This document shows positions 1 through 64,000 of a DNA stretch of 64,000 bases, piece after piece. Each line of letters starts with the position of its first letter. Position 1 is the first letter of the stretch. The translations under genes were made by a program, and so were the position numbers. The DNA is from Halomonas sp. HL-93 (lineage in GTDB: Bacteria; Pseudomonadota; Gammaproteobacteria; Pseudomonadales; Halomonadaceae): positions 3,968,001-4,032,000 of the forward strand of contig NZ_LT593974.1 of NCBI RefSeq assembly GCF_900086985.1, written 5' to 3'. The notes under the pieces are model-generated. The model did not search any database and was not told the origin of the DNA. It worked only from the letters and a program-made list of their open reading frames with translations.

Positions 1-1
1 C

Positions 2-457
2 GGCGATGATCGCCAAAAAATGTCTCAAGAGATGATGAAGTTCTACCAGAAGGAAAAGATCAATCCTCTGGGTGGCTGTTTGCCGATTTTGGTACAAATG
101 CCGGTCTTTATCGCGCTTTACTGGATGTTGTTGGAGTCCGTTGAGCTGCGACACGCACCCTTCATGTTCTGGGTACAGGATCTGTCTGTGAAAGACCCGT
201 ACTTCATCCTGCCGATTCTGATGGGCATCTCGATGTTCGTGCAGCAACAGTTGAACCCTACACCGCCCGATCCCATGCAGGCGAAGATCATGAAGATGCT
301 ACCCATCATCTTTACGTTCTTCTTCCTATGGTTCCCGGCCGGTCTGGTTATTTACTGGGTGGTCAACAACATCATCTCGGTGGCGCAGCAGTACTTTATT
401 ACGCGCAAAATCGAGCAGGACCCAAGTATTGGCAAAGGCATGAAAACCAAAAAATAA
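2..457 (+). CDS. yidC: Membrane protein insertase YidC, C-terminal part (gene begins before the window)
   Basis: This is the C-terminal part of the YidC/Oxa1 insertase, which helps inner-membrane proteins fold and insert, alone or with SecYEG. The frame is open to the left edge, so the gene starts upstream. Visible are the [16 protein letters not shown] segment typical of the family, three or so hydrophobic membrane segments, and a short basic cytoplasmic tail ending in KTKK. It is followed by a strong terminator and then mnmE, the common yidC-mnmE order. The ATG at 20 is internal and is not the start. Confidence 0.96.
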
Positions 458-475
458 GCCGATACTAGAAGACAC

Positions 476-509
476 CCAGACCCCCGCCTTTGCGGGGGTC
501 TGGCGTTTT
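476..509 (+). terminator. Rho-independent terminator after yidC
   Basis: A perfect 12-bp stem (476-487 with 492-503, core CCCCCGC/GCGGGGG) with a 4-base loop is followed by CGTTTT. It lies 18 bases after the yidC stop and separates yidC from mnmE. Confidence 0.9.
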
Positions 510-553
510 AGGGATGAAAAACTCAAACTAGCTTTTTTTCAGCGAGAAACCTC

Positions 554-1924
554 ATGGCTGACCGACTCTATACCCAAGACACTATCGCCGCCTTGGCTAC
601 CCCGCCCGGTCGTGGTGGCGTCGGTATTATCCGTGTTTCTGGCCCGGCCTGCCGCGAAATCGCCACCGCTATACTAGGTCTCTGCCCTGCCCCCCGCTAC
701 GCACACTACGGCGCTTTTATGGGTGCTGAAAGCAACATCGATGAGGGGATCGCGTTACTGTTTCCCGACCCTCACTCGTTCACCGGTGAAGACGTATTGG
801 AGCTCCATGGGCACGGCGGACCAGTGATCATGGATATGCTGCTTGAACGCTGCGTTCAGTTGGGCGCACGCCTGGCAAAGCCAGGCGAGTTTTCCGAACG
901 GGCTTTCCTAAATGACAAGCTTGATCTTGCCCAGGCCGAGGCGATTGCTGATCTGATCGATGCCACCTCCCGTTCGGCGGCCGAAAATGCCGTACGCTCG
1001 CTTCAGGGCGAGTTTTCCAATCGGGTATCTGAATTGGTACAGCGGCTCATTGAGCTACGCGTATACGTTGAGGCAGCGATTGATTTTCCCGAAGAGGAAA
1101 TCGACTTTCTTGCCGATGGCCATGTGGCTAGCTTATTGGACAGCGTGAGCCGTGACCTTACAGACGTACGAGCGGCCGCAGGGCAAGGGGCGTTAATGCG
1201 CGAAGGGATGAGCGTCGTCATCGCGGGGCGTCCCAATGCGGGTAAGTCGAGCCTGCTTAACGCGCTGACCGAGCAAGACACCGCCATTGTGACCGATATT
1301 GCAGGCACCACGCGGGATGTGCTGCGCGAACATATTCATATCGACGGAATGCCTTTACACGTGATTGATACCGCAGGCTTACGCGATACCCCTGATGCGG
1401 TGGAACAGATAGGCGTTGCCCGGGCCTGGTCAGAGATCGAACGCGCCGACCGAGTGCTTCTACTGGTGGATGCGTCCACCACCGACGAAACCGACCCCAT
1501 GGCGATCTGGCCCGAGTTTGTTGCCCGGCTCCCAGACCAGCAACGCCTCACGCTGGTGCGTAATAAAATCGATGCAAGCGCCGAGCAAGCGGGCATCGAC
1601 TTATCCACAACTCCCCCCACGGTGCGTCTCTCAGCAAAAACCGGAAGGGGTGTGGATAATTTAAAAACACACCTGAAAGAGATCATGGGCTTTGCGGCTA
1701 CCACGGAAGGCCGTTTTTCAGCACGTCGTCGCCACCTAGACGCCCTTGACCGGGCAATGAGGGCGCTAGACACCGGCCGCCACCAGCTCGAGGGTAACGG
1801 TGCAGGTGAGTTGTTGGCGGAAGATCTACGCGACGCTCAACAGGCCCTTGGCGAGATCACCGGCGAATTCAGCGCCGACGATTTGCTGGGTGAGATTTTT
1901 GGTAGCTTCTGCATCGGCAAGTAG
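554..1924 (+). CDS. mnmE: tRNA uridine-5-carboxymethylaminomethyl modification GTPase MnmE
   Basis: MnmE works with MnmG to build the cmnm5 group on U34 of certain tRNAs. At 456 residues it has the family's usual length. The N-terminal formyl-THF-binding domain starts with [22 protein letters not shown]. The G domain inside the helical region has the P-loop [10 protein letters not shown] (about residue 225), the GTTRD switch I, DTAG and NKID, and the protein ends with the diagnostic CIGK, whose Cys is needed for activity. Its partner gene mnmG is about 18.7 kb away in this window rather than adjacent. Confidence 0.98.
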
Positions 1925-1945
1925 ATGGTTTACACGCCGAGAGAC

Positions 1946-2791
1946 CTACTCCCCAACCAACCATTCAGCACGATAGTCGCTTTGCTCTCCTAACAGTGGG
2001 GTCAACTGCGCCATGGCCCCCGCTAGACGCTCATCCAGCCCCCAAGGCGGATTAATCACTAACATCCCGCTACCGTACATGCCGTGCTCATGGGCACCTG
2101 CCGCTCGCAGGCGTAATTCGCTGCGCCAAATTTTGCGGATGCCGCTGCGCTGAAGCCCTTCCAATAATACCTGGTGATGGCCGGCCGGCAGTAATGGATA
2201 CCAAATTAAGACCACTGCATGACGCGCTTTTGAAAGCGCCACGCCAAGGGTATCCGCCACTTCCAGATACTCGTCTTTTCGTTCGTAGCTTGGATCAATC
2301 AATATACATACCCGAGGCGTTGAAACGGGTAGCCGTTGGCGCAGTCCCTCTAGGCCATCGCCATGAATACGCTCTACACCTTCCGGTAGTGCCTGGTCGT
2401 CTAAATGTTGATGCTCACCAGGGTGCAGCTCGAATCCGTACAGCCGCTCCTTAGGGCGCAGTGCTTGGCCGATCCACCAGGGTGAACCCGGATAATGCAT
2501 CAACTCGACTGGTTGACGCTGTGCTCGGGTTAAAGCGGCCAGCCACCCGCATAGCAAAGGATCGGACACCGACTCGGCAGCTTCCCAAAGAGGCCATACG
2601 CCATCGCGATACTCCTTTAGCCGCTGGGTTTCTTTACTCGACAACGGATAAAACCCGCGACCCGCATGGGTGTCGATATAGGTCACCGGCGAGGGCTTAC
2701 GTAGCAAGTATTCAGTGGTCGCAAACAACGTTAAATGTTTATGTACGTCGGCAAAATTGCCTGCGTGATACGCGTGTTGATATGACAACAT
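1946..2791 (-). CDS. rlmJ: 23S rRNA (adenine2030-N6)-methyltransferase RlmJ
   Basis: RlmJ methylates A2030 of 23S rRNA using SAM. The protein begins MLSYQHAYHAGNFADVHKH, the conserved family start, so I place the start at 2791 rather than at an in-frame ATG six codons upstream; this gives 281 residues, close to the E. coli protein. The catalytic motif IV reads DPSY (within LIDPSYERKDEY), where an N6-adenine methyltransferase would more often show DPPY. The gene converges on mnmE with a 21-base gap. Confidence 0.93.
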   Translation of the reverse strand: MLSYQHAYHAGNFADVHKHLTLFATTEYLLRKPSPVTYIDTHAGRGFYPLSSKETQRLKEYRDGVWPLWEAAESVSDPLLCGWLAALTRAQRQPVELMHYPGSPWWIGQALRPKERLYGFELHPGEHQHLDDQALPEGVERIHGDGLEGLRQRLPVSTPRVCILIDPSYERKDEYLEVADTLGVALSKARHAVVLIWYPLLPAGHHQVLLEGLQRSGIRKIWRSELRLRAAGAHEHGMYGSGMLVINPPWGLDERLAGAMAQLTPLLGEQSDYRAEWLVGE

Positions 2792-2809
2792 GATAGTTCT
2801 ACAACTCAT

Positions 2810-2838
2810 AAAAAAACCCGCTACATCAGCATAGCGGG
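2810..2838 (-). terminator. Terminator of the OmpA-like lipoprotein gene
   Basis: Read on the minus strand, a 7-bp GC-rich stem (CCCGCTA/TAGCGGG, 2817-2823 with 2832-2838) is followed by seven T. It lies just downstream of the lipoprotein stop and upstream of rlmJ. Confidence 0.85.
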
Positions 2839-2869
2839 CATTGGGGAGGCTTCACGACAAGGTCATTGC

Positions 2870-3553
2870 TTAGCCTTGGCTTTCGCCTTCCCCGGTGGGC
2901 GTTAAGGTAATTTCAACGCGGCGGTTTTGGCTGCGCCCGTCCTCGTTATCGTTACTGGCCACCGGCTGTGATTCACCGTAGCCGCGGGTGTTTAAACGCG
3001 ACGACGATACGCCATTCTGGCTTAGGTAGCCGCCTACCGACTCGGCCCGACGCTCAGACAGACGCTGGTTATACGCATCTTCACCGGTACTGTCGGTATG
3101 GCCAGCGATATTGATACGGGTATCGGCATATTCGCTGACCACGCTGGCTACCTCATTGAGAGAGCTGCGCGCTTCGCTGGTTAGCTCACTAGAATCAACG
3201 TCGAAGGTCACACTGCTAGGCATGTTTAATACAATGTCATCGCCCTGGCGATCGATTTCAATACGCGAGCCTTCAAGGTTTTCACGCAGTTGCTGCTCTT
3301 GGCGGTCCATATAGGCACCGATGCCGGCACCGGCAGCGGCACCTGCCGCAGCACCAATCACGGCGCGGTCACGGCGGCTACTGCTACCATCACCTGACAG
3401 CGCACCGGCAATCGCACCTACCGCCGCACCAATACCTGTGCCGGTAGCCGTTTTAGAGCGCTGTGTTTCACCACCGCCAGAGGGGTTCGAGGTTGCACAA
3501 CCGGCAACAAACACGACGGCCACTAACGGGGTCAGTAGTCGAGAAATACGCAT
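2870..3553 (-). CDS. Outer-membrane lipoprotein with glycine zipper and OmpA peptidoglycan-binding domain (YiaD-like)
   Basis: The N-terminus is a lipoprotein signal with lipobox VAGC (Cys about residue 19). Then comes an Ala/Gly-rich glycine-zipper stretch (about residues 40-80, GAAVGAIAGALSG and AAGAAAGAGIGAYMD), and an OmpA C-terminal domain (about 110-220) with the NIAGHTDSTG and NQRLSERRAESV motifs whose Asp and Arg bind peptidoglycan. This layout matches the YiaD-type lipoproteins that tether the outer membrane to the wall. The gene is monocistronic, with its own terminator downstream. The exact orthologue cannot be fixed by eye. Confidence 0.88.
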   Translation of the reverse strand: MRISRLLTPLVAVVFVAGCATSNPSGGGETQRSKTATGTGIGAAVGAIAGALSGDGSSSRRDRAVIGAAAGAAAGAGIGAYMDRQEQQLRENLEGSRIEIDRQGDDIVLNMPSSVTFDVDSSELTSEARSSLNEVASVVSEYADTRINIAGHTDSTGEDAYNQRLSERRAESVGGYLSQNGVSSSRLNTRGYGESQPVASNDNEDGRSQNRRVEITLTPTGEGESQG

Positions 3554-3590
3554 TGCTCACTCCTTAACGTCTTCTTGGCATATTATGAAA

Positions 3591-4760
3591 TTACTCATCG
3601 CTGACTAATGCCAGCAATTCGTTCAAGAATAATAGACCTTGAGGCGAAGCTTGTAGCCTTTTAGGCATTTCCATCAAAAGTCCTTTTTTCTCGGCATTGT
3701 GTAAACGCGCCAATAACACATTTTCCGACAGTCCAGTATGCGCCGACCATAGCGAAATAGGAGTACCTTGGATTAAACGCAAGGCATTCATAGCAAACTC
3801 CAAGGGCAATTCACTTTGGGCAATAGACTGCTTGCCCGCGATAAAACCACGCGGATCATTCACCCGCCTTAAATAGGCGTCTGGCTGACGCGTTTTCCAG
3901 CGCCGTTCAATGTGCCACTGCCCCTGCAAATCAATGCGACTCAGCTTGCCATGAGCACCCGCGCCAATTCCTAGGTAATCACCAAATTGCCAATAATTGA
4001 GATTATGCTGGCTCTGTCGATCAGGCCTCGCATAGGCGGAAATTTCGTAGCGCTGTAAACCCGCCTGCTCCAAACGTAGGTGCCCCTGGTCCTGAATATC
4101 CCAAAGGGTTTCTTCTTGGGGTAGTGTAGGTGGGTGAACATAAAACGCCGTATTCGGCTCCAGGGTCAGTTGATACCAGGAAAGGTGCTCAGGTGATAAC
4201 GCTAGGGCTTGCTCGATATCCGCCATCGCCAGTTGCGGGGTTTGCGCCGGCAGGCCATGCATCAAATCAATATTGATGTTATCAAACCCCGCCTGACGCG
4301 CCTGGCTGACGGCCTGGATAGCCTCTTCACCACTGTGTATTCGCCCCAGTGCTTTTAGTTGATCCGAATGAAAACTCTGCACCCCGAGCGATAGCCGATT
4401 GATACCGGCATCTCGATAGCCAGTAAAGCGGCTCTGCTCGGTCGTACCTGGATTAGCCTCAAGCGTAATTTCAATCGCATCCGAAAATGGTAAGCGAGCA
4501 TTCACTTCGCCTAAAAGGCTCTTATAAAAGCCTGGTGAAAGTAGGCTTGGCGTTCCACCGCCAATAAAAATGCTCTGAATCGTTCGGCCAGCCGCAAGGT
4601 CAAGATCGCCATCAATATCCTGTAATAACGCCTTTAGGTAAGCCGCTTCGGGCAGCTCGTTGGCCTGGGGCTCGTGGGAGTTAAAGTCACAATAAGGGCA
4701 TTTGCGTACGCACCAGGGCGTATGGATATACAGCGAAAGCGGCGGCAATGGCTCAGCCAT
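3591..4760 (-). CDS. hemW: Heme chaperone HemW (radical SAM, HemN-like)
   Basis: This radical-SAM protein of the HemN/CPO-like group is now regarded as a heme-trafficking chaperone rather than a coproporphyrinogen oxidase. At 389 residues it matches HemW. The N-terminus LSLYIHTPWCVRKCPYCDFNSH carries the CxxxCxxC motif for the 4Fe-4S cluster, without the extra N-terminal segment of true HemN. FIGGGTPSLL follows. The start overlaps the end of rdgB by 8 bases, so the two genes are probably co-transcribed; rdgB-hemW adjacency is common in gammaproteobacteria. Confidence 0.95.
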   Translation of the reverse strand: MAEPLPPLSLYIHTPWCVRKCPYCDFNSHEPQANELPEAAYLKALLQDIDGDLDLAAGRTIQSIFIGGGTPSLLSPGFYKSLLGEVNARLPFSDAIEITLEANPGTTEQSRFTGYRDAGINRLSLGVQSFHSDQLKALGRIHSGEEAIQAVSQARQAGFDNINIDLMHGLPAQTPQLAMADIEQALALSPEHLSWYQLTLEPNTAFYVHPPTLPQEETLWDIQDQGHLRLEQAGLQRYEISAYARPDRQSQHNLNYWQFGDYLGIGAGAHGKLSRIDLQGQWHIERRWKTRQPDAYLRRVNDPRGFIAGKQSIAQSELPLEFAMNALRLIQGTPISLWSAHTGLSENVLLARLHNAEKKGLLMEMPKRLQASPQGLLFLNELLALVSDE

Positions 4761-5361
4761 GGGCCACCTTCAATACCTCGACGAGCCCGGCCAGGGCACG
4801 CCCACGATGGCTCAAGCGATTTTTCGTTTCACTGGGTAATTCAGCGACGCTCATTCCCTGATCAGGAAGCCAAAATAGTGGATCGTAACCAAAGCCGCCT
4901 TCACCGCGCGGAAGCGCCAGGACCTCCCCTTCCCAGCTGCGCTGCACAATAACGGGCACCGGATCCTGGGAGTGGCGTAAGTAAACCAGCACACACCAGT
5001 AGCGCGCTGTTCGCTGGCCTTCTGGGTAGCTTTGTAACGCCTCAATCAACTTGGCGTTATTTCGCTGGTCGCTTTTGGGCTCTCCGGCATAACGTGCGGA
5101 ATAGATGCCCGGCGCGCCCTGCAACGCATCAACCTCCAGGCCTGAGTCATCGGCTAAGGCAGGTAACCCACTTTGTCGGCTCGCTTCGCGGGCTTTAATA
5201 AGCGCGTTCTCAACAAACGTCACCCCCGTTTCTGCTACGTCATGGACACCAAAATCGGCTTGGGGACGCACATCAAAGCCAAGTGGCGCTAATAATTCAT
5301 TGAATTCTTTCAATTTACCAACGTTGCCGCTGGCAAGCACAAGCGTTTGCGTACTGGTCAT
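4753..5361 (-). CDS. rdgB: dITP/XTP pyrophosphatase (RdgB/HAM1)
   Basis: RdgB hydrolyses non-canonical purine nucleotides such as dITP and XTP to monophosphates, keeping them out of DNA. The N-terminus has the family signature LVLASGNVGKLKEF, followed by ADDSGLEVDAL and FGYDPLF. I start at the ATG at 5361 because AGGAGG lies six bases before it; a longer in-frame extension to 5424 has no such site. The product is 202 residues, near the usual 197. It leads the rdgB-hemW pair. Confidence 0.95.
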   Translation of the reverse strand: MTSTQTLVLASGNVGKLKEFNELLAPLGFDVRPQADFGVHDVAETGVTFVENALIKAREASRQSGLPALADDSGLEVDALQGAPGIYSARYAGEPKSDQRNNAKLIEALQSYPEGQRTARYWCVLVYLRHSQDPVPVIVQRSWEGEVLALPRGEGGFGYDPLFWLPDQGMSVAELPSETKNRLSHRGRALAGLVEVLKVAHG

Positions 5362-5627
5362 CCGGCGACCTCCTAAGGTGGAGAACCAGTTTACGCATGC
5401 CCCAGGCTCGACAAAAGCAATCATAATGTAACGTGATGTAGTTTTTTAAAAAACGTCAAAAGTATTAGAAAAATAATAACCTTTAATATTCAAATACTTA
5501 TTATAGAAAAAGCAATATGTGTCATATTATTTGATGATTTTCTAGTAACATACGTTTACATTTAAAAACTAATAGACAACACTTGAATGGCTACCTGCTC
5601 AATCGTTTTTTCTACGAGGGTCCTCCA
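5362..5627. promoter_or_regulatory. AT-rich intergenic region between rdgB and csgD
   Basis: This 266-base region separates divergent rdgB and csgD. The stretch 5425-5580 is strongly AT-rich compared with its surroundings, as expected for a heavily regulated curli promoter with possible H-NS or nucleoid-protein binding (inference). No clear sigma-70 pair can be assigned. GAGGG at 5616-5620 is the ribosome binding site that fixes the csgD start. Confidence 0.5.
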
Positions 5628-6320
5628 ATGCCGCAGGAAAAGGCTACCAATACGGTATTCGTCGTTACCGAAAAAAGCCCACAATCACAACTATTTGCGG
5701 AATATCTAGGGACTCATACCGAGTGTCATGTGCATATTCAGTCGCCCCATGAACGGGCCACCGCACCGACGGCAGGTAGCACCTTGATGCTAATCGACAG
5801 CGATCATATCAGCGTTGATACCCTTCCAGACTGGCAACACCAACTGCCCGAGGCGCTCAGCAACACACCCTTGGCCGCGTTTAACATCCGCGATATGGAT
5901 CATGCGCTTGAAGCCTTGTCATGCGCACAGTTGAAAGGGGTGTTCTATCGCCACGAGAGTCTGGATGTCATTTGTAAGGGAATTCATGCACTGCTCGAGG
6001 GCGAGCTATGGATGTCCCGCGAGCTAATGACACGGTTGATTCTGTTTTATCGTAAATATCAAAACAACGCCTTCCGCCCCGCCTGCGGGCTCACTAACCG
6101 AGAAATGGAAATCATCTCGCTGCTGAGTGCCGGGGCGTCTAACCATCAAATTGCCGAAAAGCTGTTTCTTAGCGAACACACCGTAAAGTCTCACCTTTAC
6201 AACATTTTCCGCAAAATCAACGTCCATAACCGTATCCAGGCGCTGAATTGGATCCATCAAAACTTGGGCCCCATTTTGCCGAATATTGAAACCGCAAGAA
6301 GCTTGCAGCGTCACCGTTAG
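5628..6320 (+). CDS. csgD: CsgD-like LuxR-family transcriptional regulator of curli
   Basis: CsgD is the master activator of curli and biofilm matrix genes. The protein is 230 residues: an N-terminal receiver-like domain without a clear phospho-acceptor motif, with the GVFYR segment also seen in E. coli CsgD, then a LuxR helix-turn-helix from about residue 154 (LTNREMEIISLLSAGASNHQIAEKLF, EHTVKSHLYNIFRKI). I chose the ATG at 5628, seven bases after GAGGG, over an upstream TTG at 5583. It directly precedes csgEFG on the same strand, which supports the assignment. Confidence 0.9.
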   Translation: MPQEKATNTVFVVTEKSPQSQLFAEYLGTHTECHVHIQSPHERATAPTAGSTLMLIDSDHISVDTLPDWQHQLPEALSNTPLAAFNIRDMDHALEALSCAQLKGVFYRHESLDVICKGIHALLEGELWMSRELMTRLILFYRKYQNNAFRPACGLTNREMEIISLLSAGASNHQIAEKLFLSEHTVKSHLYNIFRKINVHNRIQALNWIHQNLGPILPNIETARSLQRHR

Positions 6321-6342
6321 CGCATCGCAAAGGGGTTTTACT

Positions 6343-6882
6343 ATGAAAGCACTGCGCTATAAGCCCGTCATTCTGTGTTACTTCCTGCTCTGGGGAAGCA
6401 CGTTTCCCGCCTATGCCGAAGAAATGACAGAGCCGGTATCTCCTACTGACGATGGGCAAGCCGCTATCGCCGATGAGCAAGAAGCTATCGATGCCATTAA
6501 CCAGCTTTCAGGCCCCGATGGGGCAGAAGTTGAGCAACCTTCACAAGGGGGCAGCGAACTCACCGGCGTTATGGTTGACCGTACCATCACGATGGCGGGC
6601 AAAACCTTCTATCGTGCCTTCAGCCAACGCGCCATGGATAACATGATCATTGCCAATGCCACCATCACCATTCAAGAGCGGCCCGATGCTCGTTGGGGCA
6701 GCCAGGTGTGGATCATGGAAGGCAACCAGATGCATTTCCGTACCCAGCTCTCCCCAAGGATCAGTGAGGCCGACCGAGCGGCGGGGGAAGCCGTACAAAT
6801 CGTGGAAGAAGCACTACTGCGTCAACAACTGAACTCAGCGCTATCTTCCGACAAAGACTTAGGAAGAGAGGAGTTACCATAA
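6343..6882 (+). CDS. csgE: Curli assembly factor CsgE
   Basis: CsgE is a periplasmic protein that caps the CsgG secretion pore and gives it specificity for curli subunits. A signal peptide of about 24 residues ends in FPAYA. The C-terminal part matches CsgE closely (FYRAFS, TITIQERPDARWGSQVWI, ALLRQQLNSALSS, DLGREEL). Between them lies an acidic, low-complexity stretch of roughly 45 residues, so this protein (179 aa) is about 50 residues longer than E. coli CsgE. AGGGG before the ATG at 6343 supports this start. The stop overlaps the csgF start by one base. Confidence 0.93.
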   Translation: MKALRYKPVILCYFLLWGSTFPAYAEEMTEPVSPTDDGQAAIADEQEAIDAINQLSGPDGAEVEQPSQGGSELTGVMVDRTITMAGKTFYRAFSQRAMDNMIIANATITIQERPDARWGSQVWIMEGNQMHFRTQLSPRISEADRAAGEAVQIVEEALLRQQLNSALSSDKDLGREELP

Positions 6883-7304
6883 TGAAAACTAACCTAATGC
6901 ACACCGTGGGTTTAGGCTCAGCCCTACTGGCCGGTCTATTAACCTTTCAAGCTCACGCCGGGGAAATGATTTATGAACCTTTGAATCCCTCCTTTGGGGG
7001 CGATCCTTTTATGGGCAGTTACATGCTCAACAAGGCTCAATCCCAGGATACCAATTCTGATCCAGACTCACGTGACGTCGATCGACTCTCCTCCACCGAC
7101 CGGCTAATTCAAAGCCTGGAGAGCCGTTTGATTTCACAGCTATTGACCGACGTGGGATCGGGAGATATCGGCGAAGGCGGCTTTGATAGCGACGAATTCA
7201 GCGTTGTGGTGCGTGATGAAGGCGGCCAGCTCGTCGTACGCGTAATCGACAAGCTGACAGGGGATGAAACCAATATCAGTGTCGGCGGCTTATTTAATCC
7301 ATGA
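6882..7304 (+). CDS. csgF: Curli assembly factor CsgF
   Basis: CsgF sits at the outer face of the CsgG pore and couples secreted CsgB nucleator to the cell surface. The protein has a signal peptide (cleavage probable after AHA, about residue 26) and then the family's N-terminal pore-plugging segment in the form EPLNPSFGGDPFMGSYMLNKAQ. It is 140 residues, the usual size. It is translationally coupled to csgE, whose TAA overlaps its ATG, and precedes csgG by about 80 bases. Confidence 0.94.
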   Translation: MKTNLMHTVGLGSALLAGLLTFQAHAGEMIYEPLNPSFGGDPFMGSYMLNKAQSQDTNSDPDSRDVDRLSSTDRLIQSLESRLISQLLTDVGSGDIGEGGFDSDEFSVVVRDEGGQLVVRVIDKLTGDETNISVGGLFNP

Positions 7305-7383
7305 GATAGCCCAACTATCGAACCAAAACAGTACGAACTAAAAAACCAAACATCATAAATGGTGGATAAGTCAGGGGATCATC

Positions 7384-8064
7384 ATGAAGATTATAGCTAC
7401 TTTTTTAATAGCGGGTTTGCTCAGCGGCTGCGCGGGAATGGTTGCCAATTCAGAGAACCTTGAGGGAACCGAGGCCACCTTAACGCCGCGCGGTGCCACG
7501 TACCAAGATCTCGTATCGCTACCGCCGCCAGCGGGCAAAATTTTTGTCTCGGTATACGACTTCCGTGATCAAACCGGTCAGTATCGGCCTGCTCCCGCCA
7601 GCACCTTCTCGACGGCAGTGACGCAAGGCGCGGCCGCGATGCTAACGGGTGCTCTAGCCGATTCAGGCTGGTTTATCCCGCTTGAGCGGGTGGGGCTGCA
7701 AAACTTGTTAACGGAACGGCGAATTATTCGCGCTGAATTTGAGCGCTTTAATCAACCCGACACGCTCCCCTCATTACGTGCGGCTTCCGTCATGCTGGAA
7801 GGCGGCATTATTGCCTACGAATCCAACGTTAGGACCGGCGGTGCGGGTGCAGAATATTTTGGGATTGGGGCATCGGGAGAGTATCAGGTTGACCAAGTAA
7901 CGGTTAACTTGCGCGCGGTAGAAATTTCTACGGGTGAAGTGCTTGCCAATGTGACAACGACAAAAACTATCTATTCGAAAGAATTACGTGCTGGCGTGTA
8001 TCGGTTTATCGATTTCCGACGCTTATTAGAAGCAGAAGCTGGTATTACCGACGTCACCCCCTGA
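7384..8064 (+). pseudogene. csgG: Curli secretion pore CsgG, 5' part, interrupted by an insertion sequence
   Basis: CsgG is the nonameric outer-membrane lipoprotein pore for curli secretion. The N-terminus has a lipobox (LLSGC, Cys16) and the sequence follows CsgG closely (DQTGQYRPAP, SGWFIPLERVGLQNLLTERRIIRA, YFGIGASGEYQVDQVTVNLRAVE, YRFIDFRRLLEAE). After codon 222 the frame enters the insertion sequence and stops four codons later. The rest of the gene resumes at 9246 in the same frame, so the ancestral protein would have been about 280 residues, near the E. coli length. The truncated product lacks about 58 C-terminal residues and is probably inactive (inference). Confidence 0.95.
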
Positions 8065-8115
8065 TTGAGTAGCGCTACACTTTAGAGTCCGATCCTATGG
8101 GTAAGGAGATTGGAC

Positions 8116-8379
8116 ATGAAGAAGCGTTTCAGCGAAGAACAGATCATTGGCTTCTTGGCCGAAGCCGAAGCGGGACTGCCCATCAAAGAGCTATGCCGTC
8201 GGCACGGTTTCTCAGAAGCCAGTTACTATCTATGGCGGAGCAAGTTTGGCGGCATGAGCGTCCCCGATGCCAAGCGACTCAAAGAACTCGAAGCCGAAAA
8301 TGGACGCTTGAAAAAGCTGCTCGCAGAGTCGCTACTGGAAATGGAGGTCACTCGCGAGGCGCTGAGAAAAAAGTGGTGA
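8116..8379 (+). CDS. IS3-family transposase OrfA (copy 1)
   Basis: This 87-residue DNA-binding protein begins [20 protein letters not shown] and contains a helix-turn-helix ([22 protein letters not shown]) followed by a leucine-zipper-like coiled coil ([23 protein letters not shown]). The start at 8116 is preceded by AAGGAGA. It ends just after a slippery A6G run, so a fraction of ribosomes should shift into the orfB frame. Confidence 0.93.
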
Positions 8380-9236
8380 GCGCCCCGGCACGCCGAGACG
8401 TGGTGCGCTTTATGGTGTCACGTGGCCTGAGTGAGCGCAGAGCGCTCCGTGTCATTCGTATGAGTGCCAGTGCATTGCGCTACCAGCCGGCCCCTGACCG
8501 CAATGAGACATTGCGTGAACGCATTGTTGCCTTGGCACACCGGCATCGCCGCTATGGCGCTGGCATGATCTACCTGAAGCTGCGTCAGGCCGGAGAACCG
8601 GTCAATCACAAGCGTGTTGAGCGTCTGTATGCGGAAGCTCGCTTGCAGGTGAAGCGTCGCAAGCGCAAGAAGGTTCCCATGTCTGAGCGAAAGCCACTTG
8701 GTCGCCCTGGGGCTGCCAATCAGGTCTGGTCAATGGATTTTGTGTTTGACCGGACGGCAGACGGACGAGTGATAAAGAGCCTCACGGTTGTCGATGACGC
8801 CACCCATGAAGCCGTGGCGATCGTGCCTGAACGTGCCATTAGCGGACTGTTTTTAACACGTATTCTGGATCACCTGGCCCTACAACGTGGCCTACCGAGC
8901 GCCATTCGTACGGATAATGGAAAGGAGTTCTGTGGGCGCGCCATGCTGTCATGGGCGCATCTACGTGGCGTTGCCCTGTTTTTAATCGAACCTGGAAAAC
9001 CCAACCAAAACGCCTACATCGAATCGTTCAATGGGCGCTTTCGAGATGAATGCCTAAATGAGCATTGGTTCACCAGCCTTCAACACGCCCAGGTTGTCAT
9101 CGAGGCATGGCGGCGGGAGTACAACGAAGAAAGACCGAAGAAGAGTCTTGGAGGGCTGACACCGTCAGCCTATGCCGAGCAACTGGTGGTAAAACACGAT
9201 AAAGTTATTTCTGACTCTAAACCCGGGTGCTACTGA
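8116..9236 (+). CDS. IS3-family transposase OrfAB, made by -1 frameshift (copy 1)
   Basis: The active transposase of IS3 elements is a fusion of OrfA and OrfB. The heptamer A AAA AAG at 8367-8373, in the correct phase for -1 slippage, lies two codons before the orfA stop and joins it to the orfB frame. OrfB has an HTH_21-like region ([25 protein letters not shown]) and an rve integrase core with the DDE residues in [13 protein letters not shown] and [21 protein letters not shown]. Both frames appear intact, so the element is potentially active (inference). Confidence 0.9.
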
Positions 9237-9245
9237 AGATGGGGT

Positions 9246-9422
9246 GACGTCGTTACCACCAACGAACCTGTGCAAATGGCGGTGATGTCTTCCATTGAAT
9301 CTGCGGTTATTCATTTGGTGGCACGAGGAGTAGAAAACAACCTTTGGAACCTCAGCGATGATGTCGATTTTGAGGATACCATCCTGTCCGATTACTTAAG
9401 TGCGCCTATTCCTCAATTATAA
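9246..9422 (+). pseudogene. csgG: Curli secretion pore CsgG, 3' part after the insertion sequence
   Basis: The separated C-terminal piece of csgG reads TTNEPVQMAVMSSIESAVIHLV and ends DYLSAPIPQL at a TAA (9420-9422). TNEPV followed by a helix and NLWNLSD matches the CsgG C-terminus. It has no start codon or ribosome site of its own. Removing the insertion and one copy of the duplicated target rejoins it in frame with the part at 7384-8064. Confidence 0.93.
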
Positions 9423-9476
9423 ATTAAATGCTTAAGCATTAAAAAACTAAACTATTAAACTTAGGCACAAAAATAA

Positions 9477-9505
9477 GGCTACCCAGTAAATGGGTGGCCT
9501 TTTTT
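9477..9505 (+). terminator. Terminator of the csgDEFG transcript
   Basis: A 9-bp stem (GGCTACCCA 9477-9485 with TGGGTGGCC 9491-9499, one G-U pair) is followed by six T. It lies 55 bases after the csgG stop. The stretch from here to csgB (9506-9680) is AT-rich and probably holds the csgBA promoter, though no clear pair of boxes can be named. Confidence 0.88.
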
Positions 9506-9680
9506 AATAAAAGCATGAGATCACTCATAAAAGCATTAGAAACGTCATCCCAAAATAGACGGTTATAAGTAAAAAAATAGTTCTACAAACCATAAATCTT
9601 ACGATAGCGAAAACCGTTAAATAGTCCAAACTCAACACATGAAATACATTCAGATACAAAATGTTTCAGAGGATTTCATC

Positions 9681-10208
9681 ATGAATCGGCAGCGCGCCAA
9701 TGGAGCACCAATGCGGCTCTTCCCAGCCAAGCACCAGATGTGGTTGGTCACATTATTGGCCGCCACCTTACTTACCTCCACATCAGTTAATGCTGGCGAT
9801 AATCGAATCGAACAGTTTTTTAATCAAGTCGATACCGATAATTACCGGGGTAACTACAGCATTATTGATCAAGTCGGTAATAACAATAGTGCTGACGTTA
9901 ATCAGTCTTACTCTGCCAGTTATCAACGCGGTAATTTTTCAAATATTCGCCAAGTGGGCAATTTTAATAATGCCACTATTAACCAGACAGGTGGTAATAA
10001 CTTTGGCGTGATTTTACAGAAAGGCAATGAACACGAAGCCAGTATTAGCCAAGCAGGAAGACAGCGCGAACTCAAAGCGTATGTTTCTCAGTCAGGCAGT
10101 AGAAGTGATATCCAGATTTCACAATCGGGGAGTGGCTACCGAAGCATTAACGTTGAGCAAAAAGCTTATTCGGGTAATGCACGCCCAGTCACCGTCGAAA
10201 CCTACTGA
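9681..10208 (+). CDS. csgB: Curli nucleator / minor curlin subunit CsgB-like
   Basis: The product is a secreted amyloid protein. A basic N-terminus and signal peptide end near SVNAGD. The rest holds about five curlin repeats of the form S-x-I-x-Q-x-G-x-x-N-x-A-x-I-x-Q-x-G, the last ending in an irregular, more basic unit (NVEQKAYSGNARPVTVETY). Its position before csgA and this degenerate last repeat favour CsgB over CsgA. I start at 9681, eight bases after AGAGG; an in-frame upstream ATG at 9639 lacks a site. Length is 175 residues against about 151 in E. coli. Confidence 0.87.
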   Translation: MNRQRANGAPMRLFPAKHQMWLVTLLAATLLTSTSVNAGDNRIEQFFNQVDTDNYRGNYSIIDQVGNNNSADVNQSYSASYQRGNFSNIRQVGNFNNATINQTGGNNFGVILQKGNEHEASISQAGRQRELKAYVSQSGSRSDIQISQSGSGYRSINVEQKAYSGNARPVTVETY

Positions 10209-10265
10209 GCAACACAGGTTGCCTCAGTAATAACTAAAGCAAGTATATCGTAAAGGGGAAACACC

Positions 10266-11060
10266 ATGAAAACTCAAATGACTGCTATCGCCGCTGCTAT
10301 CGCTCTTGCCATGAGCGCCTCTGCACTAGCACAGACTGAGCCAGCTTCTGAATTCGATGGCTCACGTGCAGCGATCGATGGAATGGCAGGCGCTGCTTAT
10401 GACGGCAGCGGTTTAGGCAACGACTCTTACATCGATCAGGAAGGTGATTACAACAACACCGATGTAACTCAGTGGGGTACGCAGATTTCACGCATCGAAC
10501 AAAACGGTGATGACAACACTGCCAACGTCACACAAGACGATGTGGTTGGTACTTCTGGCCCCGGGGAAAACTCTTCGCTAATTGAACAAGCTGATAATGG
10601 CAACCGCGCAGATGTGGCACAACTAGGCGAAGAAAACGACTCCATTATCAATCAGGAAGGTGGTTTCTGGGGTGCAGCCGTTAACTACGCTAATGTTGAC
10701 CAAGATGGCTACCGCAATGACTCTTGGGTAGATCAGGATGGCTTTATGAACAAATCAAGTGTCGTCCAGGATGGCGACCTGAACGATAGCTTCGTGAAGT
10801 CTGAAGGCAACTTCAACAAAACCTATACTACACAAACCGGTGATGAGCTGGATAGCGATATTATCTCGCTAGGCGACTGGAACTACACCGCTGTCACCCA
10901 GGATGGCTACGGACATGATTCCTTTGTTCGTTATCAGGGTAACGGTAACACCAGTTACGTAAACCAAAGTGGTGACGCAGGCGTAGCCTCTCAGCAAAAC
11001 TTCTCGCAGATCCGCACTACCGGTAATGGCAACTACAACAATGTTAATCAAGCCAACTAA
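10266..11060 (+). CDS. csgA: Major curlin subunit CsgA-like, Asp-rich, about nine repeats
   Basis: This is the probable fibre-forming curlin. It has a clear signal peptide (AMSASALAQ, cleavage about residue 22) and an N-terminal segment of some 30 residues, then about nine units of roughly 22-29 residues with N-D-S-x-(I/V)-x-Q-x-G and x-x-V-x-Q-x-G. Units 2 and 4 carry short insertions. At 264 residues it is over 100 longer than E. coli CsgA (151), with more repeats, and it is rich in Asp, as expected in a halophile (inference). AGGGG precedes the ATG, and a strong terminator follows. Confidence 0.9.
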   Translation: MKTQMTAIAAAIALAMSASALAQTEPASEFDGSRAAIDGMAGAAYDGSGLGNDSYIDQEGDYNNTDVTQWGTQISRIEQNGDDNTANVTQDDVVGTSGPGENSSLIEQADNGNRADVAQLGEENDSIINQEGGFWGAAVNYANVDQDGYRNDSWVDQDGFMNKSSVVQDGDLNDSFVKSEGNFNKTYTTQTGDELDSDIISLGDWNYTAVTQDGYGHDSFVRYQGNGNTSYVNQSGDAGVASQQNFSQIRTTGNGNYNNVNQAN

Positions 11061-11085
11061 GCGTTCGTAACGCTCTGTCGGCATA

Positions 11086-11113
11086 AACCGCCCCTTTTCA
11101 GGGGCGGTTTTTT
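11086..11113 (+). terminator. Terminator of csgBA
   Basis: A 9-bp stem (AACCGCCCC 11086-11094 with GGGGCGGTT 11101-11109) with a 6-base loop is followed by TTTTG. It sits 25 bases after csgA and directly abuts the stop codon of the convergent gene at 11115. Confidence 0.92.
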
Positions 11114-11114
11114 G

Positions 11115-11477
11115 TTAGCGGATCGAAACCGTTAACGTACCGCCCTTACCTTGGGTAGAAGAGCGCGAGCGGTTAGTGCCTTTTTGAATATCAACCTCTA
11201 GGCGCTCGCCGTCACTCAGTAGCGTCACGGTTCCTTCCAGCGCACTACCTTCAAAGCTAAACTCCGCCGGTACCGTGCCATTTTCCTCAATATGTTCTGT
11301 GGTTTCGCCCTCGTGTGTCACTTTCCAATGGGCGGAAAACGCAGCGCCTTCCGTGCCTTCCATGGTAATTCGGATCGGATTCATCGATGGCTCCTTTTGC
11401 GATTGCGCGCTTAGCGGCAGGACGGCTAACCCCGTTGCCAATAGCGTGGCACTTAGCCACATCCAGCGTTGTTTCAT
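11115..11477 (-). CDS. Small secreted protein of unknown function next to csgA
   Basis: I do not recognise the family. The 120-residue product has a typical signal peptide (MKQRWMWLS...LPLSAQS, cleavage about residue 26) and a mature part of some 90 residues with alternating polar and hydrophobic residues, suggesting an all-beta fold (EFSFEGSALEGTVTLL, RLEVDIQKG, GGTLTVSIR). GGGAG five to six bases before the ATG at 11477 decides the start. It converges on csgA. Size and location recall CsgC or CsgH, the periplasmic curli inhibitors, but I see no sequence match to CsgC, so that role is only a suggestion. Confidence 0.75.
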   Translation of the reverse strand: MKQRWMWLSATLLATGLAVLPLSAQSQKEPSMNPIRITMEGTEGAAFSAHWKVTHEGETTEHIEENGTVPAEFSFEGSALEGTVTLLSDGERLEVDIQKGTNRSRSSTQGKGGTLTVSIR

Positions 11478-11494
11478 AATGGCTCCCACGACGC

Positions 11495-11523
11495 AAAGAG
11501 CCGCTGGTTATCAGCGGCTCTTT
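11495..11523 (-). terminator. Probable terminator after hemL
   Basis: A perfect 12-bp stem (AAAGAGCCGCTG with CAGCGGCTCTTT, loop GTTAT) lies between the hemL stop and the small secreted gene. On the minus strand the T run within the stem end is short (CTTTG), so termination may be partial. Confidence 0.65.
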
Positions 11524-11552
11524 GAGTATAGTGGGATTTTGGTTACTTGCTG

Positions 11553-12833
11553 TTACATGTAAGAAAATGCTTTCTCAGCGGCATCCAGGGTTCGTTGGAT
11601 ATCTTCCGGCGTGTGGGCACTGGACATAAACCCGGCTTCGAACGCCGATGGGGCTAGGTACACCCCTTGATCCAGCATCGCGCCAAAGAAGCGCCTAAAC
11701 GCTTCTGGATCACAGGCGGTGGCCTGGGCGAAGTTATCCACACGGCGTTGTCCGGTAAAAAATATCCCAAACATACCACCGGCCGACTGCGTCATCATCG
11801 GCACGTTGGCGGCATTGGCGCGTTCTTGTAAGCCGCTGCAGAGCGTTTCTACCCGCTGTGCCAAGGCATCATGGAAACCGGGTACCTGAAGCTTGGTCAA
11901 CAGCGCAACACCGGCGGCCATGGCTAGCGGATTGCCTGAGAGGGTGCCCGCCTGATAGATCGGTCCCATCGGCGAAATATTTTGCATAATTTCGCGTTTG
12001 CCACCGAAGGCGCCCACCGGCATACCGCCACCCACAATCTTACCAAGGCAAGTAAGATCGGGGGTCACGCCATAATGCGCCTGGGCACCGCCGAGCGCCA
12101 CACGAAAACCGGTCATCACTTCATCAAAAATCAGCACGCTATCGTGTTCGTTACACACCCGGCGCAGGGTTTCAAGAAAACCCGGCTGCGGCGGAATGCA
12201 ATTCATATTGCCAGCCACCGGCTCGACGATAATACAGGCAATTTCATCGCCTATTTCGTCAAAGCATGCCTCTACACCTTCTGGATCGTTATACGACAAG
12301 GTAATAGTGTGCTCGGCCAGTGAAGCCGGTACGCCCGGTGAACTGGGTTCACCGTGAGTAAGCGCTCCGGACCCGGCTTTTACCAGCAGCGAATCAGAAT
12401 GACCGTGATAGTTACCTTCAAACTTAACGATTTTATCGCGCCCAGTGGCGCCACGCGCCAGGCGAATCGCCGACATCGTCGCTTCGGTACCAGAGCTCGT
12501 CATGCGAACCATTTCCATCGAGGGAATTATCTCGCAAATCAGCTCCGCCATGGTGGTTTCAACCGCCGTAGGAGTACCGAACGACAGCCCGTTATCCAGC
12601 CGGGCACGAACCGCTGCCAGCACATCCTGATCGGCGTGACCGGTAATCATCGGTCCCCAAGAACCGACGTAGTCGACGTAACGGTTGCCTTCTACATCAA
12701 ATAAATAGGCGCCTTGCGCACGCTCCATAAACACCGGCGGACGATGCAATCCTTTAAAAGCCCGCACAGGAGAGTTAACGCCACCAGGGATATGGCGGCT
12801 GGCAAGTTCAAATAGTTCAGCAGAAGTCGTCAT
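11553..12833 (-). CDS. hemL: Glutamate-1-semialdehyde 2,1-aminomutase HemL
   Basis: HemL converts glutamate-1-semialdehyde to 5-aminolevulinate, the last step of the C5 route to tetrapyrroles. The 426 residues match the family exactly in length. Visible are [10 protein letters not shown] near the N-terminus, the PLP-phosphate-binding [23 protein letters not shown], and the PLP Lys in [19 protein letters not shown] (about residue 265). It is the last gene of a probable hemJ-thiD-hemL run on the minus strand, so two of the three genes serve heme synthesis. Confidence 0.97.
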
Positions 12834-12880
12834 GGCGTCCTCTTCATTAATTGCGTCATTAATCGCGTGGCGTCATCAAA

Positions 12881-13690
12881 TTAAAAACGTGAAGCGCGCG
12901 GGGAACGATTGGGTAAAAACTGCCCGCTTGTCGGTTCATAACCTTGTGACAAGCTTTGCCAGGTATAGTGCTGAGCCTGCTCACAGGCAGTAAGTAAGCG
13001 CTCACCTACAGCCAGGCGGGCAGCGATGGCAGAAGCCAGCGTGCATCCCGAACCGTGAAACTGCTCGGGTAAGCGCGGCCATTGCCATTGCCGAGTGTTA
13101 TCCGGTGAGTGCAGCGTCAGTAACACCTGCTGGTCATTGCCGGGTAACGGATCATCGGTTGCCGACACCAGCACCGCTTGACAGCCTAACGATAGTAGCG
13201 CCACTGCCCGCGCTGTATCGTCATCCGCTGCTTGACTCTCAGGGGTGAGCATTGCCAACTCAGCACGGTTTGGCGTCAATATATCCACCAATGGAAGCAG
13301 CCGCTCACGGTACTGCTGACGCAATTCAAGGGTCGAGAGTTCAGCGCCTCCACCCGCTTTTAATACCGGGTCGGCCACTACCGGCACACCGGGAAATCGC
13401 CGAATGATCGTAATGGCGGCATTAAGCGTTGCCTCATTGCTAATTAAGCCCAGCTTGATCGCCGCTATTGGCATGGTCGCTATCTCATCCGCCATTTGGC
13501 CCATCAAATGGGCATCCGTGGGCACTACGCGCACCACGTTATGGCAATTTTGCACCGTCAGCGCCGTGGGGATGGTCACTGCCCATCCTCCGCAGGCAGC
13601 GATTGACTCACTATCGGCTATAAGCCCAGCACCACCAGTAGGATCATGTCCCGCCAGCACTAATACAACAGGGGGTAATGGTCGGCGCAT
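12881..13690 (-). CDS. thiD: Hydroxymethylpyrimidine/phosphomethylpyrimidine kinase ThiD
   Basis: ThiD phosphorylates HMP and HMP-phosphate in thiamine biosynthesis. It is a ribokinase-fold enzyme of 269 residues with the N-terminal AGHDPTGGAGLIAD signature, substrate-binding TALTVQN, IKLGLI, VADPVLKAGGG, and the C-terminal anion hole HGSGCTLASAIAA. Its ATG overlaps the hemJ stop by one base, so the two are translationally coupled. In many Pseudomonas-like genomes thiD and hemL are neighbours, as here. Confidence 0.93.
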   Translation of the reverse strand: MRRPLPPVVLVLAGHDPTGGAGLIADSESIAACGGWAVTIPTALTVQNCHNVVRVVPTDAHLMGQMADEIATMPIAAIKLGLISNEATLNAAITIIRRFPGVPVVADPVLKAGGGAELSTLELRQQYRERLLPLVDILTPNRAELAMLTPESQAADDDTARAVALLSLGCQAVLVSATDDPLPGNDQQVLLTLHSPDNTRQWQWPRLPEQFHGSGCTLASAIAARLAVGERLLTACEQAQHYTWQSLSQGYEPTSGQFLPNRSPRASRF

Positions 13691-14121
13691 CAGAACGGTT
13701 TCACTACCGCCAGTACGATAATCCCGATCAGACCAATCACCGGTAACTCGTTAAACCAACGGAAAAACACATGGCTTTTGCTGCAGCGTGCTTGGCTAAA
13801 CTGCTTAAAATAAATTAAGCAGACATGATGATAGGCAATCAACAACGCGATCAGTAGCAGCTTTGCATGCATCCACCCCTGGCTGAGCCAGGCGGGGGCC
13901 AGATACAGCAGCCAGCCCCCGAAAATCAGCACGGCAATCATCGACGGCATCATGATGCCACGATAAAGCTTACGCTCCATGGTGGTGAAATAAGCCATCG
14001 CCTGTTGATCACCGGTATCGCGTGCCTGGGCGTGGTAAACAAACAGCCTAGGTAAATAAAACATGGCGGCAAACCAGGTTACCATCGCGATTAGGTGAAT
14101 CGCTTTGATCCATAAGTACAT
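13690..14121 (-). CDS. hemJ: Protoporphyrinogen IX oxidase HemJ
   Basis: HemJ is the membrane-bound, heme-dependent enzyme that oxidises protoporphyrinogen IX to protoporphyrin IX in many gammaproteobacteria lacking HemY. The 143 residues contain four hydrophobic segments. The conserved His of the first helix (YLWIKAIHLIAMVTWFAAMFYLPRLFVYH) and the Arg/Lys/Asn residues of KLLL..YHHVC and FFRWFNE are in place. I start at the ATG at 14121, five bases after AAGGAG, not at a GTG two codons earlier. It lies immediately downstream of the CLC gene. Confidence 0.88.
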   Translation of the reverse strand: MYLWIKAIHLIAMVTWFAAMFYLPRLFVYHAQARDTGDQQAMAYFTTMERKLYRGIMMPSMIAVLIFGGWLLYLAPAWLSQGWMHAKLLLIALLIAYHHVCLIYFKQFSQARCSKSHVFFRWFNELPVIGLIGIIVLAVVKPF

Positions 14122-14130
14122 TGTCACTCC

Positions 14131-15933
14131 TTAGGCTGAAGGCTTTTTGTAAGGTGAATCGCTGTCACGAGGATCGCTGTAATGGTAATAACGCTCGATA
14201 GCACCCCGTGTGATGATACCTGAAATACGCTGCTGTTTCGGCCGATTACCGTGAACCACATAAAGCGCCCCCAAGGCGTCATTTTGCAATGTCAAAAAAG
14301 CTTCGGATAGGGTTGCTTGTAAGGCGATAGGCGCCATTTCTAGACGCTGGCCGGGTATTTCCAACAAATCAATCAACTCTTCTGGGGACGCGTTGCCGCC
14401 TAGCGTTTCGTCCTGTTCGATCATCCAGCGCGCAAGCTCGGCGGCTTTCAGTCCGAGTACTGGCTTATCGTCACTCGAGCGCTCAATCACCAACCACACC
14501 GGGTTATTTTCCAGTAAACGACGCGCTTGATCCGGCGTTATCATCCGCGTGGTGCGCACCAAATGACGTTCCATCACTGCCGGCACCGACACCCTCGATA
14601 ACGCTTGCATCAGCGGCTGCTGCAACGGGTGCAAGCCATTGCGCACGCTAGTGATGAAAAATCCTTCACAACCCGTTAATTGACGCGACGTTAAGCACGC
14701 GACCACCACCACCAACATTCCCGGCAACATAATACCCGGCGTATGGGTTAACTCTAGCAGCGCCATTAGCGCCGCCAGCGGCGCTTGCAGGACGGCTCCC
14801 ATCATCGCCGCCATCCCCAACATCGCATACACCCCGGGGTCAGCCGCTCTCGACTCCCATATCCACCCTCCCAGCAAGCCACTCAAGGCCCCGGCAGCGG
14901 CCCCCACCACCAATACCGGGCCAATAATCCCAATGGGTATACCGCCGGCTACCGTTAAGGCGGTAATCACCAGTTTCACCAGCACCAGCGCTACCAGCAC
15001 CTGGACGGCTAACTGATTATTGAGCGCGGCTGCCACACTGTCGTAGCCAATGCCTTGAACTTCAGGAAACCAGAAGGCAGCTAGGCCTGTCATCATCGCT
15101 ACCACGCTCAATCGCCACCAAAGAGGCCATTGCTGTAGGCGTTGCAAACGCGATAAATGAATAAACCCACCGGCCAACAAACCAATGAATACCCCCGTCA
15201 TGACCACCCAAGGAAGGTTCATTAGCGACCCGAGCGCAACGTCGGGAATGTGAAACGCTGGTTCGTTGCCATATACCATTTGGGCCACGAGCGCGCCCAT
15301 CATAGACGCCAAAATGACCGGCATGAAACTCATTAGCGTGTACTCCATCATCACCACTTCCATGGCGAAGATGACCCCTGCAATCGGGGTATTAAATGAG
15401 GCCGAAATACCCGCGGCTGTGCCACAGGCCACTAATACCCGTAAACTGTTGTTGGGCAAGCGCAGACGCTGGCCGAGGCCGCTCGAGGCGGCTGCCCCCA
15501 GATGGATGGCGGGTCCCTCTCGCCCGGCTGACAGCCCGCCTAACACCGCTACGACCCCTACCCACCACTGATTAAGCCAATTACGTAACGGAAAACGGCC
15601 TTGATGGTAGGTTAAGCGCTCAATGACATGGCTAACACCCAGCTTGCGGGCAGTGGCTTTTTGGCGGTAAAGCAAGGTACCGATCAAACAAACGGCGAGA
15701 AAAGGCAAAGAAGCACGCACCCATGGCGATAGCGACTCAAAGGCTTCTGGGTCACCTTGGGGCATATAAAGCAGTGCCCCGGCCGAGAGCAGCAGCCGAA
15801 AGACGACCATTAACGCCCCGGTAATCGCACCTGAGACCAGCCCCAACACACACAGCTGTGGCAACGCATCGACATTTGCCAACTGACGCCGGAAACTATC
15901 TAGGGTGAAATCGGACCGAGAAAAACGCGCCAC
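14131..15933 (-). CDS. CLC-family chloride channel/antiporter with C-terminal CBS pair
   Basis: CLC proteins move chloride across the membrane as channels or Cl-/H+ antiporters. The 600 residues hold the hydrophobic CLC core (residues about 25-420) with the selectivity motifs GGLSAGREGPAIHLG (gating Glu present), GIPIGIIGP, and a central helix with NTPIAGVIFAME. After FAME the next residue is Val, where E. coli ClcA has a second Glu used for proton transfer; by eye this suggests reduced coupling. The C-terminal 150 residues look like a divergent CBS pair. It leads the minus-strand run with hemJ, thiD and hemL. Confidence 0.9.
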   Translation of the reverse strand: MARFSRSDFTLDSFRRQLANVDALPQLCVLGLVSGAITGALMVVFRLLLSAGALLYMPQGDPEAFESLSPWVRASLPFLAVCLIGTLLYRQKATARKLGVSHVIERLTYHQGRFPLRNWLNQWWVGVVAVLGGLSAGREGPAIHLGAAASSGLGQRLRLPNNSLRVLVACGTAAGISASFNTPIAGVIFAMEVVMMEYTLMSFMPVILASMMGALVAQMVYGNEPAFHIPDVALGSLMNLPWVVMTGVFIGLLAGGFIHLSRLQRLQQWPLWWRLSVVAMMTGLAAFWFPEVQGIGYDSVAAALNNQLAVQVLVALVLVKLVITALTVAGGIPIGIIGPVLVVGAAAGALSGLLGGWIWESRAADPGVYAMLGMAAMMGAVLQAPLAALMALLELTHTPGIMLPGMLVVVVACLTSRQLTGCEGFFITSVRNGLHPLQQPLMQALSRVSVPAVMERHLVRTTRMITPDQARRLLENNPVWLVIERSSDDKPVLGLKAAELARWMIEQDETLGGNASPEELIDLLEIPGQRLEMAPIALQATLSEAFLTLQNDALGALYVVHGNRPKQQRISGIITRGAIERYYHYSDPRDSDSPYKKPSA

Positions 15934-16068
15934 TGGCGACCTTCCTTGCTCTTGTGTCTATACACTCTTGTGTATCATAGCTGGTTACGCTTAAACAGCT
16001 TGGTATCCTATGCTTAGGTTATTGGCGCGTTTTATTTTCTGCTCAGCGAGATCCGCAAGGAGTAAGGT
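15934..16068. promoter_or_regulatory. Divergent promoter region between the CLC gene and argC
   Basis: The 135-base gap between divergent genes includes a 6-bp inverted repeat ATACAC/GTGTAT (15960-15965 with 15970-15975) inside a TTGTGT...TATCAT arrangement that could be a promoter pair with a short 15-base spacer. It does not resemble an ArgR box. AAGGAG precedes the argC GTG. Confidence 0.4.
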
Positions 16069-17103
16069 GTGATTAAGGTAGGTATTGTTGGCGGCACAGG
16101 CTACACCGGTGTTGAATTGCTTCGGCTACTCGCCCAGCATCCCCATGTGAGTGTAGACGCTATCACGTCACGTTCAGAAGCAGGCGTTAAGGTCAGCGAT
16201 ATGTACCCTAACCTGCGCGGGCATTACGACACACTTGCGTTTAGCGAACCCAATGCCAAACAGTTAGGTGCCTTGGATGCCGTTTTTTTTGCAACGCCAC
16301 ATGGGGTTGCTCACGCACTCGCTGGCGAACTGCTGGACAACGGCACCCGCGTTATCGACCTATCAGCGGATTTTCGTCTGCGCGACGCGGCCGAGTGGGC
16401 AGAATGGTACGGTCAATCCCATGGGGCGCCTGGCTTACTTGAAGAAGCCGTTTATGGGCTGCCTGAAATGCATCGCGATCAGATTAAAAAAGCACGCCTG
16501 GTGGCGGTCCCAGGCTGCTACCCCACCGCCGTTCAGCTGGGTTACTTACCGCTGTTAGAGGCCGGCCTGGTAGATGCAGGGCGGCTGATTGCCGACTGCA
16601 AGTCCGGCGTCACAGGCGCCGGGCGTGGCGCCAAGGTCGGCTCATTATTAGCGGAAGCCAGCGAATCAATGAAGGCGTACGGCGCCTCTGGGCACCGCCA
16701 CCTGCCAGAAATTCGCCAGGGCCTGACAGACATGCACACTGGGGCTGTGGGACTGACATTTGTACCGCACCTAACACCGATGATCCGCGGTATTCATGCT
16801 ACGCTCTATGCCACACTTAGCGAGGAACCTGGCGATCTTCAGTCGCTGTTTGAGCAACGTTACGCCAATGAGCCGTTTGTCGATGTGATGCCTGCCGGTA
16901 GTCATCCGGAAACGCGCAGCGTGAAAGGCATCAATACGTGCCGTATAGCGGTTCACCGCCCAGAAAATAGCGACACGGTCGTGATACTTTCGGTGATTGA
17001 TAATTTGGTGAAAGGCGCCTCGGGCCAGGCCGTTCAAAACCTTAACCTTATGTTTGGCTTTGACGAAGCCACTGGGCTGAGTGTCCCGGCCGTCATGCCC
17101 TAG
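16069..17103 (+). CDS. argC: N-acetyl-gamma-glutamyl-phosphate reductase ArgC
   Basis: ArgC reduces N-acetylglutamyl phosphate to the semialdehyde in arginine synthesis, using NADPH. It has 344 residues, the type 1 length, with the N-terminal Rossmann motif [18 protein letters not shown], the active-site Cys in [10 protein letters not shown] (about residue 148), and the conserved His in [12 protein letters not shown]. It starts with GTG at 16069. It stands alone ahead of erpA, as is common in Pseudomonas-like genomes. Confidence 0.97.
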
Positions 17104-17235
17104 CGTCAACAGTGACTGGTAATAGTTGACCCTTTTGCTAGGTATTACTCATAATCATAGCCTATGTAGACTATTTGCTTCGGGGCGCGCATGACGTTAA
17201 ACGTTCGCCGCCCCATTCGCTCACGGGAGGTAGCC

Positions 17236-17589
17236 ATGAGCAGCGCAGAATCCTTCGTTCCTACGCCATTATTGTTGTCCGATAGCGCCCAAAAACGCAT
17301 CAACGCCTTGATGGCAGAAGAAAACAATTCCACTCTAAAATTACGTGTTTACGTGACTGGCGGAGGCTGTTCGGGCTTCCAATACGGCTTTGATTTTGCC
17401 GATAGCGTCGCTGACGACGACACGGTAATCGAATTTGGCGATGCGGCACTTGTCGTCGATCCCCTTTCCTATCAATACCTAGTAGGCTCAACCGTCGACT
17501 ATGAAGAAGGACTCGCTGGGGCTCGTTTTCGGGTACAAAATCCCAATGCCACCACCACCTGTGGTTGCGGTGCTTCGTTTATGGTGTAG
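17236..17589 (+). CDS. erpA: Iron-sulfur cluster insertion protein ErpA
   Basis: ErpA is an A-type carrier that delivers Fe-S clusters to apoproteins, including enzymes of isoprenoid synthesis. The 117 residues carry the three cluster-ligand cysteines in [12 protein letters not shown] and TTCGCGASF at the C-terminus. I start at 17236, where GGGAGG lies five bases upstream; an earlier in-frame ATG at 17191 lacks a site. Confidence 0.95.
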
Positions 17590-17766
17590 CGGTTACCCAC
17601 AAATCGACCGATATCTTTGCAGCGTTTATTGCTATCCCACCCCGTGACTTGACGCCTTGGGCGTTTCTCGCCAAGGTTATATGGTCAATAACAAACTCAG
17701 ATACTGGCGACGAGGCGGCATCAGCTGCTTTACCAGTGCTGGGCCATATAAATCACGGGGAAACTC

Positions 17767-18540
17767 ATGAAATCACGTTTATATCGCACTACGCTTCCCA
17801 TCTCTGCGCTTGCCCTAGCGTTAGGCAGCGCAAGCCTTGCCCACGCGCAAGAAACACCGAGCGTTAATGTCGCCACTGACCCCAGCTTCGTTCCATTTGA
17901 AATGATGGACGAAGACAGCGGCGAAATGGTCGGTTTCGATATTGATATCATCAACGAAGTAGCAGACCGGGCAGGCTTTGAAGTCGACCTGACCACCATG
18001 GATTTCTCGGGCATTATTCCAGCGGTCCAAACTGGCAACCAAGAAATTGCCATTGCCGGTATCACTATCACCGAAGAGCGGTCAGAAATTGTCGATTTTT
18101 CTGACCCCTACTACGATTCGGGTTTGCAGATCATCGTTCGCGCCGATAGTGACGTTGAAGACATTGATGACCTGGAAGGCATGACCATCGCCACCAAAAC
18201 AGGCTCGACCAGCTACGACTATCTTGAAGATAAATTTGGTGACGACGCCGAGATTACCCCCTATCCGGGCACTTCGGACATGTATATGGCACTACTCGGC
18301 CGTAATGTCGATGCTGTGTTCTATGATGCCCCCAATGTGGCTTATTTCTCGCAAACCCGCGGTGAAGGGCGTACCAAAGTGGTCGGCCCACTCTATGAAG
18401 GACAGCAGTACGGGATCGTCTTCAATAAAGGCAGCGAATGGGTAGAACCCACCAACGAAGCGCTGGCTGAAATGCGCGAAGATGGCACTTATGACGAGAT
18501 CTATGAGGAATGGTTTGGTGAAGCGCCCAGCGATGATTAA
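17767..18540 (+). CDS. Polar amino-acid ABC transporter, periplasmic substrate-binding protein
   Basis: This is a family 3 extracellular solute-binding protein (GlnH/HisJ type). A signal peptide ends at LAHAQ (about residue 27). The mature protein has [15 protein letters not shown], the family signature, then [22 protein letters not shown] with the Arg that binds the amino-acid carboxylate. Total length of 257 is usual. It is acidic, as expected for a periplasmic protein of a halophile. The permease and ATPase genes follow. The exact substrate cannot be read from sequence, with glutamine or another polar amino acid most likely. Confidence 0.93.
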
Positions 18541-18573
18541 TTAACGCTGATCTCATTTTTGCCATTTCATCAG

Positions 18574-18604
18574 GGCCGGGCGGCCTCGCCCCCGGCCTTG
18601 TTCG
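18574..18604 (+). terminator. Hairpin between the binding-protein and permease genes
   Basis: A GC-rich stem (GGCCGGG 18574-18580 with CCCGGCC 18591-18597) is followed by TTGTT. Such partial terminators in ABC operons let the binding protein be made in excess over the membrane parts; this is an inference from position. Confidence 0.5.
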
Positions 18605-18634
18605 TTTGTCTTTTATTCTCTCAGGAGAACGCGC

Positions 18635-19306
18635 GTGGAACCTAGCTTTGAGTTTAATTGGGCAGCCACCATTAACTCGATTCCCCATCTGTTGCCGGGG
18701 ATCCCCTATACCCTGCTGATTTCCTTTGGCGGGCTCGCGATCGGCTTTTTTATCGGCATCTTTTTTGGCCTGCTGCGTATCAGCCCGTTTCGCTGGCTGC
18801 GCTGGCCCGCTATCGTCTATGTCGAAGTGTTTCGCGGTACGCCCATACTGGTTCAGGTGCTGTTTATCTTCTACGGTCTACCGCAAATTCTTGGCGGCCC
18901 CATCAATGCCCTGGTGGCCGGTATTGCTGCGATTGCCGTTAACTCAGGTGCCTATATTTCTGAGATTGTGCGTGGTGGTGTTCAGTCCATCGAACGCGGC
19001 CAGCGTGAAGCATCCTTATCGCTTGGTTTATCGCGCACCCAGGCGTTTCGTTACGTCATATGGCCGCAGGCGCTCCGCCGAATGATCCCTCCGCTAGGCA
19101 ACCAAGGCATCATCAGCATCAAAGACACATCTCTGTTTTCGGTCATTGGTGTTGGCGAACTGGTCCGCCAGGGGCAGGTATATATTTCCAGCACCTTCAC
19201 CGCGATGGAGGTCTATCTCATGGTCGCCCTCATGTACCTCGCTATCACCTGGACACTTTCGATTATCTTGCGCCAGCTTGAGCGCAAAGGCGTAGTAGGC
19301 CAATAA
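18635..19306 (+). CDS. Polar amino-acid ABC transporter, permease
   Basis: This is an inner-membrane permease of the HisM/GlnP type, 223 residues with about five membrane helices. It has the N-terminal signature [20 protein letters not shown], then [16 protein letters not shown], and the EAA loop [34 protein letters not shown] that contacts the ATPase. It starts with GTG at 18635, with AGGAG upstream. Only one permease gene is present, so the transporter is probably built on a homodimer. Confidence 0.94.
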
Positions 19307-19317
19307 GGAGACGCACA

Positions 19318-20076
19318 ATGAACGACAAGCCCCAGCAAATTGTGCGCATGCAGCAGCTCAATAAGCACTTTGGTAGCCTGCACGTACTAAAAGACATCGA
19401 TATGCAAATTACGCCAGGCGAAGTGGTCGTCGTTATCGGCGCAAGTGGCTCAGGTAAATCTACCTTAATTCGCTGTATCAATGGGTTGGAGGAATTCCAA
19501 GCGGGTTCGCTTGAGGTCGACGGCAACGAACTGCTTCCCAACGGTAAAAGCGGCAAGGCACTACAAACCATCCGCACCGAAGTCGGCATGGTGTTCCAAC
19601 AGTTCAACCTATTCCCTCATTTAAGCGTTATCGACAACATTACCCTGGCCCCCATGAAAGTACGCGGCTGGAGCCAGTCTGACGCCGTTGAAACCGCCAA
19701 ACGCCTGCTTGAACGAGTCGGCATCTTCGACCAAGCGTACAAGTACCCTAACCAGCTTTCAGGCGGCCAGCAGCAGCGCGTGGCATTAGCACGTGCCCTG
19801 GCTATGGAGCCTCGCCTCATGCTGTTTGATGAGCCAACCTCGGCCCTTGACCCGGAAATGATTGGTGAAGTACTGGATGCCATGCGCGAACTGGCTAAAG
19901 AAGGCATGACCATGGTGATTGTCACTCATGAGATGGGCTTTGCTCGTGAAGTCGCCGACCGGGTGGTGTTTATTCATCAGGGCAAAATTACCGAGCAAGG
20001 ACCTCCTGAACAGCTGTTTGATACACCCCAGCACGAACGCACACAGTCTTTTTTAGCACGAGTACTCAAGCACTGA
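19318..20076 (+). CDS. Polar amino-acid ABC transporter, ATP-binding protein
   Basis: This is an ABC ATPase of the GlnQ/HisP type, 252 residues. It shows Walker [10 protein letters not shown], the Q-loop [11 protein letters not shown], the signature [15 protein letters not shown], Walker [14 protein letters not shown] and the switch His in VTHEMGFA. It is the last gene of the binding protein-permease-ATPase operon and is followed by a strong terminator. Confidence 0.96.
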
Positions 20077-20108
20077 GCGACCCAAACACTGCTAAACAGA
20101 CAACATTT

Positions 20109-20140
20109 AATGGCCTGTGATGATCACAGGCCATTTTTTT
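20109..20140 (+). terminator. Terminator of the amino-acid ABC operon
   Basis: A perfect 12-bp stem (AATGGCCTGTGA with TCACAGGCCATT, 3-base loop) runs into seven T. It lies 33 bases after the ATPase stop. Confidence 0.94.
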
Positions 20141-20631
20141 GCCTGTGGATAAAGTTTTTTGATAACCCACCACAATCATTGCCTACCTTGCACCATGCAG
20201 CGCTTCAGCGGCATTAATGCTATCCCCACCGATTTGTTCACAGGTGCGGTAACAACCCAGGTATGTAGCGGTGGACAAAGCGTGCACAGCAACATCGGTG
20301 GATAAGACAAGGTTTCATCCACAGGGTGAACACCGCTTCTACTCAGTTAGTACGCCGTTTAATCATGTATAAGTCAACAACGTAACTAGCTGATAATATG
20401 GAACTTAAAACGTTTATCAACAGATTTTATCCACACTAGTAATTACAACATTAACAGAACTTCTCTTATTTTATATTTATGTTGTTATTAATAATGACAG
20501 ATGAACGAATCAGGGTGTGGAAAAACCTGACGGTTACCCACAGGGGGTTTATACTTGCGCCCTTATTGGATTAAGGTGCTTGCGCACCGACTCAACTCAT
20601 TCGTGCCCCAAGGCACAAGACGAGGTGTCTC
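20141..20631. other. Candidate chromosomal replication origin (DnaA-box-rich, AT-rich) before mnmG
   Basis: This stretch of about 490 bases has no gene. It holds perfect DnaA boxes TTATCCACA at 20427-20435 (+) and 20144-20152 (-), and near matches at 20297-20305 (-), 20315-20323 (+), 20414-20422 (+, TTATCAACA), 20516-20524 (-) and 20534-20542 (+). An AT-rich tract at about 20437-20510 would serve as an unwinding element. In many gammaproteobacteria oriC lies beside mnmG, followed by rsmG, parA, parB and atp genes, exactly as here. GATC sites are not enriched. Function is inferred. Confidence 0.72.
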
Positions 20632-22536
20632 TTGAATTACCCCGACCGCTTTGACGTGATTGTCATCGGCGGTGGCCATGCGGGAACTGAAGCCGCATTG
20701 GCCTCTGCTCGTATGGGCTGTCAAACCCTGTTGCTAACTCACAACATCGAGACCCTAGGTCAAATGTCATGCAATCCGGCCATTGGAGGGATTGGCAAAA
20801 GCCATTTGGTTAAGGAAATTGATGCATTGGGTGGCGCTATGGGGCTTGCCACGGATTTAGGTGGCATCCAGTTCCGTGTCCTGAATGCCCGCAAAGGGCC
20901 TGCAGTCAGAGCAACCCGGGCTCAGGCTGACCGCGTTCGCTACAAAGCGGCTATCCGCGGCATGTTGGAAAATCAGTCAAATTTAACGATTTTCCAGCAA
21001 GCAGCGGGGGATCTGATTGTGGATAACGACACCGTTCGTGGTGTCGTAACGGAAACCGGCATCCGCTTTCATGCAGAATCCGTGGTGCTCTCGACGGGCA
21101 CATTCCTCGGCGGCGTGATTCACATTGGGTTGGATCAAAGTCGCGGTGGACGAGCCGGCGATCCACCGTCAAACGCGCTGGCTGAGCGACTACGTGCTCT
21201 GCCCTTCCGGGTTGATCGGCTAAAGACCGGAACACCGCCGCGTATTGACGCCAAAAGCGTTGATTTTTCTCAGTTTGAAGAGCAGCCCGGCGACACACCA
21301 ACACCCGTGATGTCTTACCTGGGTTCGAGGGATATGCATCCCGAGCAGATGAGCTGCCATATTGCACACACCAACGAGCGCACCCATGAAATCATCATGG
21401 CGAACCTTGAACGTTCACCGATGTATTCCGGCGTTATCGAGGGCATCGGTCCACGCTATTGCCCGTCGATTGAAGACAAGGTTCATCGCTTTGCCGATAA
21501 ATCGAGCCACCAGATATTTATTGAACCTGAGGGTCTGGATACCCACGAGCTTTACCCCAACGGGATTTCCACCTCGTTGCCGTTCGATATACAGCTTCAG
21601 GTAGTTCGCTCGATCAAAGGGCTGGAAAACGCACATATCACCCGGCCAGGCTATGCGATCGAATATGATTTCTTTGATCCACGGGATTTGTACCATTCCC
21701 TGGAAACCAAATTTATCCACAACCTGTTTTTTGCCGGTCAGATCAACGGCACGACCGGTTACGAAGAGGCAGGCGCCCAGGGCTTGCTAGCAGGTCTGAA
21801 TGCGGCACGTCGTGCCAAGCAACTGGATTCATGGCATCCACGGCGCGATGAAGCCTACCTTGGGGTGTTGGTCGATGACCTGATTACCATGGGCACCAAA
21901 GAGCCCTACCGCATGTTCACGTCACGTGCGGAATACCGCCTGTTGCTGCGCGAGGACAATGCCGACCTGAGACTGACCGAGAAAGGCCGTGAACTCGGGT
22001 TGGTGGACGATGAACGCTGGTCGGCATTCAGCCAGAAACGTGAGGCGATCGAAGCCGAAACGGCTCGCCTTGCCAGCATCTGGATACAGCCGAAAAGTGC
22101 CGCCGCGGCAAGCGTTGCCGAGTACACAGGCCAACCGTTGAACCGCGAGTATCGGTTAAGTGACCTGCTAAAACGCCCAGAGTTGGATTATGCGACCTTG
22201 ACGACGCTGCCCGGGGTGGAAGGAGCACCGGTTACCGACGAAGCCGTTGCCGAGCAAGTCCAGATCCAGGCCAAGTATCAAGGCTACATCGATCGGCAGC
22301 AGGACGAGATCGACAAGCTTAAGCGGCATGAAGCCATGCCACTGCCCGCTGACCTGGATTACCAGCGGGTTGAAGGCTTGTCCCACGAAATTCGTCAGAA
22401 ATTAAGCGAGGCGCGGCCGGAAACCCTTGCCCATGCCGCGCGTATTTCAGGGGTTACCCCCGCCGCCGTGTCGATCCTGCTGGTTCATCTCAAGAAGCGT
22501 CGGCTGGTATCGACGTCTGCGGTGGCCAACGGATGA
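20632..22536 (+). CDS. mnmG: tRNA uridine-5-carboxymethylaminomethyl modification enzyme MnmG (GidA)
   Basis: MnmG is the FAD- and NADH-dependent partner of MnmE in modifying U34 of tRNA. The 634 residues show the N-terminal FAD motif [37 protein letters not shown], the [11 protein letters not shown] segment, and the signatures [18 protein letters not shown] and [18 protein letters not shown]. The start is TTG at 20632, supported by GAGGTG five bases upstream and by alignment of the [14 protein letters not shown] start. It overlaps rsmG by four bases. Confidence 0.98.
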
Positions 22537-23198
22537 GTGGGATAGCGACGCTGCTGTCCAGTATACCCAGCCCAGTGATAATCCGGCTGGAGGAAGGGCT
22601 CAGCGCATTAGGTACACCCGTTACGGCCCATCAGCGTGACCAGTTGCTGGGCTTGCTTGCGCTCTTGCACAAGTGGAACCGGGCTTATAACCTCACTGCT
22701 GTACGCGATGTTAATGACATGGTGTCACGCCACGTACTCGACAGTGCCGCGGTGCTGCCGTTCGTCATGGGCCCTAAACTACTCGATGTGGGCGCTGGCC
22801 CAGGACTTCCGGGATTGGTATTAGCGATTCTTAAACCTGAGTTATCTGTCACGTTATTGGATAGCAACGGCAAAAAAGTGCGTTTTCAACGCCAAGCGGT
22901 GATGGAATTGGGGTTGTCCAATGTGACGCCCGTTCAAGCGCGTGTGGAACAGTTCGCTAACACCACCTTTGATCAAGTGATTTCGCGTGCATTCGCCAGC
23001 TTGGTGGATTTTGTTAACCTGACGCGCAAGCTTCCTACTGACGAAGGACAGTGGCTGGCGATGAAAGGCCCGGGCGCCAATGATGAACTACGCGACCTGC
23101 CGGACGGCATTCAGCTTCACGCAAGACACACGCTAAATGTTCCTTTCGAGACGGCCGAGCGACAGCTGTTGATTCTGACCCCACAAGGAGTTGAGTAA
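22533..23198 (+). CDS. rsmG: 16S rRNA (guanine527-N7)-methyltransferase RsmG (GidB)
   Basis: RsmG methylates G527 of 16S rRNA; loss gives low-level streptomycin resistance. The 221 residues contain [12 protein letters not shown], the SAM-binding motif [17 protein letters not shown] and VISRAFASL. Its ATG overlaps the mnmG stop (ATGA), and its TAA is followed immediately by the parA GTG, so mnmG-rsmG-parA are tightly coupled. Confidence 0.97.
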
Positions 23199-23966
23199 GT
23201 GAGCCAGATCATTGCCCTGACCAACCAAAAAGGCGGCGTGGGCAAATCCACCTCAGCCGTTAACTTGGCGGCGAGTCTCGCCGGACTCGACCGTCGAGTG
23301 CTTTTGGTGGATCTTGATCCGCAAGGACACGCCAGTATGGGCAGTGGTATCGACAAGCACAGCTTGGAAAAAAGCGTTCTCGATGTCCTGTTGGGTGAGG
23401 CGAGTGCTGCCGAAACGATTGTTCGAAAGCCACCAGTGAAATATGACGTGCTACCCAGCAACGGTGACTTGACCGCGGCGGAAGTCGAACTCATGCATTC
23501 AGACCAGCGTGAAAGCGGCTTAACCACGGCGCTGACGAGCGTTTTACCGCAATACGATGTGGTACTTATTGACTGTCCGCCTTCGCTTAATATGCTGACA
23601 GTGAATGCGTTAACGGCGGCGCATGGCGTGTTGATTCCGCTGCAGTGTGAATTTTACGCACTGGAAGGCCTCTCGGCACTGTTGGATACGGTCGAGCAGA
23701 TTAAACAGAGCATTAACCCTGATCTAGCCGTCTCCGGCATTTTGCGCACCATGTACGACAAACGCACTAGTCTGACCCGTGAGGTCGACAAGCAGTTGCG
23801 TGACTATTTTGGCGATGTGCTGCTAAAAACCACGATTCCGCGTAACGTTAAAGTGGCAGAAGCGCCTAGCCATGGTCTGCCGGTTACTCAGTATGCGCGC
23901 TTCTCTCGCGGCAGCCAGGCCTACCGTGTGTTAGCAAAAGAGCTAATTCGCCGACTCGCGCTATAA
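23199..23966 (+). CDS. parA: Chromosome-partitioning ATPase ParA (Soj)
   Basis: ParA forms ATP-dependent gradients on the nucleoid that move ParB-bound origins apart. The 255 residues have the deviant Walker A QKGGVGKSTSAVNLAASLA, Walker A' LLVDLDPQGHASMG and Walker B VVLIDCPPSLNMLTVNAL. It lacks the N-terminal DNA-binding extension of plasmid type Ia ParA, as expected of a chromosomal copy. It starts with GTG directly after rsmG, with AAGGAG inside the rsmG end. Confidence 0.97.
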   Translation: MSQIIALTNQKGGVGKSTSAVNLAASLAGLDRRVLLVDLDPQGHASMGSGIDKHSLEKSVLDVLLGEASAAETIVRKPPVKYDVLPSNGDLTAAEVELMHSDQRESGLTTALTSVLPQYDVVLIDCPPSLNMLTVNALTAAHGVLIPLQCEFYALEGLSALLDTVEQIKQSINPDLAVSGILRTMYDKRTSLTREVDKQLRDYFGDVLLKTTIPRNVKVAEAPSHGLPVTQYARFSRGSQAYRVLAKELIRRLAL

Positions 23967-24004
23967 TCACCGACGACTGATCTATTTATCACGAGGGAAT
24001 GCCC

Positions 24005-24931
24005 ATGACGCGTAAACCCGCACTAGGACGTGGCTTGGATGCTCTGATTGGTGCTGGTGCCCGCCGCCGCGACAGCCTTGAATTGGCTGCGGGTTCACCC
24101 CCAGCGCCGTCGGGTGATGCCACTGCAGAAGCGGCCACTCCACAGAGCCAGGAGCGCCTCGAACGTTTACCGCTTGGCCAGTTAACGCGGGGCAAGTACC
24201 AACCGCGTCGCGATATCCAGCCGGAAGCGCTGGAGGAGTTAGCCGACTCTATCCGTGCACAAGGGGTTATGCAGCCCATTGTTGTGCGTCCAATCGGCGA
24301 AAACCGCTATGAGATTGTGGCCGGCGAGCGCCGCTGGCGGGCAGCTCAACTCGCTGAATTAGATGTCATCCCGGCGGTTATCCGCGAGGTCAGCGATGAA
24401 GTGGCCTTGGCGCTGGCGCTGATTGAAAACATTCAGCGCGAAAACCTCAATGCTATTGAAGAAGCCATGGCGCTCAAACGGCTCGGCGATGAATTTGAAT
24501 TAACGCAGCAGCAGATGGCAGATGCGGTAGGCAAATCACGTACCCAGGTCGCAAACCTGCTGCGCCTACTAGCGTTGGACAACGAGGTCCAAACACTGCT
24601 TGAGCGTGGTGATCTGGATATGGGGCATGCCCGTGCGCTACTAACCCTGAATAGCGCTCAGCAACGCCAAGTGGCCCACGAAGTGGTCAATAACGACCTT
24701 ACCGTGCGCGCCACTGAAGCGTTAGTTAAAAAGGTTCAAAATCAGCCTGAAGCCTCTTCGACGCCACGGCGCCAGACCAAAACCTCTGACGTGACACGCT
24801 TAGAAACACAGCTGGGTGAATTACTTGGTGCACCGGTATCCATCGACCATGGCCAAAAAGGCAAAGGTAAAGTCACCATTCGCTATACCAGTTTGGAAGA
24901 ACTAGATGGCATCTTGGGACATATTAAATAG
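24005..24931 (+). CDS. parB: Chromosome-partitioning protein ParB (Spo0J)
   Basis: ParB is a CTP-binding clamp that loads at parS sites near the origin. It starts KPALGRGLDALIG, a ParA-interacting segment, then an acidic linker, the box I region YQPRRDIQPEALEELADSI with the CTPase motif GERRWRAAQ, box II ALIENIQRENLNAIEEA, an HTH (TQQQMADAVGKSRTQVANLLRLL), and a C-terminal dimerisation domain. I use the ATG at 24005 because GAGGG is too close to the one at 23999. No canonical parS was found by eye in the window. Confidence 0.96.
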   Translation: MTRKPALGRGLDALIGAGARRRDSLELAAGSPPAPSGDATAEAATPQSQERLERLPLGQLTRGKYQPRRDIQPEALEELADSIRAQGVMQPIVVRPIGENRYEIVAGERRWRAAQLAELDVIPAVIREVSDEVALALALIENIQRENLNAIEEAMALKRLGDEFELTQQQMADAVGKSRTQVANLLRLLALDNEVQTLLERGDLDMGHARALLTLNSAQQRQVAHEVVNNDLTVRATEALVKKVQNQPEASSTPRRQTKTSDVTRLETQLGELLGAPVSIDHGQKGKGKVTIRYTSLEELDGILGHIK

Positions 24932-24943
24932 CAGACTTATTAT

Positions 24944-24969
24944 TTATTAATAAGCAAGCTTATTAATAA
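24944..24969. repeat. Perfect AT-rich palindrome after parB
   Basis: A 12-bp perfect inverted repeat (TTATTAATAAGC, AA, GCTTATTAATAA) begins 13 bases after the parB stop. It could form a weak hairpin but has no T tract, so it may be a protein-binding site or a decayed terminator. Confidence 0.6.
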
Positions 24970-25045
24970 TCCGGTTAAGATGGCTAATTTTTCCACCTTT
25001 GGTCGCAAGTCACCGCTTGAACGCGCGAAATACGCGCAACTTCGG

Positions 25046-25074
25046 TTGAAGGTGTGATAGCCCTTCCCTATAAT
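25046..25074 (+). promoter_or_regulatory. Sigma-70 promoter of the atp operon
   Basis: TTGAAG (25046-25051) and a perfect TATAAT (25069-25074) are separated by 17 bases, about 55 bases before atpI. This is the best sigma-70 pair seen in the window and fits the need for strong ATP synthase expression. Confidence 0.8.
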
Positions 25075-25129
25075 CGCGCAAGATTTGTGCAGGCTGCCCA
25101 AGGATGTTCATGCCTGTGAACGTATTTAA

Positions 25130-26384
<1,255 letters not shown>

Positions 26385-26442
26385 CCCGAGCAATGCTTGC
26401 AACACATTAACCCTTAACCTCAACCCTTGACCTTTAACGTGA

Positions 26443-26688
<246 letters not shown>

Positions 26689-26764
26689 TGACGCCTAACC
26701 GGGCGCTAGTCCGCTCGGTTTTGTTTCACTCCGGTCGCCACGAACTTGTCAGAGGTACATTCCT

Positions 26765-27235
26765 GTGAATATCAACATGACGCTAATCGGACAGACGATC
26801 GCCTTCGCGATCTTTGTCTGGTTTTGCATAAAGTATGTGTGGCCTCCGATCAGCAACGCGCTCCATGAGCGCCAGAAAAAAATTGCTGATGGCCTGGACG
26901 CAGCAAGCCGTGCTTCTCGCGATCTCGAAGTCGCCCAAGAGAAGGCTGAGCAAACCCTGCGTGAGAGCAAGGAACAGGCGTCTCAAATTCTCGAGCAGGC
27001 CAACAAGCGTTCTGCTCAGATCGTTGAGGAAGCCCGCGATCAGGCCCGCGCTGAAGGTGAGCGCCTGGTGGCAAGTGCTCGTTCCGAGATCGAGCAAGAA
27101 GTGAACCGCGCTAAAGAGGACCTTCGTGCCCAAGTCTCTCACCTTGCCATTATTGGCGCTGAGCGAGTTTTGGAAGCGTCGGTCGACGAGAAAGCCCATC
27201 GCAAGTTACTTGATGAGCTTGCTGCCGAACTGTAA
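26765..27235 (+). CDS. atpF: F1Fo ATP synthase subunit b
   Basis: Subunit b is the peripheral stalk. The 156 residues consist of one N-terminal membrane helix ([25 protein letters not shown]) and a long, highly charged coiled coil rich in Ala, Glu and Arg. It starts with GTG at 26765. Length equals the E. coli subunit. Confidence 0.97.
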
Positions 27236-27246
27236 GGAGGTGAATC

Positions 27247-27786
27247 ATGGCGGAATTACTGACCGTCGCTCGTCCTTACGCTAAGGCGGCGTTTGAATAT
27301 GCGCGTGATCATGAGGCGCTGGATAGCTGGTCAAAAGCGCTTGCATTATTGAGCCAAGCCGTCACCCACAATGATGTGCATCGGCTGTTGAGCAGTCCGA
27401 AGTTAGAAGCTGAGCAAAAGGCCGAGTTGCTAGTGGGTATGTTACCCGAAGAAGACGGCGGCGACGCCCTGCGGCGGTTTCTGGACACTCTGGCAGACGA
27501 AGGTCGGCTTAATGCGTTGCCGTATATCGCTAATCAGTTTGAGCGCCTGCGCGCCGAACATGAACAGCGGGTAGAGGTCACGGTAACATCGGCCTATAAG
27601 CTTGATAGCAAGCAGAAAACCAAGCTATCGAACGCGCTCAAGAAACGTCTGAATCGCGAAATCTCCATTACCACTCAGGTGGATAAATCGCTTATTGGCG
27701 GTGTCATCCTGCGTGCTGGCGATACCGTCATCGACGGGTCGGTACGTGGTCGATTGAACCGCCTTTCCGAAGCGCTAACCGCTTGA
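27247..27786 (+). CDS. atpH: F1Fo ATP synthase subunit delta
   Basis: Delta joins the peripheral stalk to the top of F1. The 179 residues have the family N-terminus [15 protein letters not shown] and the C-terminal signature [37 protein letters not shown] of the atpF end supplies its ribosome site. Confidence 0.97.
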
Positions 27787-27802
27787 GTTTGAGGGACATG
27801 GC

Positions 27803-29347
27803 ATGCAGCAACTGAATCCTTCCGAGATCAGCGACATCATCAAGCAGCGAATTGAGAAGCTTGACGTCGCATCTGAAGCCCGTAATCAGGGCACCATCGT
27901 CAGCGTTTCCGACGGTATCGTGAAAGTTCACGGCCTCGAAGACGCGATGTTTGGTGAAATGATTGAATTTCCCAACAGTGTCTTTGGCATGGTACTCAAC
28001 CTGGAGCGTGACTCCGTGGGTGCCGTGGTACTGGGCGACTACCTGTTACTTGAAGAGGGCATGACCGCTAAGTGTACCGGTCGCATCCTTGAAGTACCGG
28101 TTGGCCCCGAGCTGATTGGACGCGTGGTTGACGCTTTGGGTAATCCCATCGACGGTAAAGGCGAGATCAACGCCAAAATGACTGACGCCGTTGAGAAAGT
28201 GGCGCCAGGCGTTATTACCCGTCAATCCGTTGACGAGCCGATCCAAACCGGTTTGAAGTCCATCGATTCCATGGTGCCGATTGGTCGTGGCCAGCGCGAG
28301 CTGATCATCGGTGACCGCCAAATCGGTAAATCCGCCATTGCCATTGATGCGATCATCAACCAGAAAGGCAAGGGCGTGACCTGTGTTTACGTTGCCATTG
28401 GTCAGAAGCAGTCGACCATTGCCAACGTGGTGCGCAAGCTCGAAGAGCACGGCGCCATGGATCACACCATCATTGTGGCCGCTGGCGCTGCCGATCCGGC
28501 ACCCATGCAGTTCCTCGCTGCCTACTCTGGCTGCACCATGGGCGAATATTTCCGCGACCGTGGCGAAGACGCGCTGATCGTTTATGACGATCTTTCCAAG
28601 CAGGCCGTTGCCTATCGTCAGGTATCGCTGCTGTTGCGCCGTCCGCCGGGCCGTGAAGCCTATCCCGGTGACGTCTTCTATCTCCACTCACGTCTGCTTG
28701 AGCGTGCTGCGCGCGTCAACGTCGACTACGTTGAGAAGTTCACCAACGGCGAAGTGAAAGGCAAGACCGGTTCCTTAACCGCCCTGCCGATCATCGAAAC
28801 CCAGGGTGGTGACGTTTCCGCATTCGTTCCGACCAACGTGATCTCGATCACCGATGGTCAGATCTTCCTGGAAACCAACCTGTTTAACTCGGGTATTCGT
28901 CCGGCGATCAACGCGGGTCTTTCAGTATCGCGTGTGGGTGGTTCGGCGCAGACCAAAATCATCAAGAAGCTTGGCGGTAGTGTACGTCTGGCCTTGGCTC
29001 AGTACCGTGAACTGGCAGCGTTCTCGCAGTTTGCGTCTGACCTTGATGAAGCCACGCGTAAGCAGCTTGAGCACGGTCAGCGTGTTACCGAGCTGATGAA
29101 GCAACACCAATACTCGCCGATGTCAGTAGCCGAGATGGCGCTTACGCTTTATGCCGCCAACGAAGGTCATCTGGATGACGTCGAAGTAAATAAAGTGCTG
29201 GACTTCGAGCGTGCCTTGCACGATTACATGAAGTCTGAGCACAGCGATTTGCTCGACAAGATCAACCAGACCGGCGACTACAACGATGAGATTAAAGACG
29301 GCTTGAAGTCGGGTCTCGAGAAGTTCAAGGCGACTCAGAGCTGGTAA
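27803..29347 (+). CDS. atpA: F1Fo ATP synthase subunit alpha
   Basis: Alpha is the non-catalytic nucleotide-binding subunit of F1. The 514 residues show the P-loop [27 protein letters not shown], the [15 protein letters not shown] segment, and the ATP synthase signature [17 protein letters not shown]. It is centrally placed in the operon, 16 bases after atpH. Confidence 0.99.
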
Positions 29348-29415
29348 TGCACACGGCCTGCCCGCCGGGTGGGCTAGCATGCTTTCTGAGAGCCACGAAC
29401 GAAAGGTAGATCGCT

Positions 29416-30303
29416 ATGGCAGCTGCAAAAGAGATACGCACCCAGATTGGGAGCATTAAAAATACGCAGAAAATCACCAGTGCCATGGAAATGGTGGCTG
29501 CGTCGAAAATGCGTAAAGCGCAAGAGCTGATGAAGGCTAGCCAGCCTTACGCCAAGCAGATCCGCAACGTGGTCAGCCACCTTGCCGACGCCAACCCCGA
29601 GTATAAGCACGATTATATGCTTGAGCGGAGCGAGGTGAAGCGGGTCGGTTACATTGTGGTGTCTACTGACCGCGGTTTGTGCGGCGGTTTGAACCACAAC
29701 CTGTTCAAGGCCGTGGTGAAAGATGCCAAGGCCTGGCATCAGGAAGGCGCTGGGCTGGACTTCTGCGCCCTGGGCTCGAAGGCCAGCGGCTTTTTCCGCA
29801 ACTACGGGGGCAACCTGGTTGCTGCCAAGAGTGGATTAGGCGAGGCCCCGACGGTCGAAGGGTTGATCGGCAGTATTAAGGTCATGCTCGAAGCGTACGA
29901 TGAAGGCCGAATTGACCGTCTGTATGTGGTGCACAACGAGTTCGTTAACACCATGACTCAGCACCCGGTGGTACGTCAGCTACTTCCGCTGTCGACCAAC
30001 ATTGGCGAAGACGCTGAGCAAGACGAAGAAAACGCCCGTCCCGGAAGCTGGGACTACCTGTATGAGCCGGATGCTAAGGCGTTGTTGGATAGCCTGCTGG
30101 TTCGTTTCATTGAATCGCAGGTGTATCAGGCGGTCGTGGAAAACGGTGCGTGCGAACAGGCCGCCCGAATGATCGCCATGAAGAGTGCTACCGATAACGC
30201 GGGCAATCTGATTGACGATCTGGAAATGGTTTATAACAAGGCCCGTCAGGCCGCCATTACCCAGGAAATTTCCGAGATCGTCGGCGGCGCTTCGGCCGTA
30301 TAA
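29416..30303 (+). CDS. atpG: F1Fo ATP synthase subunit gamma
   Basis: Gamma is the central rotor shaft. The 295 residues carry the conserved N-terminal coiled-coil helix ([32 protein letters not shown]), [11 protein letters not shown], and the C-terminal helix with the family signature [12 protein letters not shown]. It is slightly longer than the E. coli subunit (287), with an acidic insertion [22 protein letters not shown], consistent with a halophile. Confidence 0.98.
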
Positions 30304-31758
<1,455 letters not shown>

Positions 31759-31782
31759 TCCCGTCCATTAGGGGGATTCGCT

Positions 31783-32211
31783 ATGGCGAATAGCTTCACT
31801 TGCAATATCGTCAGCGCTGAAGCGTCCATCTACTCGGGATCGGTCGAGATGGTGGTTGCGTCTGGCATCACGGGCGATCTGGGTATTTTACCCGGACACG
31901 CTCCGCTGTTGACGGAACTTAAGCCTGGGCCGGTACGGGTGATTCACGATGGCGGCGAAGAAGAACACTTCTTCGTGACGGGTGGCTTCATGGAAGTTCA
32001 GCCCAACCTCGTGACCGTCTTGGCCGACGCTGCTTCGCGTGCCAGTGACCTCAATGAGGCCGCGGCAGAAGAAGCGCGTCAGCAAGCGCTGAAAGCCTTT
32101 AATGACAAGTCCTCGGAGCTCGACTATACCCGGGCTGCCGCGGAACTTGCCGAAGCCGTTGCCCAGCTGCGAACGATTCAGCAACTGCGCAAAAAAGCGG
32201 GTAAAGGCTAA
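31783..32211 (+). CDS. atpC: F1Fo ATP synthase subunit epsilon
   Basis: Epsilon sits on the rotor and regulates F1. The 142 residues have the N-terminal beta-sandwich ([34 protein letters not shown]) and a C-terminal helical pair rich in Ala and Arg. It ends the operon before a strong terminator. Confidence 0.97.
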
Positions 32212-32235
32212 CCGTCACGCTTAGCGTGCACAATA

Positions 32236-32278
32236 ACGCTCCTTAAACCCACTATAGGGTTTAAGGGGCGTTTTTTTT
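32236..32278 (+). terminator. Terminator of the atp operon
   Basis: A 15-bp stem with one G-U pair (32236-32250 with 32257-32271) and loop ACTATA runs into eight T, 24 bases after atpC. Confidence 0.95.
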
Positions 32279-32354
32279 GTCTGCTAGTATGGCAAACGCA
32301 ATCTGGCGAAAAGGAATGTCGGCGGTGTAGCGCGTCAGCGAAAAGGGGAATGCC

Positions 32355-33737
32355 ATGTCATTGAACGATGAAACCTTACAAGCACTAAAAGCCGAGCTGC
32401 TTGACGAGCTTGAAAAGGATACACCAGACAACGCGTTATTGGCCGAACGTTTGTCCGAGATCCGCTCGGCGGATATCGGCGAAATCCTGGAAGATTTAAT
32501 CGAAGAAGAGGAAGCGCTAGCCGAGGCGTTAGCGTTACTCGATATTTTGTCCACCGAGCGCGCCGCCAATGTCTTGGGCTATCTGCCGGGGGAAAGCCAG
32601 CTCGAGGTAGTAGGAGGGCTCTCGGATACCCATGTACTCAAGCTGCTGGAAGAAATGGGTTCCGATGAGCGTGCTGACCTATTCAACCTGCTTGATGAAG
32701 ACCGTCGTGAAGCGCTGCTGCGGCGCATGGCCCACCAGGAGCGGGAAGACCTTAAGCGCTTGGCCAGCTACGAAGAGGGTACCGCCGGGGCCATCATGAC
32801 CTCGGACTACGTGGCCATTGCCAGCGGCATGACGGTGTCTCAGGCCATGATGCGCGTGCGCCAGACCGCTCCTGACGCAGAAACTGTCTACCAGCTCTAT
32901 GTGCTGGACAGCGAAGGTCAACTGATTGGCACCATGTCGCTGCGACAGCTGATGGTCGCGCGCCCCGGAGCGCTGGTCGACGACATCATGATCAAGGACG
33001 TGATCAGCACCCCCGTGGATGAAGAACAGGAAGAAGTTGCCAAAATTGTGGCGCGTTATGACCTGTTGGCACTGCCGGTGTTAGATGCCGATGGCCGGAT
33101 GGTGGGTATTGTGACCCACGATGACGCCATGGACGTAGCAGAATCGGAAGCCACCGAAGATATCCACAAGGGGATGTCCATCGGCCAGTTGGAAGATGGT
33201 GTAAGTCGCGTGCCGCTATGGAGCCTTTATCGCAAACGGGTGTTCTGGCTGGTACTGCTGGTGTTTGCCAATCTATTTTCCGGCGCGGGGATTGCCTATT
33301 TCGAAGACACCATTGCGGCTCAGGTCGCCCTGGTATTCTTTCTGCCGTTGTTGATTGGCAGTGGCGGTAATGCGGGTGCTCAGGCAGCTACCTTGATGGT
33401 GCGTGGTATGGCGACCGGCGATGTCGGCGTAAAAGACTGGGGGAAAATGCTCGGGCGGGAACTGTTGGTGGCTGGCGCTCTCGGCATCACCATGGCAATT
33501 GCGGTCACCCCGATTGGGATTTTCCGCGGCGGCGAGGCGGTGGCCATTATTGTTGCGTTCAGCATGGTGACTATCGTGCTTTTTGGCAGCTTAATCGGCA
33601 TGTGCCTGCCGTTCGTGCTGGAACGCTTTAAGGTGGACCCTGCGACGGCGTCGGCACCGCTAGTGACAACGCTGATTGATGCGTCAGGCGTACTAATTTA
33701 TTTCAGCATTGCCACAGCCGTCTTGGCCCCTGTGTAA
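32355..33737 (+). CDS. mgtE: Magnesium transporter MgtE
   Basis: MgtE is a Mg2+ channel gated by cytosolic Mg2+. The 460 residues comprise an acidic N domain of helical repeats (about residues 1-130), a CBS pair (about 135-260), a plug helix, and five membrane helices (about 285-460) with the pore motif LPLLIGSGGNAGAQAATLMVRGMATGDV. AGGGG precedes the ATG. No Mg2+ riboswitch is seen in the short leader. Confidence 0.96.
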   Translation: MSLNDETLQALKAELLDELEKDTPDNALLAERLSEIRSADIGEILEDLIEEEEALAEALALLDILSTERAANVLGYLPGESQLEVVGGLSDTHVLKLLEEMGSDERADLFNLLDEDRREALLRRMAHQEREDLKRLASYEEGTAGAIMTSDYVAIASGMTVSQAMMRVRQTAPDAETVYQLYVLDSEGQLIGTMSLRQLMVARPGALVDDIMIKDVISTPVDEEQEEVAKIVARYDLLALPVLDADGRMVGIVTHDDAMDVAESEATEDIHKGMSIGQLEDGVSRVPLWSLYRKRVFWLVLLVFANLFSGAGIAYFEDTIAAQVALVFFLPLLIGSGGNAGAQAATLMVRGMATGDVGVKDWGKMLGRELLVAGALGITMAIAVTPIGIFRGGEAVAIIVAFSMVTIVLFGSLIGMCLPFVLERFKVDPATASAPLVTTLIDASGVLIYFSIATAVLAPV

Positions 33738-33749
33738 GCTAGCCGTAAT

Positions 33750-34943
33750 TTACTGCATGGTGTGGCTGGCAGCGCGGGTAATAAACATGACTTCCACGTG
33801 CCCTAACCATTCGATATCACTGGCTAGCGCTTTTAGTTGGCTGGCGAGGCATTGGGGCGGCTGATGGACGGCATCGCCAATGATCAACGACACCGATATT
33901 TTATCGTCCAAGTAATGCAGCTGTAGCTCGCTAAGCGTTCGCCAAACCGGATGTCTGTACCATCGCGCATCGAGTTCTGCCTCTACTTCTGGGCGCAACG
34001 GTAAGCCGGGCAAACGGCTTGGGTCGCCTTCACCAGCGTCGTCTTCCGGGTCAATATGGAAGATGACATCGGTTAACGCCGGGAACTGATGGCGCAGGCG
34101 GCGGCTCACCTCATTGCCAATTTCGTGGGCCTCCGAGACGGTAATCTTGGGGCCGACCACAATATGTAAATCGACCATTACCCAGCCAGCGGACTGACGG
34201 GTGCGCAGGTCGTGCACGCTGTCCACCCCAGGTACGGCGCATGCAACGTCGTGCATTTGCTGTTGGGCATCTTCGGGAAGCGCAGTGTCGACCAGCTCGC
34301 GGGCAGATTCCCACAGCAAATCCCAACCAACTTTACCGACCAGTAAACCGACAATGATGGCGGCAACCGCATCTAACCAGCCTAGGCCAAACTGGGCACC
34401 GAGCAGGGCAATTAATACCACCGCAGTGGAGAGCGCATCGCTGCGCGAGTGCCAAGCATTCGCCTCAAGCAACTTAGAGCCAACCCGCTTGGCGACTTGC
34501 ATGGTGTAGCGGAAAATCCATTCCTTAGCGAATAAGGCGACAATGGTAACCAGGATAGCGATCAGCCCGGGGGCGGAAACGTGCGCACCACTAAACAGCC
34601 GATCCAAGCTTGACCAGGCAATCCCCCCCGCGACGAAGATCAGAACACTGCCGAGCAACAGTGTGGTGAGAGTTTCAATGCGTCCGTGACCGTACTGGTG
34701 GTCTTCATCAGGCGCTTGACGGCCGTAATGAATCGCCGTTAAAACAAAACCATCGGTGACCAAATCCGAAAAGGAATGGACGGCATCGGCGATTAACGCA
34801 GCGGACCCTACCCAAAAGCCTATCAGTAGTTTTATGACGCCCAATAACGCATCCAGCCACGCGCCAATATACGTGACGCGCTTTGCCTCGTGGGTTTGCA
34901 GCTGCGGGTCTTGGACAACCGATGAGTCGACGCTTTGAGTCAT
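33750..34943 (-). CDS. Cation diffusion facilitator family metal exporter
   Basis: CDF proteins export Zn2+, Fe2+, Mn2+ or related ions in exchange for protons. The product has six membrane helices and the metal-site motif HSFSDLVTD in helix 2 and the HSRSDALST motif in helix 5, then a cytosolic dimerisation domain (about residues 215-300, DVACAVPGVDSVHDLRTRQSAGWVMVDLHI). A further C-terminal 90-100 residues extend beyond FieF. I start at the ATG at 34943 because AAGG lies upstream; a GTG at 34967 is possible. It converges on mgtE. The metal cannot be deduced by eye. Confidence 0.9.
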   Translation of the reverse strand: MTQSVDSSVVQDPQLQTHEAKRVTYIGAWLDALLGVIKLLIGFWVGSAALIADAVHSFSDLVTDGFVLTAIHYGRQAPDEDHQYGHGRIETLTTLLLGSVLIFVAGGIAWSSLDRLFSGAHVSAPGLIAILVTIVALFAKEWIFRYTMQVAKRVGSKLLEANAWHSRSDALSTAVVLIALLGAQFGLGWLDAVAAIIVGLLVGKVGWDLLWESARELVDTALPEDAQQQMHDVACAVPGVDSVHDLRTRQSAGWVMVDLHIVVGPKITVSEAHEIGNEVSRRLRHQFPALTDVIFHIDPEDDAGEGDPSRLPGLPLRPEVEAELDARWYRHPVWRTLSELQLHYLDDKISVSLIIGDAVHQPPQCLASQLKALASDIEWLGHVEVMFITRAASHTMQ

Positions 34944-35133
34944 GAGGTACCTTGTAGGGACGCACACTAGCTAATAGTAGGCCCCATTGTAGCGCACTCA
35001 CCTACGCGCTCTATAGTCCTTGATTGAACCGGTTTTTATTAGCCACAAATGCTAACGGCGGACAAGTTTGCCCGGGATGTGTATCCTTAATCGCCGATGT
35101 ATCCCCTCAACCGGGAGTAAATGAGGAATAGCA

Positions 35134-35934
35134 ATGGATTGGCTTCAGATCGTGGTATTAGCACTGGTTCAGGGGGTGTCTGAATTTCTGCCGGTATCCA
35201 GCTCTGCCCATTTGATTTTGGTGCCTGTGCTCACCGAATGGGAAGATCAGGGGCTGGCCTTTGATGTGGCGCTGCATTTGGGCAGTCTTTCGGCGGTGGT
35301 CGTCTATTTTCGCCACGAACTATGGCAGATGGTGTCGAGTTGTCTCGCCGCCCTGAAAGGCCAACGCATCGACCGCGATGCGCGCTTGGCCGTCTGGGTT
35401 ATCCTCGCCACGCTGCCAGTCTGCGCGGTGGGATTTTTAATGCGCGATGTGGTGGCAGAACATATGCGGTCTACGCTGATTATCGGCTTGAGCCTGGTAT
35501 TTTTCGGCCTTTGGCTGGGCTACGCTGATTGGCAAAAACGCGGGTCGCGTAGCGAGTATCAATTGACTTTCAGAGATGCCCTGTTGATTGGCGCGGCTCA
35601 GGTATTGGCATTGATTCCCGGCACATCGCGCTCGGGCATTACCATGACCGCTGCGCTGATGCTGGGGATGAGCCGCGAGGGCGCGGCGCGTTTTTCCTTT
35701 CTGCTGTCTATTCCGGTGATTGTGTTGGCTGGCGGCCTAGAGGCAATAGAGCTCATTGGCCAACCCAATCCAGTTGATGGTTCGGCGATGCTAGCCGGGA
35801 CGCTGCTTTCGGGGTTAAGCGCGTATGCGTGTATTCATTTTTTCCTGGCGCTGATCAAACGGTTGGGGATGCAACCCTTCGTGTTATATCGCGTGCTTTT
35901 TGGCATTTGGCTGCTATGGTTTTTTCATGGTTAG
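35134..35934 (+). CDS. uppP: Undecaprenyl-diphosphatase UppP (BacA)
   Basis: UppP dephosphorylates undecaprenyl pyrophosphate, recycling the lipid carrier for cell-wall synthesis; extra copies give bacitracin resistance. The 266 residues form about eight membrane helices with the two active-site motifs, VQGVSEFLPVSSSAHL near the N-terminus and LIPGTSRSGITM in the middle. It lies 15 bases before apbE. Confidence 0.96.
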   Translation: MDWLQIVVLALVQGVSEFLPVSSSAHLILVPVLTEWEDQGLAFDVALHLGSLSAVVVYFRHELWQMVSSCLAALKGQRIDRDARLAVWVILATLPVCAVGFLMRDVVAEHMRSTLIIGLSLVFFGLWLGYADWQKRGSRSEYQLTFRDALLIGAAQVLALIPGTSRSGITMTAALMLGMSREGAARFSFLLSIPVIVLAGGLEAIELIGQPNPVDGSAMLAGTLLSGLSAYACIHFFLALIKRLGMQPFVLYRVLFGIWLLWFFHG

Positions 35935-35949
35935 GGTGGGGTAACTACG

Positions 35950-37068
35950 ATGCAGCAAGGGTGTTCTTTGCAAAGCTATTACGGGTTGATCGTGCTACTG
36001 CTGATAGCATTGACGGGCTGTTCAGAAGAGGACCGCCCGCTGGAATCGCCAGTCAAACTAGAAGGCAATATATTTGGCACCTTCTATCAAGTCACCATGG
36101 CGGATCCGCTTACTCAAGGGCAGGTCAACGAGCTTGAAGCGGGTATCGAAGAGGAACTGGAAAGCGTTGACCAGTCCATGTCCACCTACCGCGACGATGC
36201 CGAACTAATGGCCTTCAACCAAGCGCCGCTAGGCGAATGGCAACCGTTATCCGACGGGCTGATTGACGTGATGGCGATTAGTCAGTCGATTGCCGAGGCA
36301 AGCGATGGCGCCTTCGATATTACCATTGGCGATTTGGTCAACCTGTGGAGCTTTGGTCCCGAGGCTCGCCCTGAAGAAGTGCCTTCCGATCAAGAGCTTG
36401 ACGAACGGCTGGGGCGGGTGGGCTTTGATGCTATAGACCTCGACCCGCAAGCGCTTGAAGCCCGGCGAACCCGGGATGTGTTTGTCGATCTTTCGGCCAT
36501 CGCCAAAGGGTATGCCACCGACCGCGTCGCTGCATACTTGGATCAACAGGGAATAGAGCACTACCTGGTCAATCTTGGCGGTGATTTGATTACCCGCGGC
36601 TATCGCAATATAGATGAGCAAACGGCGTGGCGCATCGGCATTGAGGTGCCTGAGAATGGTGAGCAGCGCGCCGAACATGTCCTGCCGCTTGATTCGATTT
36701 CGGTGGCCACATCAGGCGATTATCGGCACTATTTTGAAGCCGATGGAAAGCGCTATTCGCACACCATTGATCCGCGTAATGGCAAGCCGATTACCCACGA
36801 CTTAGCATCGGTCTCGGTCTTTCATCCCTCTAACGCCTGGGCCGATGGTTGGGCGACCGCGCTAATGGTGGCGGGCGATGAAGAAGGCATGGATTTGGCT
36901 AGTGAGCATGATTTGAATGTTCTGATGCTGATCCGCGAGGGGGATAAATGGCGAAGTGTAGCGAGCCCTGGCTTTGCTCAGCATTTTGGTGATGAACTCA
37001 TCGAATCGTTAGACATAGAGATTGCGTCTGCCCGCGCGGACGATCGTGAAACCGCGACAGGTGATTAA
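35950..37068 (+). CDS. apbE: FAD:protein FMN transferase ApbE, lipoprotein
   Basis: ApbE attaches FMN covalently to Thr residues of proteins such as NqrB, NqrC and RnfG. The 372-residue protein has a lipoprotein signal (LIALTGC, Cys about residue 25), then NIFGTFYQVTM, VDQSMSTYRDDAELMAFN, DLSAIAKGYATDRV, and the Mg/FAD-binding region SVATSGDYRHYFEADGKRY with HTIDPRNGKPI and ADGWATALMVAG. It overlaps no neighbour and ends one base before the glmU ATG. Confidence 0.95.
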   Translation: MQQGCSLQSYYGLIVLLLIALTGCSEEDRPLESPVKLEGNIFGTFYQVTMADPLTQGQVNELEAGIEEELESVDQSMSTYRDDAELMAFNQAPLGEWQPLSDGLIDVMAISQSIAEASDGAFDITIGDLVNLWSFGPEARPEEVPSDQELDERLGRVGFDAIDLDPQALEARRTRDVFVDLSAIAKGYATDRVAAYLDQQGIEHYLVNLGGDLITRGYRNIDEQTAWRIGIEVPENGEQRAEHVLPLDSISVATSGDYRHYFEADGKRYSHTIDPRNGKPITHDLASVSVFHPSNAWADGWATALMVAGDEEGMDLASEHDLNVLMLIREGDKWRSVASPGFAQHFGDELIESLDIEIASARADDRETATGD

Positions 37069-37069
37069 C

Positions 37070-38455
37070 ATGCAAGAACTCGATATTGTCATTCTCGCGG
37101 CCGGTAAAGGTACCCGAATGCGTTCTCAGACGCCTAAGGTGCTGCATACGCTGGCTGGCAAACCAATGGTCCAGCACGTGCTCGACACGGCCGCTGGGCT
37201 TTGCCCCGCCCGCACCCATGTTGTGATTGGTCACGGTGCAGAGCAATTGCGTGAGGCGCTGGTTAATTATCCTGTCCAATTTGCTGTTCAGGCTGAGCAA
37301 AAAGGCACGGGTCATGCGGTCGCCCAAGCGCTGCCGCAATTGGGCAGCGGCAAGGTGTTGTTGCTGTACGGTGACGTACCGTTAATTCACCGCGAGTCGC
37401 TGGCGGCCTTGCTGGCGCAGGTGGATGACCAGCAAATGGGGCTGTTAACCGTCACATTGGATGATCCCAACGGCTATGGTCGCATTGTGCGCAATACACA
37501 AGGCGAGGCGGTGGCGATTGTCGAACAGAAAGATGCTACTGAGGAACAGCTTGCCATTACTGAGTGCAACACTGGAATGATGGCGATGACCAGTGAACAA
37601 TTGAAACGCTGGATGCCCCAGCTTTCGGCAGATAACGCCCAGGGTGAATACTACCTCACCGATGTAATTGCCATGGCGGCAAGTGAGGGCGTTAAAGTGT
37701 CTACCGCTCAACCTGCCACTACCATTGAGGTCGAAGGGGTAAATAACCGTGCTCAAATGGCGCGCTTGGAGCGAGCCTATCAAGCCCGAGTGGCCGAAAA
37801 ACTGATGGCCCAGGGCGTTGCATTAGCGGACCCGGCTCGGCTTGATGTACGTGGCAAGCTTACCTGCGGTCATGATGTGTTTATCGACGTGGGCTGCGTG
37901 TTTGAAGGCGAGGTTGAGTTAGGCGAGGGTGTGCGCATTGGCCCTTATTGCGTGATTAAAAATAGCACCATCGGCGCAGAAAGCGTAGTGGATTCCCACA
38001 GCGTTATCGACACCACCGTAGCCGCCGGGCTTAACCAGATTGGGCCCTTTGCACGGCTACGACCCGGTACTCGTTTAGCGGTTAAGGCAAAAGTCGGCAA
38101 CTTTGTTGAGACGAAAAACGTTGATGTGGGTGAAGGCAGCAAAATCAATCATTTGAGTTACGTAGGTGATGCCAGTCTTGGACGTGGCGTCAATGTGGGC
38201 GCGGGCACGATCACCTGCAATTACGATGGCGCGAACAAGCATCACACAGCGATTGGTGATCATGCCTTTATCGGCTCTAATACCGCCTTGGTGGCGCCGG
38301 TGAGCATTGGGGAAGGGGCCACGGTGGGGGCTGGTTCCACCATCGCCAAGGACGTCAGCGATCACGCCCTGGCCGTGTCGCGAGGGCGCCAATTAGAGAA
38401 AAGCGATTGGCAACGTCCGCGCGGAAGCACAGACTCTAGTGCTAAGAATCATTAA
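37070..38455 (+). CDS. glmU: Bifunctional GlcNAc-1-phosphate uridyltransferase / GlcN-1-phosphate acetyltransferase GlmU
   Basis: GlmU makes UDP-GlcNAc for peptidoglycan and lipopolysaccharide. The N-terminal pyrophosphorylase domain (residues 1 to about 230) starts VILAAGKGTRMRSQTPKVLH; the C-terminal left-handed beta-helix acetyltransferase (about 250-461) shows the hexapeptide repeats with RPGTRL, GNFVETKN, NHLSYVGDA, CNYDGANKHHT and IGSNTALVAPV. I start at 37070, preceded by ACAGGTGA. The next gene, glmS, supplies the start of the same pathway. Confidence 0.98.
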   Translation: MQELDIVILAAGKGTRMRSQTPKVLHTLAGKPMVQHVLDTAAGLCPARTHVVIGHGAEQLREALVNYPVQFAVQAEQKGTGHAVAQALPQLGSGKVLLLYGDVPLIHRESLAALLAQVDDQQMGLLTVTLDDPNGYGRIVRNTQGEAVAIVEQKDATEEQLAITECNTGMMAMTSEQLKRWMPQLSADNAQGEYYLTDVIAMAASEGVKVSTAQPATTIEVEGVNNRAQMARLERAYQARVAEKLMAQGVALADPARLDVRGKLTCGHDVFIDVGCVFEGEVELGEGVRIGPYCVIKNSTIGAESVVDSHSVIDTTVAAGLNQIGPFARLRPGTRLAVKAKVGNFVETKNVDVGEGSKINHLSYVGDASLGRGVNVGAGTITCNYDGANKHHTAIGDHAFIGSNTALVAPVSIGEGATVGAGSTIAKDVSDHALAVSRGRQLEKSDWQRPRGSTDSSAKNH

Positions 38456-38529
38456 AAGGATGTATTCATATTCCAATTTAGCCGGTTTACCTTTTCCGCG
38501 CATTGGATGAATAACTCAGGAGAGCTGTT

Positions 38530-40359
38530 ATGTGTGGCATTGTGGCCGCCGTTGCCCAGCGCAACGTCCAGGGCATCTTACTGGAAGGATTGAAACGTCT
38601 TGAATACCGCGGCTACGACTCGGCGGGCATGACGGTGTTCGACGGGCGCGCGCTGACGCGCCATCGGGCGGTAGGCAAGGTGGCGGCGTTATCCAGCAAG
38701 CTGGAGGCAGTCGGATTGCCCGGTAAAGCAGGCATTGCCCATACCCGCTGGGCCACTCACGGCAAGCCTTCCGAAGACAACGCCCATCCTCACCACAGCG
38801 GTGAGCAGGTTGCTGTTGTTCACAATGGCATTATCGAAAATTACGAAGCCATTAAAGAACGGCTGCAAACCAGTGGCTACCGTTTTACCTCAGAAACCGA
38901 TACCGAAGTTATTGCTCACTTACTAACTGAGAAGCTGGATAGCGGGCTTAGTTTATTTGATGCCACCCAGCAGATCGTTAACGGCTTGGGCGGCGCTTAT
39001 GCGCTGGGTGTGATGAGCGCCAACGCCCCGGGCGTAGTTGTCGGGGCACGGCAGGGTAGTCCCCTGGTGGTGGGCGTCGGGATTGGCGAAGCATTTTTAG
39101 CCTCTGATCCGCTGGCCCTTCTCCAGGTAACCGACCGATTCATCTATCTGGAGGAGGGGGATCTGGTCGAACTGCGCGAGCAGGGTGCTATTCGTATCGT
39201 CGACCGCGATGGAAAAGCGGTTGAACGGCCGATCCAAACGTTTGAACATGGCGATGGCGCGGCGAGTAAAGGCGACTACCGCCATTTCATGCTCAAGGAA
39301 ATCTTTGAGCAGCCCGAGGTGATTCGGGCTGCGCTTGAAGGGCGTTTAAGCGACGATCACGTATTGGTGGAAAGCTTTGGTCCCGATGCCCCAGCCATTT
39401 TCCAATCCACCAAGCAAATTCATATTATTGCCTGTGGCACCAGCTATCACGCTGGCCTGGTCGCTCGCTATTGGTTGGAGCGTTACGCCGGCATTCCGGT
39501 ACAGGTAGAAGTCGCCTCCGAGTATCGTTACCGTTACCCCGTGGTACCCGAGGGCACGCTGTTCGTCACGCTCTCCCAATCTGGTGAAACCGCCGATACC
39601 CTGGCCGCACTGCGTTATGCAAAACAACTGAATTACGTTGGCACGTTGGCGATTTGTAACGTACCGGGCAGCTCGTTAGTGCGTGAATCGGATGTGACCC
39701 TAATGACCCGGGCAGGGCCCGAAATTGGGGTTGCCTCGACCAAAGCCTTTACTACCCAGCTTATTGGGCTAATGCTGCTGACACTGGCGATCAGCAGGGT
39801 GCATGGCTGTCATGATCATCACGCTGATATTGTCTCGGCGTTAAAAACCTTACCCGCGCTTTGCCAGCAGGTACTGGCGCTAGACCCGGCAATCGAAATA
39901 CTGTCAGAGGCGTTTGCCGAAAAACACCATGCCCTATTTTTGGGCCGTGGTGCTCACTTCCCAGTAGCCCTTGAGGGGGCGCTTAAGCTCAAAGAAATTT
40001 CCTATATCCATGCGGAAGCCTATCCCGCCGGTGAGCTCAAGCACGGACCGTTGGCGCTGGTGGATGCCGATATGCCGGTGATCTCGGTGGCACCTAACGA
40101 TGATCTGCTCGAAAAGCTTAAGTCGAACCTGCAGGAAGTGCGCGCGCGCGGCGGGCAGCTGTTTGTGTTTGCCGATGAGCAGGTGGGTATCGAAGAACGC
40201 GACGACATTCGCGTATTGCGCTTACCGCATATCCACGAAGCGCTGACCCCGCTGCTGTATACGCTGCCGCTCCAACTGCTGAGTTACCACGTAGCGGTAC
40301 TTAAAGGCACCGATGTGGATCAGCCGCGCAACCTGGCGAAAAGCGTCACGGTAGAGTAA
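38530..40359 (+). CDS. glmS: Glutamine-fructose-6-phosphate aminotransferase GlmS
   Basis: GlmS makes glucosamine-6-phosphate from fructose-6-phosphate and glutamine. The 609 residues match the family. The N-terminal glutaminase starts with the catalytic Cys ([10 protein letters not shown]) and has [18 protein letters not shown]; two SIS sugar-isomerase domains follow, with [14 protein letters not shown] and [17 protein letters not shown], and the C-terminus reads LAKSVTVE. The 74-base leader shows no glmS ribozyme. Confidence 0.98.
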
Positions 40360-40501
40360 ACAGGATCCTTGGCCACAGTTCGGCGTTTTTGTCGGCTGTG
40401 GTCAACCGTTGTTGGCAATGTTGCATTGCCACATTCCATTAGGCAGCTTATTATTATGGCGGTTTATCCTTCCTCCGATCTACCGCAGGGATTTTTTCGC
40501 T

Positions 40502-41968
40502 ATGAAACCACCCGATTACCACATCGCTGGGCGCTATAGCCGCCGAGCGATGTGCCTGTTGTTTGCATTTTGCTGTCTCGCTGTTCCTTCTTTGTCTTAT
40601 GCCGCTGCCGGATCTCTCGATCTGACCCGCTCCGTCGCAGGTATCCTTTGCGTGGCTATTTTCGTGCTCGCTTATGCATTAGTGATGGCCGAAGAGCTGT
40701 TGCACATGCGCAAGTCAAAGCCGGTATTGGTCGCCGCTGGTTTGATTTGGGCATTGGTGGCTTGGGTTTACGTTCAGGCGGGGCTGCCCGAGGAAGCGGA
40801 AACGGCGTTTCGCGAAACGCTGCTGGAGTACACCGAACTATTACTGTTTTTGCTGGTGGCGATGACCTATATCAACGCCATGGAAGAACGGCGGGTGTTT
40901 GATTCGTTGCGTGCCTGGCTGGTACGCAAGGGGTTTAGCTACCGTAGCCTGTTCTGGATTACCGGTGTTTTAGCGTTTGGTATTTCGTCGATTGCCAACA
41001 ACATGACCACGGCGATGCTGATGTGCGCCGTGGTACTGAAAGTGGCCGAAGGCGATGACCGCTTTATCAGCCTTTGCTGTATTAACGTGGTGGTGGCCGC
41101 CAATGCCGGTGGCGCTTTCAGCCCCTTCGGCGATATCACAACGCTGATGGTTTGGCAGGCTGGCCAAGTGGCGTTTGGCGAATTTTTCAAGCTGTTTGTG
41201 CCGGCGGTTGTGAATTTCATGGTGCCCGCGGTGATCATGAGTTGTTTTATCCGCAATCGAAAACCGGAATCACTTTCGGAAAGCGTGTGGCTCAAGCGCG
41301 GTGCGCGGCGTATCGTCGTGCTGTTCTTAATCACCGTCGCGATATCCGTTCTCTGTCACTCTGTGCTGCATTTACCCCCCGCCATGGGCATGATGTTTGG
41401 CCTTGGTCTGCTGCAGTTCTTTGGCTATTACCTGCGCCGCAGCTTGCCGCGCTCCCTTGAACGCAAGCGTGAACGCTATTCACGCCGCGGCGATTGGAAA
41501 AAACTCGAACAGCTGGGCGGTGTGGTCCCCTTCGATATCTTTAGTCGGATTGCCCGTTCCGAGTGGGACACACTGCTATTTTTCTACGGTGTGGTGATGT
41601 GTGTGGGTGGTTTAGGTTTCATCGGCTATCTTGGTCTGCTCTCGGAAACGCTTTACGGCAGTTGGAACCCAGTGTGGGCCAACGTGGTGCTGGGGCTGAT
41701 TTCAGCGGTGGTGGATAACATCCCGGTAATGTTTGCGGTGCTCTCGATGGAGCCTGATATGTCTACAGGTAATTGGCTACTAATTACGCTAACGGCGGGC
41801 GTTGGGGGCAGTTTACTATCGATGGGCTCTGCCGCGGGTGTTGCGCTCATGGGGCAGGCCCGGGGCATCTATACCTTTGCCCGACATCTGCGTTGGGCAC
41901 CGGCCATTATGCTGGGCTATATCGCCAGTATTTTGACCCATGTTTGGTTAAATGCAGGGCTTTTTTAG
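40502..41968 (+). CDS. nhaD: Na+/H+ antiporter NhaD
   Basis: NhaD exchanges Na+ or Li+ for protons and is typical of marine and halophilic bacteria. The product, about 488 residues, begins with a signal-like helix (LLFAFCCLAVPSLSYAAAG) and has about a dozen membrane helices of the ion-transporter superfamily. Family features include ISSIANNMTTAMLM, NAGGAFSPFGDITTLMVWQAG, and SAVVDNIPVMFAVL, whose Asp/Asn residues probably bind the ion. The ATG at 40502 is my choice; an upstream extension to 40409 lacks a ribosome site. It stands next to a CBS-domain gene. Confidence 0.92.
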   Translation: MKPPDYHIAGRYSRRAMCLLFAFCCLAVPSLSYAAAGSLDLTRSVAGILCVAIFVLAYALVMAEELLHMRKSKPVLVAAGLIWALVAWVYVQAGLPEEAETAFRETLLEYTELLLFLLVAMTYINAMEERRVFDSLRAWLVRKGFSYRSLFWITGVLAFGISSIANNMTTAMLMCAVVLKVAEGDDRFISLCCINVVVAANAGGAFSPFGDITTLMVWQAGQVAFGEFFKLFVPAVVNFMVPAVIMSCFIRNRKPESLSESVWLKRGARRIVVLFLITVAISVLCHSVLHLPPAMGMMFGLGLLQFFGYYLRRSLPRSLERKRERYSRRGDWKKLEQLGGVVPFDIFSRIARSEWDTLLFFYGVVMCVGGLGFIGYLGLLSETLYGSWNPVWANVVLGLISAVVDNIPVMFAVLSMEPDMSTGNWLLITLTAGVGGSLLSMGSAAGVALMGQARGIYTFARHLRWAPAIMLGYIASILTHVWLNAGLF

Positions 41969-41982
41969 CCTCAGAAACGCAA

Positions 41983-42010
41983 CCGCCCGCTCGTATCGAC
42001 GAGCGGGCGG
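41983..42010. terminator. Strong hairpin between convergent nhaD and the CBS-domain gene
   Basis: A perfect 11-bp GC-rich stem (CCGCCCGCTCG with CGAGCGGGCGG, loop TATCGA) lies between the two stops. It has no T run on either side, so it may act as a weak bidirectional terminator or as an mRNA end protector. Confidence 0.5.
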
Positions 42011-42029
42011 GATAAAATGAGACGATTAA

Positions 42030-42629
42030 TCAAATATCGTGCCCGGTCACGACCTTACAAATATCAGCAAAGCTTTGCGCCATCGGTATGCTAGTGATTG
42101 CCTTACCAATGGCCGCTTGAATATCGGTTGCTGAAATAATGCCGCGAATGCTGGGCTCGTGGCGATCATTATGCTCGATAATCAGCAAGTGTTGATCCGT
42201 AAAGCTTTCCATCGACAGCACTAAATCCTCAATGCTAAGCGATGACAGCTGGTTAAATGGCATAGCGCTTAACTTATGCCAGGGTGTCATGACCATTTCG
42301 ACCGTCACGTCTTCTCGGCTTAATTGGCGTTGCTGCATGGCAATGTTGATGCGTCTTTTGCCAATTAATTCTTTAGCCGTGATCACGCCAATGCAGTGGT
42401 CATGGCTATCCATAACAAACAGCAACCGCACCCCCGCGTAGCGCATTTTTTGATGAGCCTGATCAACCGGCGTATCTACCTCAATCCACTGGGGAAGTAC
42501 TTGGCTAAAATCGGTCAGAACACTCGTGGCAGGGCTACTCGGCGATAATGGCTGCTTTTTCGGTACGACCAGCGACGGGGTCGACCCTAATTGAATTAAG
42601 GGTTTGGGTGAAAATGTCATTTGGTTCAT
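42030..42629 (-). CDS. CBS-domain protein of unknown role
   Basis: The 199 residues contain two CBS modules (about residues 60-115 and 130-190; SREDVTVEMVMTP opens the second), which bind adenosyl nucleotides in other proteins. There is no fused catalytic or transport domain. The N-terminal 50 residues are Pro/Ser-rich and probably disordered. I start at the ATG at 42629, since an extension upstream would use TTG. It converges on nhaD; a regulatory link to salt or energy state is only a suggestion. Confidence 0.82.
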   Translation of the reverse strand: MNQMTFSPKPLIQLGSTPSLVVPKKQPLSPSSPATSVLTDFSQVLPQWIEVDTPVDQAHQKMRYAGVRLLFVMDSHDHCIGVITAKELIGKRRINIAMQQRQLSREDVTVEMVMTPWHKLSAMPFNQLSSLSIEDLVLSMESFTDQHLLIIEHNDRHEPSIRGIISATDIQAAIGKAITSIPMAQSFADICKVVTGHDI

Positions 42630-42724
42630 CAGAATGCCTGCGTTAAGTGAGGTAATAAATAACAAAATACGTTCTTTGGTTACTTCACATTTGCACGGAA
42701 TTCTTATGGCAACCTTAAGAGCTG

Positions 42725-44116
42725 CTAAGAGAAGGATTGAGAAGGGAAGCGTTGAAGCGTAATACGAACACGTAAGCCGCCCTGGGGAGCGTTTGTCATG
42801 GTGAATTCGCCGTTATGGCGCTTAACGACGCGGTCAACAATGGATAACCCTAAACCTGCTCCAGCGCCGGGCCCGGCACGTTGGAAACGCTCTCTCACCC
42901 GTGAGTAAGCCTGTTCCGGGATACCCGGGCCCTGATCATCCACACAGAGTGTGACGTGGTGAGTGGTTGCGCTTAAAGCGATATCGATAACGCCATTATT
43001 GGGTGTGTGCTGAAAAGCATTACCCACAATATTTTGCAACACGGTTTCAACGGCACCGGGCTCTGTTTGCATATGCCAGTCCAGCGATTCGTCGGCATGC
43101 AAGGTCACCTGCTGTTGGCGCTCTGCGGCCAGGGGCGAGAGTTCGGCGAGGGTTTCACGCGCCTCGGTGAGCAAGTTGGATGGGCGGTAGTGGCGTTGTA
43201 GCTCGGTTTCAGGCGCTAAACGGGCCAGTGCAAGCAACTGGCTGACCACACGGGTGGCGCGGGTAACGCCATCGCGGAGGTGATTAAGCGCCTCTTCACG
43301 ATCTTCACGGCTATCGGTGCTTAACGCATTTTGCGCATGCAGATCCAACACGGCGAGCGGGGTGCGTAATTCGTGGGCGGCATCGGCAATAAAACGTTCT
43401 TCGCGTATGCGTATCTGACGGATACGCTCCAGCAATTGATTTAATGCGCCGGCAATCGGCGTTAACTCTTGGGGGAGTGATGTGAGTGACACGGGCTGAA
43501 GGTTATGCGGCCCGCGAGCGCGTGTCTGCTCGGCCATTCGCGACAACGGCGCGAGCCCCCAGCCGATGCACCACCACAACAGTAAGGCCACCATGGGTAA
43601 CCCTATAAGCTCGGGTAATAAGGTACGTAGGGCGACCGAACGAATCAGTTCCCCACGGGTATTTTCGCGCTCACCAACGATAATCCGCTGATCCGTATTT
43701 GCGTTATTCAGGCCATAAATCCGCCATGCCTGCTGATCAATAGTGAGGTCAGAATAGCCAGTGGTTTGCTGGCTGGGTTTTATATCAGGGGCATCAGAAG
43801 AGCTTAGCAATAGCTGATCTTCTTCCCATAGTTTAAAGGCAAGCTGGCTTGAGTAGCGGTGTCCGTTGAAAGAATCGGCTGGTTCAGAACGCTTTAACGC
43901 ATTTTCAAGATTGCTCAGCACCTCGCTACGCTGGTCACTCAGTTCAGGTGATTGAATCATTCCTTCGAGAAAGCGCGCATGTTGCGCAAGCCGGGCATCG
44001 GAAAGCTCGCTTATTTGATGCGCGGCATAATGATAGCTAATCATGCCAATCACCAGTGTGCTGAGGCCGAAGACCAGCAGCACCAATGTGAGGGTGCGGT
44101 ATCGAATCGAGCTCAT
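42725..44116 (-). CDS. Two-component sensor histidine kinase (QseC/PmrB-like)
   Basis: This is an inner-membrane sensor of 463 residues: a first membrane helix (about 8-30), a periplasmic domain of some 140 residues, a second membrane helix (about 170-190), a HAMP linker, the H box FIADAAHELRTPLAVLDLHAQ with the phospho-acceptor His, and an ATPase domain with N box GNAFQHTPN, GPGIPEQA and GAGLGLSIV. Its start overlaps the end of the regulator gene by four bases, so the pair is co-translated. The stimulus is unknown. Confidence 0.93.
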   Translation of the reverse strand: MSSIRYRTLTLVLLVFGLSTLVIGMISYHYAAHQISELSDARLAQHARFLEGMIQSPELSDQRSEVLSNLENALKRSEPADSFNGHRYSSQLAFKLWEEDQLLLSSSDAPDIKPSQQTTGYSDLTIDQQAWRIYGLNNANTDQRIIVGERENTRGELIRSVALRTLLPELIGLPMVALLLWWCIGWGLAPLSRMAEQTRARGPHNLQPVSLTSLPQELTPIAGALNQLLERIRQIRIREERFIADAAHELRTPLAVLDLHAQNALSTDSREDREEALNHLRDGVTRATRVVSQLLALARLAPETELQRHYRPSNLLTEARETLAELSPLAAERQQQVTLHADESLDWHMQTEPGAVETVLQNIVGNAFQHTPNNGVIDIALSATTHHVTLCVDDQGPGIPEQAYSRVRERFQRAGPGAGAGLGLSIVDRVVKRHNGEFTMTNAPQGGLRVRITLQRFPSQSFS

Positions 44117-44778
44117 CCGGATTTATCCATCACGTAACCAATGCCACGCACTGTGCGTATGACATGGGGGGAAAACTTGCGCCTCAAGTGATGAATATGG
44201 ACTTCAATGGCATTACTTTCGACATCTTCATCCCATCCATACACCAACTGGGCTAGGGTATCACGAGTGAAAACACGCCCAGGATGGCTCATAAATTCCT
44301 GTAATAATGTCAGTTCGCGGCGCGAAAGCGCGACCTCTTGGCCTTGATAACTCACCTTGAGGGTGATTGGATTAAGCAGTACCCCTTGGCACTCCAACAG
44401 CGTGCTGGTTTGACCTTGGCTGCGCCGAAGTAGCGCTCGAAGGCGGGCGGTGAGTTCGGTGACATCAAATGGTTTGATTAAATAATCGTCGGCACCTGCA
44501 TCCAAACCAGCTATGCGCTCATTAATCGCATCCCGGGCGGTCAGCACAAGGATCGGTATTTGGCTACCTTGAAGGCGAACGGCTTTGAGTACGGCGATGC
44601 CATCCAGGCGGGGTAGCCCCAGATCGAGTATTACGGCATCGAAGGGAACACCTTCCAGCAGTGTTGAACGGGCACTCACTCCATCGCTGAGATGGTCAAC
44701 CGTGTACCCTTCAGGCTTAAGCGCCAAGCGTATTCCGGACGCCAAACTTGCATCGTCCTCTACCAGTAGAATGCGCAT
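44113..44778 (-). CDS. OmpR-family response regulator (QseB/PmrA-like)
   Basis: The 221-residue regulator has an N-terminal receiver domain (MRILLVEDDASLASGIRLAL, phospho-Asp in FDAVILDLGLPRLDG, TARDA, KPFD) and a C-terminal winged helix (about residues 125-218, LSRRELTLLQEFMSHPGRVFTRDTLAQ, NAIEVHIHHLRRKF). It is transcribed ahead of its kinase from the 130-base gap shared with the divergent GNAT gene. By length and arrangement it belongs to the QseB/PmrA/TctD group. Confidence 0.95.
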   Translation of the reverse strand: MRILLVEDDASLASGIRLALKPEGYTVDHLSDGVSARSTLLEGVPFDAVILDLGLPRLDGIAVLKAVRLQGSQIPILVLTARDAINERIAGLDAGADDYLIKPFDVTELTARLRALLRRSQGQTSTLLECQGVLLNPITLKVSYQGQEVALSRRELTLLQEFMSHPGRVFTRDTLAQLVYGWDEDVESNAIEVHIHHLRRKFSPHVIRTVRGIGYVMDKSG

Positions 44779-44909
44779 GATGAGAGATTACGTCCCTGGG
44801 TGAGCTCACCTATTTAGATGAAAGGAAGGGGTGGATTGCCTGCACTTTATAAACAGGCGGAGCATTAATAGCACAATGAATACCATGGATCACAACAGCA
44901 GCGGCGTCT

Positions 44910-45815
44910 ATGACCGATACTTTTAAGATTACCCTATGCCCACCGAACCTACGTCGCGAGGCGCTTTTGCATCTGGCGAAGGCGCAATCGCCGGATGGTC
45001 AAAAAGCACTGACTAAGGCGCTAAAGCCCATGTTGGGTGGTCCGGAAACGGCATGGCAGAGCTTATGGGTGAGTCAGGTTGATGGGCATATCAACGGGGT
45101 TATTTGGGTGCAGCGGCTACCGTTGAATATGGCGCAACTGTGGCTGCCCAACGTCGAAGGTGATCACATAAATGCGTTGATCGAGACGGCCCGGCAATGG
45201 GTGGTAGCGCAGCGTTTAACGCTGTGTCACATCGAGCTATCGCCGGACGCTACTCATCAGCGAGCACAATTGCTCGGCCATGGGATGCAACCGCTTGTAT
45301 CGCTACGCTGTTTAAAAGCCACAGTGAATCAGCGTTTTCCTACCACAGCTTCCGACACAAGGCTGCGCTGGGTACCATGGGACCAGCTTAGCCCCGCGCA
45401 GCAGCATGCGTTATTAACAGCGGTGGGGCACGGCTCCTTGGATTGCCGTTTATTGCGCGACATATTATCGGTCGATGATCTATCAGCTGGATTCTATCAG
45501 CAAGATACATCCGCGCCCGCGCATTGGTATGCGCTTTACGTGGCAGAATCGCCGTCGCCCATTGGCGCTTTACTATTGGCGCCGCGCCGCGAGATTAACC
45601 GCTGGGAACTGATGTTGATGGGATTGGTACCTAAATGGCGAGGCCACGGCCTGGGTGGGCATATTCTCAATCATGCCTTGGCGCTCGCTCAGCAGGCCGG
45701 AGCCTCTGAGCTATTGCTTTCGGTGGACCATGAAAATCACCCGGCGGTAAACCTCTACACGCGCACTGGTTTCAGCGAATATGCACAGCAGCACGTGTTG
45801 GCGTGGCGCGGCTAA
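44910..45815 (+). CDS. GNAT-family N-acetyltransferase of unknown substrate
   Basis: The 301 residues have a recognisable GNAT domain in the C-terminal half, with the acetyl-CoA loop VPKWRGHGLGGHILNHAL (RGHGLG) and the closing ENHPAVNLYTRTGFSEY. The first 150 residues look like a second, degenerate GNAT fold. The substrate is unknown. The gene is divergent from the response regulator but has no clear link to it. Confidence 0.82.
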   Translation: MTDTFKITLCPPNLRREALLHLAKAQSPDGQKALTKALKPMLGGPETAWQSLWVSQVDGHINGVIWVQRLPLNMAQLWLPNVEGDHINALIETARQWVVAQRLTLCHIELSPDATHQRAQLLGHGMQPLVSLRCLKATVNQRFPTTASDTRLRWVPWDQLSPAQQHALLTAVGHGSLDCRLLRDILSVDDLSAGFYQQDTSAPAHWYALYVAESPSPIGALLLAPRREINRWELMLMGLVPKWRGHGLGGHILNHALALAQQAGASELLLSVDHENHPAVNLYTRTGFSEYAQQHVLAWRG

Positions 45816-45872
45816 ACCTGCGTACGACTAGTCTGCGTCGTTACCGCGTTGACCCGGTTGATGTAGTTGGTT

Positions 45873-45900
45873 TTGTGGCGCTTTCAATTGCCACTATACT
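45873..45900 (+). promoter_or_regulatory. Possible promoter of the cytochrome c gene
   Basis: TTGTGG (45873-45878) and TATACT (45895-45900) are separated by 16 bases, about 85 bases before the cytochrome start. The -10 is good and the -35 mediocre. Confidence 0.4.
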
Positions 45901-45984
45901 GCTAACATTAGCTTCTTGGCGTGTCGGCAGCACACGGGCATTCAGCCGCCCAAACGCCAACAATAATAAATAGAGGTGGTGAGA

Positions 45985-46428
45985 GTGAATGTAAAGTGGA
46001 CATTAGGGAGTCTTGCAGCGCTAGGGGTCGTCATAATGAGCGGTTCAGGCGCATTGGCCGATACCTCGCGTGAGACGATTACAGAACGATTAGCGCCGAT
46101 AGGAAGCGTTTGCTTACAGGGCCAATCCTGCGGTACCCAAGCGGCGGAAGAAGAAGCCGAAAGCAATGCGCAAAGCGGTGACGGTGATCTGGATGGCCAA
46201 GCGCTCTATAGCAGCACCGGCTGTGCAGCATGTCACGACAGTGGCACGGCTGGCGCCCCCGCGTTAGGCGATACCGAAGCCTGGTCCGCCCGGTTGGAAC
46301 AGGGAACCGAAGACCTCTATCAAAGCGTGTTTGATGGTAAAGGTGCCATGCCAGCGCGCGGCGGTAGCAGCGCCTCCGATGAAGAGATTCAGGCGGTCGT
46401 TGACTACATGGTCGCAGAGGCGGAGTGA
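45985..46428 (+). CDS. Cytochrome c5-type monoheme protein
   Basis: This is a periplasmic electron carrier. The signal peptide ends near GALADTS (about residue 27). The mature part has a Cys pair (SVCLQGQSC) typical of c5 cytochromes of pseudomonads, an acidic linker, the heme-binding CAACH (STGCAACHDSG), and the Met ligand in GKGAMPARGG. I use the GTG at 45985, eight bases after AGAGG; earlier in-frame GTG codons overlap that site. Confidence 0.9.
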   Translation: MNVKWTLGSLAALGVVIMSGSGALADTSRETITERLAPIGSVCLQGQSCGTQAAEEEAESNAQSGDGDLDGQALYSSTGCAACHDSGTAGAPALGDTEAWSARLEQGTEDLYQSVFDGKGAMPARGGSSASDEEIQAVVDYMVAEAE

Positions 46429-46458
46429 CCGGGTGGTTATCTTTGATGCTTAACAAAG

Positions 46459-46496
46459 TTACCCACAGGCGCTTAGCGAAAACCGCCTGTGGATAA
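46459..46496. repeat. Inverted pair of DnaA-box-like sequences between cytochrome c and rep
   Basis: TTACCCACA (46459-46467) and TGTGGATAA (46488-46496, a perfect DnaA box on the minus strand) face each other. Their extensions CCACAGGCG and CGCCTGTGG form a perfect 9-bp stem with a 12-base loop. It could serve DnaA binding or act as a T-less hairpin between convergent genes. Confidence 0.5.
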
Positions 46497-46595
46497 CGTA
46501 AGGCATAACATTACCCGCGCTTTTGGCTTATTAAAGCGCCTTAAGCTGATAAAGCGCCCTCCGCCCGACAGAGAACCATCAGCTCGGTAGAGAAA

Positions 46596-48653
46596 TCAGC
46601 CTAGTAAAGAACGCAGCCCGGCAATGGCATCTTGCCCCCGCGCCTGTTTCTTCTCCGGGTCTTCTTTATCTGCTCGGCCTTCCCATTCCAGATCTTCAGC
46701 GGGTAACTCGTCTAAAAAGCGGCTGGGCTGGCAATCCATCAGTTCACCGTAGGCTTTGCGCTGGCGGGCAAGCGTCAGCGTTAGCGTGCGTCGCGCCCGG
46801 GTAATCCCCACGTAGGCCAGGCGACGTTCCTCCTCCACCGTGCCCATTTCAATGGCGTTGCGGTGGGGTAGCAGGTCTTCTTCCAAGCCCATTAAATACA
46901 CATGGGGAAACTCCAGCCCTTTTGACGCGTGCATGGTGAGTAGTTGCACGCGATCAGAGTCATCCTCTTCGGCCTGCTGCTCTAAAATATCGCGCAGCAC
47001 CAGGCGGGAGATTGCTGCTTCCACACCATCGGTTTCGGTAGCTTCAGACGCTGTATCGTCTTCCGGGTCGCGGTTGAGCGACTTTTCCAACTGGTCGATC
47101 AATATCCACACGTTGGCCATGCGTCGCTCGGCGACGGTGGGCGCGCTGGCGTTCTGATACAGCCATGCCTCGTAGTCCATATCCCGCAGCATATCGCGAA
47201 TGGCGGCAATCGCATCGCCCTGGTCCATGCGCTTGCGTACGCCGTCGATAAAGTGGGTGAAGCGCGATAGCCGCTCGACCGCTCGGGTGGGCAGGGTCTG
47301 TTCCAACCCGAGCTCATGGCAGGCGGCAAACAGCGAAATCGAACGCTCCGTGGCATAGTTGGCCAGCTTTTCCAATGTGCCGGGGCCGATTTCGCGGCGT
47401 GGTACGTTCACAATGCGTAAAAAGGCGTTGTCGTCGGCGGGATTAATCAGCAGCCTTAGGTAGGCCATGGCGTCCTTGATCTCGTTACGCGAGAAAAACG
47501 ACGTGCCGCCGGAAAGCTTATAGGGAATTTGGTAGTGCTGTAGCTTGAGTTCCAACAGCCGCGCCTGAAAATTACCGCGGTAAAGCACGGCAAAGTCACG
47601 CCACGAGGCGTTCTCTTTAATACGACGAGTAAATATCTCGCTGGCCACTCGCTCTGCTTCAGCTTCCTCGTGGCGATTGACGACCACTCGAATGGACGCA
47701 CCGTCGCCCATGTCCGACCATAGGGTTTTTTCATACACGTGGGGATTATTGGCAATCAGCGTATTGGCAGCGCGCAAAATCGTGCCGGTAGAGCGGTAGT
47801 TCTGCTCGAGCTTGACCACTTTTAAACGCGGGAAGTCCTCGCCCAGGGTAATCAGATTTTCCGGCCGTGCACCGCGCCAGGCGTAGATCGACTGGTCGTC
47901 GTCGCCGACCACGGTAAAGGTGGCTCGCTCGGCCATGAGGAGCTTCACCAGCAGATACTGGGATACGTTGGTGTCCTGGTACTCATCCACCAGCATATAG
48001 TGGATTTTGCGCCGCCAGCGGGCCAGTGCTTCGGGGTCACGCTGCAGCAGCACCACCGGCAGCAGAATCAGGTCGTCAAAATCCACCGCATTGTAGGCTT
48101 TCAGATGGCGTACATAGGCCTCGTACACCCGGGCGGCAAAGTGCTCATCGTCATCTGCGGCAAACGAGAGTGCGTCGCTGGGCAGCAAGAGATCGTTCTT
48201 CCACTGGGAGATTTTGCTTTGCACCGCGTTGATCTGTTCGGCGTCTACCTGGGCGTCTTTATTCATCAGGTCGCGCAGTAGTGCCTTCGCGTCTTCCGGG
48301 TCGAAGAGTGAAAACCCGGGTTTGTAGCCCAGGGTTTTTAGCTCGCCGCGAATAATATTCAGCCCCAGGGTGTGAAAGGTGGAGACCGTTAGCCCGTGGC
48401 CTTCTTTGCCCTTGAGCATTTGACCCACGCGCTCTTTCATCTCGCGGGCGGCCTTGTTAGTAAACGTCACCGCGGCAATCTTGCGTGCGCTCATCCCGCA
48501 CTCTTGCACCAGGTAAGCGATTTTGGTGGTGATCACGCTGGTTTTACCCGACCCTGCGCCCGCCAAGACCAAACAGGGGCCATCAATATAGCGCACCGCT
48601 TCCTGCTGGCGGGGGTTTAGCCCTTTAATGCGTTGGGCGATGCTGGGGTTCAT
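46596..48653 (-). CDS. rep: ATP-dependent DNA helicase Rep
   Basis: Rep is a 3'-5' helicase that clears proteins ahead of the replication fork. The 685 residues are close to E. coli Rep (673), with Q motif LNPRQQEAV, Walker [40 protein letters not shown] (Rep rather than UvrD), Walker [20 protein letters not shown], and motif [20 protein letters not shown] and [11 protein letters not shown]. Start at 48653 or four codons earlier at 48665 cannot be decided; the only purine-rich site is at an awkward distance from both. Confidence 0.96.
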
Positions 48654-48688
48654 GGCAAAATGCATCCTTTACGTGTGAAGGCAGTCCG

Positions 48689-49159
48689 ATGTTTGAAATT
48701 GCGTTATTCGAGCCACGAATGGCACCCAATACGGGCAACATTATGCGCCTGGTGGCCAACAACGGCTGCCGGTTACACCTGATCGAACCGCTGGGCTTTG
48801 ACCTCGAAGAGAAAAAGCTACGCCGCGCCGGGTTAGATTACCGCGATTTGGCCAACGTCACCCGCCATGCCGATTTTACGGCCTTTCAAAGCGCCATGCA
48901 GGGACGCACCATCTGGGCGATTACCACTCAAGGCACTCGCGCCCACAGCGACGCACCCTTTGCCCCAGGCGATGTACTGCTGTTTGGCTCGGAAACCGCC
49001 GGGCTTTCGCCGGAGGTGCACGCGGCGTTGCCTGCCGAACAAAAACTGCGCATTCCCATGCAGCCTAATAATCGCAGCCTCAACCTCTCTAACGCCGTGG
49101 CCATCGTCAGCTATGAAGCCTGGCGCCAGCAAGACTACGCTGGCGCGCTCTCCATTTAA
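48689..49159 (+). CDS. trmL: tRNA (cytidine34/uridine34-2'-O)-methyltransferase TrmL
   Basis: TrmL is a small SPOUT methyltransferase that modifies the wobble base of tRNA-Leu. The 156 residues match, with the N-terminal [22 protein letters not shown], the knot region [14 protein letters not shown], and the C-terminal [26 protein letters not shown]. It is divergent from rep and converges on pyrE with a 6-base gap. Confidence 0.96.
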
Positions 49160-49165
49160 CGCGAT

Positions 49166-49831
49166 TCAGGTGGCGATACCGTAGCGGTCGCGGTAAGCCC
49201 GCACGGCGTCGGCGTAGGCCAACATCTCACCACCGGCATGCTGTTCAAGGTAAGTAAGCACTTGCTCTAGTGTGACGATACTGACCACCGGCATGGCGTA
49301 TTGTGACTGCACTTCCTGAATCGCGCTGTGTTCGCCCTGGCCGCGCTCCTGGCGGTCCAAGGCAATGATCACACCACCTGCACGGGCGCCGTTCTGTTCA
49401 ATCAGGCTCATCACTTCGCGTATGGCGGTGCCCGCGGTAATTACATCATCAATAATCAGAATATCACCGGCAAGCGGTGCTCCGACAATGGTGCCGCCTT
49501 CGCCGTGGCTTTTGGCCTCTTTACGGTTAAACGCGTAGGGCATGTCGCGGTCGTGGTGATCGGCCAATGCGGCGGCAGTCACCGCCGCCAGGGGAATGCC
49601 TTTGTAAGCTGGGCCAAACAGCACGTCGGCCTTCAGGTCGCTATCGACAATCGCCTGGGCATAGAAGCGCCCCAGCTTGGCCAACGCGCGGCCGGTCTGA
49701 AACAGGCCCGCATTAAAGAAGTAAGGACTTACACGTCCGGATTTAAGCGTGAATTCACCGAACTTGAGTACGCCCTGCTCAATGGCAAAAGCAATGAAAT
49801 CGCGCTGGTAGGGTTGTAGAGTGGTGGCCAC
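49166..49831 (-). CDS. pyrE: Orotate phosphoribosyltransferase PyrE
   Basis: PyrE joins orotate to PRPP to make OMP in pyrimidine synthesis. The 221 residues have [38 protein letters not shown] (catalytic loop) and the PRPP-binding motif [16 protein letters not shown]. It is divergent from the Crc-type gene across 138 bases, the arrangement also seen in Pseudomonas. Confidence 0.97.
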
Positions 49832-49969
49832 GGCGGTCTTCCCTTGTCGATCAAAAGTTAGGGCAAAGGCAACAATAAATAGCAGGTAAATAGCAAGATT
49901 AGCTTTGTCTATTTACCCAAACGTCTAAACGTCGGGTATCATACAGCAGCGACGCAAAAGGGACGATTT

Positions 49970-50737
49970 ATGAAAATTGCCAGCATCAATGTCAATGGTA
50001 TACGTGATGCCGTCGACCGTGGCTTCCTGGACTGGCTGGCTCAGCAGGATGCCGACGTGGTCTGCGTGCAGAACATCAAGGCAAAAAGTTTTGAACTGGA
50101 CGACCATATTCTCTATCCGGAGGGCTACGAAGGCTACTTCCTGGATGCCGAAGAAGATGGCTTTTCCGGTGTGGGGCTGTACTGCCGTAAAATCCCCAAG
50201 GCGATTATGTACGGCCTGGGGTTCCCTCAGTGTGACCATGAAGGGCGCTTTCTGCAGGCGGACTATGACCGCTTCAGTATTGCCACTTTCCTGATGCCTG
50301 ACGGGAGCGACCAAAAAGCCAAGCAGGCGTTTATGGAGCAATACCAGGAATATCTCACGAAGATGTCGCGCAAACGCCGCGAATACATCATTTGTGGTAC
50401 CTGGAATATTGCTCATAAAACTGTCGACCTGGCTAACTGGTCAGACAATCAGCTCACTCCGGGTTTCCGCCCCGAAGAGCGCGCCTGGATGGATCAGGTG
50501 CTTGGCCCAACCGGGTTTATCGACACCTTCCGCGAGATCAATCGAGATGCGGGCGAATACACGTGGTGGCCAAAGCTTGACCAAGACGTGCCCCGTGAGC
50601 GCCAGGAAGGGTGGCGGATCGACTACCAGTTAGTCGGCCCCAACTTCCGCCGCCACGTGGTCGACGCGTGGATCGATTACGATGCGACATTCTCCGAGTT
50701 CGCCCCTCTGATCATTGAGTATGATCTAGCGCTCTAA
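49970..50737 (+). CDS. crc: Crc-type catabolite repression protein (ExoIII fold lacking catalytic residues)
   Basis: The 255 residues have an exonuclease III/APE fold (MKIASINVNGIRDA start) but several catalytic residues are replaced. The metal-binding Glu of LQETK is Asn35 (VQNIK), the Asp of GDxN is Thr144 (CGTWNIAH), and the closing SDHAP is SEFAP (Glu243, Phe244). Pseudomonas Crc shows the same kind of loss and shares GLGF, KRREYIICG and PGF..EERAW. Crc is not a nuclease there but binds target mRNAs with Hfq to repress use of poor carbon sources. The position beside pyrE matches Pseudomonas. Confidence 0.85.
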   Translation: MKIASINVNGIRDAVDRGFLDWLAQQDADVVCVQNIKAKSFELDDHILYPEGYEGYFLDAEEDGFSGVGLYCRKIPKAIMYGLGFPQCDHEGRFLQADYDRFSIATFLMPDGSDQKAKQAFMEQYQEYLTKMSRKRREYIICGTWNIAHKTVDLANWSDNQLTPGFRPEERAWMDQVLGPTGFIDTFREINRDAGEYTWWPKLDQDVPRERQEGWRIDYQLVGPNFRRHVVDAWIDYDATFSEFAPLIIEYDLAL

Positions 50738-50780
50738 TTTTTAGGCAGCGAACTTTTCCCGCGTCGCGTTACGAGTCGTA

Positions 50781-50811
50781 GCAGCAGGCCAGCATCAAGC
50801 TGGCCTGCTGC
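50781..50811. terminator. Strong hairpin between convergent crc and rph
   Basis: A perfect 13-bp stem (GCAGCAGGCCAGC with GCTGGCCTGCTGC, loop ATCAA) lies between the two stops. No T tract follows on either strand, so it may be a bidirectional weak terminator. Confidence 0.55.
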
Positions 50812-50834
50812 GTATGCACTTCATTGCCCTGTCA

Positions 50835-51572
50835 TTACCCGCGGATACCCAGCGCCTCGCGCTGCTTTTCGCGTAGCTCCTCGCCTGCTTTCTCAGCGAG
50901 ATCGAGCATGGCATTTAGCTCAGTACGGTTAAATGCGCCCGCTTCGGCGGTGCCTTGTACTTCGATCAGTTCGCCGCTTTCGGTCATCACCACATTCAGA
51001 TCGGTATCGGCCTTGCTGTCTTCTGGATAGTCCAGATCCAGCACCGGCACGCCTTTATAAATGCCCACCGAAATGGCACTCACCAACTGCTTGAAGGGGT
51101 CGCCTTTGATCTTTTTCTCACGCTGCAGGTAACGAATCGCATCCACCAACGCCACGCAGCCGCCGGTGATTGCTGCGGTGCGGGTGCCGCCATCGGCCTG
51201 GATGACATCGCAATCCACGGTAATGGTGAACTCGCCGAGTTTTTTCAAATTCACCGCGGCGCGCAGGCTGCGGCCAATCAAACGCTGAATTTCCAACGTA
51301 CGACCGCCTTGCTTACCGCGAGTCGCTTCGCGGCCGCTGCGTGAGTGGGTCGCGCGGGGCAACATGCCGTACTCGGCGGTAATCCAACCCTGATTTTTGC
51401 CGCGCAGCCAGCGCGGTACGCCTGCTTCCACGCTCGCATTACACAGCACCTTGGTATCGCCAAACTCCACCAGTACAGAGCCTTCCGCATGGCGGGTGTA
51501 ATCACGGGTTATGCGAATATCACGCAGCTGGTCGGCTTCACGACCGCTCGGGCGAACAACATCAGGACGCAT
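50835..51572 (-). CDS. rph: Ribonuclease PH
   Basis: RNase PH trims tRNA 3' ends using phosphate. The 245 residues have the start [53 protein letters not shown], the Arg-rich [23 protein letters not shown], and [18 protein letters not shown]. It is divergent from yicC, the widespread rph/yicC arrangement. Confidence 0.97.
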
Positions 51573-51716
51573 AGCACCTCACATAAACATTTGAGCAGGG
51601 AAAGCCCACCATTGTACACGTCAACGCAGGGTCTGATTGGCCTATTCAAGCGTTCGGTATCAAGTCGTGGCAGATCGGGTAGACTGGGGTAAATGAGCGA
51701 TGAACAGGAATCACGA

Positions 51717-52595
51717 ATGGCCAACCCACGCCATGTACACAGCATGACCGCCTTCGCCCGCACCGAGCAGGCCGCTCCTTTCGGCACGCTTCAGGTTGAA
51801 ATCCGCTCGGTGAATCAGCGTTATTTAGAACCGCATTTCCGCCTGCCCGACACTCTGCGCGAGCTAGAGCCGGTGCTGCGCGACGCGCTGCGCTCGCGTC
51901 TGGCCCGCGGCAAGGTGGAATGTAGCCTACGCTTTGAGGCCGCCGAGACCAATCAGGCTCCCGCCGTGAACGCTCAGCGCCTAAAAGAGATCGCCGATGC
52001 GCTGGCGGCGATTCAACAGCAGGTGCCCAGCGCCGTGCCACCCACCACCCTTGCGCTACTCAACCAGCCCGGTGTGATGGAAACTCAACACCTTGACCAG
52101 GAAGCGATTACCGCAGCCGTCAAGACGCTGTTTGACCAAGCCCTGAATGAGCTGATTGACGCCCGTGCAAGGGAAGGCGAAAAACTCGCCGTGATGATCA
52201 CCACCCGCTTAACCGCCGTGAGCGAGCAGGTAGCCACCGTGCGCGGCCTGCTGCCGCAGATTCTGGAGCGCCAGCGTGCCCAACTGTTGGAACGCCTGGA
52301 AGTCGCCAAGACCGACCTCGACCCGCAACGCCTGGAAGCTGAACTGGTGCTGGTGGCGCAAAAAGCCGATGTAGACGAAGAGCTGGACCGCTTAACGGCC
52401 CATGTCGACGAAGTTGGCCGTCAACTGGCCCAAAAAGGCCCCAAAGGCCGCCGGTTAGATTTTCTAATGCAGGAGCTCAACCGCGAAGCCAATACGCTGT
52501 CGTCAAAATCGGTGGTCGCAGAAACCACCCGTTGCGCGGTAGAGCTGAAGGTGCTGATTGAGCAGATGCGGGAGCAGATTCAGAATATAGAATAG
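51717..52595 (+). CDS. yicC: YicC-family endoribonuclease
   Basis: YicC-family proteins are stress-related RNA-binding endoribonucleases. The 292 residues have the family's start SMTAFARTEQ and EIRSVNQRYLEPHFRLPD, a coiled-coil middle, and the C-terminal ELKVLIEQMREQIQNIE. I choose the ATG at 51717, with AGGA seven bases upstream; an earlier ATG at 51693 is possible. The last 20 bases of the gene, including most of its stop codon, are repeated at 54576-54595, so this gene end is an integration site. Confidence 0.95.
   Translation: MANPRHVHSMTAFARTEQAAPFGTLQVEIRSVNQRYLEPHFRLPDTLRELEPVLRDALRSRLARGKVECSLRFEAAETNQAPAVNAQRLKEIADALAAIQQQVPSAVPPTTLALLNQPGVMETQHLDQEAITAAVKTLFDQALNELIDARAREGEKLAVMITTRLTAVSEQVATVRGLLPQILERQRAQLLERLEVAKTDLDPQRLEAELVLVAQKADVDEELDRLTAHVDEVGRQLAQKGPKGRRLDFLMQELNREANTLSSKSVVAETTRCAVELKVLIEQMREQIQNIE
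52575..52594 (+). repeat. Left attachment site (attL) in the yicC 3' end
   Basis: The 20-base sequence CAGATTCAGAATATAGAATA covers the last codons of yicC and part of the TAG stop. It recurs exactly at 54576-54595, 2,001 bases downstream in the same orientation. The stretch between carries a tyrosine recombinase fragment, so I read the pair as the two attachment sites of an integrated element. Confidence 0.82.
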
Positions 52596-52801
52596 AGTCC
52601 GCTGTGATCCACGATAGTACATAAAATGCTGTATTTAAAAATAAAATTATCAACCATTGTCTATTGTTGTCTATCTTTATCTAGCTTAAGCCAGCATTTT
52701 TTGGGTAGTATAGTGGGTAGTGTTTTGGCTTATTCCCCGCAATAGGCGTGATTTTCTCAAAAATACTCCCCACATCATGCGATCAATATGCAGGAGGGCT
52801 A
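52596..52801. other. Left arm of the integrated element, with paired GGGTAGT repeats
   Basis: This AT-rich, non-coding stretch lies between attL and the recombinase gene. It contains TGTCTATTGTTGTCTATC (a short direct repeat) and two GGGTAGT copies at 52703-52709 and 52715-52721, spaced 12 bases apart. The same pair with the same spacing occurs at the right end, so these may be recombinase arm sites. Confidence 0.6.
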
Positions 52802-53137
52802 ATGGGTAGCTTTACCGCCAAGAAGGTTCAGTCCCTGATTAAGGACGGGAAGCCGGGCCGCTATAGCGATGGCAACGGCCTTTACCTGATGGTCCCCAAG
52901 AAGGGTTCTCCCTACTGGATGCATCGATACACTTTCTCTGGTAAGCGACGTGAGTTGACGTTAGATAAATGCGCCGCTCTTTCCTTGGCTGAGGCTCGTG
53001 AGCATGCGGTAGAGACCCAGCGAGTAATCCGGAGCGGTGTCGACCCCGTCGAAGAGCGTAAGCGCGATGAACAGGCAATCATTCGCACTACCCAGGATCT
53101 CTTCAGGGATTGGCGACGTCACCCCCTGATTGAGTAG
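52802..53137 (+). pseudogene. Tyrosine recombinase (P4-type integrase), N-terminal fragment truncated by the insertion sequence
   Basis: The start follows AGGAGG and the product begins MGSFTAKKVQSLIKDGKPGRYSDGNGLYL, the N-terminal DUF4102 arm-binding domain of P4-type integrases, continuing WMHRYTFSGKRRELTLDKCAALSLAEAREHA. After LFRDWRR the frame enters the insertion sequence and stops. Across the restored target the frame still stops within about 20 codons (TAG), so the catalytic domain was already lost or shifted, or was deleted by the element. A second open frame at 54311-54406 (ETMRKRMEEKIRVHE) may be the old C-terminus. Confidence 0.88.
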
Positions 53138-53180
53138 CGCTACACTTTAGAGTCCGATCCTATGGGTAAGGAGATTGGAC

Positions 53181-53444
53181 ATGAAGAAGCGTTTCAGCGA
53201 AGAACAGATCATTGGCTTCTTGGCCGAAGCCGAAGCGGGACTGCCCATCAAAGAGCTATGCCGTCGGCACGGTTTCTCAGAAGCCAGTTACTATCTATGG
53301 CGGAGCAAGTTTGGCGGCATGAGCGTCCCCGATGCCAAGCGACTCAAAGAACTCGAAGCCGAAAATGGACGCTTGAAAAAGCTGCTCGCAGAGTCGCTAC
53401 TGGAAATGGAGGTCACTCGCGAGGCGCTGAGAAAAAAGTGGTGA
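53181..53444 (+). CDS. IS3-family transposase OrfA (copy 2)
   Basis: This is the same 87-residue HTH and coiled-coil protein as in copy 1, with AAGGAGA upstream of its ATG. No difference from copy 1 was noticed. Confidence 0.93.
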
Positions 53445-54301
53445 GCGCCCCGGCACGCCGAGACGTGGTGCGCTTTATGGTGTCACGTGGCCTGAGTGAG
53501 CGCAGAGCGCTCCGTGTCATTCGTATGAGTGCCAGTGCATTGCGCTACCAGCCGGCCCCTGACCGCAATGAGACATTGCGTGAACGCATTGTTGCCTTGG
53601 CACACCGGCATCGCCGCTATGGCGCTGGCATGATCTACCTGAAGCTGCGTCAGGCCGGAGAACCGGTCAATCACAAGCGTGTTGAGCGTCTGTATGCGGA
53701 AGCTCGCTTGCAGGTGAAGCGTCGCAAGCGCAAGAAGGTTCCCATGTCTGAGCGAAAGCCACTTGGTCGCCCTGGGGCTGCCAATCAGGTCTGGTCAATG
53801 GATTTTGTGTTTGACCGGACGGCAGACGGACGAGTGATAAAGAGCCTCACGGTTGTCGATGACGCCACCCATGAAGCCGTGGCGATCGTGCCTGAACGTG
53901 CCATTAGCGGACTGTTTTTAACACGTATTCTGGATCACCTGGCCCTACAACGTGGCCTACCGAGCGCCATTCGTACGGATAATGGAAAGGAGTTCTGTGG
54001 GCGCGCCATGCTGTCATGGGCGCATCTACGTGGCGTTGCCCTGTTTTTAATCGAACCTGGAAAACCCAACCAAAACGCCTACATCGAATCGTTCAATGGG
54101 CGCTTTCGAGATGAATGCCTAAATGAGCATTGGTTCACCAGCCTTCAACACGCCCAGGTTGTCATCGAGGCATGGCGGCGGGAGTACAACGAAGAAAGAC
54201 CGAAGAAGAGTCTTGGAGGGCTGACACCGTCAGCCTATGCCGAGCAACTGGTGGTAAAACACGATAAAGTTATTTCTGACTCTAAACCCGGGTGCTACTG
54301 A
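53181..54301 (+). CDS. IS3-family transposase OrfAB, made by -1 frameshift (copy 2)
   Basis: The slippery heptamer A AAA AAG is at 53432-53438, joining orfA to the DDE-containing orfB frame as in copy 1. The integrase core is complete ([32 protein letters not shown]), so this copy may also be active. Confidence 0.9.
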
Positions 54302-54310
54302 AGATGGGGT

Positions 54311-54406
54311 GACGTCGACGTCGAAACAATGCGCAAGCGGATGGAAGAAAAGATTAGAGTTCACGAACGTGAGGACTATGTAGACGAAAGTGCTGGCGAG
54401 AGATGA
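54311..54406 (+). pseudogene. Possible C-terminal remnant of the integrase after the insertion sequence
   Basis: A short open frame of 31 codons without a start reads ETMRKRMEEKIRVHEREDYVDESAGER before a TGA. Its charged helical composition resembles the end of a recombinase, but it is not in frame with the fragment at 52802, so a deletion or frameshift must separate them if they were one gene. Confidence 0.4.
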
Positions 54407-54483
54407 AGCCATGCCGAAGGCTCTTTCTTGCAGTTTGACAGCGTTTAGCAGAGTCCCTCTGGAGGGTGCTGCTTTCGCCAAGT

Positions 54484-54502
54484 GGGTAGTAAATTGGGTA
54501 GT
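54484..54502 (+). repeat. Paired GGGTAGT repeats at the right end of the element
   Basis: GGGTAGT at 54484-54490 and 54496-54502 has the same 12-base spacing and orientation as the pair at 52703-52721. The stretch from here to attR is very AT-rich. Confidence 0.6.
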
Positions 54503-54575
54503 GGATTTGTAATTATGACATTAAATTTATTATAAAATATTGATATTTAAATAATATTTATTTTTGATCAATATT

Positions 54576-54595
54576 CAGATTCAGAATATAGAATA
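54576..54595 (+). repeat. Right attachment site (attR)
   Basis: Exact 20-base copy of the yicC 3' end (see 52575-52594). It ends the integrated remnant. Immediately beyond it lies a decayed DUF1016 gene fragment. Confidence 0.82.
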
Positions 54596-54596
54596 A

Positions 54597-54762
54597 ACAG
54601 TTTATAAGGTAGAAATCTTCGTCATCAAAACGGATGCGCTGCTGGCGCTCCACAAAGGCAAAGCCGGTGCCTAGTTCCAGGGCTGACAATGGCCTAGTCT
54701 AGCTGGCTTTCCTGATAGGTTTTATCCTGCAGTTTAAGAAAATTCAAAATGTAAGGGGCTCG
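54597..54762 (-). pseudogene. Decayed fragment of a DUF1016/YhcG-family nuclease gene
   Basis: On the minus strand two short frames give APYILNFLKLQDKTYQESQLD and then SALELGTGFAFVERQQRIRF followed by DDEDFYL. Both match the conserved YhcG (DUF1016, PDDEXK-type) pattern of PYVLDFLxLKxxYxExxLE, then FLLELGxGFAFVxRQxRI and DFYxDLLFY. A stop codon and a frameshift separate them (near 54680), and nothing recognisable precedes or follows, so only about 55 codons survive. YhcG proteins are common passengers on mobile elements. Confidence 0.75.
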
Positions 54763-54825
54763 CTAGCTTTATACCAGGGCCGTATTACGGCTTGGCGCCC
54801 TGCCCACAGCCACTCGATGCCAACG

Positions 54826-55284
54826 CTAATGAGGTATATGCTCGATATCGGCATGGTCGACCAGGGTTTGTTCACCACTGTTGATATATAGCCGCTTGTC
54901 CGAGCGCGGGTAGTCGCATACGTCCTGGGCCAACCGCTGCCCCACCACCAGGCATACCAGCGGTTCATCGCCGTCGTTGTACATCTCATGAGCCACGCCG
55001 TTGATGGGGTAGCCGATGAAGTCGCCTGGGCGGATCGGCTGCTTGCGGTCACCTAGCGTGGCCATGCCGGTCCCAGAGAGCACGTAGACGGCCTCCTCCT
55101 CGTAGCGATGGCAGTGGTACTCGGTGGAAAAGTGGCCGGGTGGCACACTGATCTGATGTATCCCGAGCTGGGTCATACCGACGGCATCCCCCAGCGACTT
55201 GTTGATGCGCACGGCATTGGCATTGAGTAAATGCACCTTCCTCACGCCTTCAAGCCCTGCTATATCCTGTGCCGATAGGTACAT
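54826..55284 (-). CDS. Cupin-domain protein
   Basis: The 152 residues form a single cupin barrel: GHFSTEYHCHRYEEEAVYVLSG contains the HxHxxxxE metal-binding pattern, and PGDFIGYPINGVAHEMYNDGDEP is motif 2 with its His. The substrate is unknown. AGGAG seven bases before the ATG at 55284 decides the start. It is divergent from a WYL-type regulator across 111 bases, which often means that the regulator controls it. Confidence 0.87.
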   Translation of the reverse strand: MYLSAQDIAGLEGVRKVHLLNANAVRINKSLGDAVGMTQLGIHQISVPPGHFSTEYHCHRYEEEAVYVLSGTGMATLGDRKQPIRPGDFIGYPINGVAHEMYNDGDEPLVCLVVGQRLAQDVCDYPRSDKRLYINSGEQTLVDHADIEHIPH

Positions 55285-55395
55285 GCCGATTCTCCTCACT
55301 GAGTCTGACGGTATAAGCCAGCGCCCTTTGCGCCTGGCCTTGCCAGCAAGATAGTGGCTAAATAGGGTAAATTGCGTCCTATTAAAACAAGGAAA

Positions 55396-56358
55396 ATGCC
55401 ACTTGTGGTTAACCCCACCGTCCGCGTTCTGACGCTCCTGGAACTACTGCAGACCCACCGCCATATGAACGGCCGGGAGCTGGCCGAACGGTTGGGTGTC
55501 GATCGACGCACGCTGCGGCGCTACATCCAGGCGCTGGAAGAGCTCGGCATTCCCGTGACCAGCGAACGCGGGCGGCAAGGAGGCTATCGTTTGATGCCAG
55601 GCTTCAAGCTACCTCCGCTGATGTTCAGCAGCGAAGAGGCGCTGGCCGTCTCACTGGGGCTGCTCGCCGCTCAGGGGCTGGGAATCGCCGATACAACCCC
55701 GGCGCTTGAAACCGCGCAGACCAAGCTGGAGCGGGTTATGCCCGCCAGGCTAAAAGAGCAGGCGCATGCCCTGAGCGAAAGCGCTCGACTGGAGTTACCC
55801 CCGCCACAAGCCCCGTGCGACGAACGCTTGCTGATCCTGTTCGCGACTGCCACCCAGGCACGGCAACGGGCCCGGCTCGCCTACCGGGACGACCGAGCAC
55901 AGCATAGTGATCGTGTGCTCAACCCCTACGGCCTGGTTTATCGTGAGGGGCGCTGGTATGTCAGCGGTTGGTGCCATTTGCGCCGCGACCTGCGTAGCTT
56001 TCGCCTGGACCGCATCACCGAGGCCACACTACTCGAGGCCAGCTTCGAGCGTCCAACTGACTTCGACCCCGCCGAGCATCTGACCCAAAGCATCGCCAGC
56101 CTGCCCAGGGCGACGGCCGTCAGCGTGCGGTTGTATAGCGACCTGGCCAGCGCCATTGCGGAATTGGGGAGCAGTATCGGCGTATTCACACCCGAGGGTA
56201 ACGGCGTGATGCTGCATGCCCGCACCGATTGCCTGACCTGGTTTGCCCGCCAGTTGGCCCACCAGCCCTTCGACTTCGAGATCATCGACCCGCCCGGGCT
56301 GCGCGCCGCACTCTCGGAGCAAGCCGCACGCCTCCAGCGGCTGGCGGCAGAAAAATAA
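55396..56358 (+). CDS. YafY-type transcriptional regulator (HTH_11 and WYL domains)
   Basis: The 320 residues start with an HTH of the DeoR/HTH_11 type (VLTLLELLQTHRHMNGRELAERLGVDRRTLRRYIQALEE), a wing with GGYRLMPGFKLPPLMFS, and a WYL ligand-sensing domain (about residues 140-220; here NPYGLVYREGRWYVSGWCHLRRDLRSFRLDRI). A C-terminal WCX-like region follows. Ligand and targets are unknown; the divergent cupin is the likeliest target. Confidence 0.9.
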   Translation: MPLVVNPTVRVLTLLELLQTHRHMNGRELAERLGVDRRTLRRYIQALEELGIPVTSERGRQGGYRLMPGFKLPPLMFSSEEALAVSLGLLAAQGLGIADTTPALETAQTKLERVMPARLKEQAHALSESARLELPPPQAPCDERLLILFATATQARQRARLAYRDDRAQHSDRVLNPYGLVYREGRWYVSGWCHLRRDLRSFRLDRITEATLLEASFERPTDFDPAEHLTQSIASLPRATAVSVRLYSDLASAIAELGSSIGVFTPEGNGVMLHARTDCLTWFARQLAHQPFDFEIIDPPGLRAALSEQAARLQRLAAEK

Positions 56359-56485
56359 GCGCGAATTGGAGAGTTTGATGGCCACATCGAGCTGACGGCG
56401 GCGAAGGCGTTGACTGAGCCGCTACCCGCGATCAGCCGGCTGCGATAAGCTGAACGTAGCTTCCAATCTGCTTGGATATCTCCCC

Positions 56486-57061
56486 ATGCCAACCCTACGT
56501 TACCTCACGTTAACCCTGCTGCTCGGTGCGCTGGGCATGCTTCCCCTCAGCGCCCAGGCCAACGACACCACCTGGCAGTCGCTTGGGGAAGGCGGCCTGG
56601 TGATTCTGATGCGCCATGCGCTAGCGCCGGGCCTTGGTGACCCGCCAGAGTTCGAACGGGATCGCTGCGAGACCCAGCGCAACCTATCTGAGGAGGGGCG
56701 TGCCCAGGCGCGGGCGATTGGTGAGGCATTTCGCGAGCGGGATATTCCTATCGGCGCGGTGTATTCGTCGAGCTGGTGTCGGGCGCTGGATACCGCCGAG
56801 CTTATGCAGCTGGGCGACGTCGAGCCTGCGCCGTGGCTGGATTCGTTCTTTCGCGGGCGCGGTGATCGGGAAGCCATCACCCAAACCGCCCGCGATCGGA
56901 TAGCCGCCTGGCAAGCATCGGGCAACATGCTGCTGGTAACGCACCAGGTGAATATCACGGCGCTGGCCGGGCGCGGCGTGGGCTCGGGCGAGATGCTGGT
57001 CGTGCGCCCGGCCGCGGATGGGCTGGAGGTGGTGGGGCGACTGGACGTTCGCGCGCCATAA
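56486..57061 (+). CDS. Secreted histidine phosphatase-superfamily protein
   Basis: The 191 residues begin with a signal peptide (MLPLSAQAND, cleavage about residue 26). The phosphohistidine motif is LVILMRHALAPG (RHA in place of RHG), followed by GRAQARAIGEAFRERDIPI, SSSWCRALDTAEL and the second His in LLVTHQVNITALAG. It is probably a periplasmic phosphatase of unknown substrate. Confidence 0.88.
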   Translation: MPTLRYLTLTLLLGALGMLPLSAQANDTTWQSLGEGGLVILMRHALAPGLGDPPEFERDRCETQRNLSEEGRAQARAIGEAFRERDIPIGAVYSSSWCRALDTAELMQLGDVEPAPWLDSFFRGRGDREAITQTARDRIAAWQASGNMLLVTHQVNITALAGRGVGSGEMLVVRPAADGLEVVGRLDVRAP

Positions 57062-57161
57062 CCGGCTTCTACCAATTTCCTTCAACGAAGCGGGGCAAAT
57101 TATTCGCTCCTCATCCGCTGCTGTAGGTTTTACGCTGGGACATATTGATAAGGAGATGGTT

Positions 57162-58037
57162 ATGTCCTCAGATAGCACTCAGCAAGCGCGTCGTGTCATT
57201 GCCCAGCACCCGGCCAGGCGCGACGATATCGGCGATCTGGTCACCCGGCGGCCATTGCCGGGGCCGCAGCTTGAGCAGCTCGATCCGTTTCTGTTTCTTA
57301 ACCATCACGGCCCCCAGACGTATCCGGCCAATAACGGTGGGTTGCCGTTCGGCCCGCACCCGCACCGCGGCTTCGAGACGGTCACCTTCATTCTGGAAGG
57401 CTCGCTGGCCCACGCGGACAGCGCCAGCCATCAAAGCGTGATCCACGCGGGCGGCGTCCAGTGGATGACGGCGGGCAGCGGTATCGTGCATGCGGAAGTG
57501 TCGCCGCCCGAGTTTATGCGCGAAGGTGGCCCGCTGGAGATCCTCCAGCTGTGGGTCAACCTGCCGGCGCGGTTAAAGATGAGCGCGCCGCGCTACGTGG
57601 GCCTGCAGCAGCAGGACATATCCGCCATCGCGTTGCCGGGCGGCGGCGAACTGAACCTGATCGCCGGGCAGTGGCAAACGCAAACAGGCCCCATCGACAC
57701 GCTGACCGGCGTTTTCATGTCGACGCTGCGGCTGCCTGCCGGGTCGCGGGAACAGCTACCGGTAGCGCCAGGGCGGCAGGTATTTCTTTATGTGGTGGAA
57801 GGCAACGTTGAGGTGAGCGGAGAACCTGTTCAGCCGCACCACTTGATCGAAGTAGACCGCGCAGGCGATAGCTTAATGATCGAAGCCAGCAGCGACGCGC
57901 GGCTGCTGTTTGGTCACGGAGACGTAATAGACGAACCTGTCTACTCCCACGGCCCGTTCGTGATGACGAACCGCGAAGAGATTGTCCAGGCGGTGGAGGA
58001 TTATCAAAACGGCAAATTCGGTGGCCTCGATCCATGA
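57162..58037 (+). CDS. Pirin-family protein (YhaK/quercetinase-like bicupin)
   Basis: The 291 residues form a double cupin. The N-terminal metal site is FGPHPHRGFETVTFILEG and ends with VQWMTAGSGIVHAEVSP; the C-terminal half has PGRQVFLYVVEGNVEVSGEPVQPHHLIEVD. Some members oxidise quercetin, others have regulatory roles; which applies here is unknown. AGGAG six bases before the ATG at 57162 sets the start. Confidence 0.92.
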   Translation: MSSDSTQQARRVIAQHPARRDDIGDLVTRRPLPGPQLEQLDPFLFLNHHGPQTYPANNGGLPFGPHPHRGFETVTFILEGSLAHADSASHQSVIHAGGVQWMTAGSGIVHAEVSPPEFMREGGPLEILQLWVNLPARLKMSAPRYVGLQQQDISAIALPGGGELNLIAGQWQTQTGPIDTLTGVFMSTLRLPAGSREQLPVAPGRQVFLYVVEGNVEVSGEPVQPHHLIEVDRAGDSLMIEASSDARLLFGHGDVIDEPVYSHGPFVMTNREEIVQAVEDYQNGKFGGLDP

Positions 58038-58045
58038 CAGGCGCG

Positions 58046-58918
58046 TCAGCAGCATCGGCGGCGTTTGGCGCTCCAATCTTCTTCGGGCGGGCGCACGCCG
58101 TGGTTGCCGAGATAGTCAGGTGATTGTGGCGGCGACCAGCCTTTTAACAGCGAGTCATCGAGCGCGTAGATCTCGATGCCGATAGGGTGGCAGGTCGCCA
58201 GCAGATCGTCGTCGGTGGCGTCGCTGCCCCATAGATCCACCGAGAGATCGCCGCCCGGGCAGCAGGAAAGCGCACAGAGCAGGTCGATTTCGGCAAACAG
58301 CTCCAGATAATCCCCTTCTCTTGCCGGGCAGGCTTTCATGAAGTACTGGTCCTGTTCGTTCAGGCCGGTGCACTGGAAGACGTTGAGCACATCGTGGATA
58401 TCCAATTCGGTGAGCCCGAAAGGCGCCACAGCACGGGTCAAGTTGGAGTGGCAGTGGAAGTCGAAATCCTCACCGGTCAGCAGGTGGTTCACGTAGGGGT
58501 CGCAGCGTGTCCCCAGCAGATCGTGAACACGCCCGCCATCTTCGTCGACGCCGTAGTGCTCGAGCGTGTCGGCGGTGATGGTCGCCATGGGCCGAAGATA
58601 GGGTAGCGAGGACCAAAGGCGGTCGTGGACGCTGACGTGGGCGCGCTGTAGCTGGCGCGTACGCGAGGCCCAGAAGCGTTCCCGTGGGTTATGCAGCGAC
58701 CACAGGTTGAAATCGCCTACCTGGGGACCTTGGCGGGTGCAGATGCGCATTACGTGACCGGCGGGCACTTTCCAGGCACGTGCGTCGCGAATCGGTACTT
58801 CTATGGTTTCTACCAGTCTGCGCTGGCCTGTCGCGTTGGCAATTTGATTGTAGAAAGTACCGTCAACAAAAAGCGGCGAGCCCGGTTTGGCGCGGTAGGC
58901 AGGGGCGAGATTGGCCAT
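58046..58918 (-). CDS. DUF1989 (urea carboxylase-associated) family protein
   Basis: The 290 residues match DUF1989, with PAGHVMRICTRQGPQVGDFNLWSLHN, LGTRCDPYVN, LNVFQCTGL and CALSCCPGGDLSV, which hold Cys residues thought to bind metal. Relatives are usually encoded beside urea carboxylase and act with it, but no urea carboxylase is present here, so the role is unclear. GAGGA before the ATG at 58918 sets the start. It converges on the pirin gene with an 8-base gap. Confidence 0.85.
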   Translation of the reverse strand: MANLAPAYRAKPGSPLFVDGTFYNQIANATGQRRLVETIEVPIRDARAWKVPAGHVMRICTRQGPQVGDFNLWSLHNPRERFWASRTRQLQRAHVSVHDRLWSSLPYLRPMATITADTLEHYGVDEDGGRVHDLLGTRCDPYVNHLLTGEDFDFHCHSNLTRAVAPFGLTELDIHDVLNVFQCTGLNEQDQYFMKACPAREGDYLELFAEIDLLCALSCCPGGDLSVDLWGSDATDDDLLATCHPIGIEIYALDDSLLKGWSPPQSPDYLGNHGVRPPEEDWSAKRRRCC

Positions 58919-58973
58919 GGAGTTATTCCTCAACAATAACGGGGGTGAATGCATAGCGTAGCCTGAAGGCGCG

Positions 58974-59600
58974 CTACAGTGGTTCACCGCGATAGTAGTG
59001 CCATAGAAACAGCGAGCCCACGCTGCGCCAGGGCGCCCAGGGTTCCACTAGCTGGCGCGCCTGCTTGGGCGTGGGTTTGTCGTCCATGCCCTTTAGGCGG
59101 CCTAAGGCCACCCGTAGGGCGAGGTCATCGGCGGGGAAAATGTCCGGGCGCTTCAACGAGAACATCAGATAAATTTCGGCGCTCCAGCGGCCAAAGCCGC
59201 GCAGCTGGGTAATCGCGGCAATGGCGTCGTCGTCGCTTAGCTGTTCAAGCCCATCGGCGCTAAAGGTGCCTGCCAGCTCCGCTTCTGCGAGCCCCTTGGC
59301 GTACTCAATCTTGCGCCAGGAAAGCCCGGCATCGCGTAGTGCTTGGCTCTCAACCTCCATTACCGCTTTGGCATGTAATTCCGGCAGCAGCGTATTAACG
59401 CGGCCCATAATCGCACGGGCCGCTTCGGTGGAGAGTTGTTGGCTAACGATGGTGGAGAAAAATGTCGCAAAACCCTGGTCGCGCTGGCGTGGGGCAGGGG
59501 CGCCCACTAGCGGATAAGCGCGGGCAATATCCGGGTCGGCCTTGGCGAGGGCTGCCATGGCATGCTCAATCATGTCAAAGGACTCGTTATCAGGTGTCAT
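58974..59600 (-). CDS. DNA-3-methyladenine glycosylase II (AlkA-like, HhH-GPD)
   Basis: This base-excision enzyme removes alkylated purines. The 208 residues hold the helix-hairpin-helix region (ITQLRGFGRWSAEIYLMFSL) and the catalytic Asp in IFPADDLALRVALG. STIVSQQLSTEAARAIMGR is the usual N-terminal signature. It lacks the extra N-terminal domain of E. coli AlkA and so is the short type. Confidence 0.92.
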   Translation of the reverse strand: MTPDNESFDMIEHAMAALAKADPDIARAYPLVGAPAPRQRDQGFATFFSTIVSQQLSTEAARAIMGRVNTLLPELHAKAVMEVESQALRDAGLSWRKIEYAKGLAEAELAGTFSADGLEQLSDDDAIAAITQLRGFGRWSAEIYLMFSLKRPDIFPADDLALRVALGRLKGMDDKPTPKQARQLVEPWAPWRSVGSLFLWHYYRGEPL

Positions 59601-59616
59601 GGCGGCTCCTGGCTAA

Positions 59617-59740
59617 AATGAGTAGTTTACTGCTCATTAATTGGGTTTTTAGGTATTTTTGAGTATTAAAATGCACATTATTGTGCCTTGGACTACACTA
59701 TTGAGCATTAAGCTGCTCAGTTATTAACTGCTCAATTAAG
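59617..59740. promoter_or_regulatory. Cluster of palindromes before the hipA-like gene (probable autoregulator operators)
   Basis: The AT-rich 150-base gap has a 9-bp inverted repeat AATGAGTAG/CTGCTCATT (59617-59625 with 59630-59638, one mismatch), a TGAGCA/TGCTCA repeat (59702-59707 with 59714-59719), and a GCACA/TGTGC repeat (59673-59686). CTGCTCA occurs three times (59630, 59713, 59728). This looks like an operator array for the HTH protein encoded downstream, with the promoter inside it. Confidence 0.62.
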
Positions 59741-59750
59741 GTGGCCCACG

Positions 59751-61094
59751 TTGCTAACCATCCAGGCATTTCATCATGGCCAGTGGCACGATGCTGCCGA
59801 GCTGGTGATTGAATCTCCAGAGCAGGGTCGCCGTGGGCCTGCGCGTTTGGGCTATATCACCGATTATGCCCTTGAATGGCTAGATCGCGATGACGAGCAT
59901 GCTTGCAGCCTGCGTTTGCCCATTGAGCTAATGAATACTCACCAATCGCCACGCTGGTTCGCTTTTTTAGACGATATCATGCCTTCTGGGGCCAGCCGCC
60001 GTTACTGGGTCACGCAGTTGGGGATATCGGCGCTTAGCGAGGCTGAACAAGATTACATCCTATTGGCTAAAGGGACGATTGCACCGGTAGGTAATTTGCG
60101 TATTAAACAAGCGCTTCCCGAGCGTCCTGTAGGCAACACGCTAGAGCAGCAACGCTTTGCCCTAGCTGATGTAGTGGATCGGGATAGTGATTTTCTTGCC
60201 TATGCGCAGCAGATGGGCGCCGCCGGTGGCGGCGCGACCGGGGCCGGCGGCGAAGCGCCTAAGCTACTGCTGCGCTGTTCGCCAGACGATCAGGTCTGGA
60301 TCGATACCTACCAGGATGATGCGGCGAATACCGATCAGCACTATCTGGTGAAATTTCCTCGCGGCCAGCGTACCGAGCTTGATAACAACATCCTGCGTGC
60401 GGAGTACCACTTCTATCACGAGCTAGCGTCGCTGGGCATAGCGACCATCGAGACGCAAGGGATGCGGTTAATAGAAGGTGAACGCTATCCATCGCTGTGG
60501 TTGCCCCGCTTTGATGTTGATTTTCAGGGGGGAGAGCGCACGCTTTATGGGTTGGAGTCTGTTTATTCAATTATGGAGAGCGAGCCGGGAAGTTTGTTAA
60601 ACCATTTTGCCGTGATTGAGGCACTGGTTGGCCGGTTGAGCCAGCAATTCCGCGTTCGCGAGTCGGGAGGCCAGTTTGATACGGCGAGCTTTGTAAGCGA
60701 GTGGGTGAAACGCGATCTGCTCAATGTCGCTTTTGCCAACAGCGATAACCACGGCCGCAATAGCGCGCTGCTGAAAACGCCTCAGGGTATCTGGTTGGCC
60801 CCAGTCTACGATTTTGCGCCTATGAAGGCTGACCCGGAGGGGGTTGTGCGTACCACCACCTGGGGGGCGCCGTTTGAGGAGGGGCGTGAATTCAACTGGG
60901 CAGCCATTGCGGAGCGCTTAAATGGCTATGTGCCCCCGGAACAACTGATGGCAGAGCTAAAAGCGCTTGGGAGTCAATTAGTCGGACTAAAAGAGCGGCT
61001 TGCTGTGCGGGGCGTGCCGGAAGTGCTACTAGTGTCGAATGCGTTAGGGTTCGACTACCTGGACGATAAACTGCAGCGCTGGGGGCTGATATGA
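59751..61094 (+). CDS. HipA-like serine/threonine kinase toxin
   Basis: HipA-type toxins phosphorylate aminoacyl-tRNA synthetases and slow growth. The 447 residues have a Couple_hipA-like N-terminal region, the loop GGGATGAGGEAPKLLLRC (Gly-rich, here without the classical Ser-containing IPGAQEK), the catalytic loop FANSDNHGRNSALL and the Mg2+ motif PVYDFAPM. The start is TTG at 59751, after AAGGTGG; no better ATG is present. The stop overlaps the start of the HTH gene. The antitoxin gene is downstream, not upstream as in classical hipBA. Confidence 0.85.
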   Translation: MLTIQAFHHGQWHDAAELVIESPEQGRRGPARLGYITDYALEWLDRDDEHACSLRLPIELMNTHQSPRWFAFLDDIMPSGASRRYWVTQLGISALSEAEQDYILLAKGTIAPVGNLRIKQALPERPVGNTLEQQRFALADVVDRDSDFLAYAQQMGAAGGGATGAGGEAPKLLLRCSPDDQVWIDTYQDDAANTDQHYLVKFPRGQRTELDNNILRAEYHFYHELASLGIATIETQGMRLIEGERYPSLWLPRFDVDFQGGERTLYGLESVYSIMESEPGSLLNHFAVIEALVGRLSQQFRVRESGGQFDTASFVSEWVKRDLLNVAFANSDNHGRNSALLKTPQGIWLAPVYDFAPMKADPEGVVRTTTWGAPFEEGREFNWAAIAERLNGYVPPEQLMAELKALGSQLVGLKERLAVRGVPEVLLVSNALGFDYLDDKLQRWGLI

Positions 61095-61411
61095 AGCGCA
61101 AAGAACTCTCTAGCATTGAGCGCGAGGCGCTGCTGACGTCGCTATTGACCCAGCTACTGCGGGAAGAAATCAGCGCAGGGCAGGTGTTGCGTCAACTGCG
61201 GCGTGAGGTGCTGGGCATGTCGCAGACCCAATATGCCGCGCTGGTGGGTATCAGTCGCCGCTCCTTGTCTGATCTGGAAGCCGATAAAGCAAGCCCTACC
61301 GTGGCTCTACTCAACCAAGTATTCCGCCCGTTGGGCCTGCAAACCGGCTTGGTACCGCGTAGCCGTGAGCTGCGTGAGCGTTTGCTTTCAGTGGAACCCC
61401 CTAGCGCCTGA
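61091..61411 (+). CDS. HipB-like XRE-family antitoxin
   Basis: The 106 residues consist of a basic, helical N-terminal region of about 40 residues and an XRE HTH (GMSQTQYAALVGISRRSLSDLEADKASPTVALLNQVFRPLG), the usual HipB fold. It overlaps the toxin gene by four bases (ATGA), so translation is coupled. It probably binds the palindromes before the toxin gene and represses the pair (inference). Confidence 0.85.
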   Translation: MKRKELSSIEREALLTSLLTQLLREEISAGQVLRQLRREVLGMSQTQYAALVGISRRSLSDLEADKASPTVALLNQVFRPLGLQTGLVPRSRELRERLLSVEPPSA

Positions 61412-61570
61412 CCGCCAAATACCTCACCCCACCGTTTCCTATTCAGCCCATCGTAACGATTGAGTTCGCCCGCTAACTTTTTAAGCACAGGCGGGTTTCT
61501 ACTTTCGTCTAATCCTGCGATCATTTGCGCCATCGTGATACCAACCGGGCGGTATCCCAAGGAGTTAAGC

Positions 61571-62785
61571 ATGCAGGATTCGACAGCACCGTCGTCTCAA
61601 GGGCTGGCGCGTAACCCACGGCTGGCCGAATTTGTGTTGGCGCTGGGTGGCTTCGGTATCGGTACCAGCGAGTTTGTGATTATGGGCCTGATGAACCGCG
61701 TGGCGGGGGATTTGGCCGTCACCGTGCCTCAGGTGGGCTATGCAATTAGCAGCTACGCCCTGGGCGTCGTGGTCGGTGCGCCGCTGATTTCAGCGCTGGC
61801 GGCGCGGGTGCCCAAGCGCGCGCTGTTGATTGCGCTGATGCTGGTATTTGCGCTGGGCAATATTGCCAGTGCGATGGCGCCGGGCTTCTGGTCGTTTGTG
61901 GGTTTGCGTTTTATTGCCGGGCTGCCCCACGGGGCTTATTTTGGCGTGGCGGCGCTTGTGGCTGCTGGGGCGGTGCCGATTGACCAGCGGGCGCGGGCGA
62001 TTGCCCGGGTGATGATGGGCCTGACGGTGGCGATTTTGCTCGGCGCGCCGCTGGGCACCTGGGCGGGAAACCTGTTTGGCTGGCAGGTGGCTTTTTCCGC
62101 AGTGGGCGGGATTGCACTGCTCACCGCATTGTTGATTCGCCTGTGGGTGCCGGTGCAGCCGTTCGATGCAAAGGCAAGCCCGCTTCGCGAACTCTCGGCG
62201 TTGGTCAAACAGCGCGTGCTGGTGACGGTGGCCATCGCCTGTATCGGCTGCGGTGGCATGTTCGCGATCTTTAGCTACGTAATGCCGACGCTGACCCAGC
62301 AGGCGGGGATGAGTGAGGCACTGGGGCCGCTGGTGCTGGTGATCTTCGGCCTGGGCTCGATCGCCGGTAACCTGATAGGCGGCCGCGCGGCGGACAAGAA
62401 TTTGATGCGGGCGATTCCCGCCACCCTGGTGTGGTGCGCGGTGATTCAGGGGCTATTTTATTTTGCTGCCAATAACGTCTGGACCGGCCTGTTGTTTGTT
62501 GGCTTGGTGGGTACCAGCATGGCACTTGCCCCCGCGCTGCAAACCCGCTTGATGGATGTTGCAGAAGATGCCCAAACTATGGCCGCCTCGCTCAATCACG
62601 CGGCGTTCAACGGCGCCAATGCGTTAGGCGCGTGGCTTGCAGGGCTCGTCATTAGCGCGGGCTTTAGCTGGTCGAGTACTGGTTTGGTGGGCACCGGCTT
62701 GGCGCTGTGTGGACTCGTACTGTTTGCTTTCGGGCGCTGGTTAGAGACGCGTTACCCGCCGACCCGAGTGGCTGCCGCACATTAA
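61571..62785 (+). CDS. MFS transporter, DHA1 family (AraJ/YdhP-like efflux protein)
   Basis: The 404 residues have twelve hydrophobic segments and begin with the family pattern FVLALGGFGIGTSEFVIMGLMNRVA, then RVPKRALLIALM (cytoplasmic loop motif) and RFIAGLPHGAYFGVAALVA. Members export sugars, drugs or metabolites; the substrate is unknown. AAGGAG six bases before the ATG at 61571 fixes the start; a longer frame to 61460 has no such site. It ends overlapping the stop of the convergent gene. Confidence 0.92.
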   Translation: MQDSTAPSSQGLARNPRLAEFVLALGGFGIGTSEFVIMGLMNRVAGDLAVTVPQVGYAISSYALGVVVGAPLISALAARVPKRALLIALMLVFALGNIASAMAPGFWSFVGLRFIAGLPHGAYFGVAALVAAGAVPIDQRARAIARVMMGLTVAILLGAPLGTWAGNLFGWQVAFSAVGGIALLTALLIRLWVPVQPFDAKASPLRELSALVKQRVLVTVAIACIGCGGMFAIFSYVMPTLTQQAGMSEALGPLVLVIFGLGSIAGNLIGGRAADKNLMRAIPATLVWCAVIQGLFYFAANNVWTGLLFVGLVGTSMALAPALQTRLMDVAEDAQTMAASLNHAAFNGANALGAWLAGLVISAGFSWSSTGLVGTGLALCGLVLFAFGRWLETRYPPTRVAAAH

Positions 62786-63477
62786 CGGCAGAGGCGGAAG
62801 CCGCGCATACCGAAGTGAAAATGGTCGGCATGCGCGGCGTTGTAGTCGGGGCTTAGCGTATTGCCAAAAAAATCACAGGCATCGTCGCGGATGTCACGTA
62901 GGAAGTCCCCCGTTGGCCCCTCGTCTCCCCAGTCTTCAAGCAGGGTGATACGCTCGCCGTTTGCCAACCGAAAGCCAATCACGTCCAGCGCTTCGGCGGT
63001 GGCATGCTCGCTGCGTCGCCCGCTCTCGCGGCCATACACATTGCGGCAGGCAAAACTGCCAACGTGATCCACCTGGCGCACTTGGGTGCCGAGAATGTTT
63101 TCGGCGCTGGGCTGCAGCGCATGGCGCTCGAACATCACCCAGGCCAACGCCAGGGGGCAACTGGCCACAAACGACTGATTAAACGCCACGCCGCTGCTTT
63201 GCAGGCGCACCACATTTTCAAGTGGGCAATTCTCGACGGGGATGTAGTCTGCCAGAGGGGAATAGCGCACCGCCTCATCTGGCACGCTATCCAGCGCTGC
63301 CAGGCAGCCGTCACGGTCATTTTCCAGGCGACGAAGTTTTAGTGAGGTGACCGGGGTGATCGGGTCGTCGACATACAGCGGCGCCCACGGTGCCCAGTGG
63401 CGTGGGATCTCGATCAGGTCTTTGTGTAGGGCCACGCCTAACGCTATCAGCGCCAGTATCAGCAATGTGCTTCGCAT
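62782..63477 (-). CDS. Extensin-like C-terminal family protein
   Basis: The 231 residues have an N-terminal membrane or signal helix (LLILALIALGVAL) and the extensin-like C-terminal domain, with GVAFNQSFVASCPLALAWVMFE, the YGRESGRRSEHATAEALDVIGF motif and the closing HADHFHFGMRG. The conserved His and Asp residues resemble those of peptidase-like metal sites (D-Ala-D-Ala type), so a role at the cell wall is possible. Function is not established. Confidence 0.85.
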   Translation of the reverse strand: MRSTLLILALIALGVALHKDLIEIPRHWAPWAPLYVDDPITPVTSLKLRRLENDRDGCLAALDSVPDEAVRYSPLADYIPVENCPLENVVRLQSSGVAFNQSFVASCPLALAWVMFERHALQPSAENILGTQVRQVDHVGSFACRNVYGRESGRRSEHATAEALDVIGFRLANGERITLLEDWGDEGPTGDFLRDIRDDACDFFGNTLSPDYNAAHADHFHFGMRGFRLCR

Positions 63478-63556
63478 CGTGACCTCCCTGTTCCGCGAAA
63501 CGCTACAGTCGTCGCGACGTGTGTGCGATACTGCGGCCCTTTCCTACACGCTCTGA

Positions 63557-64000
<444 letters not shown>

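Follow-up and report, generated by a model that had tools for sequence, protein, structure and literature searches.

The curli gene cluster of Halomonas sp. HL-93 lies on the forward strand of a 64,000-nucleotide window (the whole stretch of DNA analyzed here; all positions are counted from its first base) and consists of genes for a csgD-like regulator, csgE, csgF and csgG, followed by two genes for curlins, designated csgB and csgA (Table 1). The reading frame of csgG is not complete, the gene being split by an insertion sequence at 8049-9252. Translation from the csgG start at 7384 ends at a premature stop codon (8062-8064) after 222 csgG codons and 4 codons supplied by the element (the protein ends in GITDVTP*), and this 226-residue product is the present reading of the severed 5' part. 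The 3' part resumes at 9253 and continues in frame to its stop codon.

Table 1. Features of the curli cluster and of the element inserted in csgG (window positions)
Feature	Position	Strand	Evidence
csgD-like LuxR-family regulator, full length	5628..6320 (start 5583 or 5628)	+	PF00196, PF21155; 95.6% identity to Halomonas sp. A40-4
csgE	6343..6882	+	PF10627 above cut-off; NCBIfam CsgE below cut-off; 83% to A40-4
csgF	6882..7304	+	PF10614 above cut-off; NCBIfam CsgF below cut-off; 83% to A40-4
csgG 5' part, codons 1-222 minus last base	7384..8048	+	PF03783; NCBIfam CsgG; 99.5% identity to Halomonas sp. A40-4 CsgG over 222 aa
Left TTAC, 4-bp target duplication	8045..8048	+	Flanks of element copies
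IS3-family insertion sequence, 1204 bp, csgG orientation	8049..9252	+	Six genome copies; end-to-end similarity to ISCte3, IS1389, IS1403, IS1404; ends compared across copies
Left terminal inverted repeat, CGACGTCACCCC	8049..8060	+	Comparison of element copies
orfA (HTH_Tnp_1)	8116..8379	+	PF01527 E=9.4e-25; slippery A AAA AAG at 8367-8373 ahead of orfA stop
orfB part, -1 frame relative to orfA, integrase core	8379..9236	+	PF13683, PF00665; NF033516 IS3 transposase 221 bits (cut-off 160)
Right terminal inverted repeat, 12-bp perfect match to left	9241..9252	-	Comparison of element copies
Right TTAC, 4-bp target duplication	9253..9256	+	Flanks of element copies
csgG severed 3' part	9253..9422; last 54 codons 9258-9419, stop 9420-9422	+	NCBIfam CsgG 229-274/277; 4UV2 alignment
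Intrinsic-terminator-like hairpin, csgG-csgB gap	9475..9501	+	Terminator scan; similar hairpin after csgG in 34/38 relatives' loci
csgB-like curlin subunit	9681..10208	+	PF07012; top NCBIfam match CsgB, below cut-off; 75% to A40-4
Curlin subunit, csgA by place and length	10266..11060	+	PF07012; NCBIfam score higher for CsgB than for CsgA, neither reaching its cut-off; 75% to A40-4

The 5' part matches the CsgG domain (PF03783) with E=4.4e-67, shows homology along the E. coli protein and begins with a lipoprotein signal and a lipobox cysteine (MKIIATFLIAGLLSGCAG, recognized by eye). In the 277-position NCBIfam CsgG model, the 5' piece covers positions 9-224 and the 3' piece positions 229-274, and each by itself scores below the 505-bit cut-off for the full-length protein. 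The two pieces align with residues 10-222 and 222-274 (precursor numbering) of the solved CsgG chain 3x2r, and the 55 codons from 9255 align with mature residues 207-259 of 4UV2. With the element removed, csgG would have 222 and 54, that is 276, codons, the same length as in the relatives. A profile search of the genome (a single contig, 4,144,442 bp in length, with a completeness of 99.99%) returned this one PF03783 match, and no second CsgG was found anywhere across the one-contig assembly, although a further copy might reside on a plasmid absent from it; an intact second copy had been named as the finding that would speak against a loss. The first-pass annotation, which had csgG cut after codon 222 by a 1.2-kb IS3-family element with the remainder in frame, is borne out on these points, the element measuring 1204 bp. 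Its figure of 58 remaining codons has to be replaced by 54, the other four codons that it counted not being those of csgG, and its expected empty site of about 280 codons by the 276 codons seen in 38 of 39 relatives' loci. In our reading, both earlier figures are explained if the motif GACGTC was taken as the duplicated target.

That motif belongs to the element itself, as it is found at the ends of copies elsewhere in the genome, and its candidacy as the target duplication was rejected on finding it at element ends across copies in this genome and in the relatives. A duplicated target does exist, as had been proposed, but it is TTAC, 4 bp in length. The genome carries six full copies of the element. 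On the right, every one of them ends in GACGTCG; on the left, three begin with CGACGTC and the other three with CGACATC. For the placement of the ends, the second copy in the window (L118) was used together with 17 copies from relatives (L119-L135, one full-length best match per genome; L136-L147 were left out). All 17 of these start with CGAC; 15 carry GACGTC, and 10 the exact CGACGTCACCCC, at both ends. An exact 4-bp target duplication, expected by chance in 1 of 256 copies, flanks 3 of the 6 copies in this genome and 7 of the 17 in relatives; the remaining 3 and 10, respectively, lack it, one of the 10 having a 3-bp duplication. Recombination between the three of six copies without a duplication (L002, L004 and L006) was considered, but their flanking 4-mers, compared by eye, show no matching exchange; two of these flanks form a reverse-complementary pair, which may be accidental.

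Assignment of the element to the IS3 family is supported by the two overlapping frames, with a -1 frameshift inferred from the slippery sequence, by the D(35)E motif in orfB, in which 35 residues separate the second D from the E, and by the perfect 12-bp inverted repeats with a 4-bp target duplication. Target duplications in the IS3 family are generally 3-5 bp long. ISCte3, IS1389, IS1403 and IS1404, the closest full-length named matches in plasmid records, align over the entire length of the element (1-1204) at 68-73% identity; ISCte3, IS1389 and IS1404 presumably represent the IS407 subgroup of IS3. No named match to the exact element was found in the plasmid records, the only records in which one was sought. 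Of the other five copies in the genome, one matches the copy in csgG without a single mismatch, three show 5 differences and the last shows 7 (1189 bases compared; the cross-genome comparison took the best five candidates per genome and so includes five of the six copies found here). The identical copy (1204 bp) occupies window positions 53114-54317, 45 kb away, where it lies behind the beginning of a gene of the tyrosine-integrase type (Arm-DNA-bind_3, 52793-53113). It has no target duplication, and the adjoining DNA has therefore perhaps been lost or rearranged.

The other csg genes are full length when compared with those of the nearest relative, Halomonas sp. A40-4, in agreement with the earlier view that they are intact. 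The top NCBIfam match of the csgD-like regulator is CsgD, at 146.9 bits, below the cut-off of 250. The csgE, csgF and curlin products exceed the Pfam cut-offs and fall below those of NCBIfam, which we ascribe to the latter models having been built for enteric proteins. With a terminator-like hairpin lying between csgG and csgB, the csgBA genes probably have a promoter of their own, and the insertion would not necessarily shut them down. Hairpins of this kind were counted in the relatives without a shuffled control, and the whole region has 7 such sites against a shuffle mean of 6.8, that is, no enrichment. A simple sigma-70 scan of the csgG-csgB gap gave no site for a csgBA promoter, the whole region having 2 sites against a shuffle mean of 7.0. 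Judged by this layout, csgDEF and csgBA are probably still transcribed. On the minus strand, facing csgA, lies an open reading frame for 124 residues (11115-11489) with a signal-peptide-like start, which is present in 36 of 38 relatives' csg loci. It has no match in Pfam or NCBIfam, and PDB gives only noise, so that an attempt to identify it as CsgC or CsgH through these three resources failed; its place suggests a CsgC/CsgH-like chaperone.

A csgG match is present in 56 of the 82 genomes searched in the genus (Halomonas/Vreelandella), the source genome included. Uninterrupted frames of at least 279 codons were found in 54 of the 55 other csgG-bearing genomes, which disposes of the possibility that the relatives all carry the same interruption; in the remaining one (G031), csgG is split by a frameshift. 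For the comparison at the base level, 39 of the 80 loci, those of the named neighbors in Halomonas and Vreelandella, were used (L038-L074, L105 and L107), the 41 more distant loci being left out. Exactly 222 and 54 codons on either side of the insertion site were counted in 38 of these 39, the exception being L105, Halomonas olivaria TYRC17, with a frameshift in csgG like that of G031; the two are perhaps one and the same genome. Completeness of the G031 assembly is 86%, and a sequencing error is a possible source of its frameshift. In all 38 uninterrupted loci, the 54-codon end starts with TNEPVQ and is 67-87% identical to that in the window. The element was not seen in the csg loci of relatives in a megablast-type comparison, which covers similar copies only (L009-L117), and none of the 38 named loci has an exact match to the 41 bases at the start of orfA. 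Two relatives carry a second csgF/csgG pair (G023 C4:335456-336630 and G033 C1:3534388-3535533), the CsgG of which is 49% identical to that in the window, and in a 296-residue CsgG relative from a JGI source (P0002), a stretch of about 20 residues within the protein is duplicated in tandem.

Several observations indicate that the insertion is young. Halomonas sp. A40-4 has the nearest CsgG; we take it to be another species because its csg region is only 81-84% identical in DNA. The first 222 csgG codons differ from those of A40-4 by 2 nonsynonymous and 93 synonymous substitutions (dN 0.004, dS 0.97; the frameshifted L105 was left out of the substitution counts) and have neither a stop nor a gap. 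By our own rough arithmetic, which assumes that half of dS accrued on the source branch and that nonsynonymous and synonymous changes accumulate equally in a dead gene, the insertion would fall within approximately the last 1% of that branch, and at most the last 3% or so. The severed C-terminal part is 87% identical to that of A40-4, compared with 99.5% for the N-terminal part. This is not read as decay, since the C-terminal part varies across the genus and the window ranks sixth of 39 in mean dN; relaxed constraint on this part after the insertion was accordingly rejected, the window being no outlier. By these comparisons, the severed gene shows no decay. The existence of an element copy identical over 1204 bp, 45 kb away, was also counted toward recency. 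The single CsgG match, the intact relatives and the undecayed gene together bear out the earlier suggestion of a recent loss of CsgG function, and the strain probably stopped making curli only recently. As one genome of the species was compared, a loss throughout the species and a loss in one clone are indistinguishable, and the sequenced clone may be the only one to carry the insertion.

The consequences of the truncation can be judged from the E. coli protein. According to one study, residues I121, L172, L236 and W237 of E. coli CsgG form a pocket for Val3 of CsgA; a charged residue at I121 or W237 abolished the Congo red phenotype, those at L172 or L236 were less inhibitory, and almost nothing of the phenotype was left when W237 or D238 was deleted (PMC6957492). 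In the alignment, the lost 54 residues correspond to mature residues 208-259 of the E. coli protein, a stretch that by our own count takes in L236 and W237. The severed remainder still has the Leu-Trp pair, as do the four relatives that were aligned. Since the lost end holds this pair, the truncated product should fail in substrate recognition even if it folds. Not all of the lost end appears to be needed for the stability of the ring, as CsgG in the CsgG-CsgF complex was still a nonamer after protease trimming of 25 C-terminal and 31 N-terminal residues (PMC7304575). By residue numbers, that trim leaves the W237 equivalent in place. Export of curli thus very probably fails in this strain.

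The most coherent reading of the locus begins with the insertion of a mobile IS3-family element at codon 222 of csgG, generating the 4-bp target duplication. The 226-residue product, devoid of the C-terminal stretch with the Leu-Trp pair of the CsgA-recognition pocket, would be unable to make a functional pore for export, and no curlin would be assembled outside the cell, even though csgDEF, as well as csgBA behind the terminator-like hairpin, are probably still transcribed. The interruption is probably stable, because the IS3 family is not known for precise excision. Taken as a whole (a recent insertion in the only csgG found, a nonfunctional pore, curlins not assembled outside the cell, the neighboring genes probably transcribed, and a probably stable change), this account is one in which we have high confidence.

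Another account is that the sequenced clone acquired the insertion while being grown in the laboratory, so that it is uninformative about the natural strain. The lack of decay in the severed gene and the existence of one other identical element copy, the rest differing by 5 to 7 bases, fit such an origin. Against it there is nothing direct: the 226-residue protein forms a database cluster with two members on two contigs, which are not necessarily two isolates. A laboratory origin is unlikely, if still worth bearing in mind. It is less probable that the truncated CsgG is still partly functional, allowing CsgA to leak out, for instance, so that curli would be reduced or unanchored rather than absent. 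The idea draws on Shigella flexneri 2457T, in which csgG is cut by a stop codon and for which the authors hypothesised secretion without complete assembly, CsgA still serving in adherence and biofilm formation (PMC6854044), and on the 25 C-terminal residues of E. coli CsgG that are dispensable for an assembled ring (PMC7304575). However, the loss here comprises 54 residues, not 25, including the equivalent of the very W237 at which a charged residue is so damaging in E. coli, and the TNEPVQ-led end is preserved in every uninterrupted locus; we consider such residual function improbable.

The first-pass annotation had also offered a reversible phase switch, in which the element exits precisely in part of the population and curli are restored. 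The element does look intact, with orfA, the slippery site and an orfB with D35E, and its exact target duplication could be used by precise excision. Yet no dedicated precise-excision route is known in the IS3 family, and there are no grounds for expecting regular precise excision. No relative compared has the element at the csgG site (among similar copies in the megablast-type comparison, and by exact match in the named loci), so that the site is not a recurrent or conserved one. Besides, members of this family transpose via figure-of-eight and minicircle intermediates (PMC3219604). The switch is therefore not supported and deserves hardly any credence. Nearly as improbable is a standing polymorphism, in which non-exporters that lost the pore alone would persist among curli-making kin in a mixed population through transposition and loss of the variants, not through excision; the intact structural genes and the lack of decay would then be its mark.

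Curli are a major fibre of the biofilm matrix. In the genus, csgF is present in the same 56 of 82 genomes as csgG and missing from the same 26, so these secretion genes come and go together, and a fresh cut in csgG is one way in which such a loss could start; curlin repeats were detected in 57 of the 82 genomes, a set that is not quite that of csgF and csgG. The interruption of csgG is an ordinary gene knock-out that involves no new mechanism and changes no general understanding. Inactivated curli and other adhesin genes are already familiar, and published work describes adhesin clusters in which genes have been lost to stop codons, truncation or insertion sequences (PMC6854044). The strain may nevertheless provide a natural knock-out of the pore alone that would be of use as a control for work on halophile biofilms. 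In a search of titles and abstract openings for curli in Halomonas and insertions in csg genes, the case was not described among the matches listed.

Among known systems, IS492 of Pseudoalteromonas similarly interrupts a surface-polymer gene, and does so reversibly, but it belongs to a family other than IS3 and is known for precise excision, nothing comparable to which is shown by the element in csgG. ISCte3, IS1389, IS1403 and IS1404 resemble that element from end to end over its 1204 bp and in their IS3-type OrfA and OrfB, and differ from it in approximately 30% of the sequence. The closest parallel for the gene itself is provided by the csg pseudogenes of Shigella, where csgG is likewise truncated at its C terminus while other csg genes remain, csgA is also annotated as a pseudogene, and most adherence genes are transcribed (PMC6854044). 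In S. flexneri 2457T, however, the truncation is due to a point mutation creating an in-frame stop in a host-adapted pathogen, whereas in the halophile Halomonas sp. HL-93 an insertion sequence is responsible and the other genes of the cluster are intact.
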